The notes beneath the pieces are model-generated. The model ran no database searches. It had not been told where the DNA came from and worked only from the letters and a program-made list of their open reading frames with translations. From positions 1 through 64,000 of the forward strand of contig LT827125.1 in the NCBI GenBank assembly GCA_900169975.1: a stretch of 64,000 nt of DNA, in the 5' to 3' direction. Origin of the DNA: Pseudoflavonifractor sp. Marseille-P3106. Lineage in GTDB: Bacteria > Bacillota > Clostridia > Oscillospirales > Oscillospiraceae. The position numbers were made by a program, and so were the translations under genes. This document shows, piece by piece, positions 1 to 64,000 of this stretch. Position 1 is the stretch's first letter. The number at the start of each line of letters is the position of its first letter.

Positions 1-200
1 TTCCCGCGGCCATGGCGAAGCTCACCTGCACCAACGTGGCCATGGAGGTCGCCACCGAGGCTGTCCAGATGCTGGGCGGAAACGGCTTCATGAAGGAATA
101 CCATGTGGAGCGCATGATGCGCGACGCGAAGATCACCCAGATCTACGAGGGCACAAACGAGATCCAAAAGCTGGTCATCAGCGGCCCGATTTTCCGTTAA
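1..200 (+). CDS. Acyl-CoA (butyryl-CoA) dehydrogenase, C-terminal end only
   Basis: Partial gene that enters from the left edge and stops at 198-200. The visible residues match the end of the acyl-CoA dehydrogenase fold, with the motif [10 protein letters not shown], whose Glu is the catalytic base in this family. The LGGNGF and HVERMMRD stretches also match. The family oxidises short-chain acyl-CoA to enoyl-CoA with FAD, and in clostridia it usually works with electron-transferring flavoprotein in butyrate formation. Substrate length cannot be judged from this fragment. A hairpin with a T-rich tail follows at 247-292. Confidence 0.9.
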
Positions 201-246
201 AACAGAAGAAAAGTTCTAGAAATTTAATATTTGATATGCTATAATG

Positions 247-292
247 TGAGGCGGTGCTTCTGAAATCAGGGGCCCCGCCTCATATTTTATTT
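247..292 (+). terminator. Terminator after acyl-CoA dehydrogenase
   Basis: TGAGGCGG at 247-254 pairs with CCGCCTCA at 275-282, followed by ATTTTATTT. It ends the upstream operon before the MarR gene. A TATAAT sits just before it at 240-245, so a promoter for the MarR gene may overlap this segment. Confidence 0.65.
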
Positions 293-327
293 GTTGTTCT
301 GAAGAACATTAAAGGGTTGAGAAGAGA

Positions 328-756
328 ATGCAACTGTATGGCTGTATCAATTATCTGCTGACTGTGGCCCAGCATGAAGTTTTTCAAATCTTTTCCGAGG
401 GGCTGTCTCCTTTTAACATAACCCCGGGCCAGTACGGAGTCCTCCGGTGCCTTTGGGAGGGCTGCGCCTGCACCCCAAAAGAAATTTCCCAGGTCCTCCG
501 GTTGGAAAACTCTACGATTTCCGGCGTTTTGGACCGCATGGAGAAAAAGGGGCTGATCCAGCGCGAGCTGGACTCCAATGACCGGAGAAGCATTCGGGTG
601 GTGCTTACCCCCGAAGGCGCCTCCATCAAAGACGGGGTGCTGGAGGTCATTGACGACCTCAACCGGAAGGTGCTGGACGGGCTGAGCCCGGAACAGCGCG
701 CCATGTTTATCGACAGCCTGAGGCACATAGGAAATGTCGAGCTGGAAGCGGAATGA
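328..756 (+). CDS. MarR-family transcriptional regulator
   Basis: 142-residue winged-helix protein, normal MarR length. Residues 30-100 fit the family: GQYGVLRCLWE, then a recognition region ENSTISGVLDRMEKKGLI and a wing with DSNDRRSIRVVLT, the usual D-x-R-D/S-x-R wing pattern. MarR proteins act as dimers and mostly repress neighbouring genes in response to small ligands. Its target is not clear here, because the next genes are tRNA and ICE cargo. The ribosome site (GAAGAG) is weak. It belongs to the chromosomal backbone left of the element. Confidence 0.88.
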   Translation: MQLYGCINYLLTVAQHEVFQIFSEGLSPFNITPGQYGVLRCLWEGCACTPKEISQVLRLENSTISGVLDRMEKKGLIQRELDSNDRRSIRVVLTPEGASIKDGVLEVIDDLNRKVLDGLSPEQRAMFIDSLRHIGNVELEAE

Positions 757-995
757 TTCCCTGCTGTTTTCTCCTGCAGTGTGATGAAACTCCTGCAGAG
801 ATTGTCCGGAGAGGGAGAACTGTATTTTCTCTCTGTATGGTACCTTGGAGCGGATTTCAGGTGCCCGACACTAGGAGAGCAGATATGCTTGTCGTGTGGA
901 GTATGCCAATTTTACGCGGAAGGTATTGTGGGGGAACCTGCCGGGGATCCCAACGGGAAAAACAGCGAGTTGCGGCATAAAAGAGCGAAAAGAGC
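757..995 (+). other. Gap with no supported gene
   Basis: About 240 bases between the MarR gene and the tRNA promoter. Two overlapping open frames exist (from 753 and 781), but neither has a ribosome site or family resemblance. They are treated as chance. No strong hairpin was seen. Confidence 0.5.
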
Positions 996-1024
996 TTGAC
1001 AAATAAGAAATGCTGTGGTAACAT
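996..1024 (+). promoter_or_regulatory. Promoter of the tRNA-Ala transcript
   Basis: TTGACA at 996-1001 and TAACAT at 1019-1024, separated by 17 bases, a near-consensus housekeeping promoter. Transcription should begin near 1031 and run through the tRNA-like fragment at 1052 and then tRNA-Ala at 1206. Confidence 0.8.
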
Positions 1025-1051
1025 ACAAAACGCGCCGTAAATGGTGCATAT

Positions 1052-1100
1052 GGGGGTATAGCTCAGCTGGGAGCCGTAACCGCGCAAGCGCGTACCCCCA
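1052..1100 (+). other. tRNA-Ala 5' half in a tRNA-like miniature
   Basis: Positions 1052-1073 are identical to the first 22 bases of the tRNA-Ala at 1206. The sequence then leaves the tRNA but still folds. GGGGGTA (1052-1058) pairs perfectly with TACCCCC (1093-1099), the D-arm GCTC/GAGC is kept, and CGCGC-AA-GCGCG (1081-1092) sits where a T-arm would be. The anticodon arm is missing. It is either a scar of an earlier integration or a tRNA-like RNA. Function unknown. Confidence 0.55.
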
Positions 1101-1205
1101 AATGAGCGACAGCACAAGACCTAAATCAACAACTTAACATTGTTTCCTTGTTAGTTCGACACGAACAATTTTTCTTCTCAAAAGAAATTTTGAGGAGGCA
1201 TACAC

Positions 1206-1284
<79 letters not shown>

Positions 1285-1291
1285 GGGAATA

Positions 1292-1345
1292 GAAGAAACT
1301 CGTTTTAATGAAAGTTAAAACGAGTTTCTTCATTTTCCCCCCTTT
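1292..1345 (+). terminator. Terminator of the rebuilt tRNA, carried by the element
   Basis: Perfect 17-bp stem (1292-1308 with 1315-1331) with a 6-base loop. It is followed by CATTTTCCCCCCTTTTT rather than a pure T-run. The original chromosomal tRNA terminator was moved to 48665-48701, so the element supplies a replacement. Confidence 0.8.
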
Positions 1346-1393
1346 TTGCAGATTGATATATCCGCTGATTGCCGTGCTTGCGCTATTCCCTAG

Positions 1394-1436
1394 TAAGGCT
1401 ATAATGTGTCTCGAATCGAGATGCATTATAGCCTTA
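1394..1436. repeat. 43-bp palindrome inside the left end
   Basis: TAAGGCTATAATG (1394-1406) is the exact reverse complement of 1424-1436, with a further palindromic centre containing TCTCGA and TCGAGA. It lies about 110 bp inside attL, with no coding frame of note. It could bind a recombination factor, act as a bidirectional promoter/operator (it contains TATAAT on one strand) or be a terminator without T-run. Confidence 0.6.
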
Positions 1437-1574
1437 TTGCTTTTTATCTGGTTATCCCATTGCGATTAATGCTTGCTTTTGGTATTATTAAAATAGAAAA
1501 AGTACATTTGGGCAATTTTGCTACATTTACAATCCAAACACACTGTAATGGATTACTGTTATTTGAGGTGGAAT

Positions 1575-3323
1575 ATGAAAATTTCAAAGATGCAAGTTCA
1601 TAATGTACGTTCAATACTTGATTGCACCATTAATATGGCTGATTATTCTGTCCTCATCGGTCAAAACAATGTAGGGAAAAGTAATATTTTGGCTGCATTG
1701 CGTTTATTTTATGACAAAATAAAGTTTAATGACGCAGAGGATTTTCCTAAAATACAGACTACCGATAATGAGTCATGGGTTGAAATAACATTTTCTCTGA
1801 CGGAGAGTGAGCAAGTGCTTCTCAAAGAAGAATATAAAACAGAGGATGGTTTTCTTAAACTGCGAAGAATCTTTAAAACGGATAATAAAGATTATCCAAT
1901 CAAAGCATCAAATAGTAATATTTTTGCCTATGAGCATGGTGTCCTGTCCAACAAGAATTTTTATGGGGCAAAAAATGTATCGCTTGGGAAAATCGGTGAT
2001 TTGATTTATATTCCCGCCGTGAATAAAATAGAGGATATTACCAAAACATCTGGAACATCTCCCTTGAAAAGCATTATTGAGTTTGTAGTTAAGAATATAG
2101 CAAAATCGAGTCCGGCTTTCACAAAATTGCAACAACAGTATTCAGACTTTTCGAGGGTAATTAAAGACGAAGTTACATCAAATGGCCTATCACTAAGTTC
2201 ACTTACCAATGATATTAATAACGAGATCCAATCATGGGGAATCTCGTGTAATATTGATATTGCTTCTACCGATATTGATACAATTATCAAAAATCAGATA
2301 CAATTTTCAATGATTGACAAGGTTATTGATAGTAAAGTGGAACTTTCGAATTATGGGCAGGGATTTCAACGCAACCTAATCTACACGCTTATAAAACTCT
2401 CCACTAAGTATATCGACCATACGCCCAATATCAGTGAAGAATTTGCTCCCAACTTGACGGTTATCGCTTTTGAGGAGCCGGAAGCATTTTTGCACATATC
2501 ACAACAGGAAACAATGAATTATAATCTTGAGCAGCTTTCCTGTGCTGATAATATGCAAGTAGTTGTTACATCCCACTCTACGACATTTGCCTCCCGAAAC
2601 ATAAAAGATTTTGATAAAATCATTAGACTTGATAAAAGCAAGGGTAAAACGACTGTATATCAATTAAGTCACACTGATGTCGAAGAACTTACTCACGAAA
2701 ACTTGTCTCTTCTTAGTGAAATTAAACGGCATGGAGAAACTGGTACTATCTCTGCAAAAGCATATAGGCCATATAAAGACAAAGATCCAGATGCACCAGA
2801 ATTATTGGAACAAGAAAACTTTCGATATTTATCGTGGATCGATTCAGAAAGAGCCGGAATGTTTTTTGCAAATGTTGTCATTATTTGTGAAGGTGCCACA
2901 GAAAAGGTTGTTTTTGATTATCTGCTGTCAACAGAATGGGGTGATCTAAAAGAAAAAGGCATATATATTTTAGACGCAATGGGTAAGTTCAATATTAATA
3001 GATACATGAACCTATTTGGAAAACTTGGAATTGCTCACTCTGTTTTGTTTGACAGGGATGCTTCTGAAGTACAGCGTATCATTAATCAGTTTATAGTAGA
3101 GTCAAGAAACAGTTTTACAAGACAAACTTATTGCTTTAATGTGGATTTTGAACATTTCCTTGGAATTGAAGCACCAACTGAAAAAGCAATAAAGCCACTA
3201 AATGCAATTAGAAAATTAATAACAGGACAAGTGGCAGTAGAAAAAATTCGAGAATTAAGAAAGGTCATTGAGTCTCTATTGCGTGAGGGAATTGTGCGAG
3301 AGATTCACGGAGAGATTGAATAG
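1575..3323 (+). CDS. OLD-family ATPase/TOPRIM endonuclease (probable phage defence)
   Basis: 582 residues from ATG 1575, chosen because GAGGTGG lies just before it; an upstream ATG at 1518 has no ribosome site. Order: ABC/SMC-like ATPase with Walker A GQNNVGKS (29-36), coiled middle, Walker B with AFEEPEAF (near 300), then a TOPRIM nuclease domain with IICEGATEK (near 438) and LFDRDASE (near 490). OLD proteins couple ATP binding to DNA cleavage and several act in phage defence. No UvrD-like partner follows, so it is not a Gabija pair. It is strongly AT-rich against the GC-rich element, so a recent acquisition is likely. Confidence 0.85.
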   Translation: MKISKMQVHNVRSILDCTINMADYSVLIGQNNVGKSNILAALRLFYDKIKFNDAEDFPKIQTTDNESWVEITFSLTESEQVLLKEEYKTEDGFLKLRRIFKTDNKDYPIKASNSNIFAYEHGVLSNKNFYGAKNVSLGKIGDLIYIPAVNKIEDITKTSGTSPLKSIIEFVVKNIAKSSPAFTKLQQQYSDFSRVIKDEVTSNGLSLSSLTNDINNEIQSWGISCNIDIASTDIDTIIKNQIQFSMIDKVIDSKVELSNYGQGFQRNLIYTLIKLSTKYIDHTPNISEEFAPNLTVIAFEEPEAFLHISQQETMNYNLEQLSCADNMQVVVTSHSTTFASRNIKDFDKIIRLDKSKGKTTVYQLSHTDVEELTHENLSLLSEIKRHGETGTISAKAYRPYKDKDPDAPELLEQENFRYLSWIDSERAGMFFANVVIICEGATEKVVFDYLLSTEWGDLKEKGIYILDAMGKFNINRYMNLFGKLGIAHSVLFDRDASEVQRIINQFIVESRNSFTRQTYCFNVDFEHFLGIEAPTEKAIKPLNAIRKLITGQVAVEKIRELRKVIESLLREGIVREIHGEIE

Positions 3324-3387
3324 CCCCAATTATATTCCTTTTGTCCTCTCCTCGCAGATTGCCATTCAGCACTCTCCTATCCCCTAT

Positions 3388-3416
3388 GGGCGTTCCGAAA
3401 GGAACGCCCTTTTTTT
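3388..3416 (+). terminator. Terminator between the nuclease and repA
   Basis: GGGCGTTCC, GAAA loop, GGAACGCCC, then seven T. A textbook intrinsic terminator that ends the OLD gene. It sits only 26 bases before the repA start, so it may also act as a leader attenuator for repA. Confidence 0.9.
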
Positions 3417-3441
3417 ATACCCAAACGACAGGAGGCAGAAC

Positions 3442-4407
3442 ATGAACTTCGATTATTACTATGGTGACGAGAGCAATCAATTTGCTTTCTACCGAATCCC
3501 CCGGCAGCTCATTACCGGGGAGGCGTTCAAAAAGTTGTCCACAGACACAAAACTCTTGTACGGCCTCCTGCTGGACCGCATGGGCCTGTCCGCCAAAAAC
3601 GGCTGGTATGACGATATGGGGCGGGTGTTCATCTACTACACCCTGGATGAAATACAAGAGGACCTGAACTGCGGCCACGAGAAGGCTGTCCGGCTCCTGG
3701 CGGAGCTGGACACCGGCAAGAAAGGCTTCGGCCTCATTGAGCGTGTCAAGCAAGGACAGGGCCGCCCCGCCAAAATCTATGTCAAACGCTTCACCACCCG
3801 CGCCATACCGCCCCAACCCGCTGTGCCGCAAGACATTCCCAGCCTTCCGATTTTCGGAAGTCAAGACTTCGGAAAATCAGAAGTCAAGAGTTCCGAAAAA
3901 CAGAAGTCAAGACTTCCGGTTATCGGAAGTGCAGACTTCCGAAAATCGGACGCAAGTTATATTGAATCTAATCAGACTGATCTCAGTCAGCTTAATCCAT
4001 CTATCCATCCATCGGTTTCCATCCCGCCGGAGAGGGCTGGATTGATGGATAGATGGAATTGCGAGAGAGAGGTGAGAGAGTGCATTGAATACGACCACCT
4101 CTGCACCCAGTTCAACCGGGAGGATGTGGACGAGATGGTGGAGCTCATCACGGATGTGCTCTGCACCACCCGGCCGACCGTCCGCATCGGGGGCGAGGAC
4201 ATTCCCGCGGAGCAGGCCAGGGACCGTTTTCAGCGGCTGAACTGCGGCCACATGGAGTATGTCTTTGACTGCCTCCGGCACAATACCACTCAAGTCCGCA
4301 ATATCCGGGCCTATCTGCTGACGGCCCTTTATAACGCCCCTGTCACCATCAACAATTACTACCAGGCGGCGGTACAGCACGATTTTTCCTACCCCCAGCG
4401 GGAATGA
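3442..4407 (+). CDS. repA: RepA-type replication initiator
   Basis: 321 residues from ATG 3442, with AGGAGG at 3430-3435. Residues 1-115 match the replication initiator A N-terminal winged-helix fold seen in Gram-positive plasmids and ICEs (FYRIPRQLI, DTKLLYGLLLDRM, GRPAKIYVK). The middle (about 135-175) is repetitive Ser/Lys-rich sequence made by short DNA repeats. The C-terminal half (about 205-320) is a separate domain that probably contacts helicase-loading factors. The role is inferred: autonomous replication of the excised circle. The in-gene repeats at 3845-3950 may be its own binding sites. Confidence 0.85.
   Translation: MNFDYYYGDESNQFAFYRIPRQLITGEAFKKLSTDTKLLYGLLLDRMGLSAKNGWYDDMGRVFIYYTLDEIQEDLNCGHEKAVRLLAELDTGKKGFGLIERVKQGQGRPAKIYVKRFTTRAIPPQPAVPQDIPSLPIFGSQDFGKSEVKSSEKQKSRLPVIGSADFRKSDASYIESNQTDLSQLNPSIHPSVSIPPERAGLMDRWNCEREVRECIEYDHLCTQFNREDVDEMVELITDVLCTTRPTVRIGGEDIPAEQARDRFQRLNCGHMEYVFDCLRHNTTQVRNIRAYLLTALYNAPVTINNYYQAAVQHDFSYPQRE
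3845..3950 (+). repeat. Iteron-like direct and inverted repeats inside repA
   Basis: The units TTCGGAAGTCAAGACTTC, GAAGTCAAGAGTTCCGAAAA, GAAGTCAAGACTTCCGG and GAAGTGCAGACTTCCGAAAA follow one another. Each has GGAAGTC/GACTTCC half sites. Spacing and symmetry look like initiator-binding iterons; they also encode the SENQKSRLP-type protein stretch. Confidence 0.65.
3996..4057. repeat. 14-bp inverted repeat downstream of the iterons
   Basis: TCCATCTATCCATC at 3996-4009 is the reverse complement of 4044-4057, with 34 bases between. It lies inside repA, directly after the iteron-like block. Together they form a candidate replication origin embedded in the gene. Confidence 0.5.
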
Positions 4408-4416
4408 ACAGGATGA

Positions 4417-4674
4417 GTGTTCCCTATGAGCTGTTATGAAACAAAAGACTACTCCAACCGCCGGGAATACCTGGACTGGCTGGCGGAGAGGTACAGCGTG
4501 GACAGAGCCGATGTGGTGCTGCTGGCCTCAATCCTGGGAATCGACCAGGACTTTGACGGCCTCCCGGCCGCACTGGCCGATCTGTCCGCCGCCAAGCGCA
4601 GCCAGAGGGCGGTTTTCCAACGGATCGTCCCAAACGAGCAAAACTTCCCTCAAAATGAGGGGAGTTTTCAATAA
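4417..4674 (+). CDS. Small acidic hypothetical ICE protein
   Basis: 85 residues from GTG 4417 or 82 from ATG 4426 (SCYETKD...). Both starts share the weak CAGG upstream, so the start is not decided. The frame is predicted helical with WLAERYSVDRADVVLLASILG, typical of tiny accessory proteins placed between repA and parB in related elements. The last residues (QNFPQNEGSF) are written by hairpin-repeat copy 1 at 4640-4668, so a repeat has become coding sequence. Function unknown. Confidence 0.7.
   Translation: MFPMSCYETKDYSNRREYLDWLAERYSVDRADVVLLASILGIDQDFDGLPAALADLSAAKRSQRAVFQRIVPNEQNFPQNEGSFQ
4640..4668. repeat. Hairpin repeat copy 1 (CCTCAAAATGAGG core)
   Basis: 13-bp stem with one G-T pair and AAA loop. 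It forms the 3' end of the small gene before parB and lies 37 bases before the parB start. Confidence 0.85.
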
Positions 4675-4704
4675 AACGCCACGACATAAAGGAGGAAAAC
4701 GACT

Positions 4705-6945
4705 ATGGCAGACCCCAAGAAAAACCCTTTGATCGGAGCGTTCCGCGCCCCGGTCCCCGGCGCGCTGCCGACCACATCCGCGCCTCCAGAGGTGGGAAAG
4801 CCGCCTGCCGCTGGAGCCGCCAAGCCTATCGACGAGAAGAAAGGGCCGGAGGCGCCCAAGGCTCCCGCGGACACCTCCGCCAAGCCCGCCGATGGGAAGA
4901 AAGAGCCGAAGGCTCCCAAGACCCCCACGGGCACTACGCCCAAGCCCACTGATGGAAAGAAGGAGCCGGAGGCCCCCAAGACCCCCGCAGACACCTCCGC
5001 CAAGCCCGCTGATGGGAAGAAGGAGCCGGAGGCCCCCAAGGCCCCTGCGGACCCCTCCGCCAAGCCCGCCGACGAGAAGGAGGGGCAGGAGTCCCCCAAA
5101 ACCCCCGCGGAGAAAAAGGAATCCGCCGGTCAACCTGATACCGCAAAATCCCAGAGTGATGGTATCAACATCGTATCACAAATTCCTGTGGAGGAGATCA
5201 TGGCAAACAGTCTCTTTGTGGTAGATGAGAAGGACCTCATTTTTAAGAAGCTGCTGGAGGACATTCGCAAAGATGGGCTGAAAGTGCCCATCAACGTCAA
5301 CCGGACTGCGGACGGAAAGTATGAAGTCATTGACGGCAACCGGCGTCTTGCCGCAGCGAAAAAACTGGGTATCAAGACGATCAATGCCACAGTGATGAAT
5401 CTCCCGGACAACCTCAAGGAAAAGGGACAGCTCAACAGCAATCTAAAAAACGCTTCCGATATGGAGGGTCCCGGTGAGGGCAGCGCTGAAGCTCCGCATC
5501 CGTCTTGGCTTTCCAAACCTGCCAGCAAGGAGAAAGCCTCTGTATCCGCATCCGGCAAGCCCAAGGACGATAAAGAGCAGGAGCCGCAAGCTCCCAACCT
5601 GCGTTTCGTTGCCCTCTCCAAAATCAAGCCTTTGCCCGGCACCTATGTCAAGGATGAGCCCCGCAAGAATTACAGCGGCCTGATTGCGGACATTAAGAAA
5701 AACGGCCTGCAAAAGCCTGTCATTCTCCGCAAGAGCGAGAAGGAGGATGAATTTCAACTGGTAGACGGCTTCCACCGCTGCAAGGCGCTGGAGCAGGCGG
5801 GGATGCTGGAGGTCCGGGCGGATGTGTATGAAATGTCCCTTGCCCAAGCCGCCGAATACCGCAAGGGGCACCGGGATAAGCCGCTCATGCCGGTCCCCGG
5901 CAAGCTGGTCCCCTATCCTGCGGAGGAGCCCGCCAAGGCGGACAAGGCCCCGGAGGCCCCTGCTGTGGAGGGGCCGGAGGATGAGGAACTGCCCGAAAAC
6001 CTGAAAATCTCCCTGACCAAGGAGGGCCAGCCGGAGACGGTCACGACCATGAAGGTTGCGAATATCCGGCCCTTTGAGGGGCACCCCTTCGCAGTCCGCG
6101 ACAACAAGGATATGTGGGATCTGGTGGACAGCATCAAGAAATTCGGCGTGCTGGAGCCGGTCATGGTCATCCCCCATAAGGACGGCGGCTACGAGATGGT
6201 CTCCGGCCACCGCCGTATGCGCGCCTGCCAGCTGGCCGGAATTGAGAATATTCCTGTTATCGTCCGCAATCTGGACCGGGACGAGGCCATCATTTCCATG
6301 GTGGACTCCAACCTCAAGCGGGAGGAGATCAGTCCCATGGAGAAGGCCCGCGCCTATCAGATGAAAACCGACGCCATGAAACGAAAGATGGGCCGCCGGA
6401 CCAAGGAGGAGATCGCGCAGGACGAGGCCCTGGGGATCAAGCGCATGAACGCCGACGAGGAGCTGGCCCAGCAGATGGGCGAGAGCCCCGCCACCATCCA
6501 ACGGTACAAGACTTTGAATAAACTGGTCCCGGAACTCCAGAACATGGTGGACGAGGGGAAGATCCCGGTCAATACCGGCGCGGATATTGCCCAAATGAAG
6601 CCCAAGGAGCAGAAGGTATTGGCGGACGCCATCCAGAAGGAGGATAAAGTCCCCTCCGGCACCAAGGCCAAAGAGTTGAAGAAGGAGAGCCAGGCCGGCA
6701 GCCTGACCACGGAGAAGATCGAGCAGGCCGTGGCCCCCACCAAGCGGGAGGAGACACCTCCGCTGAAGGTCACAATGCTGGAGGAGGACCTGCGGCCCTT
6801 CTTCCCCGACAAGCGCACCACCATCCCAGACGTGAAGCAGGGCATCCTGGAGGGCTTGAAACTGCGTCAGACGGTCATGGAGCGCCAAAAGGCCAAGGCC
6901 GCGGCGGGAAAAAACGTAAAAAAGGCTGAGACGCCGGTGAGGTGA
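4705..6945 (+). CDS. ParB-like protein with three ParB/sulfiredoxin-type domains
   Basis: 746 residues, start fixed by AGGAGG at 4690-4695. Residues 33-132 are five exact-length 20-residue repeats (60 bp each, 4801-5100), rich in Lys, Pro and Ala and likely disordered. Three ParB N-terminal domains follow: about 155-235 (box GNRRLAAA), about 298-380 (GFHRCKAL) and about 444-545 (GHRRMRAC). A helix-turn-helix region comes after the third (about 565-620, ELAQQMGESPATIQRY). ParB clamps use this box to bind CTP. Usual ParB proteins have one such domain and about 280-300 residues. No ParA is visible next to it. The tail ends KKAETPVR. Confidence 0.85.
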   Translation: MADPKKNPLIGAFRAPVPGALPTTSAPPEVGKPPAAGAAKPIDEKKGPEAPKAPADTSAKPADGKKEPKAPKTPTGTTPKPTDGKKEPEAPKTPADTSAKPADGKKEPEAPKAPADPSAKPADEKEGQESPKTPAEKKESAGQPDTAKSQSDGINIVSQIPVEEIMANSLFVVDEKDLIFKKLLEDIRKDGLKVPINVNRTADGKYEVIDGNRRLAAAKKLGIKTINATVMNLPDNLKEKGQLNSNLKNASDMEGPGEGSAEAPHPSWLSKPASKEKASVSASGKPKDDKEQEPQAPNLRFVALSKIKPLPGTYVKDEPRKNYSGLIADIKKNGLQKPVILRKSEKEDEFQLVDGFHRCKALEQAGMLEVRADVYEMSLAQAAEYRKGHRDKPLMPVPGKLVPYPAEEPAKADKAPEAPAVEGPEDEELPENLKISLTKEGQPETVTTMKVANIRPFEGHPFAVRDNKDMWDLVDSIKKFGVLEPVMVIPHKDGGYEMVSGHRRMRACQLAGIENIPVIVRNLDRDEAIISMVDSNLKREEISPMEKARAYQMKTDAMKRKMGRRTKEEIAQDEALGIKRMNADEELAQQMGESPATIQRYKTLNKLVPELQNMVDEGKIPVNTGADIAQMKPKEQKVLADAIQKEDKVPSGTKAKELKKESQAGSLTTEKIEQAVAPTKREETPPLKVTMLEEDLRPFFPDKRTTIPDVKQGILEGLKLRQTVMERQKAKAAAGKNVKKAETPVR

Positions 6946-6950
6946 ACAGG

Positions 6951-7078
6951 ATGAGCGGAAAACGAATGTGCCAGAGTTATGAGATCATCGACAGCCCGCC
7001 GGGTGGGAGATACCGAGGTAGTGCTGGGGTACAACCCCACGGAGGTCTCCCCTTACGTCACCTGGAAGTATTATGCCT
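6951..7078 (+). pseudogene. Truncated accessory gene (CQSYEII family)
   Basis: ATG 6951 opens MSGKRMCQSYEIIDS. The frame then shifts by one base near 6995 and continues as VGDTEVVLGYNPTEV to about 7078, where AT-rich foreign sequence begins. Similar openings (CxSYEII...) occur in unknown ICE proteins downstream of ParB. It is dead by frameshift and by loss of its 3' part. Confidence 0.6.
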
Positions 7079-7172
7079 ATATAATGATAATATTTAATTC
7101 TATAATCCAATATTTAAAAAGCGAGATGAAGGTGATATACTTTTCCTAGTAATATATGATGGTGGTGAACCC

Positions 7173-8048
7173 ATGAAGAATTCATTGTATAGGAAAGTCA
7201 TTTTTGGACTTTTGGTAATTTGCCTTTTTCTGTTAGTTGCAATCAGCCTAAGATTAAATATACTACAAGAAATTGCAAATTACAGTATCATCAATCTCCT
7301 ATGCGCTATTTTAGGAAACTCTTATGTTTGGGGAGTTATTGGTAGCATTATAGCAGTTGTAATTATTTATTTTGCTCAAGTAAAGTATAGCAAGCGGATG
7401 CTGAAAAAAGATTTTCGGTGCAATGAAGTTATTCAAGACATCTATTCTGCCATAGAAGCATATGTGGATATTTCTGATAAGGTTCCTGAACACACAAAGC
7501 CGTCAGAAAATGAAGAATATTGGGTCAAAAGGAAGCGTGATTCAACTCAGTTTTACGAATTTTATAAGCAGAATGAACCTGCTATTAAACTAATAACGAT
7601 TGGTTTTACTTATGAAAATAACAATATACTTATAGAATCAGTCCAGTCGTGTTTTCTTATTAATTTAAACTTTAATTTGCTTAGCATAATTAACAACGTA
7701 AAGAATCGGCTGTTTTCCCTACGTTCAAGATATGAAGAAGTTTTGGAAATGTGTAAAAACTACGAATCGGATAAAACTGATGAAACACTGTTTACCTTAG
7801 GTGATAACTTGTTTAGTCTCTTTGTCGATTTAAAGTTTATGACTCTATATTGGAATCAGTTATTTGACTATTTGGAATATGACCCGACATACATTAGACT
7901 ATTTGTTAAAATATATAATTCCAAATATTCCATTAAAGAAAGTTTGAGACAGCCGATTGAAATTCAAAATTTAAGAGTTAAAGAGGTTAACAAGGCAGTC
8001 AAGCGAGAAATGTTATTATACAAAATACATCATTTTTGGGACAAATAG
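7173..8048 (+). CDS. AT-rich cargo gene: two-helix membrane protein of unknown function
   Basis: 291 residues, ATG after GGTGGTG. Two hydrophobic segments (about 8-28 and 44-67) anchor a long helical cytoplasmic part (about 70-291) with no enzymatic motif that I recognise. Base composition is strongly AT-rich, unlike the GC-rich genes on both sides, and it sits between two broken genes, so it was inserted. Proteins of this layout (membrane hairpin plus soluble helical domain) are frequent among phage-defence cargo, but nothing here proves that. It ends with its own terminator. Confidence 0.75.
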   Translation: MKNSLYRKVIFGLLVICLFLLVAISLRLNILQEIANYSIINLLCAILGNSYVWGVIGSIIAVVIIYFAQVKYSKRMLKKDFRCNEVIQDIYSAIEAYVDISDKVPEHTKPSENEEYWVKRKRDSTQFYEFYKQNEPAIKLITIGFTYENNNILIESVQSCFLINLNFNLLSIINNVKNRLFSLRSRYEEVLEMCKNYESDKTDETLFTLGDNLFSLFVDLKFMTLYWNQLFDYLEYDPTYIRLFVKIYNSKYSIKESLRQPIEIQNLRVKEVNKAVKREMLLYKIHHFWDK

Positions 8049-8071
8049 TTTTGAAGTTGTTTCACTTTACA

Positions 8072-8105
8072 AAAAGCAGGAAACCTTTCCGGGTTTCCTG
8101 CTTTT
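8072..8105 (+). terminator. Terminator of the AT-rich cargo gene
   Basis: AAAAGCAGGAAACC pairs with GGTTTCCTGCTTTT, four-base loop, T-rich end. A_n and T_n on both sides make it usable from either direction. Confidence 0.88.
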
Positions 8106-8169
8106 CTTTTATCCATTTTCAAAAAAATGATGTCTTTGAGCAAAATCAAGATCAACTTTATGACTGCTC

Positions 8170-8560
8170 CCCGCAGGCGGTGACGCAAGTGAGCTGGAGA
8201 CGGTGGCACGGGTGCTTGCCGGCCTTTCCTCGGAGAATTGTGACCTTCTGACCGCTGTCCAGAAGTCATCCTATCGTCTGACCACCCCGAAACAGTTCCG
8301 GGAGTTCCCAGCCAACACCAAGTATTTTGTCCCTGAGCCCAACATCCGCAAGGTGGAGGATGTTGGCTGGCACTATCTGGCGCAGCATTTGGATGTTCTC
8401 TGCCCCCGGAGCCACTAGATGCCATTGATTCCGTCCCATTCGGCAACCACGCCATGCGGGAGGAACAGGGCTGCTTTATCAGCAAAGGCTATCTCACTCT
8501 CTCCGGCGACGAGTGGGAGCACGAGCGCCCCAGGGAGAAACAGATAGAGAAAAAGCCCTC
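8170..8560 (+). pseudogene. Frameshifted ArdA-like or similar accessory gene remnant
   Basis: GC-rich coding sequence without a start. One frame to 8418 reads ELETVARVLAGLSSENCDLL and VEDVGWHYLAQHLD. A shift near 8400 leads to DAIDSVPFGNHAMREEQGCF, then KGYLTLSGDEWEHE. The layout (helical LAGLS segment, later FGNHAxREEQGCFxxKGY) resembles the C-terminal half of Firmicute ArdA antirestriction proteins. That assignment is weak. The 5' part is lost at the AT-rich insertion. Confidence 0.5.
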
Positions 8561-8652
8561 CATCAAAGAACGGCCGGAAGGAATGTGCAAATCAGAGCAA
8601 GGCGCAGTCCTATCGCGAAAAGCCTACGCCGGAACGATAAGGAGGTGTCGCT

Positions 8653-8832
8653 ATGCCCCATTATGACTATGATAATTTCCAAGGCTACAACTATGGCCGT
8701 TACTTCGGAGACGAGCAGGCCGCCCGGAAGAATATGAAGCAGAGGGTGGAGGAACTGAGGGAGGAGCTTCCGCCCGGACACCCGGACTGGACGCCCCGGC
8801 GGCACAGTCAAGACCCCGGCATGGAGCGGTAA
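8653..8832 (+). CDS. 59-residue hypothetical protein
   Basis: ATG 8653 with GGAGG at 8641-8645. Opens MPHYDYDNFQGYNYGRYFG, then a charged helix (QAARKNMKQRVEELREELP), and ends QDPGMER. Codon use matches neighbouring element genes. It ends in Arg like many accessory proteins of this element. A terminator begins in its last codons. No family recognised. Confidence 0.65.
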   Translation: MPHYDYDNFQGYNYGRYFGDEQAARKNMKQRVEELREELPPGHPDWTPRRHSQDPGMER

Positions 8833-8856
8833 CGTACCATGTCCGGGGCTTTTTTC
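8814..8856 (+). terminator. Terminator overlapping the 59-residue ORF end
   Basis: CCCCGGCATGG pairs with CCATGTCCGGGG (one bulged T), then CTTTTTT. It is placed just before hairpin repeat copy 2. Confidence 0.75.
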
Positions 8857-8862
8857 ATATTC

Positions 8863-8892
8863 AAAAGTCCCCCTCAATTTGATGGGACTTTC
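8863..8892. repeat. Hairpin repeat copy 2 (decayed)
   Basis: AAAGTCCC and GGGACTTT arms are kept; the core has one C-T mismatch (CTCAATTTGAT). It lies directly before the ribosome site of the ArdC-like gene. Confidence 0.8.
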
Positions 8893-8926
8893 CGGGGAGG
8901 TGTGAAAAATCGACTTTCAAGAGCGC

Positions 8927-9874
8927 ATGGAGCGTGTGCGGGCGCTGACGGATCAACTGGAGGCCGGTATCACTGACCTGTTCCAGAGCGACCAGTACGC
9001 GGCCTATCTGCAATCCCTCTCTAAACTGCACCATTACAGTTACGGCAATATTTTTCTCATTAAGCTCCAGTGTCCGCACGCCTCCATGGTGTCGGGGTAT
9101 GGGGACTGGAAACGGAAATTCGGCCGTCATGTCAAGGCGGGCGAGACCGGCATCACCATCCTGGCCCCCTGCCCTTACTGGACGCGGGATGAGGTGGAGG
9201 AGACCGGCCCGGACGGACAGACCACCAGAGAGCAAAAGTGGGTGAAAAAAACTGGTTTCACCACGACTACTGTGTTTGATGTCAGCCAGACCGAGGGGCG
9301 GGAACTCCCCAGCCTGGGTGTGGAGGCCCTGACGGGCACCGTGGAGGGCTATGAAAAACTGCTGTCCGCCTTAAAATCCATCTCCCCCGTCCCCGTCAGC
9401 GAGGGCCCCCTGCCGCCGGGCGTCCATGGGGCGTACCACCACGCAGAACAGAGGATCACCCTCAGCCCCGGCATGAGCGAGGCCCAGACCATCAAAACGC
9501 TGGTCCATGAGATCGCCCACGCCAAGCTGCACGCGCTCCCGGCAGAGGGTGGCATCATCCTGGGGACCCATGAGAAGGACCGGCGCACCCGCGAGGTAGA
9601 GGCGGAGAGCGTGGCCTACACCGTCTGCCAGTACCTGGGCCTGGACACCAGCGACTACTCCTTCGGCTACATTACCGGGTGGAGCAGCGGCAGAGAGCAA
9701 AAGGAGCTGCGCGCCTCTTTGGAGTGTATTCGCAACACCGCCGCGGAACTGATCGACGGCGTTGAGAGCCGCTGCCTGGACCGTCCACCCCCGGAGCCTG
9801 TGCCGCAAAGCCAAAAGAGATGTACCAAGGGCAGGAAGAAGCAGGCCCGGACCTCAAAAGTCCCCTCAATTTGA
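8927..9874 (+). CDS. ArdC-like antirestriction protein with zinc metallopeptidase domain
   Basis: 315 residues from ATG 8927. Residues 1-110 match the ArdC N-terminal single-strand DNA-binding domain (LSKLHHYSYGNIFLI, GYGDWKRKFGRHVKAGE). The C-terminal half has the zincin motif HEIAHAKLH (near 198) with a following Glu in EVEAESVAY. ArdC of plasmid pSa protects incoming DNA from restriction. The strong ribosome site GGGGAGG (8894-8900) is 8 bases before an ATC at 8909 in this same frame, and no SD serves ATG 8927, so the original start may have mutated from ATG. The stop codon lies inside hairpin repeat copy 3. Confidence 0.82.
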   Translation: MERVRALTDQLEAGITDLFQSDQYAAYLQSLSKLHHYSYGNIFLIKLQCPHASMVSGYGDWKRKFGRHVKAGETGITILAPCPYWTRDEVEETGPDGQTTREQKWVKKTGFTTTTVFDVSQTEGRELPSLGVEALTGTVEGYEKLLSALKSISPVPVSEGPLPPGVHGAYHHAEQRITLSPGMSEAQTIKTLVHEIAHAKLHALPAEGGIILGTHEKDRRTREVEAESVAYTVCQYLGLDTSDYSFGYITGWSSGREQKELRASLECIRNTAAELIDGVESRCLDRPPPEPVPQSQKRCTKGRKKQARTSKVPSI

Positions 9875-9884
9875 GGGGAGATTT
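9856..9884. repeat. Hairpin repeat copy 3
   Basis: TCCCCTCAATTTGAGGGGA core with A/T-rich flanks. The TGA stop of the ArdC-like gene is the TGA of the right arm. It ends 27 bases before the next start. Confidence 0.9.
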
Positions 9885-9911
9885 CCAAAACCATTCGAGG
9901 AGTGAAGCAGC

Positions 9912-11009
9912 ATGGAACATAACAGCCGGATGAAGGAGATCACCGGCAATCTGAAACAGGATGTAAAGGACCTGCTGGGCGAGAGCGCCAGCTTGTTCAC
10001 CGGCTTTTTCAAACGAGGAGTTTGCACGGTCCGGGCGGTGGCGGATAAGTGGAAAGCCTTTGCCCACGATATTTCCGCCGCTGTGGACGACCTGATGAAG
10101 CCGCCCTTCGCGGAAGGCGGCCCGGAGGCCCCAATGGTCAACCTGGACCCGGAGGGCGAGCCTATTGTGACCGTCACGGAGAGCATGGATGAGCGTTTCC
10201 CCACCGGCAAACAGATGTCTCTCTCCCAAGCGGAGGAGTATGTACGCCAGGTGGATCAGGAGTACCGGGAGGCTGAACGGACGCCGCAGGCAGTCAGGGT
10301 AAAAATCGACTATATGAAAGACGGCCGGACAGACCGCTACTGGCTCCCTCTGGAGATCGGGGCGGGCGGCTCCCTGCTGGAACAGATGCAGGCCCATATC
10401 AGTGCATACCAGGACGGGCAGGCACGGGTAAACCAGTTATTTCAGGATGTGCCGCAGGAATACCGCACAGTCTTGCAGGAGGAATTGACGCCTTTTATCC
10501 ATCAAAGTGTGGATGAACTCTCCCGCGGCCTTCTGCCCTGTTTCCAGCGCCATTGTCAGGCGGCGGACCTGGGAAAGCAGATGGAGGAGCAGGCGGCCCT
10601 TCTGCCGGAGGGGGAGCAGGAGGCATTTCGCTCCGCTGTTCAGCAGATCATGAAACGCCTGCATGAGTCCATCAATATGGGAAAAACGCAGGAACAGCCC
10701 GCAGTCCAGCGGGAGGCCCCTTCTGTGGAGAGCCCATCGTCTCCGCAGAAGGACATGACGCAACCACCCCAGGAGAGGGAGGCGGAACCCGCCCCGCGCA
10801 GCCCGTCCGTAAAGGTCCGTCTGCAACAGCTTAGAAAAGGCAGGAGGCCGGAAACCTCTGTCCAGCAAACCCAAATGGCTCCTCCTGAGCCCGGCAGACC
10901 TGCCAAAAGCGAGTATGACGCCAGACGGATGCAGTGGGAGGCTCAGGAGCGCGCCATCCCAAAGCCAAAGGCCAGGCGGCCCAAACCGCGAAAAGGCCCG
11001 GAGCGTTGA
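9912..11009 (+). CDS. Hypothetical ICE protein, basic disordered tail
   Basis: 365 residues with CGAGGAG upstream. Residues 1-60 form an amphipathic helical region (ITGNLKQDVKDLLGE), 95-150 a small alpha/beta region (SQAEEYVRQVDQEYREAER, VKIDYMKDGRTDRYWLPL), 170-255 helical. Residues 260-365 are Pro/Arg/Gln-rich and end RRPKPRKGPER. No membrane segment and no catalytic motif found. It is in the run of accessory genes between two ArdC-like genes, so a role in DNA establishment in the recipient is possible but unproven. Confidence 0.75.
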   Translation: MEHNSRMKEITGNLKQDVKDLLGESASLFTGFFKRGVCTVRAVADKWKAFAHDISAAVDDLMKPPFAEGGPEAPMVNLDPEGEPIVTVTESMDERFPTGKQMSLSQAEEYVRQVDQEYREAERTPQAVRVKIDYMKDGRTDRYWLPLEIGAGGSLLEQMQAHISAYQDGQARVNQLFQDVPQEYRTVLQEELTPFIHQSVDELSRGLLPCFQRHCQAADLGKQMEEQAALLPEGEQEAFRSAVQQIMKRLHESINMGKTQEQPAVQREAPSVESPSSPQKDMTQPPQEREAEPAPRSPSVKVRLQQLRKGRRPETSVQQTQMAPPEPGRPAKSEYDARRMQWEAQERAIPKPKARRPKPRKGPER

Positions 11010-11019
11010 GGGCAGAGCG

Positions 11020-11478
11020 ATGGAACAGCAGGCACTTTACCGCTATTACTCCACCCAGCGGCCCGTGGACATAGGGACCTATCCCAAAGACCCGGATAAC
11101 CCCCTGACGGGCTTTCTTAATTACGACGAGCGTACCAGCGTGGAGCACGGCGCGTTCCGGGCCTGGGGGGAGGTCATTTACCGCTCCCCCCTTACCCCGG
11201 ATCAAATGTATCAGTATGAGCTGCGGCCATCCAGGGATAACCCTGATGTGCGCCGGACCATGGCGGAGCAGGCTCAGGTAGTAGGCACCTGGGAGGTTCG
11301 GAATCATATCCCGGAGAGCAGACGCCTGACCCAGTATGTCCATCCCGGCAAGTTTGTGGCCGGTAAGCGCGTTACCCCGGAGGCGCTGGCCAGACAATAC
11401 CGGCTGGCCCAGGATCATCCCTTTGTTTACACCCGCGGCCTGCGACCTAAAAAGTCCCCTCAAATTGAGGGAAGATAA
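11020..11478 (+). CDS. Hypothetical ICE protein (YYSTQRPVDIGT family)
   Basis: 152 residues from ATG 11020, with GAGGGCAGAG upstream. The conserved opening YRYYSTQRPVDIGTYP and the later YDERTSVEHGAFRAWGEV resemble small proteins common in Firmicute ICEs. An upstream in-frame start would overlap the previous gene by 95 bases and is not used. The C-terminus (KKSPQIEGR) is encoded by hairpin repeat copy 4. Function unknown; probably one beta-rich domain. Confidence 0.75.
   Translation: MEQQALYRYYSTQRPVDIGTYPKDPDNPLTGFLNYDERTSVEHGAFRAWGEVIYRSPLTPDQMYQYELRPSRDNPDVRRTMAEQAQVVGTWEVRNHIPESRRLTQYVHPGKFVAGKRVTPEALARQYRLAQDHPFVYTRGLRPKKSPQIEGR
11449..11476. repeat. Hairpin repeat copy 4
   Basis: AAGTCCCCTCAAATTGAGGG with a decayed right flank (AAGATA). 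It codes for the last residues of the gene at 11020-11478. The AGGAGG of the next gene follows within 6 bases. Confidence 0.82.
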
Positions 11479-11490
11479 TAGGAGGAAGTT

Positions 11491-11895
11491 ATGTATCACA
11501 TCAACGCAAGCAAGGAACGGCTCAAAGCCGTGGAAATTCTGACAGTGCCCGGCCTGTTCACGATCCATCGGGTGGACCGTGCCACACTCCCCCCGTGGAT
11601 GCACCTCTATGAAATGCAGAGCGACCCCAGCGACTGGAGCCAGCCCTGCCTGCTGGGGCGGCATATCACAGTGGAGCACTTCGGCACCGTGCTCACCTCC
11701 AGCCCTCTCCCCCTGCCGCCCAGCGGCTATCTGGACCTGGCCCCCGGCGACTTTGATGACCGCCATGGCGAGGAATACCTGACCGCGGAGGAGTTTGAGG
11801 GCAAGTACCTGGACCCAGACTACCAGCCGCCCCCGGCCGTGCGCCCGGAACAGCGGCGGAACAGCCGGGCAAGGACGGTGCAGGCGGTAAGATGA
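11491..11895 (+). CDS. LPD28-like hypothetical protein
   Basis: 134 residues, AGGAGG 10 bases upstream. The pattern LFTIHRVDRATLPPWMHLYEMQ, then ITVEHFGTVLTSSPLPLP, SGYLDL and LTAEEFEGKYL, fits the small 'large polyvalent protein associated' domain LPD28 as I remember it. These domains occur alone or in giant phage and ICE polyvalent proteins thought to be delivered with DNA. The tail is Arg-rich (RRNSRARTVQAVR). Its last four bases overlap the next start (ATGA), so the two are translationally coupled. Confidence 0.7.
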   Translation: MYHINASKERLKAVEILTVPGLFTIHRVDRATLPPWMHLYEMQSDPSDWSQPCLLGRHITVEHFGTVLTSSPLPLPPSGYLDLAPGDFDDRHGEEYLTAEEFEGKYLDPDYQPPPAVRPEQRRNSRARTVQAVR

Positions 11896-12488
11896 AAGAG
11901 GCAAATATTAAATTATTTCCTGTTTTGGACAGATTGTGCGGCCAGACCACCCCCTCCACCCCCGCCAGTTTCCGACCGGACCTCTGGATGCTCCAGGCGG
12001 CTGTGTCGGAATACGAGATGGAGGAGCGGATCTTCTACTGGCTCCCCCGTTCCGGCGGAGGGCTGTGTGTCCGGGAACGGGATGTGTTCCTTCGCGGCTC
12101 CCACGGCCACCGGGTATGGACCGGCCAGCACCCGGAGGCCGGAGAGGAGGCATACTGTGTCGTCCTCAAAGGCAGGGACCGGGACAGCCCCACAGGGGAT
12201 ATACGCTCCTTCGATTTTTCCGCGCACCTCCGCCGATTAAAAAACACGGCGATGGAGGCCAAAGCCGTGGAACTGGTCTTTTATTCCGGGCGGCGGTTTT
12301 CCATGGAGCCGGAACGGTACAGGGTGGCCATGGAAGATTTGTTTTGGGAGTACGGGACGCTCCGGCACATTCGGTATCTGCCCGAAAATGAGGAAGCTCT
12401 GGTCCGCACGATCATGATGGAGCATCGATATCAAAAGGGCTGGACACCGAAAAAGGACCGGGCGCCGCCCAGCGGCCCGGTCAGATAG
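11892..12488 (+). CDS. Hypothetical ICE protein
   Basis: 198 residues, coupled to the previous gene by an ATGA overlap. Mixed alpha/beta with DIRSFDFSAHLRRLKNTAMEAK and a C-terminal region ending PKKDRAPPSGPVR. No motif or membrane segment recognised. Its position in a tight run of accessory genes and its basic PVR end are the only clues. Confidence 0.72.
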   Translation: MKEANIKLFPVLDRLCGQTTPSTPASFRPDLWMLQAAVSEYEMEERIFYWLPRSGGGLCVRERDVFLRGSHGHRVWTGQHPEAGEEAYCVVLKGRDRDSPTGDIRSFDFSAHLRRLKNTAMEAKAVELVFYSGRRFSMEPERYRVAMEDLFWEYGTLRHIRYLPENEEALVRTIMMEHRYQKGWTPKKDRAPPSGPVR

Positions 12489-12496
12489 GGAGGTGA

Positions 12497-13414
12497 ATGT
12501 GCAGTATGGCGAAAAAATCGTTTTATGAGATCGGCCCCAGTGAAGGTTATCTTCGGGAGGGCTCCTACCTGGAGGTCAGACGGCAGATCAACTACCGGGG
12601 CGACAGGGCCGACTTCAAGCCGTTTCTGAATGTTCCGATCAAGGATCTGGAAAAGCAGTTGAAGGAAAGCCAGGCGGAGGAAAAGAAAGTCTTTGAGGAG
12701 ATGAAGAAGGCCGTTACCGCCTGGGATGAGCATGGGGCGCAGACCCTTCTCCTTCAAAAAGCGATAGAGTACCTGAGAACGCCGGAGGTGACGCACACGG
12801 GAAATGAGTGGAAGCGTCACAAGGACGGCTCCTGGGAGATCAGCAACCTGGTCTATAAAATGACGTTCCACATCAATAAAGATGTGGATGAATGGAAACT
12901 GACCTGGGAATTGTCGTATATGGCCCCCGGCCTGTCTCAGGGGTACTGGAGTTATACCCGGTCCCCCAGAGAGCGCATTGAGTACGAGGGCAGCAAGAAG
13001 TACAAGACCATGGAAGGAGCTCAGAGATACATCCAGAGCAAGTTCGACCAGTACGCGCCGTGCTTTGAATCCCTGTCCCCTCCCATCCCGGCGGAGGCAA
13101 AAGAACTGTTCTGCGTCAACGGCCAGCTTTTGCAGGGCTATTCCCTCGCACGTCCGGTTCCGAAAAGAGAGCGGGTGACGCTAGAGGACCTGCTGGACTG
13201 CCTGGAGGACGGCGATATGGCCGGCTCATCGGAGGTGCAGCCCGTTTCCGATGAGCCAACTTCTCCGGCGAAGGAAAAAACCCCGGCGGGGCCACCCCTC
13301 CCGGTCCAAGTCCAGGCACAGCCAGCAGCCCCCAAGCCGCCTCCGGCCAAAGCCGCCTGCCCAGCCGCTAGGAAAAAGCCGCTTCATAAAAAGCGGCTGG
13401 CTATGGCGCGATAG
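12497..13414 (+). CDS. Hypothetical protein, tandem paralogue A
   Basis: 305 residues from ATG 12497; ATG 12506 is an alternative, and GGGAGGTGA upstream is slightly off for both. Residues about 95-235 share clear similarity with the next gene: HTGNEWK/HTSNQWK, SNLVYKM/SNMVYKM, SPPIP followed by CVNGQLLQGY/SVNGILLPGY. A coiled segment (KDLEKQLKESQAEEKKVFEEM) precedes it. The C-terminal 70 residues are Pro/Ala/Lys-rich and end HKKRLAMAR. A duplicated unknown domain, probably a DNA-transfer accessory protein. Confidence 0.75.
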   Translation: MCSMAKKSFYEIGPSEGYLREGSYLEVRRQINYRGDRADFKPFLNVPIKDLEKQLKESQAEEKKVFEEMKKAVTAWDEHGAQTLLLQKAIEYLRTPEVTHTGNEWKRHKDGSWEISNLVYKMTFHINKDVDEWKLTWELSYMAPGLSQGYWSYTRSPRERIEYEGSKKYKTMEGAQRYIQSKFDQYAPCFESLSPPIPAEAKELFCVNGQLLQGYSLARPVPKRERVTLEDLLDCLEDGDMAGSSEVQPVSDEPTSPAKEKTPAGPPLPVQVQAQPAAPKPPPAKAACPAARKKPLHKKRLAMAR

Positions 13415-13423
13415 GGGGCGGAC

Positions 13424-14290
13424 ATGGCATATACGCATATCACCCCTGGATGGGAGATCGAAGTGTCCGCCCATTACTATCCTGATAAAAAGGCGGACCG
13501 TGTTGCGGAATTGATCCGACTGCCGCGGGAGGAATTAGCCGGTCTGGAGAAGGATAGCGTGCAGCAGGAGGAAGCCATTTTTGCCAAGTTTTCCAGCATA
13601 GAGGCCGAATGGCGGAAGCAGGCGGCGGAAACCATAGCCATCCGCAAGGCCAGGGAGTATCTGCGGGCCTTGCCGGTAGAGCACACGTCCAACCAGTGGA
13701 AGGTCAATCAATTTGGCTGGAACGTATTGAGCAACATGGTCTATAAAATGTCATATCGCGTGTCCGAGAATAAAACGCCGGATGGAACTCTTATCAACTG
13801 TGCTTTGTCCTGGGATATTCATTATAACACGCTCCAACATCCGACCCCCGACTACACCGGCGACGGCTGGAAGATCGCAGGTCAGAGCGATAAGCGGTTT
13901 GCCACAAAAGAGGAGATGGAGCGTTACCTGCAAGGCAGGATCAAAGCCTACTCCCACCTGTTCACAGAGGTGTCCCCGCCTATCCCCAAGGGAGAGGAAA
14001 GACGCTTCTCCGTCAACGGCATCCTGCTCCCCGGCTATACCGTGGAGGCTTCCCTGGAAGAACGGGTGGAGGAAATGCTTTCCTTTCTGGAGGACGACCC
14101 GGCCCTGCTGGAGGAACCGCTGTCCTCCGGCCATCAAGACCTACCACAAGAGGAGGAACCGACTATGGCACAGAAGTTACATACCACACCCCTGAATCAG
14201 CACAGAAACCGGGAGAGTGTGCAAAAGCCTGAGACCGCCCGGAAAGGGCCCAAGAAACCGCCCCGCCGGAAAACGGCCCCGGTACGGTGA
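13424..14290 (+). CDS. Hypothetical protein, tandem paralogue B
   Basis: 288 residues, GGGGG upstream and only 9 bases after paralogue A. Same architecture: N-terminal helical segment (AELIRLPREELAGLEKD), the shared NQWK...SNMVYKMSY core, SPPIPKGEERRFSVNG, then a basic tail ending KKPPRRKTAPVR. The two copies are diverged (roughly a third identical by eye in the core), so the duplication is old. Function unknown. The oriT-like hairpins begin at its last base. Confidence 0.75.
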   Translation: MAYTHITPGWEIEVSAHYYPDKKADRVAELIRLPREELAGLEKDSVQQEEAIFAKFSSIEAEWRKQAAETIAIRKAREYLRALPVEHTSNQWKVNQFGWNVLSNMVYKMSYRVSENKTPDGTLINCALSWDIHYNTLQHPTPDYTGDGWKIAGQSDKRFATKEEMERYLQGRIKAYSHLFTEVSPPIPKGEERRFSVNGILLPGYTVEASLEERVEEMLSFLEDDPALLEEPLSSGHQDLPQEEEPTMAQKLHTTPLNQHRNRESVQKPETARKGPKKPPRRKTAPVR

Positions 14291-14370
14291 CAGCGGCGCT
14301 TGCGCCGCTGTCCGCGCCAGCATGGCATTTTGACAGCAAAATGCCGCTGGTCAGGGGCCCCGCCCCTGAT
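14290..14370 (+). other. Candidate oriT: three stacked hairpins
   Basis: CAGCGGCGC/GCGCCGCTG (14291-14299 with 14302-14310), then AGCATGGCATTTT/AAAATGCCGCT around 14318-14348 (bulged), then TCAGGGGC/GCCCCTGA (14351-14358 with 14362-14369). They lie in a non-coding gap upstream of the mobC-relaxase pair, the usual place of a MOBP oriT. No nick motif could be assigned with certainty. Confidence 0.5.
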
Positions 14371-14382
14371 ACCCCCACGCCG

Positions 14383-14418
14383 CCGAAAGTCCCCTCAATT
14401 TGAGGGGACTTTTTTCGG
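14383..14418. repeat. Hairpin repeat copy 5
   Basis: CCGAAAGTCCCCTCA pairs with TGAGGGGACTTTTTTCGG around ATT. The stem extends beyond the common part with CCG/CGG. Followed by a non-coding stretch to 14502 that contains a second small inverted repeat, GCATATC/GATATGC. Confidence 0.92.
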
Positions 14419-14502
14419 TACACAGGCCCCCATCCCCCGCACAACACTAACGCATATCCATTTGATATGCGCTATTTTGATACCTGAACTGGAGGTGAAC
14501 AG

Positions 14503-15084
14503 ATGATTGATGAGAAATGGAGCGAGACCCTGCTCCTGGAGCGGACCCTGCAACGCCTGTTTGGTGAAACGTCCTATCATGTGGAGAGAAGCCCCTGCCG
14601 GGGGAAATTCCGGGGCCATAACGATTATTCCATCGTGTTCGGGAGCGGCCGAAAACTGTTTATCGGCCAAGACCAGCGGAATTACCTGAGCGGCCTGCGG
14701 AAACAAGTTGGCCTGATCCAACATTTCCGGGACCACCAGGCCGAGAATACAGAAAAAATCAAAGCCGCGTTTGCCGCCCACGACACCCCCTTCTATGACG
14801 CTGCGGTGGAGATCGTTCCATACAACGGCTCGACCGATTTGGTGGTTTATGGCGTTGTGATCCTCACGCACCAGAGCGGCGCCCAACTTCTTTACCGGGA
14901 GACTGCGATGCACTTCTATCTGGTGGACGGAGAAAAGCACGGATATTCCTTTGACGAGTGCATGGCCCATCTGCTGAAGGACGCCTGTGGAGAGAGGGCC
15001 TACTGCAAGGAGGTCCCCTTGAAAAGTCCCCCGCCGGAGCCGGCAAAGAGGCCGCAGCACCGGAAAGGAGGCCCAGTTCGATGA
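14503..15084 (+). CDS. Hypothetical protein before mobC
   Basis: 193 residues, GGAGGTGAAC upstream. Opens with a helical segment (ETLLLERTLQRLFGE), then a beta-rich region with FGSGRKLFIGQDQRNYL and VEIVPYNGSTDLVVYGVVIL. The tail is Pro/Lys/Arg-rich and ends HRKGGPVR. A half copy of the hairpin repeat (AAAAGTCCCC near 15021) lies in the tail. It overlaps mobC by 4 bases. A relaxosome-associated role is suggested by coupling only. Confidence 0.72.
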   Translation: MIDEKWSETLLLERTLQRLFGETSYHVERSPCRGKFRGHNDYSIVFGSGRKLFIGQDQRNYLSGLRKQVGLIQHFRDHQAENTEKIKAAFAAHDTPFYDAAVEIVPYNGSTDLVVYGVVILTHQSGAQLLYRETAMHFYLVDGEKHGYSFDECMAHLLKDACGERAYCKEVPLKSPPPEPAKRPQHRKGGPVR

Positions 15085-15386
15085 AGCCCTATAAGACCAT
15101 CACCCTGCGGCTGGATGCCGCCCACTACGCCCGGCTGACGGAGACCGCCCGGACCGCCGGGCTCAAGATCGAGCCCATGCTCCGCCAACTTATTATGGGC
15201 GTCAATCTCCGGCCCCGGCCTCCCGATACCTACGCCGCCCTGCTCCGGGAACTGAACGCCATCGGCAATAATGTGAATCAACTGGCTTATCAGGCCAACG
15301 CCAGAGGCGCGGCCACCCAGGATGAGATACGGGAGGCGGCGCGGCTGGTCCGTCAGGCGGTCCGGATGGTCCGGGACACGCTGTAA
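15081..15386 (+). CDS. mobC: MobC-type relaxosome accessory protein
   Basis: 101 residues from ATG 15081 (GGAGG at 15066-15070). N-terminal ribbon-helix-helix (YKTITLRLDAAHYARLTETAR), then the MobC signature LLRELNAIGNNVNQLAYQAN and a C-terminal helix. MobC proteins bind oriT and help the relaxase open the nick site. The stop overlaps the relaxase start in TAATG, the coupling usually seen for this pair. Confidence 0.9.
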   Translation: MKPYKTITLRLDAAHYARLTETARTAGLKIEPMLRQLIMGVNLRPRPPDTYAALLRELNAIGNNVNQLAYQANARGAATQDEIREAARLVRQAVRMVRDTL

Positions 15387-16798
15387 TGGCCTACACCAAG
15401 ATTTTAGTCATTCACAACCGCCTGGACAAATGCGTGGGCTATACTCAGGACCCGGAAAAGACCTCCCTGGAGGCCGCCATCGACTATGCCCTGGACCGGG
15501 AGAAAACGGAACAGACCTGTTTCGAGACCGCCATCAACTGCGACCGGGAGAGGGTCTATACCGACATGATGGACACCAAGCGGCGCTGGGGCAATGAGGG
15601 GCGGAAACGGAAGGGCTACCATATCATCCAGTCCTTCGCTCCCGGTGAGGTGACGCCGGACCAGGCCCATGCCGTGGGTGTGGAATTTGCCCAGCGCCTT
15701 TTAGGAGACCGCTATGAGGCCATCGTTTCCACTCATCTGAACAAGGCTCATCTCCATTCGCATATCGTGTTCAATTCTGTCTCCTTTGTGGATGGGGCCA
15801 TGTATCGGGACCAGCTGAAGGACTACTACGGCGGGGACGGCACAGGTATCCGGGGGACCTCGGATGCCATCTGCCGGGCGCACGGCCTGTCCATCATCGA
15901 GCCCGCCGCCCCGCTGAAAGGGGCCCCGGTGAGCCGGGCCGAGTGGGAGGCGGACCGGCGCGGCAGACCCACCGTGCGGGGCCTGGTCCATCAGGACATA
16001 GACGAGGCCATCCGGCAAGCCTATACCTATCAGTCCTTCCTCGACCGGCTGAAACGGATGGGGTATCAGGTAAAAAGCGGCCCCAAGGTCAAGCATACCG
16101 CCGTTCTGCCCCCAGGCGGAAAAGGCTATCTCCGTCTGGACAGCCTGGGCGAGGGGTACACGGAGGCGGACATACAGGCCCGGCTTGCCGCCGTCCGCTC
16201 CGGTGAGGCCCCGGCACAGCCGGAAAGCCCCCCGGTGGTGCGTTTCCACCTGTTGGAGCTGGGCCGCCGGTATCGGGTGCGGGGCAGGATGCCAAGCCGC
16301 CCCCGAAAGCTCACCGGCTTTCAAGCCCTCTATTTCAAATATCTCTATCTGCTGGGAAGCAGGCACAAGCGCCGTCCGGGAAACCGGACGGCGTTTTCCA
16401 TGCGGGAGGAGCTGCGGAAGCTGGACCGATATCAGGAGCAATTCCGGTATCTCCGTAAAAACCGCATTGAGACGGCGGCCCAGCTATCCATGCAGTATGA
16501 CGCGATACAGGCGGAGATGGACGCCCTCACAGAACGGCGCGGGGAGCTGTACCGGCAGAGACGGAGGGACGATGGGAACGAGGAAGTCCAGGAGGAGATC
16601 GGTCAGATCACCGCGCACCTGCGGACGCTGCGGCGGGAAAGGAAACTGTGCGTCCGCATCGAAGGCGATATCCAAACGGTCCGGGCAGCGGTGGACAAAC
16701 CAAGTCCAGACCAGGAAAGGGGGTATTTTTGTGAAAAAGCTGATCCGGGCAGACCTGAGCGCCATCCTGTCCCTGCTCCCGGCCTATCAGCCCGTTGA
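15386..16798 (+). CDS. MOBP-type relaxase
   Basis: 470 residues. The N-terminal half is a relaxase domain with the three-His motif HLNKAHLHSHIVFNS (near 115-129) and an N-terminal Tyr (GYTQDPEK, near 19) able to form the covalent DNA link. The middle holds QDIDEAIRQAYTYQSFLDRLKRMGY. The C-terminal 170 residues are coiled and basic (RQRRRDDGNEEVQEEIGQI). It nicks oriT and pilots the strand. The last 68 bases overlap the next gene in another frame. The end, PAPGLSAR, is again Arg-terminal. Confidence 0.92.
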   Translation: MAYTKILVIHNRLDKCVGYTQDPEKTSLEAAIDYALDREKTEQTCFETAINCDRERVYTDMMDTKRRWGNEGRKRKGYHIIQSFAPGEVTPDQAHAVGVEFAQRLLGDRYEAIVSTHLNKAHLHSHIVFNSVSFVDGAMYRDQLKDYYGGDGTGIRGTSDAICRAHGLSIIEPAAPLKGAPVSRAEWEADRRGRPTVRGLVHQDIDEAIRQAYTYQSFLDRLKRMGYQVKSGPKVKHTAVLPPGGKGYLRLDSLGEGYTEADIQARLAAVRSGEAPAQPESPPVVRFHLLELGRRYRVRGRMPSRPRKLTGFQALYFKYLYLLGSRHKRRPGNRTAFSMREELRKLDRYQEQFRYLRKNRIETAAQLSMQYDAIQAEMDALTERRGELYRQRRRDDGNEEVQEEIGQITAHLRTLRRERKLCVRIEGDIQTVRAAVDKPSPDQERGYFCEKADPGRPERHPVPAPGLSAR

Positions 16799-17195
16799 AG
16801 CAAGTGACCTGGAGCTGGACCTGATAAAGCTCCAAAGGGGCGGACAGGCCGATTATCTATTCCTTGCCAGGCGGGAAAAGTGCTGGCTCTTTGACCCGCC
16901 CCGCGTCTATGAGCCGGGCAGCTATGAGAACCTATGCTGGCTGGCCTATCAGGACCGGGAGGAGTGGCCGGTGATTGCCTTGTTTCTCCACGTGGAAAAG
17001 TTTGCGGATGGGCGGCCATGGGGGACCATGACATTGCTGGACTATTTGGAAACAGCCCGTGATGTGGAGCAATATTCCCAACTGCCTGTCCTCCAGCGTG
17101 AGCGGCACTGGAAGCTGCTGGTCAGGAGGTATCTGCAAAAGGTCCAGTATTGTTCTATTTTGGAAATCATCCAATATCTGAAAACCGGGAGGTGA
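16731..17195 (+). CDS. Hypothetical protein overlapping the relaxase end
   Basis: 154 residues from GTG 16731, chosen because AAAGGGGG lies 7 bases upstream; longer in-frame starts run deep into the relaxase. Predicted alpha/beta, with YLFLARREKCWLFDPPRVYEP and LLDYLETARDVEQY, and a C-terminal helix. It resembles small DUF proteins found after relaxases in related elements, but I cannot name the family. The 68-base overlap suggests coupled translation. Not secreted. Confidence 0.75.
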   Translation: MKKLIRADLSAILSLLPAYQPVEASDLELDLIKLQRGGQADYLFLARREKCWLFDPPRVYEPGSYENLCWLAYQDREEWPVIALFLHVEKFADGRPWGTMTLLDYLETARDVEQYSQLPVLQRERHWKLLVRRYLQKVQYCSILEIIQYLKTGR

Positions 17196-17200
17196 AGAAG

Positions 17201-17812
17201 ATGGACAACAGCGGCGAAGTGGCTGACCTGATGGTAAAAGAGAGTATCCAAATCACAGAGGCCACGATCAAACTGCTGGCGGCAGGTGGAAAGAATATGA
17301 TGGCGTTCCTGCTGGCGCTGGCACAGGACAACAAAAGGCTCTACGGCAAGACCAACATGAAGAAGCTGCTCCAGGCGGGCCGGGGGCTGAAAAACTTTTA
17401 TATCAAAGAGAGTGACCTGGATGATTTTCGGGCCTATGCCCAGAAAAAGATCCTGTTTGCTGTTATTAAGGACACCCGTTCCAACAACGGTATCGTAGAC
17501 CTTGTGACCAATGAGGACTATGTTCCCCTGGTCAACCGCTATCTGGAACAGCGCGGCTATCCAGCTCCTGGAGTAGAACAGGAGGCGGAGGCGCCAAAAA
17601 AAGCCGCCCCCCGCGCTCGGTCAGAACGCTCCTCACCACAGCGCGGGAGTGGCTCGACAGCCAGGCAGACGAGGAGTACGGAGACTACTGAGGCCCCTGA
17701 AAGCCGCCCCAGCGTGAAAGAAAAATTGGATATCTGCCGGGATAAAGCAGAACAGAAACGGAGCCGCCCCGCGCCGCAGCGTACCCGGCCCGTCAAGACC
17801 CAGGCCCGATAA
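17201..17812 (+). CDS. PcfB-like (DUF3801) transfer protein
   Basis: 203 residues from ATG 17201 (GGGAGGTG upstream). Residues 10-125 fit DUF3801/PcfB: LLAAGGKNMMAFLLAL, the LKNFYIKESDLDDFRAYAQK block and NNGIVDLVTNEDYVPLVNR. In pCF10, PcfB is part of conjugative DNA processing and works with relaxase and coupling protein, which agrees with its place right after the relaxase. The C-terminal third is Arg/Pro/Ser-rich and disordered, ending RPVKTQAR. Confidence 0.82.
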   Translation: MDNSGEVADLMVKESIQITEATIKLLAAGGKNMMAFLLALAQDNKRLYGKTNMKKLLQAGRGLKNFYIKESDLDDFRAYAQKKILFAVIKDTRSNNGIVDLVTNEDYVPLVNRYLEQRGYPAPGVEQEAEAPKKAAPRARSERSSPQRGSGSTARQTRSTETTEAPESRPSVKEKLDICRDKAEQKRSRPAPQRTRPVKTQAR

Positions 17813-17836
17813 TTTATCATTAGGAGGACGATTTTT

Positions 17837-18700
17837 ATGGCAAACCTGGAAGAGATCATTGCAACCAAAGTGGAAAGCGACTCCCAGTGGAAAAACCAGC
17901 AGCAGGCAGACCGACAGAACACCACAGAGATGCAGGACTGCGGCATTGAGCTGATCGTAAACGACCCGGCCCAGTACCTTCACTACCTGATCTTGCAGGG
18001 GGATAACCCGGCATACAGCGCCGGAAATGTGGCCATCGTCCTGGCGGGGATGGATGGGGCCACCGTGTTCGGCACCCGTGACCGCTGGCAGACATTGGGC
18101 CGGAGCGTCATGGAAGGTGAGGTCGGGGTGAAGATCTTTGCCCGCGACGCCCGTACCAAGTCATACGCTCTGGCTGACGCCTACGATGTGAGCCAGACCC
18201 AGGGCAAAGACCTGAAGCAGCGGACCCTGCGTGAGGACAGCACAGAGATGTCCAGCGCCCTCAAGACCCTGCTAAACTACTCCAAGGCAGAGCCGGTCGT
18301 GGACCATGACCTGGACACCCCCGCTTTTTTCGACGAGGAGAAACGGGAGCTTGCCATCAACCCCGACTACTCCGACCCGGAGGCGTTTGCCGCCATCGCC
18401 GCGGAAGTGGCCCTGACCCGCTTTCACGACAAGGGCTACAACCCGGATTACAGCTGGGCCCGGTATGAGCTGGACGCACAAAGCGTCTCCTACATCCTCT
18501 GCCGCCGGTACGGCATCGAGCCGAAGCAGCCCAATCTGGAGCGGCTGGCAGAGCGGTTTGAGGGGATGTCCTCGGATGAGTGCAAGAGTGTGCTGGACAA
18601 AGTACAGGATATGAGCAGACAGATTGGGCGCTCCATAGATTTGAATATCGAGGCGGAAAAGCGCAAGAGCCGCACCGCCGAGCGCCGCCCTGTAAGATAA
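17837..18700 (+). CDS. ArdC-like protein without the zinc motif
   Basis: 287 residues, AGGAGG upstream. Residues 20-125 match the ArdC N-terminal domain (NPAYSAGNVAIVLAGMDGATVFGTRDRWQTLGRSV, EGEVGVKIFA). The following domain aligns with the metallopeptidase region of the gene at 8927, but where HExxH should be it reads AEVALTRFH; RYELDAQSVSYILC still matches the region after it. So the fold is kept and the metal site is lost. The tail is basic and ends AERRPVR. Likely a DNA-binding antirestriction relative rather than a protease. Confidence 0.75.
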   Translation: MANLEEIIATKVESDSQWKNQQQADRQNTTEMQDCGIELIVNDPAQYLHYLILQGDNPAYSAGNVAIVLAGMDGATVFGTRDRWQTLGRSVMEGEVGVKIFARDARTKSYALADAYDVSQTQGKDLKQRTLREDSTEMSSALKTLLNYSKAEPVVDHDLDTPAFFDEEKRELAINPDYSDPEAFAAIAAEVALTRFHDKGYNPDYSWARYELDAQSVSYILCRRYGIEPKQPNLERLAERFEGMSSDECKSVLDKVQDMSRQIGRSIDLNIEAEKRKSRTAERRPVR

Positions 18701-18989
18701 CTGCCGCTGGGGGCGTCTCCCCTTGACAGAGGCTAATCCGTCCGCCATCCCCTGTCAAGGCCGGACGATTGTTTGCACAATCGCCCGCGAGCCGCCCAGT
18801 CTGCGGACTGGGCGGGCCTTGACCGGGGCCGTCTGACAGATTGGTTGGTTTCCAAGGGGAGGGACACCCCAAAAGCCGCCTGACGGCGGCTTTTGCCAGA
18901 CTGGGGAGACGGGCGGAGCGCCGGGAGCTCTCCGCAAGACCGGGAGAATGGAACACCGCCCTGACCGCCGCCCATTCGGGCGTCGGAGT
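18701..18989 (+). other. Non-coding region with four strong hairpins
   Basis: CCTTGACAG/CTGTCAAGG (18721-18760), CGATTGT/ACAATCG (18766-18783), GCCCAGTC/GACTGGGC (18794-18813) and AAAAGCCGCC/GGCGGCTTTT (18871-18894). The last is a terminator-like stem that would end the mob operon. The first three could be a second oriT-like region or a structured RNA. No coding frame supported. Confidence 0.6.
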
Positions 18990-19018
18990 AAAACGTCCCT
19001 CAAGTTGAGGGGCATTTC
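18990..19018. repeat. Hairpin repeat copy 6 (decayed)
   Basis: AAACGTCCCTCAAGTTGAGGGGCATTT: the core pairs, the outer arms are partly lost. It lies directly upstream of the fic promoter. Confidence 0.75.
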
Positions 19019-19035
19019 GTCCCCCTGGTTTCCCG

Positions 19036-19064
19036 TTGCCTGTTTTCACGCTCCATGATATAAT
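19036..19064 (+). promoter_or_regulatory. Promoter of the fic gene
   Basis: TTGCCT at 19036-19041 and TATAAT at 19059-19064 with 17 bases between. Start of transcription is expected near 19071, 30 bases before the fic ATG, so fic has its own promoter. Confidence 0.7.
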
Positions 19065-19100
19065 ATTTTCAAGAAATTTTTCTGAAAGGCAGGTGGCTGC

Positions 19101-19895
19101 ATGAGCGGCAATACCCTGTTAGACCGTATCGACACATACGCCCAAGCCATTCGGGAGCGCCGCCCCCTCACCCCGGACGAGGTGAAGGAGCTGGACGCCT
19201 ATTTCCGTATCGGTATGACCTATACCTCCAACGCTCTGGAGGGCAATTCCCTCACCTTATCTGAGACCAAAGTGCTGCTGGAGGATGGCATCACCGTGGG
19301 CGGCAAGCCCATCCGGGACTGCTATGAGGCCACCGGCCACGCCAGAGCCTACGACTATATGCTGGAGACAGCCAGGGGCGGCCCCCTGCGATTCCGGGAG
19401 GAAGATATCCTCCGCCTGCACGCCCTGTTTTACGGCGGCGTTGACCCGGAACACGCCGGACGCTACCGGGAGGGCCAGGTGTTCATCACCGGCACGGAGT
19501 ATGTCCCGCCCACAGCGGAAGAGGTGCCCGGCCAGATGGTCGCGCTGGTGGAGGAACTGAACCAGAAGAAGGACACGCTCCATCCGGTGGTCCTGGCTGC
19601 CTACGCCCACCGGCGGCTGGTGGATATCCACCCCTTCCAGGATGGGAACGGCCGCACTGCCCGGCTGTTGATGAATCTTATCCTGGTGAACAAGGGCTAC
19701 TGCGTGGTCTCCATCCCGCCTATCCTGCGCCACGACTATATCACGGCGCTCCAGCAGGCCCAGCGGGCCCATAGCCCCAGTGACGCTGCCTTTGTCAAGC
19801 TCATCTGTGAGTGTGAACTAGAGGCCCAGAAGGATTACTGCCGGATGTTCCGCATCAAACTCCCGGAGCGTGGCAACAACGCCCCGGAACGATGA
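19101..19895 (+). CDS. Fic-domain protein (probable AMP-transferase) with inhibitory helix
   Basis: 264 residues. The active-site motif HPFQDGNGRTAR is near 176-187 and matches HPFx(D/E)GNGRxxR, whose His is catalytic. The flap region lies before it (GQVFITGTEYVPPTA). Near residue 43 the segment SNALEG fits the [S/T]xxxE[G/N] inhibitory motif, on the N-terminal side, as in class II Fic proteins that keep themselves off. Fic enzymes usually transfer AMP from ATP to target hydroxyls. The tail ends LPERGNNAPER. Placed between mobilisation genes and the surface-protein cluster; target unknown. Confidence 0.9.
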   Translation: MSGNTLLDRIDTYAQAIRERRPLTPDEVKELDAYFRIGMTYTSNALEGNSLTLSETKVLLEDGITVGGKPIRDCYEATGHARAYDYMLETARGGPLRFREEDILRLHALFYGGVDPEHAGRYREGQVFITGTEYVPPTAEEVPGQMVALVEELNQKKDTLHPVVLAAYAHRRLVDIHPFQDGNGRTARLLMNLILVNKGYCVVSIPPILRHDYITALQQAQRAHSPSDAAFVKLICECELEAQKDYCRMFRIKLPERGNNAPER

Positions 19896-19900
19896 TCGGT

Positions 19901-19927
19901 AAGTCCCCTCAAATTGAGGGGACTTTT
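19901..19927. repeat. Hairpin repeat copy 7
   Basis: AAGTCCCCTCAAATTGAGGGGACTTTTT follows the fic stop by five bases and looks like its terminator. A second copy follows seven bases later. Confidence 0.92.
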
Positions 19928-19933
19928 TCTTTT

Positions 19934-19972
19934 GCCCGAAAACTCCCCTCAATTTGAGGAAAGTTTTCGGGC
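19934..19972. repeat. Hairpin repeat copy 8, extended arms
   Basis: Outer arms GCCCGAAAACT and AGTTTTCGGGC pair perfectly around CCCCTCAATTTGAGGAA, where two C-A mismatches occur. The unique outer stem differs from all other copies yet still pairs. Ends 27 bases before the next start. Confidence 0.9.
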
Positions 19973-19998
19973 CATTTTTCTGGAAGGAGTTGACCCGT

Positions 19999-20889
19999 AT
20001 GAAGAAACGTGCCGCCCCCCTATTCCTGGCGGTGCTGACTGCCTGCGCCATGACCTGTCCGGCCTGGGCCGCCGAGGCAGCGCCCGCCGCCCTTTATCCC
20101 GTGGAGGTACAGGAGTATAGGACGGAGGACCTGGAAGAACCGCGCATCAGCAAGACCTACGCGCTGTCTCCCGCAGATGACCCGGCCCTCATTCCGACCC
20201 AGGATTTTGAACGGTCCGGCCGCGTTTATACGCTGCTGGATTTGGTCAGAGAGGAACAGACAGAGACGGACAGCAAGTATCATACCGAGACCGTGACGCT
20301 GGACAGCAAGAGCAAGGACATGGAGAAGATCATGCCCCTGCTGGCTGTTACCTGCGAGGCCGCCACGGAGGACGGCTATACCGGCGTTCTCACACTGGAT
20401 ACCGCCAGCATCCAGGTGGAGGCGTCCGGCTATGCCACGTCTACCCGGAATGTCTCCGCCACCCGCACCTACCCCAACCTGGCCGAGGCGGATGTGTCCC
20501 TGGTGCCCAAGACCATTGAGGACAGTGGACGCACCCTCACCCTCGCGGATGTTCAGTGGCAGGAGGCCGGAGAGTTTTATCACGCGGCGGCCACCTACAC
20601 CGGTACCGCCTCCAGCCAATATGCCACCGGCTACACCGTCACGGCGGACTATACCGGGGAAGTGACCAGAACCACCAATGAGACGGTGCTTTATACCGCG
20701 GTCTTTGGTCCGGCAGAGGAAACGGCGGATGAGGCAGCCCTTTCACAGGCGGACCAGGCTGGCGGCTTTGACTGGCGCTGGCTCCTGATCCTGCCCGCCG
20801 GGGCGGGCGCCGTTGGTCTGGTGTTCCTGGGCCGTTTCCTGTTCCAAAAATACAAATCCAAAAAAGAATGGGAGGAGTTTAACAAATGA
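19999..20889 (+). CDS. Surface protein, signal peptide plus C-terminal membrane anchor
   Basis: 296 residues from ATG 19999 (AAGGAG at 19984-19989). Signal peptide 1-25 (RAAPLFLAVLTACAMTCPAWA). A long beta-rich, Thr-rich extracellular part follows with two similar segments (DFERSGRVYTLLDLV and TIEDSGRTLTLADVQW). A membrane helix (about 264-284, WLLILPAGAGAVGLVFLG) and basic tail KYKSKKEWEEFNK end the protein. It has no LPxTG motif. Coupled to the sortase gene by an ATGA overlap. Likely part of the mating-pair surface apparatus. Confidence 0.8.
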   Translation: MKKRAAPLFLAVLTACAMTCPAWAAEAAPAALYPVEVQEYRTEDLEEPRISKTYALSPADDPALIPTQDFERSGRVYTLLDLVREEQTETDSKYHTETVTLDSKSKDMEKIMPLLAVTCEAATEDGYTGVLTLDTASIQVEASGYATSTRNVSATRTYPNLAEADVSLVPKTIEDSGRTLTLADVQWQEAGEFYHAAATYTGTASSQYATGYTVTADYTGEVTRTTNETVLYTAVFGPAEETADEAALSQADQAGGFDWRWLLILPAGAGAVGLVFLGRFLFQKYKSKKEWEEFNK

Positions 20890-21644
20890 AGCTGAAAATG
20901 CTTTGTGTGGCTGCCCTCATGCTGGCCGCTGTCTGCGTTACTCCGGTCAGCGCATTGGAATATACCATGGAGGCCCCGGACGATCACCTGTTCGGCAGAC
21001 CCACCAGCGATGACACCATCTACGAATGGGAAGATCCCAATGTGGACCGGAGTAAAAATACCGCCCTGATCCCGCCTGGATTTGGTACACCTACCAGCTA
21101 TCTCCCCGGTTCCGGCACAGCCCTGACCCCCAACCTGGTCCCCGGAGCTTTGGAGGGCGGCGGCCTGGTATCTCAGACAGGGAGCGTCACCTATCCGACC
21201 GTGGACAGCGGCGGCAGCTGGAGCGGTCCGGCGTTTACCGCCGTCACCAGCGACCTCTACTACTCCGGGGGACACCTGGGGACCTTAAAGATCCCGGCCA
21301 TCGGCCTGTCCGTCAAGGTGTACCAGGGGACCGGCAGCAGCACCCTTGCAAAAGGCGCGGGCCATTTCCCGAGCACCAGCATTTGGGACGGCAACTGCTG
21401 TATCGCCGGGCACAACCGGGGCGTCCGGGATGACTTCGGAGACCTGCATACCCTGGAGTACGGAGATACCATCACCTGGACCACCAAACTGGGAACGCGC
21501 ACTTATGAGGTGATATCAGTGGAAAAGGTGCTGGAGACCGACACCAGCGGCACCGCCTCCACCAGCGACAACCGGATCACACTCTACACCTGTGTCCGAA
21601 ACCAGAGAGCATACCGCTGGATGGTCCAGGCTGTGGAGGTCTGA
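20886..21644 (+). CDS. Sortase-like transpeptidase
   Basis: 252 residues. Signal peptide 1-23, a Gly/Ser/Pro-rich linker, then a sortase beta-barrel from about 128 (LGTLKIPAIGLSVKVYQGT). The catalytic residues are present: His in IAGHNRG (near 174), Cys in LYTCVRN (near 234), Arg in RAYRW (near 242). No C-terminal membrane helix, so it may be released or held by its N-terminus. The substrate is probably the giant protein just downstream, which ends in LPRTG-Y. Confidence 0.85.
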   Translation: MKLKMLCVAALMLAAVCVTPVSALEYTMEAPDDHLFGRPTSDDTIYEWEDPNVDRSKNTALIPPGFGTPTSYLPGSGTALTPNLVPGALEGGGLVSQTGSVTYPTVDSGGSWSGPAFTAVTSDLYYSGGHLGTLKIPAIGLSVKVYQGTGSSTLAKGAGHFPSTSIWDGNCCIAGHNRGVRDDFGDLHTLEYGDTITWTTKLGTRTYEVISVEKVLETDTSGTASTSDNRITLYTCVRNQRAYRWMVQAVEV

Positions 21645-21645
21645 G

Positions 21646-21684
21646 GCGTCGAATCTTCCCTCAATTTGAGGGGACTTTTGACGC
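21646..21684. repeat. Hairpin repeat copy 9
   Basis: GCGTC (21646-21650) pairs with GACGC (21680-21684) outside a CTTCCCTCAATTTGAGGGGACTT core. It sits between sortase and adhesin genes. Confidence 0.88.
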
Positions 21685-21737
21685 TTTTCTTTTTATCTAT
21701 TTGATTTGACCTATCTACTTTTACAGAAGGAGGCAAC

Positions 21738-24700
21738 ATGAAAAGACTACTATCTATGTTTTTGGCCTGCATCCTGATCCTTGGAATCCTGCCCGCGGCG
21801 GCCTTTGCGGCCAGCTCTGAGGAGGAAGCCCTGGGCGAAGTGAACATCTACAACGGCGAGTATGAGCTGGGCTACCTCGCCATCAACGGCGCGGTCAAAA
21901 AGCAGAAATACACCTACTTTTTGTATGAATCCAATGATGGGAGCACCAAGGAATCTCCTGCGTACTGCGTAAACCCGAACCAGTACGGCGTGCCCCAGAC
22001 CGTTGGCCCCGGCGAGAGCATCAAGTACCTGGCCGAGGAAAAGGCCAGCGACCCCAAAGTGGTGGGCATCATCTCCAACGGCTACCCTCACCGCAGCCTG
22101 GGTGAGCTGGGGTTGGAGAACAAATATCAGGCATATTATGCCACGAAAATGGCCCTTTGGTGCTATCTTCTGCCCAACTGGAATATCGCTAACCTGAAGG
22201 TGGCACCCGGCCTGAGCGGCGATGAGCTGGACAGAGGCAACCGCATCCTGGCCGCCGCCAAGGACATCTACAAGCGGGGCACGACCTACAACTATATGCT
22301 CACTCCTCGGATGACCGTCACGGCGGACAAGTCCACGGCCTACCCCGTGACCATCGGCGGCCAGGAATACAAGCAGCAGGTGTTCACCGTCTGGAGCGAG
22401 ACCTGGGTATATAACTACGATGTGTCCGTGGCGTTCTCTGACCCGGACAGTGTGCCGGAGGGCACGAAGATCGTGGATGCCAATAACAGAGAGATCACCG
22501 CCGTCACCACAAAACCTACCTCAGACGGCTATGCCGGGACCTTCAAAGTCCTCTATCCCGCCGACAGCGTGGAGGGCCAGTCCGGCAATGTCCAGCTCTC
22601 CCTTTCCGCCCCGGTGGCCCAGTACGCCGCCATGTACGCCGTGTGCCAGGAAAAGGAGCAGTACGGCAACCTGCAAAATTATATCTGTGACCTGGACAAC
22701 AAGATACAGCTGGATGTAGCCGCCGTCAGCAGCTATTCGTCCGGCGGGACCACAAACCCGGATGAAACCGCCCTGAAAATCGTGAAGCTGGAGGAAGGGA
22801 CCGAGCTCCCCCTGGAGGGGGCGGTATTCTCCGTGCATGACCCGGAGGGAAAGAAAGTCGGCTCCTACTCCACCGGCCCGGACGGGACCGTGACCATCCC
22901 CCTGACCCTGGAGGGCCACTATACCGTGACGGAGGAGATCCCACCCCGGTATCACCTGCTGCCGGAGGAGACCACCCAGCACGCCGATGTGGAGTATAAC
23001 AAGACCGCCACCCTGACCTTCTGGAACGCACCCTACGGCTCCCTGCGGGTGGAGAAGCGGAGCGACACCGGCGACGCCCTCTCCGGCGTCACCATCCAAA
23101 TCAAGCACATCGAGACCGGCGAGACCCGCACCGGCCAGACCCGCAATGGTATCATCGTCTTTGACGAGCTGGCCCCCGGCGGCTGGGAAGTCCGGGAGCT
23201 GGCGGGTATTGACGGCTGGGTGGCGGATACAGACACGGTGCAGACCGTGGCCGTAGTGTCCGGTGAGGAATCCACCGCCACCTTTATCAACAAGGAACTG
23301 CCCGGCCTGCGGATCATCAAATATGAGCGCGGCAGCATGGAGCTCATGCCCGGCGTCTCCTTTGAGATATTCCGGGACGCCGAGAGCCTGGGCATCTTCC
23401 GAACGGATCAGTTCGGTGAGATCCTACTGACAGACTGTGAACCCGGTACTTACCGCGTGGAGGAACGGGACACCGGCGAGGACGGCCATGTGCTGGACAC
23501 CACACCCCAGGAAGTGGAGCTGAAGGCAGGGGACGGTATCAAAGAGCTGGTTTTCTTCAATGACCGCTTACCGGGCATCCATCTGATAAAGGTGGACAGC
23601 GCCGACCTCTCCCAGCCCATCGCCAATGCCCGCTTCCTGATCGAGGCGGTGGACGGCTCCTGGGGGCCGGAGGAGTACACCACGTCCGAGGACGGGATCA
23701 TCGACCTGTCCAAGCTCCCCGTGGGTGCTTATGTGGTGACGGAACTGGAGTGCCCCGGCTATGTGGTGGACGACGCCCAGCGCATCATCCACCTGGACGG
23801 GAATGAGCAGGCGCAGTTCGTGTTCACCAATTCCAAGCTGCCCAGTCTCCATCTGTATAAGGAGAGTTCGGACGGCACGCCCCTGGGCGGCGTCACCTAT
23901 CGGCTGGCCAGGATCGAGGACGGCTCCCGGTATCTGGACCGCACCACCGGGCCGGACGGCGCTATCTGCTGGGAGGGCCTGGAGCCTGGGGTGTACTCCT
24001 TGCAGGAGGTGTCCACCGTATCGGACCATATCCTGGACCCCACGGAGTACCATGTGGAGCTGTTCCCTGGCAAGGACGCCACCATCTGCCTGCAAAATGA
24101 CAAGCGCCCCAACCTGACCATTCACAAGAGTGACGCCGACACCGGCGCACCGGTCCCTGGCACGGTGTTCCTGGTCAAGGGGGCGGACGGCCATAGCGTG
24201 GCCGAAGTGACCACCGGACCGGACGGCTCTGCCACAGTGGAGAACCTGCTGCCCGGCGTCTACGAGGTCTCGGAAAAATCGGTGCCGTCCCCCTATCTCC
24301 CGGACGCCGACCCTCAGCTGGTCACGCTCTACCCGAACCGGGACCGAGACGTGTATTTTGAAAACCACAAGCGGCCCACCGTTACCATTCAAAAGGAAAA
24401 CTCCGTCACCCATGACCCCATCCAGTACGCCGAGTTCCATATCACCTGGTCCAGCAACAAGACGGAGACCGGGGAACAGCGGGACCTGGGCACCTTCCAG
24501 ACGGATGAGGCGGGCCAGATCGTCCTGGAGGGCATCGAGGACGGCTGGCTGACCATCAAAGAGACTAAGGCGGCCCCCGGCTACCAGCTCCCGGAGGACC
24601 CGATTACGGAGGTCTATGTCAAGGGCGGCGAAAATAAGACCGTCACCATCTCCAACATCCCCCTGTCGGCCCTGGTGGTCTACAAGCAGGACAGCGTGAC

Positions 24701-26912
24701 CGGGGCTGGAATTTCCGGCTGCCGCTTCCAGCTGAAATACCTGGGCGGCGAGGTCAGCGGCAGCGGCGGTACCGTGGTAGGCACTTATACGACTTCGGCC
24801 AACGGCTCCTTTACCGTCACGGGGCTCAGAAAGGGCTACTACATCTGCGAGGAGCTGGAGAGCGACAGCGGCCACGTCATTGACGCTGCCCCCCAGTCCT
24901 TCTACATTTCCGGGAAAGACCAGGATATCGTGACCCTCTATTTCTCCAACGCGCCCAAGGGGGCCGTTTTGGTCAAGAAAGTATCCAGCGCCGATAACAG
25001 CCCCTTGAGTGATGTGGAGTTCCTGGTGACAAAATCGGACGGCTCCGTAGTGGGCGATGCCAACGGCAAGTTTGTGACGGACTCCGCCGGGACCTTCCTG
25101 GTAGAAGGGGTGGAGCCTGGGACCACACTGGTCATTAAGGAAACCCGTGCCAAGCTAGGCTATCTGCTGGACGACACCCCCCAGACCGTCCAGGTCAAGG
25201 AGGGCCAGACCGTCACTGTTGAGGTTCGCAACAAACCCCTGGGAAACCTCATCATCCACAAGCTGTCCAGCAAGGACAAGACCCCGCTGGAGGGAGTGCA
25301 GTTCAAGATCACCTATGCGGACGGCTCCTACCTGCCGGATGAGGGCGGCAAGCTGTCCTCCAATGGACTGTACTGGACCAATACGGAGGGCCAGATCGTC
25401 CTCTCCGGCATCACCGGCACAGTAGTCGTGACCGAAGTAAAGAGCATCCCCGGATACACCATCGACCCAGATACCCAGAGCCAGACCGTGGTGGTCAACC
25501 CGGACGATACCCAGCAGCTCTACTTCTATAACGCGCCGACTGGCGGTGTGGAGCTCATCAAAGTCAATGACGCAGACAGGACAGAGCGCATCCCCAACAC
25601 CACCTTTGAGATCCGGCGGGTATCGGATGACGCCCTGGTGGACACCGTGACCACTGGACGGAATGGAACGGTGTACCTCCCTCTTGAGAGTGGCGATTAC
25701 TACGCCGTGGAAACTAAGGCCGCGGATGGATTCAAGCTGGACGATACGCCCATCTATTTTACCGTCAAGGACGGCGAGACCACCCGCAAGACCGTGGCCA
25801 ACAAGGCATTCTCCGGCATCCTCATCCATAAGGTGGACCCGGACGGCCGCGGCATCCCTGGCGTGACCTTCCTGCTCTATGACAGCGGTAAAACCCCCAT
25901 TGGCCAGTACACCAGCGACAACAGAGGATATGTCTATATCGACGACCTCACGGAGAGCGGCCGCTACTACCTGCGGGAGTTGGAAAACGAGGGGTATGTG
26001 CCGGACACAGAGCTAAAAACGGTCTACGTCAAGAGTGGCCGGACTACCGAGATCACCTGGGAGAACATCCCCATTACTGGACAAATCCAAATCGTCAAGA
26101 AGTCCGCCGACTACAACCCCACCACCGGTCTGCCTGCCGGGACGCTGCTGGAGGGGGGCGTGTTTGAGATCTATGATAAGGCGGGCAATTTGGTGGACAC
26201 TATCCGCTCCGACAGCCGAGGGCTGGCCGTGTCCAAACCCTTGCCTCTCTCCCGCTATACTATCCGGGAGGTCAAGGCCCCAGACCACTATGGCGTCAAT
26301 GAGACGGAACTCACCGCCTATCTGGAGCATGAGGGCCAGATCGTCCGCTTTGAAGTGATCAACAAGAGCCTGACCACCGGAGTATCCATTACCAAAACCG
26401 GACCCAAGGAAATCATGGCAGGCCAGCCAGTGCGCTACACCTTCTCCGGCATTGCCAATACCTCCAATGTCCGGCTGGACAGTTTCTATTGGAGGGACAC
26501 CCTGCCCGCCGCTGTAACTCTGGACCATGTTATCACCGGAAGCTACAATTTTCCCGGCGTGTATAAGGTCGTCTACAAGGTAAACAACACCGGTAGCTAC
26601 CGCACACTGGCGGATAACCTGAGCACCAGCCAGACCTATACTCTGGCCGCATCCCCCGCGGCCCTGGGCCTTGCCGCCAATGAGCGTGTGACCGAGATCA
26701 TGTTCGTGTTTGGGCAGGCGCCGGCCGGTTTCGCCCAGGTGGAGGCCCCCGTGATCTACTGCACCGCCGTCAATGGCTTGGCCGCCGGAGGTTCCTTTGT
26801 CAATGTGGCCGATGTGGGCGGCGTCTATAACGGCCAGTGGGTACAGGCCGTGACCCGCTGGGTAACGACTGTGTACGGCAAGACGGAGCCCCTGCCCCGC
26901 ACAGGCTATTGA
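21738..26912 (+). CDS. Giant Cna-B repeat adhesin with thioester-like domain
   Basis: 1724 residues, AGAAGGAGG upstream. Signal peptide 1-25 (FLACILILGILPAAAFAA). Residues about 70-145 fit a thioester domain: Cys in SPAYCVNPNQ (near 75) and Gln in NKYQAYYATKMALW (near 128), the pair that forms a reactive bond in covalent adhesins. From about 345 there are 13 Cna-B/SpaA-type repeats of about 85-95 residues, each opening like LxIxKxD and closing like GYVVTE. A C-terminal beta domain follows. It ends PLPRTGY with nothing after the motif: no hydrophobic stretch and no charged tail. Likely binds recipient or host surfaces. Confidence 0.88.
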   Translation: MKRLLSMFLACILILGILPAAAFAASSEEEALGEVNIYNGEYELGYLAINGAVKKQKYTYFLYESNDGSTKESPAYCVNPNQYGVPQTVGPGESIKYLAEEKASDPKVVGIISNGYPHRSLGELGLENKYQAYYATKMALWCYLLPNWNIANLKVAPGLSGDELDRGNRILAAAKDIYKRGTTYNYMLTPRMTVTADKSTAYPVTIGGQEYKQQVFTVWSETWVYNYDVSVAFSDPDSVPEGTKIVDANNREITAVTTKPTSDGYAGTFKVLYPADSVEGQSGNVQLSLSAPVAQYAAMYAVCQEKEQYGNLQNYICDLDNKIQLDVAAVSSYSSGGTTNPDETALKIVKLEEGTELPLEGAVFSVHDPEGKKVGSYSTGPDGTVTIPLTLEGHYTVTEEIPPRYHLLPEETTQHADVEYNKTATLTFWNAPYGSLRVEKRSDTGDALSGVTIQIKHIETGETRTGQTRNGIIVFDELAPGGWEVRELAGIDGWVADTDTVQTVAVVSGEESTATFINKELPGLRIIKYERGSMELMPGVSFEIFRDAESLGIFRTDQFGEILLTDCEPGTYRVEERDTGEDGHVLDTTPQEVELKAGDGIKELVFFNDRLPGIHLIKVDSADLSQPIANARFLIEAVDGSWGPEEYTTSEDGIIDLSKLPVGAYVVTELECPGYVVDDAQRIIHLDGNEQAQFVFTNSKLPSLHLYKESSDGTPLGGVTYRLARIEDGSRYLDRTTGPDGAICWEGLEPGVYSLQEVSTVSDHILDPTEYHVELFPGKDATICLQNDKRPNLTIHKSDADTGAPVPGTVFLVKGADGHSVAEVTTGPDGSATVENLLPGVYEVSEKSVPSPYLPDADPQLVTLYPNRDRDVYFENHKRPTVTIQKENSVTHDPIQYAEFHITWSSNKTETGEQRDLGTFQTDEAGQIVLEGIEDGWLTIKETKAAPGYQLPEDPITEVYVKGGENKTVTISNIPLSALVVYKQDSVTGAGISGCRFQLKYLGGEVSGSGGTVVGTYTTSANGSFTVTGLRKGYYICEELESDSGHVIDAAPQSFYISGKDQDIVTLYFSNAPKGAVLVKKVSSADNSPLSDVEFLVTKSDGSVVGDANGKFVTDSAGTFLVEGVEPGTTLVIKETRAKLGYLLDDTPQTVQVKEGQTVTVEVRNKPLGNLIIHKLSSKDKTPLEGVQFKITYADGSYLPDEGGKLSSNGLYWTNTEGQIVLSGITGTVVVTEVKSIPGYTIDPDTQSQTVVVNPDDTQQLYFYNAPTGGVELIKVNDADRTERIPNTTFEIRRVSDDALVDTVTTGRNGTVYLPLESGDYYAVETKAADGFKLDDTPIYFTVKDGETTRKTVANKAFSGILIHKVDPDGRGIPGVTFLLYDSGKTPIGQYTSDNRGYVYIDDLTESGRYYLRELENEGYVPDTELKTVYVKSGRTTEITWENIPITGQIQIVKKSADYNPTTGLPAGTLLEGGVFEIYDKAGNLVDTIRSDSRGLAVSKPLPLSRYTIREVKAPDHYGVNETELTAYLEHEGQIVRFEVINKSLTTGVSITKTGPKEIMAGQPVRYTFSGIANTSNVRLDSFYWRDTLPAAVTLDHVITGSYNFPGVYKVVYKVNNTGSYRTLADNLSTSQTYTLAASPAALGLAANERVTEIMFVFGQAPAGFAQVEAPVIYCTAVNGLAAGGSFVNVADVGGVYNGQWVQAVTRWVTTVYGKTEPLPRTGY

Positions 26913-26925
26913 GCATCCATTTTCA

Positions 26926-26966
26926 GAGAGCCGAAACGTCCCTCAATTTGAGGGACGTTTCGACTC
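26926..26966. repeat. Hairpin repeat copy 10
   Basis: GAAACGTCCCTCA/TGAGGGACGTTTC is perfect, with AGAG/CTCT continuing outside. Compared with most copies, GTCCCC has become CGTCCC and the other arm has changed to match. Confidence 0.93.
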
Positions 26967-26987
26967 TTCCGTTTTGAAGGAGGAACT

Positions 26988-27893
26988 ATGCCAGACTATC
27001 AGGCTGTCTCCAGCGGCCATGAGATCAGCAAGAAGATTGCTGACCTCCTGGAGGACATTGACCACATCCAATACAACGGGAACAACCGGGCCCGCCGTGT
27101 GCGAAACGTGAACGACTATATCCAGGGCCGAAACGATATGCCCCTGGAGCCCCTGCTGGACTGGGCGGCCAAGGCGGACAGCGGAGCCTATGCGGGAAGA
27201 GTGGCGGCGGTCCGACAAATGCTCCAGGCGTTTCAGCGGCAGAAGTCGCTGCTGGGCCGTCCCTACCAGATGCCGCACAGCTTAAAGAGCACCTATAAAT
27301 GCTGCCTGCCGGAACGGTCAGACCGGGCCAAGGTCATTGACCAGGAGACCTTCGACCGGGCGGCACAGAGCGGCTTCCCCTACGGCTTTTTTCGACACTC
27401 ATTTTTTGACGGGGTGGACCTTTACTGTATACCGGACGGGGAGGACTGCTCTTGCAGTACCTTTCAAAATTGCTCCTTTGTTGCCAGCCGGGTCCACGGC
27501 GCGATGTTCCTGCACAGCTGCCTATACGGCTGTGAGTTTCACTCCTGTGATATCCAGGACACGACTTTTTTGGGGACGACGTTTGCCAATACCCATTTCA
27601 AGGACTGCACCCTTCGGAAGGACAGTTTTTTGGCGGCGCACTTGAAGTCCTGCCTGACCGTAGACTGCATTATGGAAGAGATCGACTTCTCCCATGCAGC
27701 TCTGGACGGCTGTACCTATGGACGTATCCAGGCCGGGGACATTCGGAACCTGGCTTCGGCAAAGATCACCCAGGGCGGAGCCACAGCGGAAGAGTGCGCG
27801 GAAAACCGGGCGGCTGTCTTTCGCGCCTTTGGCGTGCGGGACCAGGAGCGGCCCCCGGCTGCACGAAAGCGGCCCTCTGCACCGGAGCGGTAA
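26988..27893 (+). CDS. Pentapeptide-like repeat protein
   Basis: 301 residues, GGAGG upstream. N-terminal helical region (1-100), then from about 150 to 250 a run of five-residue coils (FQNCSFVASRVHGAMFL, CEFHSCDIQDTTFLGTTF) typical of pentapeptide-repeat right-handed beta helices, here with unusually many Cys. Such proteins often mimic DNA or bind partner proteins. The tail RKRPSAPER is basic. It is 12 bases before virD4, so it may be co-translated with the transfer genes. Confidence 0.75.
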   Translation: MPDYQAVSSGHEISKKIADLLEDIDHIQYNGNNRARRVRNVNDYIQGRNDMPLEPLLDWAAKADSGAYAGRVAAVRQMLQAFQRQKSLLGRPYQMPHSLKSTYKCCLPERSDRAKVIDQETFDRAAQSGFPYGFFRHSFFDGVDLYCIPDGEDCSCSTFQNCSFVASRVHGAMFLHSCLYGCEFHSCDIQDTTFLGTTFANTHFKDCTLRKDSFLAAHLKSCLTVDCIMEEIDFSHAALDGCTYGRIQAGDIRNLASAKITQGGATAEECAENRAAVFRAFGVRDQERPPAARKRPSAPER

Positions 27894-27905
27894 GGGGGCG
27901 GCGCT

Positions 27906-29642
27906 ATGCACAAAAACAATACGGTCAGTCCGCTCCTGTGGGGATCCCTTACTCTGCCTGTGCTCTGGCTGGCGGCTCTGTTGGCCTCCGGCTATGAGGA
28001 CGGTATGACGGTATTCGACCTGATGGGCCGTTTCGATGAGCTGCTGGAGCATCCCTTCTCCATCCGCTGGACGCCCCACACTCCAAAATTCATACTGGGG
28101 GCCCTGCTGGTGTACGGCTTCGCCGTAGTGCTCTACTGCTCCACCCGAGAGAACAGGAGACCCGGCGAGGAACATGGTTCCGCCAAGTGGGGCAGTCCCA
28201 AGCAGCTCAATGCCAAGTATCGGGACAAGAACCCCTTCCAGAACACCATCCTCACGCAGAATGTCCGCATGGGCCTCAACGGAAAGGTCCACCGCCGCAA
28301 TCTCCTGCAAATCGTCATTGGCGGCTCCGGCGCAGGCAAGACCCGCTTCTTCTGCAAGCCAAACCTCATGCAGGCAAATTGCAGTTTTCTGGTCACTGAC
28401 CCGAAGGGGGAGACGATGCGGGCCGTGGCCCCGCTGCTCATCGAAAAGGGCTATGTTATCAAGGTATTCGACCTGATCGACACGGACCATTCCGACGCCT
28501 TCAACCCGTTTCCCTATCTGAAGGACGATAAGGACGCCATGAAGCTGGTGAACAATCTCATCAAAAACACCACCCCTAAAAACGCCTCCAACAACGATCC
28601 GTTTTGGGAGAAATCGGAAATCGCTCTGGATACGGCCCTGATCCTGTACCTGCTCCATGAGGCGCCCCCGGAGGAGCAAAATCTGGAGATGGTCATGTAT
28701 ATGATCGAGAACGGCGGAGCCAGGGAGGACGACGATGATTTTCAATCCCCTCTGGATATGCTCTTTGAGGCCCTGGAGGAAGAGGAGCCGGACCATGTGG
28801 CTGTGCGGGAATACAAGATATTCAAGCAGGCCGCCGGTAAAACGGCCAAGTCCATCCTGGTCTCCGCCGCTGTCCGCCTCTCCGCCTTCATCCTGCCTCA
28901 GATCACCCGCATCACTTCACGGGACGATATGGAGCTGGGCCTCATGGGGGAGCGCAAACAGGCTGTGTTCGCCATCATCCCGGACAACGACGGCACCTTC
29001 AACTATCTGGTGGGTATGCTCTACACCTGCGCCTTTCAGACCCTCTACTACCAAGCTGATAAAATTCACCGCGGTGAACTGCCCGTACCAGTCCGTTTAA
29101 TAATGGACGAGTTTTGTAATGTGGCATTACCAGATGATTTTGGGAAGATCCAGGCCACCATGCGCTCCCGCAACATCATGTCCACCATAGTGCTCCAGAA
29201 CATTTCCGCACTCAAGGCCCTGTTCAAGGATGAATGGGAGGGCCTGTTGGGCAATGCGGACACGACCCTCTATTTGGGCGGAAATGAGCAGTCCACCCAC
29301 AAGTACATCTCCGAACTGCTGGGCAAGGAGACCTTGGATACCCGCAACCGCAGCGTGTCACGGGGCTCTCACGGCTCCAGCTCTGTCAGCTATCAGCAGA
29401 CCGGCCGGGAGCTGATGACCCCTGACGAGGTACGGACCATGGATAACGACTACGCGATCCTGTTCATCCGAGGGGAAAAGCCTGTGATGGACAAAAAGTA
29501 TGACATCCTCAAGCACCCCTATATCAAACTGACGGAGGACGGCGGGGCTCCCCCCTATGTCCACCATCCCGGCCTGACCTATGCCCGGCCCGACCTGTCC
29601 ATATCCTTTGAGAGTCTGGACGATATTGAAATTTTGGAATGA
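27906..29642 (+). CDS. virD4: VirD4/TraG-type coupling protein ATPase
   Basis: 578 residues. Two N-terminal membrane helices (about 10-25 and 60-77), then the ATPase: Walker A GGSGAGKT (near 138), Walker B RLIMDEFCN (near 395), and the TraG/VirD4 signature EHGSAKWGSP before it. It receives the relaxase-DNA complex and any protein substrates and passes them to the channel. Its partner is probably the PcfB-like protein at 17201. It starts the transfer operon proper. Confidence 0.95.
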   Translation: MHKNNTVSPLLWGSLTLPVLWLAALLASGYEDGMTVFDLMGRFDELLEHPFSIRWTPHTPKFILGALLVYGFAVVLYCSTRENRRPGEEHGSAKWGSPKQLNAKYRDKNPFQNTILTQNVRMGLNGKVHRRNLLQIVIGGSGAGKTRFFCKPNLMQANCSFLVTDPKGETMRAVAPLLIEKGYVIKVFDLIDTDHSDAFNPFPYLKDDKDAMKLVNNLIKNTTPKNASNNDPFWEKSEIALDTALILYLLHEAPPEEQNLEMVMYMIENGGAREDDDDFQSPLDMLFEALEEEEPDHVAVREYKIFKQAAGKTAKSILVSAAVRLSAFILPQITRITSRDDMELGLMGERKQAVFAIIPDNDGTFNYLVGMLYTCAFQTLYYQADKIHRGELPVPVRLIMDEFCNVALPDDFGKIQATMRSRNIMSTIVLQNISALKALFKDEWEGLLGNADTTLYLGGNEQSTHKYISELLGKETLDTRNRSVSRGSHGSSSVSYQQTGRELMTPDEVRTMDNDYAILFIRGEKPVMDKKYDILKHPYIKLTEDGGAPPYVHHPGLTYARPDLSISFESLDDIEILE

Positions 29643-29655
29643 GAGGTTGATTTTT

Positions 29656-30000
29656 ATGTTGAACAAGAAGAATACCAAGCCGGAGACCCTTTGCCGGCAG
29701 CGGAAAGTGCGCCGGTCCTATTTCTCTGCTGTATTGGCCCTGACCCTGTGCGCGGCGCTGACCTGCCCGGCGCTGGCCGCCGACACGGACCCCCTTTCCA
29801 TCGTCAACAACCTCAGCGACTTCATTTTCTCCTGCATCAAGGCCATTGGCGTGATCGTTCTGGGCTGGGGCATCGTCCAGTTGGGAATGTCCATCCAGTC
29901 CCACGACGCATCCCAGCGCACCCAGGGCATCCTCTGTGTGTTTGGCGGGCTGCTGATCGCCTTCTCCAAGGAGATCCTGACCGCCATCGGCGTGGTGTAA
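29656..30000 (+). CDS. Maff2-family small membrane protein
   Basis: 114 residues. A hydrophobic segment (about 22-42, AVLALTLCAALTCPALA) looks like a cleaved signal, followed by two helices (FIFSCIKAIGVIVLGWGIVQLG and GILCVFGGLLIAF). This matches the Maff2 family found in the transfer operon of Tn1549-like elements. The VirB2 pilin-like role is proposed from position and size, not shown. ATG has GAGAGG upstream. Confidence 0.8.
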   Translation: MLNKKNTKPETLCRQRKVRRSYFSAVLALTLCAALTCPALAADTDPLSIVNNLSDFIFSCIKAIGVIVLGWGIVQLGMSIQSHDASQRTQGILCVFGGLLIAFSKEILTAIGVV

Positions 30001-30014
30001 AGTACAGCGCGGTA

Positions 30015-30046
30015 CAAAAAGTCGCCTCAATTTGAGGGAACTTTTG
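30015..30046. repeat. Hairpin repeat copy 11
   Basis: CAAAAAGT...ACTTTTG outer arms and CCTCAATTTGAGG core, with a two-base irregularity between. It directly precedes the promoter of the toxin-antitoxin pair. Confidence 0.85.
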
Positions 30047-30049
30047 AGA

Positions 30050-30078
30050 TTGACCAGAGGTGATAATTGATGTATAAT
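30050..30078 (+). promoter_or_regulatory. Promoter of the toxin-antitoxin pair
   Basis: TTGACC (30050-30055) and TATAAT (30073-30078), 17 bases apart. It gives the pair its own transcription inside the transfer operon. Confidence 0.78.
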
Positions 30079-30111
30079 TCAGTAAGAATAATTACCGAAG
30101 GAGGGACGGCT

Positions 30112-30378
30112 ATGATGATCCGATCCGCCACCACTCTGCGGAATGACTATGACAAGATGGTGAAGCTCTCTCAGGAGCGGCAGGAGCCGATTTTCCTGAC
30201 ACGCAACGGTGAGGGCGAGATGGTGTTTCTCCCCATCGAATTGTGGGAAAAGCGGGAAGCGGAGCTGGACCTGCTGGCGGAATCCCTGCGGAGAGAGCAG
30301 AACCTGACGGCCGGGGCCAAGACGTACTCCATGCAGGAGATGGAGGCCCTTACGGAGGATGTGTTAGGTGAAGGTTGA
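30112..30378 (+). CDS. Phd/YefM-type antitoxin
   Basis: 88 residues from ATG 30112, chosen for AAGGAGG at 30098-30104. Opens IRSATTLRNDYDKMVKLSQERQEPIFLTRNGEGEMVFLP, the Phd/YefM DNA-binding fold, followed by an acidic C-terminal helix that would wrap the toxin. Antitoxins of this type repress their own promoter as toxin complexes. The gene overlaps the toxin by 11 bases. Confidence 0.88.
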   Translation: MMIRSATTLRNDYDKMVKLSQERQEPIFLTRNGEGEMVFLPIELWEKREAELDLLAESLRREQNLTAGAKTYSMQEMEALTEDVLGEG

Positions 30379-30679
30379 ATGGCTGTATGAGGCCCGGAAC
30401 GAGTACCGGGACATCCTCCAGTTCTATCGGGCACAGGTGGGGGTGAAGTATGCCAGGGCCTTCGCGGACAAGGTGCTGCACGCGGCCGGGCAACTGTCCC
30501 GCTTTCCCGAGTCCGGCGTCCTGCGGAGCGAGACGCTGATGGGCAGGTATGGGTTCCGCGCCCTGTTTCTCGACCACTATGTACTCATTTACAAGGTACA
30601 GGGAGACACGGTGCATATCTACCACTTCAAGGACGCACGGAAAAACTACATCTATCAGATCTTCGGCTTGGAAGAATAA
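30368..30679 (+). CDS. RelE/ParE-family toxin
   Basis: 103 residues from GTG 30368 (preceded by a GGAGG in the antitoxin end). The pattern VEWLYEARNEYRDILQFYRAQVG, then LSRFPESGVLR, YGFRALFLDHYVLIYKV and VHIYHFKDARKNY fits the RelE/ParE fold. These toxins cut mRNA or poison gyrase; which of the two cannot be told here. With its antitoxin it would punish loss of the element. Confidence 0.88.
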   Translation: MKVEWLYEARNEYRDILQFYRAQVGVKYARAFADKVLHAAGQLSRFPESGVLRSETLMGRYGFRALFLDHYVLIYKVQGDTVHIYHFKDARKNYIYQIFGLEE

Positions 30680-30699
30680 CTGAAAACAGCTGTGACAAG

Positions 30700-30740
30700 A
30701 GCACATCCCGTCAGAATGGCGGGGTGTGCTCTTGCTTTTT
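30700..30740 (+). terminator. Terminator after the toxin gene
   Basis: GAGCACA...TGTGCTC stem closed over CCC/GGG, then TTGCTTTTT. It separates the toxin-antitoxin unit from virB6, whose TTG start is only 16 bases further. Confidence 0.82.
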
Positions 30741-30755
30741 CAAGGGGTGATACGA

Positions 30756-31595
30756 TTGAGTGATAACTGGGTGGTGCAGGCTCTGCAATCCGCCTTCAAT
30801 GTCTGGAACGACAAGCTGACAGAGATATGGTCTCTGGTCACGACCACGCCCCAGGAGTTCCGGGGCGGCGATATATGGAACGCCGTTGTGGGCATCAATG
30901 AGGGCTTGAAAGCCATTGGATATGGCCTTCTGGTCCTCTTTTTCGCCATGGGCATCTTCCAGTCCGCGGCCAGTTTTCGGGAGATACAGAGGCCGGAATA
31001 TGCCCTGCGCCATTTTATCCGGTTCATTGCGGCCAAGGTGGCCGTCAGCTCCGCCATGGAGATCATGACCGTCCTGTTCTCCATCTGCGGCGGGGTGGTC
31101 CAGTCGGTGATGAGCGGCGTGGGCGGTATGGCGTCCGCTGGTGTGACGGTCCCCCCGGAGATGGTGGATGCCATTGAGAGCGTAGGTTTTCTGCACAGCA
31201 TCCCCCTGTGGATCGTGGCCATGCTGGGCAACTTGTTTATTACGATCATGTCCTTCATTTTGATTATGACCGTCTACGGCCGCTTTTTCCGTATCTACAT
31301 TTTTACCGCATTGGCCCCCATCCCTCTGGCATCCTTTGCCGGAGAGGGGACCAGCTTTGCGGGCAAGCAGTTCATCAAGTCCTACATCGGCGTGTGTACG
31401 GAGGGTGCGGTGATCGTCCTGGCCTGCCTCATTTTCTCCGCGTTCATGTCCAGCGGTTCCCCGGTGCCGGATACCTCTTTGAGCCCTGTGGTCATGGCCT
31501 GGCAGTACATCGGGGAGACGATCTTCAATATGCTGGTCCTGGTCGGTCTGGTCAAGGGGGCCGAACGCATCGTGAAGGAGCTGTTTGGCCTTTAA
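30756..31595 (+). CDS. VirB6/TrbL-like channel protein
   Basis: 279 residues from TTG 30756, selected because AAGGGG lies 8 bases upstream. Longer frames run into the terminator. Six or so hydrophobic segments (for example GYGLLVLFFAMGIFQ, FIAAKVAVSSAMEIMTVLF, WIVAMLGNLFITIMSFILIMTVY, EGAVIVLACLIFSAFM, IFNMLVLVGLV) and a conserved IFTALAPIPLASFAGEGTS match VirB6-type inner-membrane channel proteins of Gram-positive conjugation systems. Ends right before hairpin copy 12. Confidence 0.85.
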   Translation: MSDNWVVQALQSAFNVWNDKLTEIWSLVTTTPQEFRGGDIWNAVVGINEGLKAIGYGLLVLFFAMGIFQSAASFREIQRPEYALRHFIRFIAAKVAVSSAMEIMTVLFSICGGVVQSVMSGVGGMASAGVTVPPEMVDAIESVGFLHSIPLWIVAMLGNLFITIMSFILIMTVYGRFFRIYIFTALAPIPLASFAGEGTSFAGKQFIKSYIGVCTEGAVIVLACLIFSAFMSSGSPVPDTSLSPVVMAWQYIGETIFNMLVLVGLVKGAERIVKELFGL

Positions 31596-31597
31596 AA

Positions 31598-31626
31598 AAA
31601 TCGTCCCTCAATTTGAGGGACGATTT
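31598..31626. repeat. Hairpin repeat copy 12
   Basis: AAATCGTCCCTCA/TGAGGGACGATTT, perfect 13-bp stem. Both arms differ from the consensus (TCG/CGA) in a matching way. It lies between convergent genes. Confidence 0.93.
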
Positions 31627-31647
31627 GAGAGGCCATGCTTCCGGCAG

Positions 31648-32019
31648 TTATTCATCAAATTTGAGAACGGCATTGCCATCCTCCACAACGAAATGGAACT
31701 GGCCGTTTTGATAACCCATCTCCCTGGCCGCGTGGGCCTGGGCGGAGATCTGTTCCATCAGGCGGCGCTCCTCCAGGTGCTCCGCCAGCTTGGGCCCCAC
31801 CCAGCGGAGAATGGTGATGACTGCCAGCGCGGCGAAGATCCCCCGGTACAGCAGCGGGTGGTCAACGGTCCAGTCTGGAAAGACCAGGTTGGTACAGAGC
31901 GCGTAGACCAGCAGGGGCATGAGTTTCAGCTTTGCCAGGATACAGAGTGCGAGACGGAGCAGGAACAGGGCCAGAAAGACGAGGAACAGCTGCTGGATGA
32001 TCGTCATGTTCATAAACAT
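31648..32019 (-). CDS. Small membrane protein on the opposite strand
   Basis: 123 residues, read leftwards, with AAAGGAGG before its ATG at 32019. Two or three hydrophobic segments (IIQQLFLVFLALFLLRLALCILA, LMPLLVYALCTNLVF, GIFAALAVITILRWVGP) and a soluble C-terminus. It is the only ICE transfer-region gene on this strand, flanked by virB6 and prgI. Possibly an entry-exclusion or immunity-like protein; that is a guess. No family recognised. Confidence 0.75.
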   Translation of the reverse strand: MFMNMTIIQQLFLVFLALFLLRLALCILAKLKLMPLLVYALCTNLVFPDWTVDHPLLYRGIFAALAVITILRWVGPKLAEHLEERRLMEQISAQAHAAREMGYQNGQFHFVVEDGNAVLKFDE

Positions 32020-32123
32020 TACAGAAACCTCCTTTATTTGTTCTGAAGTACGGCTTTTTCTGTAATTATTATCTCATATTTCTAAAAATGTGTCAAAAAA
32101 TCGCTTTTTTGAGGTGAAAATCT

Positions 32124-32468
32124 ATGGAGATCAAAATTCCGAAGGAAGTGCATCAGCACAGGGAGACCATCTTTTTCGGCCTGTCCACCCGGCAGTTCCT
32201 TTGCTCCGTCCTGGCCGTGGGCGCGGCTGTGGGCGTCTATTTTGCGCTGAAGGGCATCGTAGGCCAGGAGACCGCCAGCTGGCTGTGCATCCTGGCCGCC
32301 GCCCCCATCGCTGTGACCGGCTTTTTCCGCTACAACGGCCTGACCTTTGAGCGGTTTGCCTGGGCCTTTTTGAAGTCTCAGGTCCTGTGCGCCGGGCCCC
32401 GCGTGTACCGGGCGGAAAACCTTTACCTCCAGACCATGCCGGGCAAGAAGGAGGTGTGGGACAAGTGA
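32124..32468 (+). CDS. prgI: PrgI/VirB3-like membrane protein
   Basis: 114 residues, TTGAGG upstream. Opens with the PrgI pattern MEIKIPKEVHQHRETIFFGLSTRQF, followed by two helices (LCSVLAVGAAVGVYFAL and WLCILAAAPIAVTGFF) and a short basic tail. PrgI is the VirB3 counterpart that anchors the VirB4 ATPase. Its stop overlaps the virB4 start (GTGA). Confidence 0.9.
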   Translation: MEIKIPKEVHQHRETIFFGLSTRQFLCSVLAVGAAVGVYFALKGIVGQETASWLCILAAAPIAVTGFFRYNGLTFERFAWAFLKSQVLCAGPRVYRAENLYLQTMPGKKEVWDK

Positions 32469-34783
32469 GAAAGACTTTGCGTACCGCTAGCCGCGGAGAG
32501 CGGGTCCCCTTCAAGATCCCCCGCAGCGTCCAGCAGTCCATCCCCATCCAGCGGGTCTATCAGGACGGGATATGGCAGGTCAACGGCAAGTTCAGCCAGA
32601 CCTGGCGCTTTGCCGATATCAACTACTCCCTGGCCTCCTATGAGGACCAGCGGGATATGTTCACATCCTACTGCGGCGTGCTCAACAGCCTGCCCACCGA
32701 CGCCGTGACCAAGATCACCATTCACAACCGCCGGCTCAACAGCTCCGACTTCCAGCACAGCGTCCTCATGGCCGAGCAGGGGAACGATATGGACCGATAC
32801 CGCCGGGAGTACAACCAGGTGCTCACGGAAAAGGCGGCGGCCAGCAACAACCTCATTCAGGACAAGTACATCACGGTCTCCACCGCGCGAAAGAATGTGG
32901 AGGAGGCCCGCGCGTTCTTCCATCGGGTGGACGCCGATCTGAGCAAGAACCTGGGCCGTCTGGACAGTGGGGCGAGGATGCTGGATACCTACGAGCGCCT
33001 GCGCATCCTCCACGACTTCTTCCGGCCCGGCGAGGAACAGTTCTACAAGTTTGACCTGAATAGCTCCATGCGCCTGGGGCACAGCTTCAAGGACTATATC
33101 GTGCCCGACGGGATGAAGTTCCTCTCCGACCACTTTGAACTGGGCGGCAAGGTGGGCCGGGTGCTGTTCATGCGGGAGTATTCCAGTTACATCAAGGACG
33201 ATATGATCACCAGTCTGGCCGACTTCCCCCGGACGCTGGTGCTGTCCATCGACCTTCTGCCCGTTCCCACTGATGAGGCGGTGCGGGACGTACAGGCCCA
33301 GATCATGGGCATTGAGAGCGACATTACCCGATGGCAGCAGCGGCAGAACGCCCGGAACAATTTTACCGCCGTGGTCCCCTATGAGTTGGAGCAGCAGCGG
33401 GCGGAGACCAAGGAGTTCCTGGACGACCTGAGCACGCGGGACCAGCGCATGGTCTATACCAATGTGACCCTGCTTCACATGGCCGACACCCTGGAACAGC
33501 TTGATTCAGACACGGAGACGCTGCTTTCCAAGTCCCTGTGTGACTTCTCCATCCTCCGCTATCAGCAGGAGGACGGCCTGAACACGGCCCTGCCCTACGG
33601 CCTACGCTCCATCGACGTGACCCGCACCCTGACCACGGAGGCCGCCGCCGCGCTCATGCCCTTCCGGGTGCAGGAGATCCAGGACATGGGCGGTATCTAC
33701 TGCGGCGTCAACGCCGTCAGCAAAAATCTCCTGATCTGCAACCGGAAGAACCTCTTGAACCCCCATGGCTTCATCCTGGGCGTGTCCGGCTCCGGCAAGT
33801 CCTTCACCATGAAGGAGTTCATAACCTTTATTGCTCTGTCCACCGATGACGATATCATCATCATCGACGCCGAGCGAGAGTATGGCGATCTGATCCGCGC
33901 CCTGGGCGGGACGGTTTTGGAGATATCTCCGAACAGCCCCCACCACATCAATCCCCTGGAGATCGCCAGGGGCTACGGTATGGGGGAGAATCCGGTGGCC
34001 ATGAAGTCCGAGCTGCTTATGAGCATCTGTGAGCAGCAGATGGGCGAAGGCCAGCTGGGCGCTTTCCACAAGTCCATCATCGACCGCTGTACCGCCAGCG
34101 TGTACCACGACCTCATCAAGAGCGGCGGTAAGGCCCGTCAGCCGACCCTCTCCGATTGGAGAAATGAGATCAAGCTCCAACCGGAACGGGAGGCCCAGGA
34201 ATTGGCCCTGGCGTCGGAGTTGTTCGTAGAAGGCTCCCTCAATATGTTTGCCCATGAGACCAACGTGGACATAGACAACCGGATCATCGCGTTCGACCTC
34301 TATGAGATGGGAGATCAGCTGAAGCCTACCGCCCTCAACGTCACCATGGAGACCATCCAGAACCGGGTGGCAGTCAACCGCCTGGCCGGAAAGTACACCT
34401 GGGTATTCGTGGATGAGGTGTATCTGTTCTTCAAATACTACTATTCCGCCCAATTCCTCTACAAGGCGTGGAAACGCTTTCGCAAGTATGGCGCGGCCCT
34501 GACCGCCGCCACGCAGAATGTGGAGGAGTGCTTGCGCTCGGAGACGGCCCGGCTCATGTTCGCCAACAGTGAGTTTCTGGTGTTGCTGAACCAGGCGGCC
34601 ACCGACCGGGCGGAGCTGGCCAAGCTGCTGAACATCTCGGAAACCCAAATGGGCTATGTCACCAATGCGGAGGCCGGTCACGGACTGCTGCGGATCGGAG
34701 GGTCCATCGTGCCCTTTGTCAATGAATTTCCCAGGACCGGGGAGCTGTACCGACTCTGGAACACCACGCCCACGGATAAATAA
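32465..34783 (+). CDS. virB4: VirB4/TraE-type conjugation ATPase
   Basis: 772 residues from GTG 32465, which overlaps the prgI stop; earlier in-frame starts lie inside prgI. N-terminal domain to about 420, then Walker A GVSGSGKS (near 438), IIDAERE, and Walker B WVFVDEVY (near 647). ATAATQNVEECL near 675 follows. VirB4 powers assembly and substrate passage of the conjugation channel. Full length, no breaks. Followed by two hairpin-repeat copies. Confidence 0.95.
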   Translation: MRKTLRTASRGERVPFKIPRSVQQSIPIQRVYQDGIWQVNGKFSQTWRFADINYSLASYEDQRDMFTSYCGVLNSLPTDAVTKITIHNRRLNSSDFQHSVLMAEQGNDMDRYRREYNQVLTEKAAASNNLIQDKYITVSTARKNVEEARAFFHRVDADLSKNLGRLDSGARMLDTYERLRILHDFFRPGEEQFYKFDLNSSMRLGHSFKDYIVPDGMKFLSDHFELGGKVGRVLFMREYSSYIKDDMITSLADFPRTLVLSIDLLPVPTDEAVRDVQAQIMGIESDITRWQQRQNARNNFTAVVPYELEQQRAETKEFLDDLSTRDQRMVYTNVTLLHMADTLEQLDSDTETLLSKSLCDFSILRYQQEDGLNTALPYGLRSIDVTRTLTTEAAAALMPFRVQEIQDMGGIYCGVNAVSKNLLICNRKNLLNPHGFILGVSGSGKSFTMKEFITFIALSTDDDIIIIDAEREYGDLIRALGGTVLEISPNSPHHINPLEIARGYGMGENPVAMKSELLMSICEQQMGEGQLGAFHKSIIDRCTASVYHDLIKSGGKARQPTLSDWRNEIKLQPEREAQELALASELFVEGSLNMFAHETNVDIDNRIIAFDLYEMGDQLKPTALNVTMETIQNRVAVNRLAGKYTWVFVDEVYLFFKYYYSAQFLYKAWKRFRKYGAALTAATQNVEECLRSETARLMFANSEFLVLLNQAATDRAELAKLLNISETQMGYVTNAEAGHGLLRIGGSIVPFVNEFPRTGELYRLWNTTPTDK

Positions 34784-34791
34784 GCTGGATG

Positions 34792-34822
34792 GAAAAAGCC
34801 CCTCGATTTGAGGGGCTTTTTC
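34792..34822. repeat. Hairpin repeat copy 13 (CCTCGATTTGAGG)
   Basis: GAAAAAGCCCCTC/GAGGGGCTTTTTC perfect pairing, with A-T-rich ends on both sides. GTCC/GGAC of other copies is AGCC/GGCT here, a compensated change. Works well as a terminator for virB4. Confidence 0.93.
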
Positions 34823-34833
34823 GCACATATCTG

Positions 34834-34865
34834 GAAACTTGCCTCAAATTGAGGGCAGTTTTTTT
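34834..34865. repeat. Hairpin repeat copy 14 (decayed)
   Basis: AAACT...AGTTT arms and CCTCAAATTGAGG core pair, two bases between do not. Runs directly into the GAGGAGG ribosome site of the next gene. Confidence 0.82.
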
Positions 34866-34877
34866 GAGGAGGAAATC

Positions 34878-36836
34878 ATGCCGGGTATCAAGGAAAAGCC
34901 AAAGATCGGACAGCCGAAGGAGAAGCGGCAGAGGCCAGGCCCGCCCAGACAGGCGGGACGGCTGATGAGAGAAAAGTTTGCTCAGGGACTGGAGCAGCGC
35001 AAGGAGCTGGAGGCCGAGGACAGCGCCTATGCCGTTGACCAGGTGGAGCAGGCGGGTCAGCGCGGCGCGGATGAATTTGTCCGCTCGTTCCAGCAGGACC
35101 GGCGGGGGTGCCGCAATGGCAAGCCAAATGTCAGGAAGGATGAGAAGGACACCTTCAGCGGAAGCCCCGAGAACAGCGGGACAGAGGGAGAAACACCCCC
35201 CAGCGGACGGACTGCAAATACGCCCAAAGAGCGGCGGAGCGCGGATGGCTGTGTGGGAAACGCAGAGGACTCCGGCGTGCATGGACAGGCCGGGCGGGAA
35301 GCTGTGCCTGTCCGGGAGCGGCCCCGCCTGGCAATCAAGGAGCGTGAGAAAGAAGCTCTGACCCGCGAAATACCCCAAGGTCAAGGGCCCGCCCCTGTGT
35401 CTGCTTCTCCACGCAGACCATCCGCTGGTGAGGGCCGGAGGCCCCGGCCTGAGAAGAACACAGGAAAAAGAGATACCCAGCTAGCCCGGAAGCTCAAAAC
35501 AGGCTCGGCCAGCGTAAAAAAACGTGTGGCTGCTCCGCTGGGCGGCAAAGAGCCGCTGTTACCCAAGGTCCGAAGCGCCGCAGTCAAGCCGACCGCCAAG
35601 CAGCCGGTCCAGGCCGCGAAGCAGCAGGCCCAGCGCCGGATGGTCCAGCAGACAGCTACACAGGTGAAACGGGCCGCAAAAGGCGCGGCTGACTTTGCCC
35701 GGCGGCTCACTGTGGCCGTGGTCCGAGCCGCTGCGGCTGTCGTTGGGAGCCTGGTCGGGCTCGTGGGCGGCGGCGTCCTGCTCATCGTCCTGCTTGTGGT
35801 GGCGCTGATCGCCGCCATCCTCAACTCGCCCTTCGGCATCTTTTTCGCGGAGGAGCCCAGTGACCCGGAGACGGTATCCGTTTCCCAGGCCGTTGCTGCG
35901 GTCAACATCGACTACAACGCCCAGCTGGAACGATTACAGGCGGGCGGTTATGATGATATCGTCATACACGGCCAGGGGCCGGACTGGGGCGAGGTGCTGG
36001 CCGTGTTCGCGGTGCATACCGCCGGGAAGGATGACGGTGTGGACGTTGTGACCCTGGACCAGGACCGGGTGGACCGATTGAAGGGGGTGTTTTGGGATAT
36101 GACGGACCTCTCCTCCGAGGTGGAGACCATAGACCATCCGGGCGAGGACGGCGGCGAGGGGTGGACAGAGTACATCCTGCATATCATCATTACTCCCAAG
36201 ACTGCCGATGATATGCGGACCATCTATGCCTTCACTCAGGAGCAGAACAGCGCCCTGGATGAGCTGCTGTCCGACCGGGCGGCTCTGGCGGCGCTGGCCG
36301 GGAGCCTGAATATCACCGATGCGGAAGCACGGGAACTCCTTCAGGCATTGCCCGCGGACCTGGAACAGGCCCGGAAAGACACGGTGGAGACAGCTCTTTC
36401 CCTGGTTGGAAAGGTGAGTTATTTTTGGGGCGGAAAGTCCCTGGTGATCGGCTGGGACTCCCGCTGGGGACAGCTTACCAAGGTGTGGGCGGCCGGAAGC
36501 TCCACCACCGGCACCTACCGGCCCTACGGGCTGGATTGCTCTGGCTTTATGGACTGGATCTTCTACAACATCACCGATGGCAAGTATATCCTGGGCCGGG
36601 GCGGCGGGGCCACCGCCCAGCACTCCTACTGTACGCCTGTTTCCCAGACGGAGGCCCAGCCTGGTGATTTGGCCTTCTACCCGGACGACTCCCATGTAGG
36701 GATCGTGGTGGGCCGGAGAGAGGACGGGAAGCTGCTGGTCTGCCATTGTTCCAGCGGACAGAACAACGTAGTAGTGACGGAGTTTACCCCCAGCGGATTT
36801 ACCACCCTGGGCAGGCCCGACTTGTTTTGGTCGTGA
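34878..36836 (+). CDS. NlpC/P60 cell-wall hydrolase of the mating channel
   Basis: 652 residues from ATG 34878 (GAGGAGG upstream). Residues 1-280 are basic and disordered, intracellular. One membrane helix (about 287-314, LVGGGVLLIVLLVVALIAAIL). The extracellular part ends in an NlpC/P60 domain with Cys in LDCSGFMDW (near 552), His in DSHVGIVV (near 604) and a second His in CHCSSG (near 621). It opens the peptidoglycan for the conjugation channel (VirB1-like). The very long basic cytoplasmic part is unusual. Confidence 0.88.
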   Translation: MPGIKEKPKIGQPKEKRQRPGPPRQAGRLMREKFAQGLEQRKELEAEDSAYAVDQVEQAGQRGADEFVRSFQQDRRGCRNGKPNVRKDEKDTFSGSPENSGTEGETPPSGRTANTPKERRSADGCVGNAEDSGVHGQAGREAVPVRERPRLAIKEREKEALTREIPQGQGPAPVSASPRRPSAGEGRRPRPEKNTGKRDTQLARKLKTGSASVKKRVAAPLGGKEPLLPKVRSAAVKPTAKQPVQAAKQQAQRRMVQQTATQVKRAAKGAADFARRLTVAVVRAAAAVVGSLVGLVGGGVLLIVLLVVALIAAILNSPFGIFFAEEPSDPETVSVSQAVAAVNIDYNAQLERLQAGGYDDIVIHGQGPDWGEVLAVFAVHTAGKDDGVDVVTLDQDRVDRLKGVFWDMTDLSSEVETIDHPGEDGGEGWTEYILHIIITPKTADDMRTIYAFTQEQNSALDELLSDRAALAALAGSLNITDAEARELLQALPADLEQARKDTVETALSLVGKVSYFWGGKSLVIGWDSRWGQLTKVWAAGSSTTGTYRPYGLDCSGFMDWIFYNITDGKYILGRGGGATAQHSYCTPVSQTEAQPGDLAFYPDDSHVGIVVGRREDGKLLVCHCSSGQNNVVVTEFTPSGFTTLGRPDLFWS

Positions 36837-36841
36837 AATTA

Positions 36842-36872
36842 AGAAAGTCCCCTCAAATTGAGGGGACTTTCT
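36842..36872. repeat. Hairpin repeat copy 15
   Basis: AGAAAGTCCCCTCA/TGAGGGGACTTTCT, perfect. It follows the last transfer gene by 5 bases. The next copy is 8 kb away, on the other side of the AT-rich cargo. Confidence 0.93.
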
Positions 36873-36916
36873 CAGACTGTGGTAGTGTCAACAGGTCCAA
36901 CCTCTGACACTACCTA

Positions 36917-38262
36917 GGTCGTGTCAAGATTTTTTCGCACTTTAGTTTGCAAGCTCTGGCATGAATGAAGTCAGCCGGCAATGGAGGCATCCTCAATGGC
37001 GGCCTCCAGGTGCTTCATATTCATGTACTTTTTGTTGCCCCACTGGGAGCCAGCTACATGGCGTAGCCGGGCACAGACCAGCATAAGGGCAGAGTTGCCG
37101 TCCGGGAAGCTGCCCACTACACGAGTACGGCGGCGGATCTCCCGGTTCAGCCTCTCAATGACATTGTTGGTGCGGATACGGGTCCAATGCTCACTGGGAA
37201 AATCACAATAGGTCAGAGTCTCCTCGATGCTGTCCTCCACCTTCTTAGCAGCCTCTTTCAGCTTCATGGAACACAGCTCCTCCACTACGGCCCTGGCCTT
37301 TTCACGAGCGGCTTTTTTGCTCTCCTGGGCGTGGATCGCCTTGAGCATTTTGGCTACCAGTTTCACCTTGGAGCGAGGTGTGACAGAGAACACATTACGG
37401 TAAAAGTGGACGGTGCAGCGTTGGTATTTGGCTTCAGGGAACACTTCGCCCACGGCCTCCAGCATACCAAGGCACTTATCTCCAACGATGAGTTTCACGC
37501 CGTCCAGGCCACGGCCACGCAGCCACTGGAAGAAGTTGATCCAACTGGCCTTGTCCTCTTTCATGCCCTCGGCGGCACCTAAAACCTCACGATATCCGTC
37601 CTCATTGACCGCGATTGCCACCAGGATGGCCACATTTTCAAACTCTCCACCCCAGTTGCGGCGCAGATAGATCCCATCCACATAGACATACGGATACCGC
37701 CCGCCTTGCAGAGGACGGTTACGCCAATCCTCGATGTGGACATACGCTTTCTTGTTCAGCTCACTGATGGTGGAGGGAGAGACCTTACTGCCCCAGAGAG
37801 TCTCGGTAATATCCTCTACACGCCGGACGGATACGCCAGCCAGGTACATCTCAATGAGAGCCTCTTCCACGCTACTCTCCCGGCGGCGATACCGCTCAAT
37901 GATGGCAGTCTCAAAGGAGATCCCCTTGAGCTTGGGCATCTTGAGTGTGACATCCCCAGAAGTGGTGGTAAGGTTGCGGTTGTAGTGGCCGCTGCGGTAG
38001 CCCTGGCGTTGCTCATTGCGCTCGTACCGGGCCGCCTGGGTCAGCTTCTCCGCTTCGGCCTCCAGCAGCTCGTTGAGGGTTTCCTCTACGCTTCCGCGCA
38101 CAAGTTCCTTGAGCTGCCCCTTGATAACTTCTTCGTTTAGCTGTACAATCTTTTCGGACATGGTTTGCTGTCTCCTTTCGAATGGTGGTGTCGCAACTTC
38201 ATTCTACCAGACATCTGCAAACCATGTCTCTTTGTCTTTTTGCGAAACTTATTCTACCTGAC
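36917..38262 (-). mobile_element. IS256-family insertion sequence
   Basis: 1346 bp with one transposase gene. Ends open GGTC...GT...TTTCGCA on both sides (left 36917-36939, right 38240-38262 reversed, about 14 of 23 matching). CACTACCTA is directly repeated at 36908-36916 and 38263-38271, a 9-bp target duplication, normal for the family. The target was the right arm of a short inverted repeat (GGTAGTGTCA/TGACACTACC, 36881-36914). Confidence 0.88.
36971..38161 (-). CDS. IS256-family transposase
   Basis: 396 residues, full length for the family, read leftwards. The DDE residues are visible as YVYVDGIYLRR, IVGDKCLGM and the Glu in NNVIERLNREIRRR. The family sequence HYNRNLTTTSGDVTLKMPKLKG near the start and RCTVHFYRNV in the middle agree. 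It cuts and pastes the element through a circular intermediate. No frameshift, so it may be active. Confidence 0.95.
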   Translation of the reverse strand: MSEKIVQLNEEVIKGQLKELVRGSVEETLNELLEAEAEKLTQAARYERNEQRQGYRSGHYNRNLTTTSGDVTLKMPKLKGISFETAIIERYRRRESSVEEALIEMYLAGVSVRRVEDITETLWGSKVSPSTISELNKKAYVHIEDWRNRPLQGGRYPYVYVDGIYLRRNWGGEFENVAILVAIAVNEDGYREVLGAAEGMKEDKASWINFFQWLRGRGLDGVKLIVGDKCLGMLEAVGEVFPEAKYQRCTVHFYRNVFSVTPRSKVKLVAKMLKAIHAQESKKAAREKARAVVEELCSMKLKEAAKKVEDSIEETLTYCDFPSEHWTRIRTNNVIERLNREIRRRTRVVGSFPDGNSALMLVCARLRHVAGSQWGNKKYMNMKHLEAAIEDASIAG

Positions 38263-38347
38263 CACTACCTATTGTACCTTATCTGCTCTTGAGTGATAAA
38301 AATGGTGAAGATATTTTGGGGGTTCCATTATCTATCTACAAATTGTA

Positions 38348-38381
38348 CGGGGGCGACATGACGAATGGTCAGTTGCCCCCG
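38348..38381 (-). terminator. Stem after the ABC operon
   Basis: CGGGGGC (38348-38354) pairs with GCCCCCG (38375-38381) in the 150-base gap between the IS and the last ABC gene. It has no T-run on the leftward transcript, so terminator activity is uncertain. Confidence 0.45.
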
Positions 38382-38416
38382 CATTTCCTATTTGTTCTGT
38401 ATGTTCTTGTGAACTA

Positions 38417-39163
38417 CTAAGAAACTCCACTTTTTATATTGCGGCTGTAAAGAGACAATGTATAGATTAGCATGGCTAACGAAACAAAAAATAAAATAAT
38501 AATATTGCTAGGAAACATGTGGTAGAAATCTGGAGTGTTAAATGCACCGCGAAAAACAACATATTTAGGGAACATAAAATGTAACATTGTTGCCTCTAAT
38601 GCACAGTAAGATAAAATCAAAATTAGAACAATTACTTTGCGCTTTAGAACAAAAAGCAAAAATATTGTTGCGATAACGTAAAAATTTACAGATATAATGC
38701 AATGAATAAGTGGAAAAAGTGGATTGATTAAGGGGAAATGTCCGATGTTTGGAAATAGTGAAAGATACTCTTCTATGCTTTCATTTGCATGTGTAAACAT
38801 CATTAGTACCGATGGAATATAAGGGAGTAGTATGAAGAAAATAACTCGGAGGTAACGAAAAAAAATGATTCTTAAAGTTCCCAACGGAAATGTTTGGATG
38901 TACTGACGTGATTCTGTCCTAAATGTTTCCTCAAAAATATTTGCAGTAATACTAACAATGAATAAACAAGAAATGAACTGAAGATAAATATAGCAGCTAT
39001 TTAATGCACGAGGTTCGCCATTGCTCCATCCAACAGTTGTTGATGCAAAGCTCCTGTTGATGGATATAAATAGCAAATATAGGACAAAAAATATATAAGT
39101 TTTCCAGCACACCAAAATATCTGTGCGTAATGGCCATTTTCTATCCATTTCTTGTATCGCCAC
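38417..39163 (-). CDS. ABC-type membrane permease
   Basis: 248 residues, read leftwards, overlapping the ATPase gene by 23 bases. Six hydrophobic segments (TYIFFVLYLLFISI, YLQFISCLFIVSITANI, YLRVIFFILLPYIPSVLMM, LFPLIHCIISVNFYVIATIFLLF, VIVLILILSYCAL, IIILFFVSLAMLIYTLSLY) fit an ABC-2-like export permease. AT-rich like the rest of this block. Partner of the ATPase at 39141 and of the large permease at 40044. The substrate may be the secreted protein that starts the operon. Confidence 0.75.
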   Translation of the reverse strand: MAIQEMDRKWPLRTDILVCWKTYIFFVLYLLFISINRSFASTTVGWSNGEPRALNSCYIYLQFISCLFIVSITANIFEETFRTESRQYIQTFPLGTLRIIFFRYLRVIFFILLPYIPSVLMMFTHANESIEEYLSLFPNIGHFPLINPLFPLIHCIISVNFYVIATIFLLFVLKRKVIVLILILSYCALEATMLHFMFPKYVVFRGAFNTPDFYHMFPSNIIILFFVSLAMLIYTLSLYSRNIKSGVS

Positions 39164-40028
39164 CCTGAAAATACAACCAGATGTCTTCTACGGAAGCTTC
39201 TGACGCAACTACTGATATAATTTGGGAATCATGTTGAGGTGCTTCCTCAGAAACAATTTTACATGTAACTAGTTCTCCGGTAATAGAAGTTGATAAGACA
39301 TGATATTTTTGGATAATACTACTTAGCTTTTGAAGATCACAAGTTGCTTCAAATAGTTTCCCCTTTAAGGTACTTCTAAAAGCAGCATAATCACCAGTAT
39401 ATTTAATGCATCCTTGTGATAGCATAATAACATTTGTCGCTAAAAAGTCAATATCATCTAATATGTGTGTAGATATAAGAACGGTTTTTCCATTAAAGCA
39501 AGTTCTGAGTGTTTTATAGAATTGTATTCGCTCTTTGGGATCAATCCCAGCTGTAGGTTCATCCAATACAACAAAATCTGGATTTCCAATCAATGCACTT
39601 GCAATCCCAACTCTCCGCCTCATTCCTTCGGAACAATCCTTTAATTTTTTTTGTGCATATTCTGTAATGTTTGTTAGATCCATAATTTTTGATATATGCT
39701 CTTCCTGCTCTGATTTATTAAGACCGCTTTTTGCTGATGCAACGAAGCGCAAAATTTCCTTGACAGGAAGAGTAGGATATACATCAAAAGACTGCGGCAG
39801 ATAAGAAATCTTTTTTTTATATTCCGGGCATGTTACAGAAAGGTTATCAAGTAATATCTCTCCCTGTTGTAGTGGTAATATTGAAGTCAGATTTTTTATT
39901 AAGGTCGTTTTACCACTGCCATTTTCACCAATAAGCAAATTGAAGCCATTTTTAATCACTAGATTTATATTATGGAGTACAGGAATATTCCTACGATATG
40001 AATAGGAAAGACCCTTGATTTCGAGCAT
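39141..40028 (-). CDS. ABC transporter ATPase
   Basis: 295 residues. Walker A GENGSGKT (near 37), Q-loop YLPQSF, signature DCSEGMRRR (variant of LSGGQ), Walker B VVLDEPTAGID and switch His in ISTHILDD. A C-terminal extension of about 85 residues is typical of exporters of the DrrA/NatA type. It sits between two permease genes, read leftwards, 15 bases after the large permease stops. Powers export or immunity of a peptide or lipid; substrate unproven. Confidence 0.9.
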   Translation of the reverse strand: MLEIKGLSYSYRRNIPVLHNINLVIKNGFNLLIGENGSGKTTLIKNLTSILPLQQGEILLDNLSVTCPEYKKKISYLPQSFDVYPTLPVKEILRFVASAKSGLNKSEQEEHISKIMDLTNITEYAQKKLKDCSEGMRRRVGIASALIGNPDFVVLDEPTAGIDPKERIQFYKTLRTCFNGKTVLISTHILDDIDFLATNVIMLSQGCIKYTGDYAAFRSTLKGKLFEATCDLQKLSSIIQKYHVLSTSITGELVTCKIVSEEAPQHDSQIISVVASEASVEDIWLYFQGGDTRNG

Positions 40029-40043
40029 TTCAATTCCCCCTCG

Positions 40044-41651
40044 TCAAGTTGTGAGACCATAGTTTAATAACATGTAATCGCCATAGATAACAGGGAAGCC
40101 TAAAACTCCATATAAATCATAGATAAGAAATGCTTTCTGCGGCTGACTGATAGGTCCAGTTTCAATTTCATAAGTTTGGGGATTCATATATTCATTAAGT
40201 CCAATACCTTCTAAATAAACGGCATCATAATCTGTTACAAAGTTATATTTTGACCTATAGATAATGGTACCATTATAGTCATACTCAGATAAGAATCCAG
40301 TGAATATACAAATTGAAGAAGCACTTCCCTTTAAATAATAATAGTTCTTTTCTTGTGTAACATCTAGATTAGATATGACTGTATTCATACTTGAAACACA
40401 TATATCAAAGTATTTTTCTGTTGAATCACTGTCTATTATCGGAATAAAAGCAAAATTGGGGGGTAAAGCAGCAGATAGCCATGAAGTGTAAATGTTGACA
40501 CAGCCTATATCACTCAAATAATATACTCGTCCGTGGTATTTGATCTCATAGGTTGTTTGATTTGTAGGTCCCTCAACAGTTATAAAATCACCATGCCGAC
40601 TATACATGACTGGAGTACCATTGATGGATATTTCATCAATGGTAAAGCATTCATCTAATCGTAGTGTCAATGGATCGTGTTTTTGTGAGGTCGTAGGTTC
40701 GACTGTAAAGCTTCCCGTAAATCTGCTAACTTCAGAAAGTACCAAATCCCCTTTATACTCGGTTATTTCGTATGGTTGAACTTCAGGTGACGTAATATAT
40801 ATTTTTTCCGTATATTGATACTCTATAGGAGAGAGATTTGCAAATATGAATCCAGTAACTAAGACTGCACCAACAGATAAAATACCACAGGCTACCTTTC
40901 TTGTTGTTACCCCTTTTGATGACATGAAGTACACAAGTACAAAAAGAAGTAAGGAAACTGAGATGGAAAATAGTGATTCGACAAGAAAACCCAAATCCAA
41001 TCTTAGTCCTGGATAGTCCATCTCGGATGCACCTACATAACTATCTCCTACAGAGAGCAGTTGTGCAACTGTACGTGAAAGAGAAGGGTTTGCTCCAAAA
41101 AAGATATCTATAATTGTAGCATTAAGGAAACTTGTTATTACAGCAAATGGAGCAGCTAAAATATAAGAATAGCTGGTTTTGATTATGAGGCCTACAAAAA
41201 AGCCTAGTGTATCTGCAACGAGCAAAAGCGCTATCCACCGGACTAATGTATAGCACAGGGTATTCAATGTAAAAAATATATCTGTTCCTTGATAGATGGC
41301 AAAAATCAATATATATGTAACTGGAATTAAGCAAATTAGAAAGCTTGCAAGTATCACCGTACCAAGCTTACATAAAACTACAATATGCGTAGGAATAAAG
41401 CAAATTTGTTCCAGAGTATACTTTTGGTGGGAAAAATACATTGCAAGGCAAAATGCCATAACAAAAATACCAACTTCTAAATATTCAAGCATCCCAATTA
41501 CGACAGAATAGTTAATTGGGTTTATATATGGAGACCATGCCGTATATGCGATAAATAATGCGAAAAAAAACAAAGTAAAAAGGAAAAATAATATAAAGAT
41601 CAAGGATGAACAAACTAACTTAAAATTTAGCTCACTTAGTTTTTTATACAT
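40044..41651 (-). CDS. Large membrane protein with extracellular domain, ABC partner
   Basis: 535 residues, GGAGGAATGAGCT before ATG 41651. Seven hydrophobic segments in residues 10-275 (SSLIFILFFLFTLFFFALFI, LGTVILASFLICLIPVTYILIF, WIALLLVADTLGFFVGLII, LFSISVSLLLFVLVYFMS, KVACGILSVGAVLVTGFIFA). A beta-rich extracellular region of about 250 residues follows (YTEKIYITSPEVQPYEITEY). The layout suggests an ABC permease fused to a sensing or protection domain, as in bacteriocin immunity or peptide export systems. No peptidase motif was found. Confidence 0.72.
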   Translation of the reverse strand: MYKKLSELNFKLVCSSLIFILFFLFTLFFFALFIAYTAWSPYINPINYSVVIGMLEYLEVGIFVMAFCLAMYFSHQKYTLEQICFIPTHIVVLCKLGTVILASFLICLIPVTYILIFAIYQGTDIFFTLNTLCYTLVRWIALLLVADTLGFFVGLIIKTSYSYILAAPFAVITSFLNATIIDIFFGANPSLSRTVAQLLSVGDSYVGASEMDYPGLRLDLGFLVESLFSISVSLLLFVLVYFMSSKGVTTRKVACGILSVGAVLVTGFIFANLSPIEYQYTEKIYITSPEVQPYEITEYKGDLVLSEVSRFTGSFTVEPTTSQKHDPLTLRLDECFTIDEISINGTPVMYSRHGDFITVEGPTNQTTYEIKYHGRVYYLSDIGCVNIYTSWLSAALPPNFAFIPIIDSDSTEKYFDICVSSMNTVISNLDVTQEKNYYYLKGSASSICIFTGFLSEYDYNGTIIYRSKYNFVTDYDAVYLEGIGLNEYMNPQTYEIETGPISQPQKAFLIYDLYGVLGFPVIYGDYMLLNYGLTT

Positions 41652-41668
41652 AGCTCATTCCTCCGACT

Positions 41669-41703
41669 AGAGCGGGGTACTGATTATATCAGTACCCCGC
41701 TCT
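41669..41703 (-). terminator. Strong stem between secreted-protein gene and ABC genes
   Basis: Perfect 15-bp stem (AGAGCGGGGTACTGA with its complement) and 5-base loop, 38 bases after the stop of the secreted gene. No T-run follows on the leftward transcript. It could protect or partly end the secreted-protein mRNA so that this protein is made in excess over the ABC parts. Confidence 0.7.
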
Positions 41704-41741
41704 ACGTTATTCCCTACATGACAGGGCATTTTAGAGTTAGA

Positions 41742-42164
41742 TCAAGAAACCGTAGTAGTACCGTTTACTCCCACTTTGTCCTGAGTAGAAACAACAGTAT
41801 AGTAACTGTTGCCACCAGAGTCAGGTCTGAAAGTTTGAGTAGGTCTCTGTGTGCTATTATTACCTGTGAAGTTATCACTCAGAAGAGTGGTATCCACACC
41901 GAGAGGAATGACCTTACGCAGATCAGAACGGATGGTTCGAGATTCGCTGTTGCTGATGTGAACCCCCCATCTATTGGAGCCACCAGTGAGGTACCACATC
42001 TGATCAGCACTCTTACCATTCCATTCACGCTTATGAGCGACAGAAACGGAAGAAATCGACCAGTTGTAGGAGCCGGTATTCTTAGTGGCAGCAGAGGCAA
42101 CGGGGAGAATAACTGCCATGGTCACGCACAAAGTCAAGGCCAAACCGATTAAACGCTTAAACAT
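41742..42164 (-). CDS. Secreted 140-residue protein, possible bacteriocin-like product
   Basis: ATG 42164 with AGGGAGG upstream. Signal peptide 1-25 (LIGLALTLCVTMAVILPVASA, cut after ASA). The mature part is about 115 residues, has no Cys, is rich in Ser, Thr, Asn, Gly and has NTGSYNWSISSVSVAHKREW. First gene of a leftward operon followed by a stem and three ABC genes. Lactococcin 972-type bacteriocins have this plan (Sec-exported, Cys-free protein plus ABC immunity), but sequence likeness is not clear. It could equally be a sensed surface protein. Confidence 0.72.
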   Translation of the reverse strand: MFKRLIGLALTLCVTMAVILPVASAATKNTGSYNWSISSVSVAHKREWNGKSADQMWYLTGGSNRWGVHISNSESRTIRSDLRKVIPLGVDTTLLSDNFTGNNSTQRPTQTFRPDSGGNSYYTVVSTQDKVGVNGTTTVS

Positions 42165-42491
42165 AAAATTACCTCCCTGTAAGATATATTTGTACGTAAC
42201 AGGAGTCTAAACCTCTGTCGTTGCTATCTATGCAGCAACGACTTTATGTGGTCATTGGAATCACCCTCTTGAAATTAATGTTGAGCCGAAGGAATAAAGA
42301 AAATATAAAAGATACACTACATTTTAATATGTCAAAAAAACCTTATTCCTGACATGGTTTTAATAAAAAATTTGTAAAAAATTTTGGGGTTTGATTTTAT
42401 TACGCAATTTGGTAAATACAAATAGAACTAATAGTGCTTTGAATGGAGAGAATTTGGGCAATATAATTTTACCAAATAGGAGGGTGGTAAT
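42165..42491. promoter_or_regulatory. Divergent control region of the AT-rich cargo
   Basis: 327 AT-rich bases between the leftward secreted-protein operon and the rightward XRE gene. Contains a stem GTCGTTGC/GCAACGAC (about 42218-42244) in the leader of the secreted gene. A TTGACA lies on the leftward strand (42330-42335). The XRE promoter and operator are near the right end. Confidence 0.6.
42407..42477 (+). promoter_or_regulatory. XRE gene promoter flanked by a perfect operator-like inverted repeat
   Basis: TTGAAT (42439-42444) and TATAAT (42462-42467), spacing 17. ATTTGGTAAA (42407-42416) is the exact reverse complement of TTTACCAAAT (42468-42477), one half upstream of -35 and one next to -10. 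Likely autoregulation by the XRE protein. Confidence 0.68.
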
Positions 42492-42845
42492 ATGGCCCAG
42501 AGGAAACTAGAAGAAATTATTGGAAACAACATTGCCAAATATCGAGATGCAGCGGGCCTAACACAGGCAATGTTAGCTGAGAAGATTGGGATTAGCACTG
42601 CATTTATTTCCAGAGTAGAGCGCGGACAAAAGAAAATGAAAGTCGAAACACTTTATGCTACCTCTAAGGTCCTTAATGTGAGTGTTGATGCCTTATTGAG
42701 TATAGATAATTCTACGGCACAAATGGCAAATATCAAACAGCTATTGACAGGCAAATCAAATGAATACCTAGAGGGAATAGAAAAAATAATCCGAGTGTGC
42801 ATTAATGAATTTGAAGCAAAGCAAAAATTTCCATCGGAGTCGTAA
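42492..42845 (+). CDS. XRE-family DNA-binding regulator
   Basis: 117 residues, AGGAGGG upstream. Helix-turn-helix of the XRE type in residues 10-65 (IAKYRDAAGLTQAMLAEKIGISTAFISRVERGQKKMKVETLYATSKVL), then a short helical C-terminus. It stands divergent to the secreted-protein operon and directly upstream of the sigma-factor gene, so it probably controls both. Confidence 0.88.
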   Translation: MAQRKLEEIIGNNIAKYRDAAGLTQAMLAEKIGISTAFISRVERGQKKMKVETLYATSKVLNVSVDALLSIDNSTAQMANIKQLLTGKSNEYLEGIEKIIRVCINEFEAKQKFPSES

Positions 42846-42882
42846 TGTGATATACTAAAAACGATGGGAAGTGATTGCCGCT

Positions 42883-43416
42883 ATGATGCCAGATGAAAAA
42901 GAGTTGGTCGAGCGTCTATACCGCTTGTACTTCAAAAAATTATTTATATATGCCAGTGCTGTGCTCAGAGATCAGGAGCAGGCAAAGGACATTGTTCAGG
43001 ATACCTTCCATGAGGCAATGCGTCGTATAGATGTGGTTGCAAAGCATGAGAATCCTGGTGGATGGCTAATGAATGTTGTAAAGAATAAGATCAAAGAGTG
43101 TGAGCGGAACAGGCGCCGTGATCTCTATTGTCTACTTTCCTTGGAGGCCGATTTTCCGGATGAAAGCAATCTCCCAGAGGAGTTTGTTTCAGCGCAACCG
43201 GAGCCGCAAGGCGAATCCGTGATGGAGATTGTTGAACGGGTACTTACTCCAGAAGAACTCCAGTTTCTCAAGATGCTGGTATTTGAGCGAGCTAGTCACC
43301 AGCAGGTAGCACAGGAGTTTGGTATTTCTGTATATGCCAGCCAAAAACGTCTAGAGCGAATCAGGGATAAACTGTATGCGGTATTCCCCGAGCGGAAAAG
43401 GCGGAAGAAAAAATAG
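42883..43416 (+). CDS. ECF-like sigma-70 factor
   Basis: 177 residues from ATG 42883 (GTG 42871 is a weaker alternative). Region 2 in residues 8-75 (YRLYFKKLFIYASAVLRDQEQAKDIVQDTFHEAMRRI) and region 4 in about 110-165 (LTPEELQFLKMLVFERASHQQVAQEFGISVYASQKRLERIRDKL) are both present. The C-terminus is very basic. It is followed by a membrane protein of the type that often acts as its anti-sigma partner. Confidence 0.87.
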   Translation: MMPDEKELVERLYRLYFKKLFIYASAVLRDQEQAKDIVQDTFHEAMRRIDVVAKHENPGGWLMNVVKNKIKECERNRRRDLYCLLSLEADFPDESNLPEEFVSAQPEPQGESVMEIVERVLTPEELQFLKMLVFERASHQQVAQEFGISVYASQKRLERIRDKLYAVFPERKRRKKK

Positions 43417-43476
43417 TTAAGAAGTTTGTCAGGATGAGCTTAAAACGGTCATATATATATGAAGGAGGTTCACGAC

Positions 43477-44385
43477 ATGGCTAAGAACAGTGAAAAATAC
43501 GCCTATCTGAACCGGCTTAGTACCGAGCAGCTGGAAGAGCTGCTACGCATGGACGCGGAGGAAGCAAGGCCAGGGAATGAGGACGTGGTTTTTCATATCC
43601 TGGAGGTGATTGAGCAGAGAGAGAATGAGCACCCTACAGGCCGCGTCCCTGATGTGGACAAGGCGTGGGCGGAGTTTCAGGAGTATTATGACATTCCAGA
43701 GGGGACCGATGCGTCTCTGTACCCCTACGAAACTGAGTCTAATGGTAATGCCGATTATACGACCGAGCTATCTTCACCTCACAAACCTCGTTTACGCCGG
43801 TGTCTCAAACAGGCACTTATTGCCGTGGTCGCCGTAGCGGCAGTGTTTGGCGGAATGGTCGTAGCACAAGCATCTGGATTTGATGTGTTCGGTACACTTG
43901 GCCGCTGGACTGATGATGTATTTCATTTTGTGCCGGTAACAGATGCGAGTGGTGAGTCTGCGGGTATTCATGCTGGCGAAATTGTACCCGAATATGACGC
44001 GTTGCAGGAAGCGCTTGTTTCTGCTGGGATTGATAAAAATTTGGCTCCTACATGGTGCCCAGACGGGTTTACAGCGTTGGAACCAGAGACCGTCAATTCA
44101 TCAGTGGGCAATGCTGTTTATTTTGTTTTGAGCGGCAGGGATGGCGAATTTATTAGCCTGGATTTTATTAGATATCATTCGAGAGAAAATTTAAAAGATA
44201 CACTGTTTGAAAAAGATGTCAAGGGAGTAGAACAGTATTCTAATGGAGAACAAACCTTCTATATTTTGTCAAACATCGACACTATTACGGCTACTTGGTC
44301 AGATGGGCTCATAATGACACAGTTCTCTGGGGATACAACTGAAGATGTTCTAAAGAAATTGATTGATTCTGTTGGAGGGAGATAA
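43477..44385 (+). CDS. Membrane protein with DUF4367-type outer domain, probable anti-sigma factor
   Basis: 302 residues from ATG 43477, chosen for GAAGGAGG upstream. The N-terminal cytoplasmic part (1-105, LNRLSTEQLEELLRMDAEEARPGNE) resembles anti-sigma N-termini. One membrane helix near 113-130 (ALIAVVAVAAVFGGMVVAQA). The outer domain (about 185-302) with LAPTWCPDGFTALEPE and ATWSDGLIMTQFSGDTTEDVLKKLIDSV fits DUF4367. It would hold the sigma factor until an outside signal arrives. Typical gene order in clostridia. Confidence 0.8.
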   Translation: MAKNSEKYAYLNRLSTEQLEELLRMDAEEARPGNEDVVFHILEVIEQRENEHPTGRVPDVDKAWAEFQEYYDIPEGTDASLYPYETESNGNADYTTELSSPHKPRLRRCLKQALIAVVAVAAVFGGMVVAQASGFDVFGTLGRWTDDVFHFVPVTDASGESAGIHAGEIVPEYDALQEALVSAGIDKNLAPTWCPDGFTALEPETVNSSVGNAVYFVLSGRDGEFISLDFIRYHSRENLKDTLFEKDVKGVEQYSNGEQTFYILSNIDTITATWSDGLIMTQFSGDTTEDVLKKLIDSVGGR

Positions 44386-44386
44386 A

Positions 44387-44812
44387 TTGAAACGGATATT
44401 TTCATCTTTTGTACTGCTTAGCATGATTATTTCTTGCATTGGCGTTGCTTCTGCGACTGATATGCAGCAACCCCGGGCAAGCCTCACTCTTTCCAGATAT
44501 TCTGCGGTGATTTCTGCTGGAGATGGAGGTGGCGAGGTTATCATTGGCTATGATGTAAAAGCAAGTAAGCCAGCCGATTCTGTTGGTGTAGAGTCTATTG
44601 ATTTTTACACGAAAGATGGCAATCATGTGAAATCTGTTACTGGTAGTACTCGAAATGGCTTGGTCCGCAATGATAGTATTTTTTGTGCTGGGGACTATAA
44701 ATGCAGTCTTCCTTCTGGTGAATCTTACTATGCTGAAGTGACCGTTTTCGCAGAGATTGGCTCCGACTATGACAGCCGCACAGTTACCACGTCGACCGTG
44801 TGGATTCGTTAA
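44387..44812 (+). CDS. Second secreted protein, 141 residues
   Basis: TTG start at 44387, chosen because GGAGGG is 7 bases upstream; a longer frame would start inside the previous gene. Signal peptide 1-22 (FVLLSMIISCIGVASA). Mature part beta-rich with SLTLSRYSAVISAGDGGGEVIIGYDVKAS and two Cys (IFCAGDYKC). Possibly an immunoglobulin-like fold. It ends the sigma/anti-sigma operon, so it may be a target of that sigma or the sensed ligand partner. Confidence 0.75.
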   Translation: MKRIFSSFVLLSMIISCIGVASATDMQQPRASLTLSRYSAVISAGDGGGEVIIGYDVKASKPADSVGVESIDFYTKDGNHVKSVTGSTRNGLVRNDSIFCAGDYKCSLPSGESYYAEVTVFAEIGSDYDSRTVTTSTVWIR

Positions 44813-44830
44813 ATCTATATCTGTAGTCTT

Positions 44831-44869
44831 AGGGCACCGGGATGGCAACACCGTCTTGGTGCCCTTATT
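44831..44869 (+). terminator. Terminator of the sigma operon
   Basis: AGGGCACC pairs with GGTGCCCT, 15-base loop, then TATTTTAG. It is followed directly by hairpin repeat copy 16. Confidence 0.82.
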
Positions 44870-44877
44870 TTAGTGCC

Positions 44878-44912
44878 TGAAAAAGTCCCCTCAATTTGAG
44901 GGGACTTTTTCA
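44878..44912. repeat. Hairpin repeat copy 16
   Basis: TGAAAAAGTCCCCTCA/TGAGGGGACTTTTTCA, perfect 16-bp stem around ATT. It marks the right edge of the AT-rich cargo; copy 15 marks the left edge. Confidence 0.94.
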
Positions 44913-45092
44913 AAATAGGAACAGAGGTAGATTGTAATAGAAGTGAGGGGATTTAGAAGTTTGAGAACTCCAGAGTTTCGACACCACTCGTCCACGGGCG
45001 ACTGTTTCATGTCGGTGATTGCACATGAGCACCCCCACACAGGTGCGTCTTTATCCGGTATAATAGGGGTACTTTCAAATGGGGGTGCTTTT

Positions 45093-45356
45093 GTGCGAGA
45101 GAAACTGGTCGTAAGACGATATTTTTATTCAAAAATGGCAGGGCCACTGATTTTGGAGTATTATCTGCTGGTAAGTCCGCTTGCGAAAGATTTGGAGATT
45201 TACGGTGTCAAGATCGTTGAACAGCGGAGTGGAGCAGCGGCCAGTGCTCCCGGTCTTACAGTGAGCAGCCAGCGGGTCTTTCACCTCATTGACTTGCTTT
45301 CCAAAGGAATCGTTACGCCAATAAGTCTGGCAGATATTGTGGAGGATTGGTTATAA
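45093..45356 (+). CDS. DUF6514-like small protein
   Basis: 87 residues from GTG 45093, which has GGGGG 7 bases upstream. A TATAAT at 45059-45064 gives a -10 but no clear -35. The end SKGIVTPISLADIVEDWL, with YGVKIVEQR in the middle, matches a small protein family of clostridia that I know as DUF6514. Function unknown. It opens a group with the Spo0A-like gene and the integrase, so a regulatory role is plausible. Confidence 0.68.
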   Translation: MREKLVVRRYFYSKMAGPLILEYYLLVSPLAKDLEIYGVKIVEQRSGAAASAPGLTVSSQRVFHLIDLLSKGIVTPISLADIVEDWL

Positions 45357-45413
45357 GCTATGGAACCTATCTGTTCAGATACCCTCGCTTTCACCTAGAA
45401 AGGATGGTATCAA

Positions 45414-45794
45414 ATGCCTATCTTCTACTTCGTACCAGATCAAGAGGCCGACGCACTCAAAATGCCCTTGACTGCGGAGCGTTTGTTACGCAGCCTTGGA
45501 GCCACCGGGAAGCTGGCTGGTTTTCGTTGCACCGTTTACATGATAGAGCGTATCAAGGAAGATCCAGAACAACTCCAGCTAATTACGAAACGCCTTTACA
45601 AGGAGACTGGGAAAAGGTTCGGTTCCTCGGCGGCGTCGGTTGAGCGCAATCTTAGAACTCTGATTCATTTTTGTTGGAATAGGACAGATCACAGCTTTTT
45701 AGAGCATATCGCAGGAACCATTTTAAAAGATCCGCCTACAAACAGCGAATTTCTTGACATACTTGCCAGCTATCTGCGTGAAATGGGCAGCTGA
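45414..45794 (+). CDS. Orphan Spo0A-type output domain protein
   Basis: 126 residues, AAAGGATG upstream. Nearly the whole protein matches the Spo0A C-terminal DNA-binding fold: TAERLLRSLGATGKLAGFRCTVYMIERI, then TKRLYKETGKRFGSSAASVERNLRTLIHFCW, including the recognition-helix region. No receiver domain exists, so it is not controlled by phosphorylation. It could bind Spo0A boxes in the host or in the element and link transfer to sporulation state. Its terminator follows at once. Confidence 0.83.
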   Translation: MPIFYFVPDQEADALKMPLTAERLLRSLGATGKLAGFRCTVYMIERIKEDPEQLQLITKRLYKETGKRFGSSAASVERNLRTLIHFCWNRTDHSFLEHIAGTILKDPPTNSEFLDILASYLREMGS

Positions 45795-45824
45795 AAAGAG
45801 GGGAGGCCAATGCCTCCCCTCTTT
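45795..45824 (+). terminator. Terminator after the Spo0A-like gene
   Basis: AAAGAGGGGAGGC, CAAT loop, GCCTCCCCTCTTT; 13-bp perfect stem and T-end. Confidence 0.92.
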
Positions 45825-45900
45825 CTGTGTCGATGCAAGTTGACCTAATGAGGTCTATGTTGATTGCGGTCGGCCATTATCGACAGGAATGGACTGTATT

Positions 45901-45929
45901 TTGACAGGATTCGCTCCACTTTTTATTCA
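45901..45929 (+). promoter_or_regulatory. Promoter of a non-coding transcript
   Basis: TTGACA (45901-45906), 17 bases, TATTCA (45924-45929). No coding frame follows before the terminator at 46425-46453, so it should make an RNA of about 515 bases. Confidence 0.68.
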
Positions 45930-45985
45930 AAAACAAGCACAATGAGCAAAGGAAGTAGCTTGTTGGAAAACGATGATCTTGCTGA

Positions 45986-46013
45986 AATGCCCCTCAAAAT
46001 GAGGGGAGATTTG
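45986..46013. repeat. Hairpin repeat copy 17
   Basis: CCCCTCAAAATGAGGGG perfect core with AAAT/ATTT outside one irregular pair. It is the only copy inside the probable RNA gene. Confidence 0.85.
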
Positions 46014-46424
46014 ACGCCAACCACCAACCAGCACAAGCCCACTGATTTCTCGGCGGGCTTGTGCAGGCTGGCGGCAGCCCGATAATTGAATAGGTCCATT
46101 GGATACGTCCGATATGCGTCCGAGAGGAAAGCCGTGCGGGAGTTGAGCAGGCCATGACCCCACTTTGAGAAGGGAGGTATAGGGAGAGCAGCCATCCGCG
46201 CACAAACAGGCCGTGGCGGGCCTGGAGGCGATGACCCGCATATCGGGGAGATACGATTGTCCAGTCTTAGCCCGAGCGTTGAAACGGTCCTAAAAGGCCG
46301 TGAGCCGTCGCAGGCAAAGAGGGCAACCTGCGAGACCCGCAGGGGGTGAAATTCCCGTGTGAGGCGTGCCAGCGCCGTCCAATGTGTTCCTGAAATCTGT
46401 CCACATCACTATCACGATACCAAG

Positions 46425-46453
46425 AACCGCACCTGCATGAGGGGGCGGTTTTT
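46425..46453 (+). terminator. Terminator of the non-coding transcript
   Basis: AACCGC (46425-46430) pairs with GCGGTT (46445-46450), then TTT. It ends just before the ribosome site of the small ORF. Confidence 0.7.
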
Positions 46454-46473
46454 GTCATGTTATGGAGGACACT

Positions 46474-46665
46474 ATGAGTAGTATGGTTATGGAGCGTATC
46501 AACCGATGTGATAAGGAAGAAACAGAAGTGGAATTTACGGTCCAGGGACGGAAGGTGATAGGTATATTCCCAACCGGAGATAACTTTGATATTTACCAGC
46601 AGATCAAGCATATGTTAATCAATAGTTATATGAAAGGAAAATGTTCTGAAATTCAGGAATTTTGA
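46474..46665 (+). CDS. 63-residue protein upstream of the integrase
   Basis: ATG 46474 with GGAGG five bases upstream. Opens MSSMVMERINRCDKEETEVEF and contains QGRKVIGIFPTGDNFDIYQQIKHMLINSY. Small charged protein, possible beta-alpha fold. By position it could be a recombination directionality factor or integrase regulator, but it has no clear DNA-binding motif. Its stop codon overlaps the -35 box of the integrase promoter. Confidence 0.65.
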   Translation: MSSMVMERINRCDKEETEVEFTVQGRKVIGIFPTGDNFDIYQQIKHMLINSYMKGKCSEIQEF

Positions 46666-46690
46666 CATTTTTGGCGGATTATCATATAAT
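46662..46690 (+). promoter_or_regulatory. Consensus promoter of the serine recombinase
   Basis: TTGACA (46662-46667), 17 bases, TATAAT (46685-46690): a full consensus. Transcription is expected to start near 46697. Confidence 0.88.
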
Positions 46691-46738
46691 ATGTATACAA
46701 GGAAACTTGCTGTGCACTTTGGAAATTTCATAGCGGAT

Positions 46739-46793
46739 ATATCAATCTGCCACCCCATACCGCACAATTTTTCCTGGGAGGACAGATTGATAT
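46739..46793 (+). promoter_or_regulatory. Leader stem that encloses the integrase start codon
   Basis: ATATCAATCTG (46739-46749) is the reverse complement of CAGATTGATAT (46783-46793). The right arm contains the first two bases of the ATG at 46792, and GGGAGG (46776-46781) is in the loop. In RNA this would hide the start of the integrase. Confidence 0.6.
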
Positions 46794-48477
46794 GAATAGA
46801 ACGAGTGTAATCCCGTACAGTGTACTGCGTGAATTACCTAACAGTGTAAGTGACCTCACCCTAGAAAGTGGAATTGAAAACCTACTGATTGGAAAACGGG
46901 TATGGTGTCTGTATCGTGTCTCTACGAACCAGCAAGTAGACCATGACGAAAAGAACGAAGCTGATATTCCTATGCAGCGGAAAGCCTGTCACCGTTTTGC
47001 AGAAAAGATGGGCTGGACGATCATCCACGAGGAACAGGAAGAAGGCGTCTCCGGGCATAAAGTGAGAGCAGAAAACCGTGATAAACTCCAGATCATCAAG
47101 GAAGCCGCCAAGCGAAAGGAATTTGACATTCTCCTTGTGTTCATGTTTGACCGTATTGGCCGTATTGCGGACGAGACCCCTTTTGTGGTGGAGTGGTTTG
47201 TAAAAAATGGAATCCGAGTGTGGAGTACCAAAGAGGGGGAGCAACGGTTTGATAGTCATACAGACAAGCTCACCAACTACATCCGATTTTGGCAGGCGGA
47301 CGGAGAGAGTGAAAAGACCTCTATCCGTACATCTACCAGAATGGGACAGATCGTAGAGGACGGTTTTTACACTGGGGGTAGTTGCCCCTATGGATACAAA
47401 CTGGTCCGCCAGGGCCGTGTCAATAAGCGGGGTCATGAATTATACGATTTGGTTATCAATGAGGATGAGGCCCCTCTTGTCCGCATGATTTTTGAAAAGT
47501 ATGTGGAGGAAGGGCGCGGGGCGCAGAGTATCGCAAACCTGTTGAATAGCCTGAATGTGAAAAATCGTTCCGGTCAAAACTGGCACCCATCCAGTATTCG
47601 CGGCATGATTAAGAACATCACCTACATCGGCATTTTGCGGAGCGGTGAAAGCCGCTCCCAAGTGCTCCCCCATTTACAGATCATCGACGAGCAGACGTTT
47701 GGGGCGGCGCAGGAAATTACAAAACAGCGGAGTAAAAAACATGAGGACACCCGCCATGTACCCATGAACATAAAGGGCCAATCGCTTTTGGCTGGGAATG
47801 TGTTTTGTGGGCATTGTGGAGCGCGTCTATCCCTTACGACAAATGGAAAGGGGCGGCCCCGTAGCGATGGCACGGATGCCGTGCGTGTACGCTACGTCTG
47901 TCAGACCAAGACACGAAAGCATGAGCCATGCGGCGGACAGACCGGCTATACCCTCCACATCCTGGACGGCATAATAGAAGATATTGTGCATGAGATTTTC
48001 CGGCGCGTAAAGTGCTTATCAAAATCAGAAGTCTTAGGTGCCAGTTATGCCGCGAAAATGAGTGAACAGAAAGCAGTGCTCAAAAAAGCTCAGCGAGAGT
48101 ATCAAAAGGCTGAGCATGATTTGCAAGGGCTCAGGAATGAAGTTGTAAAGGCTGTCAATGGAGAAAGCGCGTTCCCTTTGGACTTGCTGAGCAGCCTTGT
48201 TAAGGAGACAGAGCAGAAATGTGTCCAGCTTCAAGAAACTTATCAAACAGCTCAGGCGGAGGTGGAAAAAAGCGATGTCCTTATGGATGAGCTCCGCACT
48301 ACATATAATCAATTTATCAGTTGGTCTAATATCTATGATACGGCCAACATCCAAACAAAGAAAATGATCGTATGCCAACTGATAGAGCGGGTGGACGTGT
48401 TCAGAGGATACGAGTTGAAAATCAAATTTTCTATCAGCGTCGAACAATTTCTTTTGGGCCTTGACATTTCTGCATGA
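46792..48477 (+). CDS. Large serine recombinase, the element integrase
   Basis: 561 residues. Resolvase domain 35-190 with the catalytic Ser44 in LYRVSTNQQ and the Arg-rich DRIGRIADET. A recombinase domain follows (about 210-330, GSCPYGYKL, RMIFEKYVEEGRGAQSIANLLNS). Then a zinc ribbon (FCGHCGARL ... YVCQTKTRKHEPCGG), a long coiled coil (about 425-510) and a C-terminal DNA-binding end. It lies 100 bp from attR, and no tyrosine integrase exists in the element, so it should cut at the tRNA-Ala repeats. Confidence 0.95.
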   Translation: MNRTSVIPYSVLRELPNSVSDLTLESGIENLLIGKRVWCLYRVSTNQQVDHDEKNEADIPMQRKACHRFAEKMGWTIIHEEQEEGVSGHKVRAENRDKLQIIKEAAKRKEFDILLVFMFDRIGRIADETPFVVEWFVKNGIRVWSTKEGEQRFDSHTDKLTNYIRFWQADGESEKTSIRTSTRMGQIVEDGFYTGGSCPYGYKLVRQGRVNKRGHELYDLVINEDEAPLVRMIFEKYVEEGRGAQSIANLLNSLNVKNRSGQNWHPSSIRGMIKNITYIGILRSGESRSQVLPHLQIIDEQTFGAAQEITKQRSKKHEDTRHVPMNIKGQSLLAGNVFCGHCGARLSLTTNGKGRPRSDGTDAVRVRYVCQTKTRKHEPCGGQTGYTLHILDGIIEDIVHEIFRRVKCLSKSEVLGASYAAKMSEQKAVLKKAQREYQKAEHDLQGLRNEVVKAVNGESAFPLDLLSSLVKETEQKCVQLQETYQTAQAEVEKSDVLMDELRTTYNQFISWSNIYDTANIQTKKMIVCQLIERVDVFRGYELKIKFSISVEQFLLGLDISA

Positions 48478-48583
48478 TTTCTATACAATAACGTCGATTC
48501 TAACAGTACATAGCCAATTTAGCTTATTTGACACCGTTAATTACGGGCAAAGTATTGTGGAGAGGTAAGCGAGTGCGCTGTCC

Positions 48584-48645
<62 letters not shown>

Positions 48646-48664
48646 CAGCACGGGAAAGTGCAGG

Positions 48665-48701
48665 AAAAGACTTAGAACCACTGTGGTTCTAAGTCTTTTT
48701 T
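48665..48701 (+). terminator. Original tRNA-Ala terminator, displaced by the element
   Basis: AAAAGACTTAGAACCA, CTG loop, TGGTTCTAAGTCTTTT then TT; 16-bp perfect stem. It is 20 bases after the tRNA end at attR. Confidence 0.9.
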
Positions 48702-48761
48702 GATTTTTAAAATAACTTGTTCTGCTTGTTCCTGTTTGAAGAAAGTTGGTCATTGAGATAT

Positions 48762-48801
48762 AAAATACGCGGTACGGGCAAAGGCCTGTACCGCGTATTT
48801 T
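48762..48801 (-). terminator. Terminator of the cupin gene
   Basis: AAAATACGCGGTAC with its complement GTACCGCGTATTTT, 11-base middle; T-rich on both strands, so it may also stop rightward transcripts. Confidence 0.82.
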
Positions 48802-48857
48802 TAAGTTTTCTCACAGGCGGGGCCGGCCCCGCCGTAGGTACGATTTATTAAGATACA

Positions 48858-49253
48858 TCAGGCTGAATGCCAAGGGGGTGGTGTGAGAAAGGTGTTCTGT
48901 ACCCCTGTACCGTACGGGTTAAAGTGAACCCAGATGGAAGAGCATACCTCTTTGCTGGTACGGAAAAAGTGATGGGTCTTTCCTGCCGGGATATAAAAAG
49001 AATCTCCTTCCCGCAAATCTGTGGCTTCGTCTTCCACTGTCATAACCATACTGCCCGTCAGGATAAAACCGAATTCGTCAAGTACGTGGTGGGTACTGGC
49101 GTGCGGGGCAGTGTCAAAAACATCCATCTGGATGGCCTGAAGCTGCCGGTCTGTGTCAGTAAGTGCGTAGTAGATTACAGCATTATGGTCGTTAAAGATT
49201 TCTGTACGATCCTCCTTAACAGTGCAGGAAATGTGAGTAAACTGAAACTGCAC
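48858..49253 (-). CDS. Cupin-domain protein
   Basis: 131 residues, read leftwards from GTG 49253 (start uncertain, no clear ribosome site). Cupin motifs: HASTHHVLDEFGFILTGSM, then EGDSFYIPAGKTHHF. The His and Glu residues could hold a metal. Small single-cupin proteins of this kind often sense or bind a metabolite. Only 18 bases separate its start from the DctP start on the other strand, so both share one control region or the true start is further in. Confidence 0.75.
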   Translation of the reverse strand: MQFQFTHISCTVKEDRTEIFNDHNAVIYYALTDTDRQLQAIQMDVFDTAPHASTHHVLDEFGFILTGSMVMTVEDEATDLREGDSFYIPAGKTHHFFRTSKEVCSSIWVHFNPYGTGVQNTFLTPPPWHSA

Positions 49254-49271
49254 ACAGAAAAAGAGGTCATT

Positions 49272-50312
49272 ATGAAAAAGGCGAAAATTGTTACTGCAAC
49301 GCTTGTTATGGCACTTACCTGCGCTGCCTGCTCCGGCGGAACTTCAAATGCCCCAGCTGCCAACAGTCAAGCTCCTGAGGATTTTAAACCTATCACTCTG
49401 CGCTATGCGAATCAGCATTCTATCGACCACACTGCCACTCTGGCAGCACAGGCGGCCGCTGAGGAAATTCATGAGAAAACCGATGGCCGTATTACCATTG
49501 AAGTTTATCCGGCTAACCAGTTGGGCGATTGGACCCAGGTGTATGAAGAGGTAATGATGGGAACCATTGATATCGCCAACACAACGGTTCCGGAAACCTA
49601 CGACGCCCGCGCCAATGCATCCATGCTCCCTTACTTGGCCAACAGCTACGCCGAGCTGGACAAGGCTATGGGCCCGGACAGCTACCTGGCTGGAAAGATG
49701 GTGGATATCCAGGCCGCCCAGGGCATCAAATTTCTCGGTTATTCCTGTGAGGGCTTTGCCGGAATCGGAACCAGCAAACCTGTGCCGAATCCCAACGAGG
49801 TGGGCGTGGACAAGGGCATTCTGGTTCGGGTTCCGTCCAATGACAACTTTAAGTATCCCACCGAGTATCTGGGCTACCGCACTTCTACAATACCCTACTC
49901 CGACACCTTCGCTGCAATCCAGACCGGCGTGGTGGATGGATGGCAGGCAGGCCCTCCCAACCTGAACTACCTGAACTTCCGGGATGTAATCACCTACTAT
50001 TACCACTACTGTATGGATCAGGAAGCGACTCAAATCTATATGAACATGGATGTGTTTAACTCTTTACTGCCCCAGGATCAGAAGGTCCTCCAGGATGCCT
50101 TCCGGAAGATGTGGACCGACAGCATCAACTCCATTGAAGAGGAAGATGCTAAATACATTCAAATGCTCAAGGACTATGGCATTGAGGTCATTGAATTTAC
50201 GGATGAGGAACTGGCTGCCTTTGCTGACGGAGTCCGCGCCGATGTGTGGCCCAAGCTGGCAGCGACCTATACTCAGGAGTTCCTGGACGAACTGTTGGAC
50301 AGTGTTCAGTAA
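49272..50312 (+). CDS. dctP: TRAP transporter substrate-binding protein (DctP type)
   Basis: 346 residues from ATG 49272 (AAGAGG upstream). A much longer frame upstream is the antisense of the cupin gene. Lipoprotein-like signal with Cys near 21 (LTCAACSGG). The DctP fold is clear: RYANQHSIDHTATLAAQAAAEEIHEKTDGRITIEVYPANQLGDW, and later YSDTFAAIQTGVVDGWQAGP. It captures an organic acid or amino-acid-like substrate outside the cell for DctQM. The ligand is unknown; the serine dehydratase next door suggests a hydroxy amino acid. Confidence 0.92.
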   Translation: MKKAKIVTATLVMALTCAACSGGTSNAPAANSQAPEDFKPITLRYANQHSIDHTATLAAQAAAEEIHEKTDGRITIEVYPANQLGDWTQVYEEVMMGTIDIANTTVPETYDARANASMLPYLANSYAELDKAMGPDSYLAGKMVDIQAAQGIKFLGYSCEGFAGIGTSKPVPNPNEVGVDKGILVRVPSNDNFKYPTEYLGYRTSTIPYSDTFAAIQTGVVDGWQAGPPNLNYLNFRDVITYYYHYCMDQEATQIYMNMDVFNSLLPQDQKVLQDAFRKMWTDSINSIEEEDAKYIQMLKDYGIEVIEFTDEELAAFADGVRADVWPKLAATYTQEFLDELLDSVQ

Positions 50313-50335
50313 AATGCAATAACGCACTCCAGAGA

Positions 50336-50462
50336 TACCGGCAGCAAAGAAAGGGAGAAAATGAGTCGGCCGAGAGAAAGGATACCGTCTTGCTGGCGCA
50401 GAGAGCGAGAAGGTCAACCCGGTGCCGGCATAATTTTTACCAAACTGCTGCCGGTATTTTTG
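50336..50462 (+). terminator. Long-range inverted repeat between dctP and dctQ
   Basis: TACCGGCAGCA (from 50337) pairs with TGCTGCCGGTA about 100 bases later, then TTTTTGG. It could be an attenuating terminator that keeps the binding protein in excess of the permease. No gene is supported in the 236-base gap. Confidence 0.6.
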
Positions 50463-50548
50463 GAGGTTCCCACAGCAAAATGATGCCGTGGCTAACGGTG
50501 CCTTGTCGGCTGCGGCACAATTTATAAATAGAGAAGGGGCGTGCACGC

Positions 50549-51061
50549 ATGAAACGTTTCCTGTCTGTCCTTGATATCGTTTTCATCAAACTGCAAGAAT
50601 ATATCGTAATAATGACTGGGATCGCTATTTGCCTTCTGATTGCGGCTTCGGCAGTGATGCGGTATATCTTTAAGCTGGATTTTTATGGTTCTGAAGAATA
50701 TATCATGTACACAGCATTTTGGCTCTATTTTATAGGCATTGCTCTGGCTGCCCGTGAGGACAGCCACATCAATGCCGACATGATCGGTTCTTTTGCCAAA
50801 AGTGAACGGGTCAAGCGGGTGTTTGCCGTAATCCGGCAGGCGATCGGTCTGATCATTTCTGTCATCACCACCATGTGGTCGTTTGAGTATATTATGCGCA
50901 GTGTTCGTTTGGGGCCCACAACGGCGGTACTCAAAGCCCCGCTGGTGTTGATGCAGGTTCCGATCCTAATATCCTTTGCACTGATGGATGTATACATCGT
51001 ATACCATCTTATAAAGACAATCGGGGCCCTCAGAGAATATACGGGAGGTGCGCAGGTATGA
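50549..51061 (+). CDS. dctQ: TRAP transporter small permease (DctQ type)
   Basis: 170 residues. Four membrane helices (IVIMTGIAICLLIAASAVMRYIF, YTAFWLYFIGIALAA, AIGLIISVITTMWSF, VPILISFALMDVYIV) and the DctQ pattern DFYGSEEYIMY. It joins DctM to form the membrane part of a sodium- or proton-driven importer. It overlaps dctM by 4 bases (ATGA). Confidence 0.92.
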   Translation: MKRFLSVLDIVFIKLQEYIVIMTGIAICLLIAASAVMRYIFKLDFYGSEEYIMYTAFWLYFIGIALAAREDSHINADMIGSFAKSERVKRVFAVIRQAIGLIISVITTMWSFEYIMRSVRLGPTTAVLKAPLVLMQVPILISFALMDVYIVYHLIKTIGALREYTGGAQV

Positions 51062-52353
51062 CAGTTGTCTTGGCTTTGGTTGTTTTGCTGCTCACTATGG
51101 TGATTGGCCTACCGATACCGCTGTCCTTCATGGCCTCCGCCGTCTCTATGGTGTTTAGTGCTGGACTCCCATTTGAGTCACTGATCCCGTATGGGTTCAG
51201 CAAGATGAATTCTGTGCTGCTGCTGACGATTCCGCTGTTTATTTTGGCGGGCTCCATCATGGACAAGGGCGGCATAGGGAAGAAGCTCATTGGTTGTGTG
51301 GAAAAGGTGCTGGGCCGGTTTAAGGGCGGCCTGGGAGTTGTCACCGTAGTTTCCTGCGCTGTTTTTGGCGCGATTTCCGGAAGTTCCTCTGCCACGTTGT
51401 CTTGTATCGGGGCAATCATGGCCCCGCGCCTGGAGGAGAATGGGTACGACAAGGGCTTTATTGGGGCGCTTATCTCCAGTTCCGGTGTTCTGGGGATCCT
51501 GATCCCTCCCAGCATGCTGATGATTCTGTATGCCTGGATGAGCGGAGAATCCGTGCTTGCCTGCTTTTTGGCAACTCTGATTCCCGGCATTATCTTGGTC
51601 ATCCTCTTCAGTGTGGTGAATCTGGTTTACGCGCGTAAGAACCCCAATATTAAGGTTTATCAGGCTGCCACTGCGCTTCCTCAGGTGGGAGGCAAGAAAG
51701 AACGCGGGCCATTGGCGGCCATTTTGATGCCGGTTATTATCCTTGGTTCCATTTATGGCGGCTTGCTTACACCGACGGAGTCGGCGGCTGTGGCAGTTAT
51801 TTATGCCATTCCGGTTGGTTTCCTGGTCTACCGGGAGATGAATCTTAAGACCTTTAAAGACTCTTTGATTTCCGCAGGGAAAAGCACGGGCGTTATCATG
51901 ATTATGCTTTTTGCGGTTATGATTCTCAGCCGTCTTTACGTAATGAACAACGTGCCGAAGATGATTTTGACGATATTGACCTCTATCTCAGAAAACAGGA
52001 CCGTGATTCTGCTGCTGATCAACCTGTTCATGGTCATTATCGGAATGCTGATGGATGACTGCAGCGGCATCTTGCTGTGCACCCCCATTTTGCTCCCTGT
52101 TATGAAGGAACTGGGGGTCAGCCCGATCCAGTTTGCTGCCATCATGGGTGTTAATCTGGGCATGGGAAACATTACTCCGCCCACCGCGCCGCTCCTCTAT
52201 CTGGCGGGACGGATTTCGGGGGCGGAAGTGAAGGACATGCTCAAACTCGCGTTGACGCTGATTGCTTTTGCGTGGATTCCCACGTTAATTATCACTACTT
52301 ATATTCCCCTGGTCTCTCTGATCCTTCCCCAGCTGTTTGGTTATATTAAATAA
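51058..52353 (+). CDS. dctM: TRAP transporter large permease (DctM type)
   Basis: 431 residues, twelve or so hydrophobic segments. Family marks: IPLSFMASAVSMVFSAG, GGIGKKLIGCVEKVLGRFKGGLG, SGSSSATLSCIGAIMAPRLEENGYDKGFIGALISSSGVLGILIPPS, and near the end GMGNITPPTAPLLYLAG. It carries the transport path of the TRAP system. Start overlaps the dctQ stop. Confidence 0.94.
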   Translation: MTVVLALVVLLLTMVIGLPIPLSFMASAVSMVFSAGLPFESLIPYGFSKMNSVLLLTIPLFILAGSIMDKGGIGKKLIGCVEKVLGRFKGGLGVVTVVSCAVFGAISGSSSATLSCIGAIMAPRLEENGYDKGFIGALISSSGVLGILIPPSMLMILYAWMSGESVLACFLATLIPGIILVILFSVVNLVYARKNPNIKVYQAATALPQVGGKKERGPLAAILMPVIILGSIYGGLLTPTESAAVAVIYAIPVGFLVYREMNLKTFKDSLISAGKSTGVIMIMLFAVMILSRLYVMNNVPKMILTILTSISENRTVILLLINLFMVIIGMLMDDCSGILLCTPILLPVMKELGVSPIQFAAIMGVNLGMGNITPPTAPLLYLAGRISGAEVKDMLKLALTLIAFAWIPTLIITTYIPLVSLILPQLFGYIK

Positions 52354-52369
52354 GCGAGGTGTTTGTGGC

Positions 52370-53962
52370 ATGACTCGACAGAGTCCCAGCATTTTTAATG
52401 ATATTGTAGGCCCTACCATGGTGGGTCCCTCCAGTTCCCACACATGTGGACCGTCCCGCATGGGTTACCTTTGCCGCCAGCTGCTGCCGGGCAGACTGAA
52501 AAAAGCCACCATAGAATTTGCTCGGGACGGCGCCTACACCAAGATGTACAAGGGTCAGCGTTCCGATATGGGATATATCAATGGGCTTTTAGGCCGTCGG
52601 CCTGAAGATCCCCGTCTGCGGAAGGCTTTCTCAGAGGCGGAAAATGAGGGCGTGGAAGTTCAATTTGTAATTAGGGATTTCCCGCCTGTTGTTCCCAATA
52701 TTGCACATGTCATCATGGAAAATGAGCAGGGGCAGACGGTGGAGGTCCATACCGATTCCACCGGCGGCGGAACCGTAAAGCTGTTGTCCATTGACGGGTT
52801 AGACATAAGCATTGTTGGCGACTGCTATGAACTGGTCGTATACACTCAGGGCTCTGAGATACAAAATCAGGCGTTGTTGGGAAAGATGATCGAACTTTTC
52901 CCCGACAACGAAGGAAGCTCATGCTGTGTGCGGGACGGCAGGGGCCTGCTTAATCTCAAGCGGCATACTCCCTACACTGCAGAGATTTTTGGAAAAATCA
53001 AAGAGATGCCAGGGGTCCTGGAAGTGCGAACGATTTCTCCGATCTTGGTCGTTCCCTCCAATCGTAACGCGTCCTTGCCCTTTCACAGTGCCGCAGAAAT
53101 GCTGGAAATGACGGCCAAAACCGGAAAACCGCTCTGGGAACTGGCCATTGATTACGAGATGGCCCGCAGCGGTTGGACTCGGGAGAAGATTTTGGACTAC
53201 ATGAAGTATGTGGTAGAGACTATGGAGTCCGGCACTCTGGAAGCGCTGGCGGGCAACATTGATATGATGGGTATCATTGGCCCCACAGCAGGAAAGATCA
53301 AAAGATACATGGATACGGATCCCAAATCTATTGATATGGGGGTCATTAATACGGCGTCAACATGGGCCATGGCCACAATGGAGTACAGCAGTGCCATGGG
53401 AGTGGTTCTCTGCGCGCCTACCGGCGGTTCCGCCGGCGTATTTCCGGGCGCCATTCTGGGTACCATGACCCATATGGGATGCTCTATGGACGAGAAGATC
53501 AAAGCCATGTTGGTAACGGCCATCATCGGCATTGTCATGTCCAAGGACTACAATTATTCAGCTGAGCTCTATGGCTGCCAGGTAGAGCCGGGCGCGGCTT
53601 CGGCCATGGCTGCCGGCGGGCTGGCGTGGGTTATGGGAGGAACGCCGGAGCAGTCCTGTCAGGCTGCTTCCTGTGCGCTGCAGAATATTCTAGGCACCAT
53701 TTGCGATCCTGTGGCAGGCCTGGTGCAGATCCCGTGCATTAACCGTAATGCCATGTCTGCCGCCAATTCGGTAGTGAGTGCCAACATGGTTATGGGGGGC
53801 TTTGATCCGTTGATCCCGCTGGATCAGGCAGCAGAGACATTGTTCCGGGTAGGGAAGCAGCTCCCCAGTGAGCTGAGATGTACCTGTGCGGGTGGACTGT
53901 GTATTACTCCATGCGGGCAAAGGCTGGCAGAGGAACAGGAAATTCGAGATAACGCCAGATAA
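52370..53962 (+). CDS. sdaA: L-serine dehydratase, iron-sulfur type, fused beta-alpha
   Basis: 530 residues from ATG 52370 (GCGAGG upstream). The beta domain (about 1-190) opens SIFNDIVGPTMVGPSSSHTCGPSRMG. The alpha domain has GIIGPTAGKIKRYM, CAPTGGSAGVFPGAILGT, CDPVAGLVQIPCINRNAM and the C-terminal CTCAGGLCITPCG. These Cys residues bind the 4Fe-4S cluster that removes water from L-serine to give pyruvate and ammonia. Fusion of both halves is the one-chain form. Same operon direction as the TRAP genes, so the transporter may import serine or a related compound. Confidence 0.92.
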   Translation: MTRQSPSIFNDIVGPTMVGPSSSHTCGPSRMGYLCRQLLPGRLKKATIEFARDGAYTKMYKGQRSDMGYINGLLGRRPEDPRLRKAFSEAENEGVEVQFVIRDFPPVVPNIAHVIMENEQGQTVEVHTDSTGGGTVKLLSIDGLDISIVGDCYELVVYTQGSEIQNQALLGKMIELFPDNEGSSCCVRDGRGLLNLKRHTPYTAEIFGKIKEMPGVLEVRTISPILVVPSNRNASLPFHSAAEMLEMTAKTGKPLWELAIDYEMARSGWTREKILDYMKYVVETMESGTLEALAGNIDMMGIIGPTAGKIKRYMDTDPKSIDMGVINTASTWAMATMEYSSAMGVVLCAPTGGSAGVFPGAILGTMTHMGCSMDEKIKAMLVTAIIGIVMSKDYNYSAELYGCQVEPGAASAMAAGGLAWVMGGTPEQSCQAASCALQNILGTICDPVAGLVQIPCINRNAMSAANSVVSANMVMGGFDPLIPLDQAAETLFRVGKQLPSELRCTCAGGLCITPCGQRLAEEQEIRDNAR

Positions 53963-54023
53963 TAGAGTCCATCTTAAAGTGAAAGAACAAAAGTAAGCTG
54001 GATTTGTTGCAAAATGGGAAAAT

Positions 54024-54063
54024 CGGGGCTGCAATTCATATTGAATTGCAGCCCCGGCTTTTT
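54024..54063 (+). terminator. Terminator after serine dehydratase
   Basis: CGGGGCTGCAATTCA, TAT loop, TGAATTGCAGCCCCG, then GCTTTTTG. 15-bp perfect stem. Confidence 0.93.
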
Positions 54064-54069
54064 GAATAG

Positions 54070-56200
54070 AACGGAGGAGAAAAAGAACTGGGGCAAGAGA
54101 GCCCGGACACTTTTACTCGCTGCCATCCTTTTGGTGCGGACTGTCTGATCAATGGTATGAAACAGGACTTCCGGTACAAAGGGCTTGGCAAGATGGCGTT
54201 CATGCCGACGGATGCGGATTTGTCCACATCCTCTTCGAAAGCATTGGCGGTGATGGAAATGATTGGAATCGTTTTGGTATCTCCCCGGTCCAGCGCCCGG
54301 ATGTATCTCGCGGCCTCCAGACCATTCACTTCCGGCATTCGGATGTCCATGAGGATACAGTCATAATACCCCTCTGGATACTTTGCCAACAGAGCGGTGC
54401 CGCCCTCCGGGGTGAACTTGGCCGCATTGGACAGGATGTTGCTGAGGATTTGCTGGAAACGAACGGGATCTGCGTGGGGATTGTCAGGACCCGTTTCATC
54501 TGTCTGGACAATGAAGTGGGTCTGCTTTCCGCTGATCAAAGGCATCAGTGTGGTGCGGACCGCCGCCAAAATTTTCTTGGTGCTGAAGTCCGGATTGACC
54601 AGCGTCATGCTGCCAGCCTCGATTTTGCTCATGTCAAGAGTATCATTGATCAGGCTGAACAGGAAATGAGCGGAGGGATCCATTTGATTGTGGTATTCCG
54701 TGATTTCCGCCGGGGCTGTTTCTTCCCTGAGCAGGCCCAGGATGCCGAAGGTTCCATTCATTGGGGCGCGTATGCCATGGCTCATGCGAGATAAAAGCTC
54801 AGATTTTGCTTTACCTGCCTCCCGTAGTTCGGCAATGAGCATCCATTCTTTTTTCTCCGGCGCCGTACCACAATCAATATGACCGGAGCGGAAACCAGCA
54901 CGACGATGCTCAGTCCTGCTGCCAGCAGCCCTACGGGATCTGAGTAGAGAAATCTCCAAAAATTAAGGGAAGGCGCCGAAAATGTGGTGTAGGGCTGCGA
55001 CAAACGCAAAATATCCTCGTCGCAATGCTGAAAGCGGCTTTATTGATGACGGCGGCCAGGTGGTGGTTTAAGGTTTCCCGAACACCCACACAGAACGATT
55101 CCTGATGCACCGGCATGGTCACATCCACCAGACGTCTGAATTGCCGTTATAGGAACGGTGTTGAGCAATGGGGGTGCAGAGAAAGAGGAAGTCGGCCCTG
55201 CCGGACACAACAGCCTGAACGTCTTCCTCCACGCCGTTGCGGGGCAGCGGTACCTCATCCGTGAGTGCGGCCGACAGATAGCCGGAAGAACTATTTGAGC
55301 CGGTTATGACAGCTGCGGTTTTTGCCGGATTGAGGTCGCCTTTTCGGGACAGTCGCGAGACGGTGGTGGAGTAGCAGGGTTCGGTCAAAACAAAGCCCCT
55401 GCTTGCCGGGGCAATGAAGTGCCATCTCATGCCAAGGCCAATATCCGCCGTTCGCATCAGGACGTTGTATTCCTCGTCTGTTTGGGGGAGCGGCATCTGG
55501 ATATTCAGCCCGGTGTGATCTATGATCTCCTGCGTGAAACCGCCCAGGAGGCCTGTTGACACCCCGCCTTCAAAGAAGGAAAGCGGTTTGCCGTCCGGAT
55601 GGATCCGAGCGGGAAATGCGGTGCCGATTTTGTTGCAGGAGGCAACAAAATCAGCTTCCTCATGGGTAAGAAAGCCGCTGCCGCCCAGCGTGTGTGAGTA
55701 ATATTTGTTCTTCATAGGAAAACCATTTTTCCAGGGCAAGGCGTTGGAGGGACTTATGCTGCTGGGGGGGATTTTCAGCGCTGCCCTCCACGGCGATCTT
55801 CAGACCGTTAGAGGGGAAATGATTTCCGGGGATACACGGGACACTTTCCCGGGAGCTCACCATAATGACATCGACGGAGACACCCACAGGTTCATCGGAA
55901 AAATCATAGAGCTGTTCTCTTTCCGGTGTTTTAACGACGTCCAGAGCCATGTCGATCTCGCCGGTGTGCATTTATTTAGGCTGTCGCTGAAGCTGTTCTC
56001 AAAGCCTGCGTATTCGTACCGCCACGGGGCAAATATTTTCATGTGCTGCAGCATCTCATACGCATAGCCGCTGTAATTGCCGTTTTCATCCCGCATTTGG
56101 TAGCAGTTTATTTCGTCAAAGGCCCCTCTCACGGCGCGGATTTCCTGTGTCCCGTCGGCGGCGGGGACAGCTAAGATTCCGGTCAGCAGCAACGGCTTTA
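54070..56200 (-). pseudogene. Decayed hybrid sensor histidine kinase
   Basis: Leftward gene broken in several places. From the right: a signal-like start and binding-domain pieces (about 56192-55857, GYAYEMLQHM), shift to 55971-55660 (MALDVVKTPEREQLYDFS), shift to 55739-55119 (FTQEIIDHTGLNIQMP). A membrane segment near 54930, then a HisKA domain with RMSHGIRAPMNG. The ATPase domain stops after SNAAKFTPEGG and jumps into the middle of a receiver (CILMDIRMPEVNG). At least four frame breaks and one internal deletion; not functional. Confidence 0.82.
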
Positions 56201-56424
56201 AAAATAAGGATACCGTTTTTTATATGGAAGATCCTAATAGTAGACCTCTTACTGTGCTGTGTCCCGGTAAAAACAATGATAAGCTCACGCCGGTTTGTGG
56301 GGTTCCTCATCCTATCACATCTTCTGGGAAAAAGAAGCGGTATCCAAAATGAGTTTCGCAACAGCGGGAATGCCGCGTGGACAGGCCTGCAGAGTCTGTG
56401 GACGGGCAGATGTTTAAGGAGAAG

Positions 56425-56477
56425 GGCCCATTTTCAAACCGGCTGTGTCAAACCGTTCAAAAATGGACCCTTTTTCA
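56425..56477. terminator. Terminator between kinase remnant and aldo/keto reductase
   Basis: GGGCCCATTTT pairs with AAAATGGACCC (one mismatch), then TTTTTC; the middle of about 30 bases contains a smaller stem. Ends the leftward reductase gene. Confidence 0.65.
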
Positions 56478-56491
56478 AAACGCCCCTGGCG

Positions 56492-57490
56492 TTATTTATC
56501 CAGTTCTTTTACCTGGGCCGGTTTAGCCGCTTCGCTGAGGAGGCGCGCATCTTCATCGGAAAGTGTGATATCGAGACAGCGGCAGGTGTTTTCCATGGTC
56601 TCAATATGCCGGAACCCCGTGAGGAGGTTGAGATTTGGGAATTGCTTCAGGGTCCACGCCTGAACCAGGTTCGAGTAGGAGCAGGCATACTTTTCCGTCA
56701 GCGGCTGCATGACCTGAAACAGCTTGTGGATCTCACCCCGGATCGGCTCATGGATCCAGGGCAGTTTCCCCCGGACGTCGCCCTTGGGGAAAGACCGGTC
56801 CACGTAATCGGGGGCGGTCAGGAACCCCTCTTCCAGCGCACCGTATACCTGGAACACGGCGTTGTGCTTTTGGGCGGTGGGGAAGTATTCGCAGCCGTGA
56901 TACGGCGCCAGAAGGCTGTATTGTTCCTGAACGAGGGCCACAGTTCCGTATTTTTCATACTCGTCCAGGTCGCCGGGTTTGGAATTGGACAGTCCGACGG
57001 CGCGGATCTTCCCCTCTTTGACCATGGCCTGCAAAGCCCCCATGGTCTCTTCCACAGGCCAGCTTTTGCAGACGTAGTGGACCACCAGAACATCGAGATA
57101 ATCGGTCTGCATCCTCCGGAGAGAATCTTCCACATCCTTGCGGACAGCCTTTGCGCTGGTGTCGTTTTCTACCGTATAGCCGTCGCGCTCATAGTGGAAG
57201 TTTCCACCCTCGTTCCGCCAGTTGAGGGAACATTTTGTTTGCAGGAGAAATTTGCTGCGCCGCCCGTTTTTCAGCGCTTTTCCGAGCAGCTCTTCACTGA
57301 CGCCGGTCCCATATACCGGCGCGGTGTCAATGTAATTGATGCCGAGATCACCGGCTGCATCCAGCAGGCTCTCCACTTCGCCCACACCGACTGACAAGTC
57401 CGACCATACGCTGCCTCCGCCAATTCCCCACGTTCCGAATGAAATGACTGACGCATTCAGATCGGTTTTTCCAAGTTTTTGATATTTCAT
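56492..57490 (-). CDS. Aldo/keto reductase
   Basis: 332 residues from ATG 57490, which has GGAGG 7 bases upstream; a GTG one codon earlier is less likely. Catalytic residues are present: Asp and Tyr in DTAPVYG (near 53-59), Lys in LQTKC, His in VVHYV. NADPH-binding end with LLTGFRHIETMENT. It reduces aldehydes or ketones, substrate unknown; close in type to general stress protein 69-like reductases. Alone on its strand. Confidence 0.92.
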   Translation of the reverse strand: MKYQKLGKTDLNASVISFGTWGIGGGSVWSDLSVGVGEVESLLDAAGDLGINYIDTAPVYGTGVSEELLGKALKNGRRSKFLLQTKCSLNWRNEGGNFHYERDGYTVENDTSAKAVRKDVEDSLRRMQTDYLDVLVVHYVCKSWPVEETMGALQAMVKEGKIRAVGLSNSKPGDLDEYEKYGTVALVQEQYSLLAPYHGCEYFPTAQKHNAVFQVYGALEEGFLTAPDYVDRSFPKGDVRGKLPWIHEPIRGEIHKLFQVMQPLTEKYACSYSNLVQAWTLKQFPNLNLLTGFRHIETMENTCRCLDITLSDEDARLLSEAAKPAQVKELDK

Positions 57491-57699
57491 CACACTGCCT
57501 CCAAATGTAAAAGTAATTGAAGAATTTTATAATTATACTCTTCTTTAGATTATACCATAAAATCATGCGCAGGTAAAAAAAGTTGGTAGATTTCTGTAAG
57601 AAATTGACCTCCCGGAAGAACCGGCCGACAGCCGCTGGCCGTCTAATCTTGGCGGCTGTAAAAACGTCTCAAAAAGTGGAATTAAATAGATAGAACCTA

Positions 57700-57728
57700 T
57701 TGACAAAGTATGAAATTGATGGTATTAT
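57700..57728 (+). promoter_or_regulatory. Promoter of the sulfur operon leader
   Basis: TTGACA (57700-57705), 17 bases, TATTAT (57723-57728). The transcript should begin near 57735 and has a leader of about 360 bases before the first enzyme. Confidence 0.82.
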
Positions 57729-57775
57729 CCTTTCAACCTACTAAGTTGATTTGATTTAAGAAGGGAGAACGTATC

Positions 57776-57898
57776 ATGATGATCCCGTCTGTCAGCTGCA
57801 CCTTGTCTGTGGAAACGCGCATGTATCACATGTGCAAGTGTTGTTGCGCGCACAAACAGGATAAGTTCTCCATGATGACGAATCAGGCAAGACCATAG
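57776..57898 (+). CDS. Cysteine-rich leader peptide (40 residues)
   Basis: ATG 57776, AAGGGAG at 57762-57768. Has a Cys at 8 and a run MCKCCCAH at 19-26, so four Cys codons fall within five codons (57833-57847). Directly after them, GGATAAGTTCTCC (57859-57871) can pair with GGAGCTTATCC (57939-57949), which is part of the terminator that follows. A ribosome waiting for charged Cys-tRNA would leave that segment free. This is the usual design of amino-acid attenuation, here for cysteine ahead of cysteine/methionine genes. The peptide itself likely has no other role. Confidence 0.8.
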   Translation: MMIPSVSCTLSVETRMYHMCKCCCAHKQDKFSMMTNQARP

Positions 57899-57934
57899 GC
57901 TTTTGTGCCTGTAATCGTAATCTCATGCGATTTA

Positions 57935-57970
57935 CCGGGGAGCTTATCCAGGCTTCCCGGATTTCTTTTT
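57935..57970 (+). terminator. Attenuator terminator of the sulfur operon
   Basis: CCGGGGAGC (57935-57943) pairs with GCTTCCCGG (57952-57960, one G-T pair), then ATTTCTTTTT. Its left arm is shared with the antiterminator pairing to 57859-57871, so only one can form. Confidence 0.82.
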
Positions 57971-57984
57971 GGGGAGGAAACCCC

Positions 57985-58059
57985 ATGTATGATTTTGAAC
58001 GACTCATCAGAGACAGATGTCGTTTCGGGCGAATGTGCTGGGCGTGCATCCCCAGATGA
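57985..58059 (+). CDS. Second small leader peptide with three Cys (24 residues)
   Basis: ATG 57985 with GGGGAGG at 57971-57977, a strong site. Reads MYDFERLIRDRCRFGRMCWACIPR; Cys at 12, 18 and 21. It lies after the attenuator and ends 34 bases before the enzyme start. Its ribosome site could be closed by GGGG/CCCC pairing (57971-57984). Probably a second cysteine-sensing or coupling step. Too short to judge by codon use. Confidence 0.6.
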   Translation: MYDFERLIRDRCRFGRMCWACIPR

Positions 58060-58093
58060 CCTAACACGCATTAGCTTGAAAAACGAAAGGGAA

Positions 58094-59386
58094 ATGATGA
58101 TTATTCATAACTATAAATTCGAAACGCTTCAGCTCCATGTCGGTCAGGAGCGGCCTGATCCTGCCACCGATTCCCGTGCGGTTCCCATCTATCAGACAAC
58201 CTCCTATGTGTTCCGGGATTCCGGCCACGCGGCTGCCCGCTTTGGCCTGGCGGATGCAGGCAATATCTACGGCAGACTGACCAACTCCACGCAGGATGTG
58301 TTGGAAAAACGCATCGCAGCACTGGAAGGCGGCGTGGCGGCATTGGCACTGGCCTCCGGCGCAGCGGCCATCACCTACGCCATTGAGGCTGTGGCGCAGG
58401 CAGGCGACCACATCGTTGCACAGAAAACTATCTACGGCGGCAGCCATAATCTGCTGGAGCACACGATGCCCCGCTGCGGCATCACCACTACCTTTGTCAA
58501 TGCCCACGATCTCGCCGAAGTGGAAAACGCCATTCAGAAGAACACGAAGGCCATCTACCTGGAGACGCTGGGCAATCCGAACTCAGATATTCCCGATATC
58601 GACGCCGTCGCAGCCATCGCGCATAAGCACGGTCTGCCGCTGATCATCGACAATACCTTCGGCACACCGTACCTGATTCGCCCCATCGAGCACGGCGCGG
58701 ACATTGTGGTGCACTCCGCCACGAAGTTCATCGGCGGACATGGAACCACTCTGGGCGGTATCATTGTGGATTCCGGCAGGTTTGACTGGAAAGTCGGTGG
58801 GAAATACGCGCCCATCGCCGACCCGAATCCCAGCTATCACGGTGTCAGCTTTGCGGATGCGGCTGGATCAGCGGCGTTTGTGACCTACATCCGCGCTGTT
58901 CTGCTTCGTGACACTGGCGCGGCGATTTCGCCGTTCAATGCATTCCTGCTTTTGCAGGGGGTGGAAACATTGTCTCTCCGTCTGGAGCGCCACGCCGAGA
59001 ACACAAAGAAAGTGGTCGAGTATCTCACACGCCATCCCAAGGTTGCGCGCGTTAACCATCCGTCCCTGCCGAACCATCCCGATCACGCGCTTTATAAGAA
59101 ATATTTTCCCAATGGCGGGGCATCCATTTTCACTTTTGACATCAAGGGCGGTCGGGAGGAAGCGCATAGGTTTATCGACAATCTTGAGATTTTTTCGCTG
59201 CTTGCCAATGTGGCGGATGTGAAATCTCTGGTCATTCACCCGGCAACCACGACGCACTCCCAGTTGACCGAAGAGGAGCTGCTGGATCAGAGAATTCATC
59301 CCAGCACCGTCCGCCTGTCTATCGGCACGGAGCACATTGACGATATCATCGCCGATCTGGAACATGGTTTTGCCGCTTTGAAATAA
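58094..59386 (+). CDS. O-acetylhomoserine aminocarboxypropyltransferase (sulfhydrylase)
   Basis: 430 residues from ATG 58094 (58097 also possible; AAAGGG upstream). PLP enzyme of the Cys/Met metabolism family: SRAVPIYQTTSYVFRDSGHAAARFGL, YGRLTNSTQDVLEKRIAALEGG, and the PLP Lys in HSATKFIGGHG. The end HPATTTHSQL plus RLSIGTEHIDDI is typical of the OAH sulfhydrylase group, which makes homocysteine from O-acetylhomoserine and sulfide. First enzyme of the operon after the cysteine leader. Confidence 0.93.
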   Translation: MMIIHNYKFETLQLHVGQERPDPATDSRAVPIYQTTSYVFRDSGHAAARFGLADAGNIYGRLTNSTQDVLEKRIAALEGGVAALALASGAAAITYAIEAVAQAGDHIVAQKTIYGGSHNLLEHTMPRCGITTTFVNAHDLAEVENAIQKNTKAIYLETLGNPNSDIPDIDAVAAIAHKHGLPLIIDNTFGTPYLIRPIEHGADIVVHSATKFIGGHGTTLGGIIVDSGRFDWKVGGKYAPIADPNPSYHGVSFADAAGSAAFVTYIRAVLLRDTGAAISPFNAFLLLQGVETLSLRLERHAENTKKVVEYLTRHPKVARVNHPSLPNHPDHALYKKYFPNGGASIFTFDIKGGREEAHRFIDNLEIFSLLANVADVKSLVIHPATTTHSQLTEEELLDQRIHPSTVRLSIGTEHIDDIIADLEHGFAALK

Positions 59387-59497
59387 GGAGGATTTGTGAT
59401 GCGCCGAATCTGTATTCCACGCAGACCCGGTTTTCGATGTTGATAACTTTCTGGTTTGCATAAAAGTCAAAACAAGAAATGAGAGGAGATTAAGATT

Positions 59498-60430
59498 ATG
59501 CCTAATATTTATACTTCCGCAGATCAACTGATCGGCAAAACCCCTCTGTTGGAACTGACTCACATGGAAGAACGGTTGGATTTCAAGGCGAAGATTTTGG
59601 CAAAACTGGAATATTTCAATCCTGCGGGCTCAGTAAAAGATCGCATTGCCAAGGCGATGATTGATGACGCGGAAGCTTCGGGGCAACTGAAACCCGGCTC
59701 CGTTATCATCGAACCCACTTCCGGCAATACCGGTATTGGGCTTGCCTCGGTGGCCGCCGCAAGAGGATACCGTATCATTATCGTCATGCCGGAAACCATG
59801 TCTGTGGAGCGCCGCCAGTTGATGAAGGCGTATGGGGCGGAGTTGGTACTGACCGAGGGTTCAAAGGGCATGAAGGGGGCCATCGCAAAAGCGGAAGAAT
59901 TGGCGGCGGGAACGCCGAACAGTTTTATTCCCGGGCAGTTTGTGAATCCGGCCAATCCAAAGGCACATTTTGAAACCACTGGACCGGAAATCTGGGCAGA
60001 TACCGGCGGCAGAGTTGATTTCTTTGTTGCCGGTGTGGGTACCGGCGGTACGATTACCGGTGTGGGCGAGTTCTTGAAATCTAAAAATGGATCCATTAAG
60101 GTCGTGGCCGTTGAGCCGGAAAGTTCAGCTGTCCTTTCTACCGGCATTGCAGGCGCCCATAAGATTCAGGGCATTGGGGCAGGCTTTGTGCCAGATGTAC
60201 TGAATACGAGAGTCTACGATGAAATTGTCACGGTTTCCAATGACGATGCGTTTGCAACAGGCGGACAGATCGGCAGATTGGAGGGAATTTTAGTTGGCAT
60301 TTCTTCTGGCGCCGCTGTAAAGGCGGCCATTGAGCTTGCAAAGCGTCCGGAAAATGAGGGAAAAACCATTGTGGTTTTGCTTCCGGATACTGGTGACCGC
60401 TATTTGTCCACGCCTCTGTTTGCTGAATAA
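59498..60430 (+). CDS. cysK: Cysteine synthase (O-acetylserine sulfhydrylase)
   Basis: 310 residues, GAGGAG upstream. PLP Lys in [11 protein letters not shown] (near 44), phosphate loop [12 protein letters not shown], substrate loop [15 protein letters not shown] and C-terminal [13 protein letters not shown]. Converts O-acetylserine and sulfide to cysteine. 111 bases after the sulfhydrylase and under the same leader. A terminator follows, with later operon genes needing their own start or read-through. Confidence 0.96.
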
Positions 60431-60435
60431 ATGCA

Positions 60436-60470
60436 AAAAAGCCTCCGATAGAAATACCGGGGGCTTTTGC
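60436..60470 (+). terminator. Terminator after cysK
   Basis: AAAAAGCCTCCG pairs with CGGGGGCTTTT (one T-G pair), loop of 11 bases. Confidence 0.8.
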
Positions 60471-60628
60471 TGCGGTTTGGAGTGTCACATCATGGTGTCA
60501 CCCAACTTCTATTACGAGGAAAACGGGCAGAGACGTTCATCTGAACCGGACTGCGCGGATTAGACGAGGGCGGCCCGCACAACACTGCGCCGCAAAGACC
60601 GACATCTTTTGAAAAGAGAGAAAGTATC

Positions 60629-61717
60629 ATGACAGAACATCAAAAAATTCTCGTCGCCATGAGCGGCGGCGTGGATAGCTCCGTATCCGCCTGCCTGCTG
60701 CAGGAAGCGGGCTATGACTGCGAAGGCGTGACCATGCGGCTGTACCGCAATGAGGACATCGGGTTAAGCCGTTTCCATACCTGCTGTTCCCAAGCGGACA
60801 TAGATGATGCCGCGGATGTGGCCTTTTCACTGGACATTCCCTTCCATGTGGCCGACTTCACCGCAGAGTTTCGTATGGATGTCATCGAACCGTTCATCTG
60901 CACCTATGAATCGGGCGGCACACCCAATCCCTGCATTGAATGCAACCGACACATGAAGTTTCACCACCTGCTGGACTTTGCCACGAAGCATGGCTGTGAC
61001 GCCATTGCCACAGGCCACTATGCCCGTATTGACTATGACCCGAAACAAAATCGATGGCTGCTGAAAAAGGCGGTGGACAAAAGCAAGGACCAAAGCTATG
61101 TCCTCTATATGCTGACACAATTGCAACTGGCTCGTATCCGCCTTCCTCTTGGCGGATTACAAAAAATCCGGGTCCGGGAATTGGCAGAGGCTCGCGGGCT
61201 GACCAATGCCCGTAAGCATGACAGTCAGGACATCTGTTTTGTACCGGACGGAGATTATGTTCATTTCATGGAGCAGTACACAGGTCGAACCCATCCGGCA
61301 GGAGATTTTCTCGATCTCAAAGGGATGGTCGTTGGCCGCCATCAAGGTGCAGTACGTTATACGCTGGGGCAGCGAAAGGGACTGGGTCTTGCCATGAACG
61401 AACCGGTCTATGTCTGTGATAAGTGTATGGCGAATAATACCGTTACCGTGGGACCCGAGCAGAATCTGTACAGACAGAGTTTGCTGGCCGGAGAAGTCAA
61501 CTGGATCCCTTTTGATGCGCCGGCGGGACCGCTGCGTGTCACAGCATGTATCCGCTATCATCAGAAAGAACAGCCCGCCACCGTGTCCATGACGCAGAAC
61601 GGGAAGCTGAGGGTCGTATTCGATGCGCCACAGCGAGCCGTCACACCAGGACAGGCAGTGGTGCTGTACCAAGGAGATTTGGTGTTGGGCGGCGGCACGA
61701 TTGAGAAGACTTTCTAA
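60629..61717 (+). CDS. mnmA: tRNA-specific 2-thiouridylase
   Basis: 362 residues. PP-loop MSGGVDSSVSA (near 11-21), first catalytic Cys in GGTPNPCIECN (near 100), second Cys in HDSQDICFV (near 200), ATGHYAR and TLGQRKGLGL. It puts sulfur on uridine 34 of Lys, Glu and Gln tRNAs, using sulfur from a cysteine desulfurase. That partner is likely the next gene, three bases away. It has the TCCSQADIDDA insertion of a common variant. Confidence 0.95.
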   Translation: MTEHQKILVAMSGGVDSSVSACLLQEAGYDCEGVTMRLYRNEDIGLSRFHTCCSQADIDDAADVAFSLDIPFHVADFTAEFRMDVIEPFICTYESGGTPNPCIECNRHMKFHHLLDFATKHGCDAIATGHYARIDYDPKQNRWLLKKAVDKSKDQSYVLYMLTQLQLARIRLPLGGLQKIRVRELAEARGLTNARKHDSQDICFVPDGDYVHFMEQYTGRTHPAGDFLDLKGMVVGRHQGAVRYTLGQRKGLGLAMNEPVYVCDKCMANNTVTVGPEQNLYRQSLLAGEVNWIPFDAPAGPLRVTACIRYHQKEQPATVSMTQNGKLRVVFDAPQRAVTPGQAVVLYQGDLVLGGGTIEKTF

Positions 61718-61719
61718 AG

Positions 61720-62856
61720 ATGATCTATCTGGACTATGCGGCAAATGCGCCGGTGGAAGCACCGGTGCTGGATGCGTTTCTCACGGCGGAACAGACCTTT
61801 GTGGGCAATCCCAATTCCAACCACCCAGCCGGTCAAGCAGCACTGGCGGCAATGGAACGGGCAACAGAGTCCATTGCCGCCCTGCTGGGGGCGGAACCGA
61901 ATGAGATCATTTACACTTCCGGGGCCACAGAAGCCAACAATCTTGCCATAAAAGGCATTGCCTACGCCAAGCGGCACACGGGGCATCATATTATTTCCAC
62001 ACCATTGGAGCACGCTTCTGTCGGTGGCAGCCTTACTTACCTGCAGGAACAGGGATGGGAAATCGACTTTCTGGACATTACCCGGGACGGAACGGCGGAT
62101 CTGCAGCAACTGCGGGAACTGCTGCGGCAGGACACGGTGCTGGCGGCCATCTGCGCAGTAGACAGTGAACTGGGTACGATCCAGCCATTAGACAAGATCA
62201 AGGCCATTTTGAAGGATTATCCAAACTGTCATCTGCACATTGATGCCACCCAGGCCTTTGGCCGTATTCCGGTTTCTTTTGCAGGAGTGGATACATTGAG
62301 CCTGGCGCCCCACAAGTTTGGCGGACTCAATGGCAGCGGCCTGCTGCTGAAACGGAAAAACCTTGTGCTGGAGCCACAGCTGCATGGCGGCGGGAGTACC
62401 ACCATCTACCGCAGCGGAACCCCTGCCGCCGCGCTGGCCGTTTCCATTGAAACAGCTCTGCGACTGGCTCTGCAGCACCGGGCAGAACGATTCGAGCAGG
62501 CCGTGCTGTACAACCAAATGCTGCGGGAGTCGCTGATCCGTTATACCGGTGTCCGCATCAACAGCCCGGAAAATTCTGTGCCTCAAATTCTGAACCTGAG
62601 TGTACAGAATGTGCGAGGAACCGTCTTTCAAAGGATGTTGGCCGAACGAGGGGTCTGCGTATCTGTTAAATCAGCCTGCTCGGCCCAGGGGACACCTTCC
62701 GGGGCCGTTTTTGCGGTCAGCAGAGACCGGAAAAACGCTCTGTCATCGTGGCGCGTCAGCATCAGCCACCGAACCACAGAGGACCAACTGTCGGCCTTCC
62801 TGCAAATTTTTGACGATTGTTACCGGAAGCTGACTGGGAAAGAAGGCGCCACATGA
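61720..62856 (+). CDS. Cysteine desulfurase (NifS/IscS-like)
   Basis: 378 residues. Opens MIYLDYAANAPV; PLP Lys in SLAPHKFGGLNG (near 206); catalytic Cys in SVKSACSAQG (near 325). It takes sulfur from L-cysteine and passes it as persulfide, here most likely to MnmA, whose gene ends three bases earlier. The stop overlaps the next gene (ATGA). Confidence 0.93.
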   Translation: MIYLDYAANAPVEAPVLDAFLTAEQTFVGNPNSNHPAGQAALAAMERATESIAALLGAEPNEIIYTSGATEANNLAIKGIAYAKRHTGHHIISTPLEHASVGGSLTYLQEQGWEIDFLDITRDGTADLQQLRELLRQDTVLAAICAVDSELGTIQPLDKIKAILKDYPNCHLHIDATQAFGRIPVSFAGVDTLSLAPHKFGGLNGSGLLLKRKNLVLEPQLHGGGSTTIYRSGTPAAALAVSIETALRLALQHRAERFEQAVLYNQMLRESLIRYTGVRINSPENSVPQILNLSVQNVRGTVFQRMLAERGVCVSVKSACSAQGTPSGAVFAVSRDRKNALSSWRVSISHRTTEDQLSAFLQIFDDCYRKLTGKEGAT

Positions 62857-63413
62857 GCCGCGAGCTGACGCAACTGAAGCTGATCGAGCGCAGTATTCTC
62901 AAAAAGTACCGCAAAGAACTGTGGCGGCCATTTACATACGCCGTCAAGCGATACGAACTGATCCAGCCGGGAGATAAAATCGCGCTGGGCCATCATTTCA
63001 ATGATGTGGTGGAAATGACCGTGATAGGGATGTTTTGCGGTTCTCAGTTGCAGGTCGTGCCGCCCAAGCTTCACAGCACGAACTTTGAGGGAATGGAATT
63101 GATCCGTCCGCTTTACTGCGCCCACGAGGAGGATATTCTGGCGTGGAAGCGATACGATGAGCTGGAGTTTATCCAGTGCGCCTGCCGATTCACAGAAAAC
63201 TGCGCCATGCGCGATAAAGGCGGCGGAGGTTCCAAGCGGCAGGAGGTCAAGACGCTCCTGAAGCGGTTGATGCGAGACAGTCCCAATATAGAGAAGAGTA
63301 TCTTCAACAGCATCCATGCTGTCAGGCTGGGTACTATGGTGGCGCACAAACACAATGGGGTATTTTACACCTTCCTGGATGGCCACAATATAAACAAGAT
63401 AAACAATTCCTGA
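62853..63413 (+). pseudogene. ttcA: TtcA-like protein with the ATP-binding half deleted in frame
   Basis: 186 residues from ATG 62853. The start (SRELTQLKLIERSILKKYRKELWRPFTYAVKRYELIQPGDKIA) and the end (ALGHHFNDVVEM, PKLHSTNFEGMELIRPLY, EFIQCACRFTE) are those of the TtcA/TilS-like tRNA thiolation family. Between GDKIA and LGHHF the family has about 100 residues with the SGGKDS PP-loop and a CxxC pair; all are missing. The open frame is kept. It cannot bind ATP as usual, so it is called a pseudogene, though a remnant function is possible. Junction near 62975-62985. Confidence 0.8.
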
Positions 63414-63450
63414 GAATTGTCACTCGAAAAACAAGGAATAATCAGATCAA

Positions 63451-64000
63451 ATGCCAAATCAGTTTTCAAGGACGGAGCTTTTGTTAGGGAAAGAAGTCGT
63501 GCGGAGCCTGCAGCATTCACGAGTTGCTGTTTTTGGAATCGGGGGAGTTGGTGGATCTGCAGTTGAGGCATTGGCGCGAAGTGGTATCGGTGCATTGGAT
63601 TTAGTTGATGATGATCGGGTTTGTCTCGCAAACTTAAACCGACAGATTTTTGCGATTCGAAGTTCGGTTGGAAAATACAAAGTGGATGCGGCGGCAGCAA
63701 GAATTGCCGAGATCAGCCCAGACTGTTCGATTACAGCCATAAAAGCATTTTATCTTCCGTCTGTTGAAGGGCAATTTGATTTTTCTAAATATGACTATAT
63801 AATAGATGCAGTTGATACAGTAGCCTCAAAAATCGAGTTGGTGATGCAGGCCAGGCCGCCCATGTGCCTATTATCAGCTCCATGGGTGCCGGAAGCAAAT
63901 TGAATCCTGCTGCGTTTGAGGTGGCTGATATATACGAGACAAGCGTTTGTCCGCTTGCGCGGGTTATGCGGCTGAGAACTGAAAAAGCGCGGAATTCAGC
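63451..64000 (+). pseudogene. tcdA: ThiF/TcdA-like E1 enzyme, frameshifted, runs off the edge
   Basis: ATG 63451. Opens QFSRTELLLGKEVVRSL, then the ATP-binding GIGGVGGSAVEALARSGIG and DDDRVCLANLNRQIFA, as in tRNA threonylcarbamoyladenosine dehydratase. At 63847-63856 the five bases CAGGC are doubled. The written frame then ends at 63903, while the next frame continues with AHVPIISSMGAGSKLNP and SVCPLARVMRLR, the normal family sequence, to the window end. Removing one CAGGC restores MQAAHVP. Either a real mutation or an assembly error. Confidence 0.85.

Follow-up and report, generated by a model that had tools for sequence, protein, structure and literature searches.

Two probable ribosome-operated switches ahead of metY in Pseudoflavonifractor sp. 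Marseille-P3106, the second from an apparently undescribed CGA-ATG leader family of Clostridia

Organization of the metY locus

The window, i.e. the whole stretch of 64,000 nucleotides that was analysed, carries metY and cysK in a row that continues with mnmA, a cysteine desulfurase-like gene, a ttcA-like ORF and a tcdA-like ORF. Two small ORFs lie between the promoter and metY and are probably ribosome-operated switches (Table 1). Both the promoter and the identity of the two downstream genes had been proposed in an earlier, sequence-only reading of this DNA, and both agree with our results: the promoter matches at 11 of 12 positions, and both gene products score over the cut-offs of their models. 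Four promoter-like sites were found in the 801-base region, where shuffles expect 1.2. Half sites resembling AACCTACT occur near the transcription start at 57735-57758 and at other metY promoters, perhaps as a repressor site; the palindrome near promoters is weak overall (35 of 194 loci, against 25 in shuffles). The ttcA-like ORF (62817-63413) is missing its PP-loop part and is matched by the TtcA model over positions 145-257 of 295 only, and another, better TtcA-family match is present elsewhere in the genome.

Table 1 Features of the metY locus, in window coordinates
Feature	Position	Strand	Evidence
Sigma-70-type promoter, TTGACA-17-TATTAT	57700..57728	+	11/12 matches; TG ahead of second hexamer
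SD of leader 1, GGGAG	57763..57767	+	Read from sequence
Leader peptide 1, MMIPSVSCTLSVETRMYHMCKCCCAHKQDKFSMMTNQARP*	57776..57898	+	ORF with SD upstream
C-K-C-C-C codons of leader 1, TGC AAG TGT TGT TGC	57833..57847	+	Sequence
Antiterminator left strand, GGATAAGTTCTCC	57859..57871	+	-22.4 kcal/mol; 5/5000 shuffles
Antiterminator right strand (terminator left arm and loop)	57937..57949	+	Pairing with 57859-57871
Intrinsic terminator with T-rich tail	57935..57970	+	-19.1 kcal/mol
SD of leader 2, GGGGAGG, within small hairpin 57970-57985	57971..57977	+	Sequence
Leader peptide 2, MYDFERLIRDRCRFGRMCWACIPR*, CGA-ATG leader family member	57985..58059	+	ORF and codon pair
CGA-ATG codon pair (Arg-Met), then TGC (Cys)	58030..58035	+	In frame in leader 2
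Hairpin directly 3' of CGA-ATG pair	58037..58075	+	SD opening energy 7.9 free, 3.7 masked
metY, O-acetylhomoserine sulfhydrylase	58094..59386	+	TIGR01326, 629 bits, cut-off 495.1
cysK, cysteine synthase A	59498..60430	+	TIGR01139, 449.3 bits, cut-off 350.95

Leader 1 has the anatomy of a transcription attenuator

The first ORF had been taken for the leader peptide of a complete cysteine attenuator, and its main parts were found again: the ORF contains the CKCCC run with an SD sequence upstream, and the terminator shares positions 57937-57949 with the antiterminator. The terminator stem-loop (57935-57960) has 11 pairs, a loop of 4 and the tail ATTTCTTTTT, with an energy of -19.1 kcal/mol. The pairing proposed for the antiterminator stands, although not as 11 bp with a 2-base bulge; it consists of 13 continuous pairs between 57859-57871 and 57937-57949, two of them G-U, and when the leader segment was dinucleotide-shuffled 5000 times, its -22.4 kcal/mol was reached 5 times. 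An SD-led short ORF ahead of a terminator, together with an antiterminator which excludes that terminator and exceeds chance in the shuffle test, supports a transcription-attenuator anatomy for this region. A ribosome held at C-K-C-C-C would leave 57859-57871 free, the 13-bp antiterminator would form, and RNA polymerase would read on. A weaker pairing is available between the SD region (57764-57770) and 57865-57871 (45 of 3000 shuffles). Taken by itself, the Cys run is no rarity: the genome has 21 occurrences of TGYNNNTGYTGYTGY, compared with 14 for the reversed control.

The expectation that the Cys run and the pairings would be conserved in relatives failed. Among 16 genomes of the genus, the 404-base region 57690-58093 is matched by the window's own genome alone, and by none of the other 15. 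Of 200 family genomes, 10 contain the pattern ATGTGYMRNTGYTGYTGY, the window's included, and the stretches examined around the 9 other places have no metY match. No comparable Cys leader was seen at the metY loci first examined from the family, apart from cases belonging to the second leader family described below. Leader 1 is private to this genome among the relatives examined. Of the attenuator as proposed, the anatomy holds beyond chance, while its conservation does not, and a second leader had been overlooked.

Leader 1 resembles attenuators of the trp/his type in having a short leader ORF followed by exclusive antiterminator and terminator structures. Mycobacteria are said to use polycysteine short-ORF attenuators, in work by Canestrari from 2020. 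Actinobacterial cys leaders are on record in passages of PMC1262725 and, like the mycobacterial ones, are Cys-rich ORFs before sulfur genes; both groups are leaderless or have no terminators, whereas the ORFs of the window are led by SD sequences and leader 1 has an intrinsic terminator. The uORFC-8-2 element before cysS in Rhodobacterales, for which passages of PMC8632094 propose ribosome-mediated attenuation, has tandem Cys codons and a terminator as leader 1 does, but belongs to another gene and another phylum. Cys-rich leaders had been regarded in the earlier reading as known mainly from actinobacteria; they are on record outside that group too, in Rhodobacterales (PMC8632094).

Leader 2 belongs to a family defined by an in-frame CGA-ATG pair

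The second ORF, located between the leader 1 terminator and metY, contains the codon pair CGA-ATG in frame. Short ORFs with this in-frame pair were found in 108 of 192 metY upstream regions of Clostridia, the other 84 loci, five with cysK first among them, being without this leader. These 192 represent the upper-ranked part of the metY matches, down to approximately 60% identity, and not the whole set; L023 and L401 (too short) and L398 (own paralog) were left out of the counts. Other Arg codons before ATG are few in the same regions (CGT 5, CGC 6, CGG 1, AGG 2 and AGA 0, i.e. 14 locus counts). In the first 138 regions, from the family and class samples, 82 have an SD-like sequence and a short ORF with in-frame CGA-ATG, where mono-shuffles give an expectation of 1.3, and the other codons are represented by CGT 4, CGC 2, CGG 1, AGG 1 and AGA 0. 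The further 54 family loci gave CGA 26, CGC 4, CGT 1 and AGG 1. Judged by ORF and codon evidence, a conserved leader predicted to be translated thus lies directly before metY.

In its typical form, the leader is a small ORF ending in NFRxGRM, often with a Cys added, 20-150 bases before metY. The core N-aromatic-R-x-G-R-M is found in 72 of the 108 leaders, and the 36 others still have CGA-ATG, with endings such as SRMC, DRM*, TRMC, ERMC and CCRM. Arg-Met is followed by Cys in 45 leaders, by a stop in 28 and by another residue in 35, and a Cys occurs within 8 codons after the pair in 55 of the 108. In leader 2 of the window the residues are DRCRFGRM, a departure from the core, and the strict motif does not match it. 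The first Arg of the core uses all six codons (AGA 16, CGA 13, CGT 13, CGC 12, CGG 10, AGG 7 and one Lys among the 72 leaders), so that the bias towards CGA is local to the second Arg. An any-codon search for NFRxGRM, which serves as a control since it does not presuppose CGA (Ser codons were admitted too), found 48 places in 391 class genomes, 25 of them with CGA by our own count. Among 30 such loci examined, metY follows in 14 of the 17 CGA cases, versus 0 of the 13 with other codons; in L069, one of the three CGA cases without metY, the leader precedes a lipoprotein ORF. At L392 (genome G085), approximately 90 bases before metY, CGAATG has become CGATG and the Met after NFRSGR is lost; this leader is a natural variant or a decaying copy.

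Within the class set, leaders are spread over 23 family labels (hand count). None was found in the stretch examined upstream of the cysK-first operons L018, L021, L029, L045 and L131, and there was no match in plasmids. Pfam and NCBIfam gave no relevant match to the leader peptides, the single irrelevant one having an E-value of 0.16; short peptides are hard for such models. A word search of open-licence papers found no report of a CGA-ATG leader or of its motif strings, and this family of Clostridia is apparently undescribed.

Targets, distribution and absence of known riboswitches

A strict-motif scan of named genomes gave at least 120 stretches, at least 119 of which contain the matches read, at least 120 in number. 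Among the matches listed, the next gene is metY in at least 96, MetQ-like in at least 13 and MetN-like in at least 1 (L270), with at least 1 sulfonate-type permease (L294), at least 1 corrinoid-methyltransferase-like gene (L236) and at least 1 ambiguous case (L213); at least 7 have no ORF in reach. The MetQ-like call means similarity to L197, and the four that were checked match PF03180. These targets of the MetQ/NlpA lipoprotein type (L197, L201, L226, L186 and nine others among the matches listed) place methionine uptake within the regulon. The targets of the conserved second leader are methionine genes. Where titles are shown, the matches listed are nearly all from Clostridia, the exceptions being L208 (Erysipelatoclostridium) and L236, a Treponema bin, outside Firmicutes by title, in which a type-1 leader (see below) precedes the corrinoid-methyltransferase-like gene, of the URO-D fold family. 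In a sample of 398 genomes from the phylum, the strict motif was found in 0; the sample includes 15 rows of the class, one of them the window's own genome with its departing leader.

At 77 metY loci, and also in the window, Rfam matched neither a T-box nor a SAM riboswitch before metY at the gathering threshold. A SAM riboswitch is present on the minus strand of L007 (817-923), a family genome locus with an unrelated MCKCCC match and without metY. In Clostridioides difficile, according to a passage of PMC11477304, SAM-I riboswitches precede metY-metA, metNLQ and a methionine-binding lipoprotein gene, i.e. the same target genes as those of the CGA-ATG leaders; they differ from these leaders in being metabolite-binding RNAs.

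The CGA codon and its tRNA

The tRNA-Arg anticodons found in the window's genome are acg, ccg, tct and cct, and none with tcg was found there, which leaves ICG as the expected reader of CGA. In the longest ORFs (metY) of 59 loci, 3.0% of the Arg codons are CGA; for 42 long ORFs of the window the share is 7.1%. At 48545-48642 of the window, ARAGORN calls a 98-base tRNA-Arg(ccg) for which Rfam gives no report at the gathering score. In yeast, pairs containing CGA such as CGA-AUA are described as slow, conserved and tied to I-A wobble; CGA-AUG is not named in the passages concerned with these pairs (PMC6379720).

Two output forms around the codon pair

Among 82 leaders, 13 are accompanied by a terminator ahead of metY. 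In 8 of these (type 2), a strand after CGA pairs with the terminator left arm, starting at the 12th base counted from the C of CGA (the 13th in L095). The other 5 (L086, L090, L115, L129 and L169) have no such antiterminator, and in L090 the strand is itself a terminator arm, which would reverse the direction of the switch. The alignment of type-2 sequences comprises these 8 and nine more that were chosen partly by the antiterminator motif and for this reason add nothing to the spacing evidence. Over the 17 sequences the antiterminator helix is 98.2% paired, with three pairs changed on both sides, and neither its pairing percentage nor its covariation score was reached in any of 500 shuffles. 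Antiterminator and terminator are both stable in 16 of the 17 as measured; the remaining one, L030, was mis-anchored, and its terminator is visible separately. In L095 the leader stops directly after RMR, and a ribosome at that stop would cover the strand left free by one at CGA-AUG.

Type-1 leaders, to which that of the window belongs, have no terminator, and the RNA that follows CGA-AUG can form a helix in the direction of the metY SD. The SD pairing is clear in a minority of cases: the helix falls within the best 5 of 100 shuffles in 21 of 85 leaders, compared with 7 of 76 in the control. With the ribosome footprint taken as -12 to +15, a ribosome-sized mask of 28 bases was placed at CGA-AUG. 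The energy of opening the SD drops by 2.37 on average, compared with 0.87 for masks elsewhere (60 of 85 leaders); the Wilcoxon p of 1.5e-6 is too small, since the sequences are related. Certain control masks are equally or more effective in freeing the SD. This includes the window, where the CGA-ATG mask lowers the opening energy from 7.9 to 3.7 kcal/mol and control masks give 5.9 on average and 1.9 at best. Two further candidates were rejected. Type-1 helices starting exactly at base +6 are an artefact of the segment cut point, and frameshift coupling to metY, considered because the other two frames end near its start in 19 and 18 of 82 leaders, has no clear excess over what frequent stops give by chance, as judged without a formal test.

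Interpretation

We lean slightly towards two ribosome-mediated switches in series before metY, the second from the CGA-AUG family and the first an additional cysteine-run attenuator that would lie upstream of it in this genome. The rare CGA, which only tRNA-Arg(ICG) would read, through I-A wobble, would slow the ribosome just before AUG and, in many leaders, a following UGY; a shortage of charged Met-tRNA, or of Cys-tRNA, would then keep the ribosome at CGA-AUG. In type 1, the form of the window, the stalled ribosome would free the metY SD, whereas in type 2 the antiterminator strand would begin about at its leading edge and pair with the terminator left arm. A stall would mean ON in both, and metY would be on under methionine or cysteine shortage. 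L095 fits this direction and L090 does not; it also counts against the type-2 scheme that a ribosome whose P site holds CGA would already reach over the initial few bases of the strand. The 84 metY loci lacking the family leader, and the absence of leader 1 from the relatives examined, weigh against the reading as a whole. Whereas the ORFs, codon bias, gene association and exclusive pairings are read directly from the genomes, we infer from them that the leaders are translated, that ribosomes stall, which amino acid is the signal and in which direction the switch turns. More specifically, it is possible, though short of an even chance, that the invariant CGA-AUG is a synonymous-codon sensor, slow by I-A wobble, which gauges the supply of methionine (and of cysteine through the next codon) and drives two kinds of RNA switch before metY and the genes of methionine uptake, in the place taken by SAM riboswitches in relatives. 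Such a family would differ from trp/his-type attenuators, which it resembles in its type 2, by having one invariant pair and no run of regulated codons. Type 1 recalls translational attenuators of the erm type, in that a ribosome stalled in the leader would make the SD of the downstream gene accessible, but involves metabolic genes and no antibiotic, and its SD pairing is clear only in a minority.

Several other explanations were weighed. The nascent peptide (LLRxNFRxGRM) could itself arrest the ribosome together with a metabolite (SAM, methionine or cysteine), the codon tuning the timing. The core residues are kept in 72 of 108 leaders while their Asn and Phe codons vary freely (AAC 29 and AAT 21, TTC 37 and TTT 13, n = 50), so the peptide itself is under selection, and the stop directly after Met in 28 leaders also points this way. 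Arrest alone does not explain an invariant synonymous codon, however, nor the 36 leaders in which CGA-ATG is present without the core, and we regard it as rather unlikely. That CGAAUG is an RNA binding site or pairing motif and not a codon pair is very improbable: the hexamer is invariant while the base preceding it is free (GGA 27, GGG 13, GGT 7 and GGC 3), but among the first 138 loci 86 carry it regardless of frame, and in 82 of these it is in frame within a short ORF.

If the cysteine attenuator alone mattered, leader 2 would be a bystander in the window's genome, as its departure from the core sequence and the complete, beyond-chance anatomy of leader 1 might suggest. Leader 2 nevertheless has an SD and carries CGA-ATG-TGC in frame, and it sits before metY at the position usual for the 107 other loci, while leader 1 is the one without a relative among the genomes examined, and this reading appears improbable. 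The least credible proposal is that the leader senses tRNA thiolation instead of Met charging, s2C32 made by TtcA blocking the reading of CGA by tRNA-Arg(ICG). It draws on a passage of PMC5372741, according to which tRNA-Arg(ICG) with s2C32 does not bind CGA, on one of PMC5372745, in which the sulfur of s2C32 comes from cysteine, and on the ttcA-like ORF in the gene row. It would need a stall to mean OFF, that ORF lacks the PP-loop part, and the TtcA cut-off was reached in 0 of 391 class genomes. Seven leader-bearing genomes (G235, G288, G252, G276, G386, G324 and G345) have no TtcA-family match at all, and TtcA with s2C32 was rejected as the general signal.

The cysteine attenuator of a single genome is best read together with what follows just behind it. 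If the proposed reading of the second leader is true, many gut Clostridia would control methionine synthesis and uptake by translation of a leader and not by a SAM riboswitch or T-box. With two output forms sharing one stall site, where the ribosome edge lies can be tested directly. On the same reading, a single rare synonymous codon, conserved across 23 family labels, would be the heart of a metabolic sensor.
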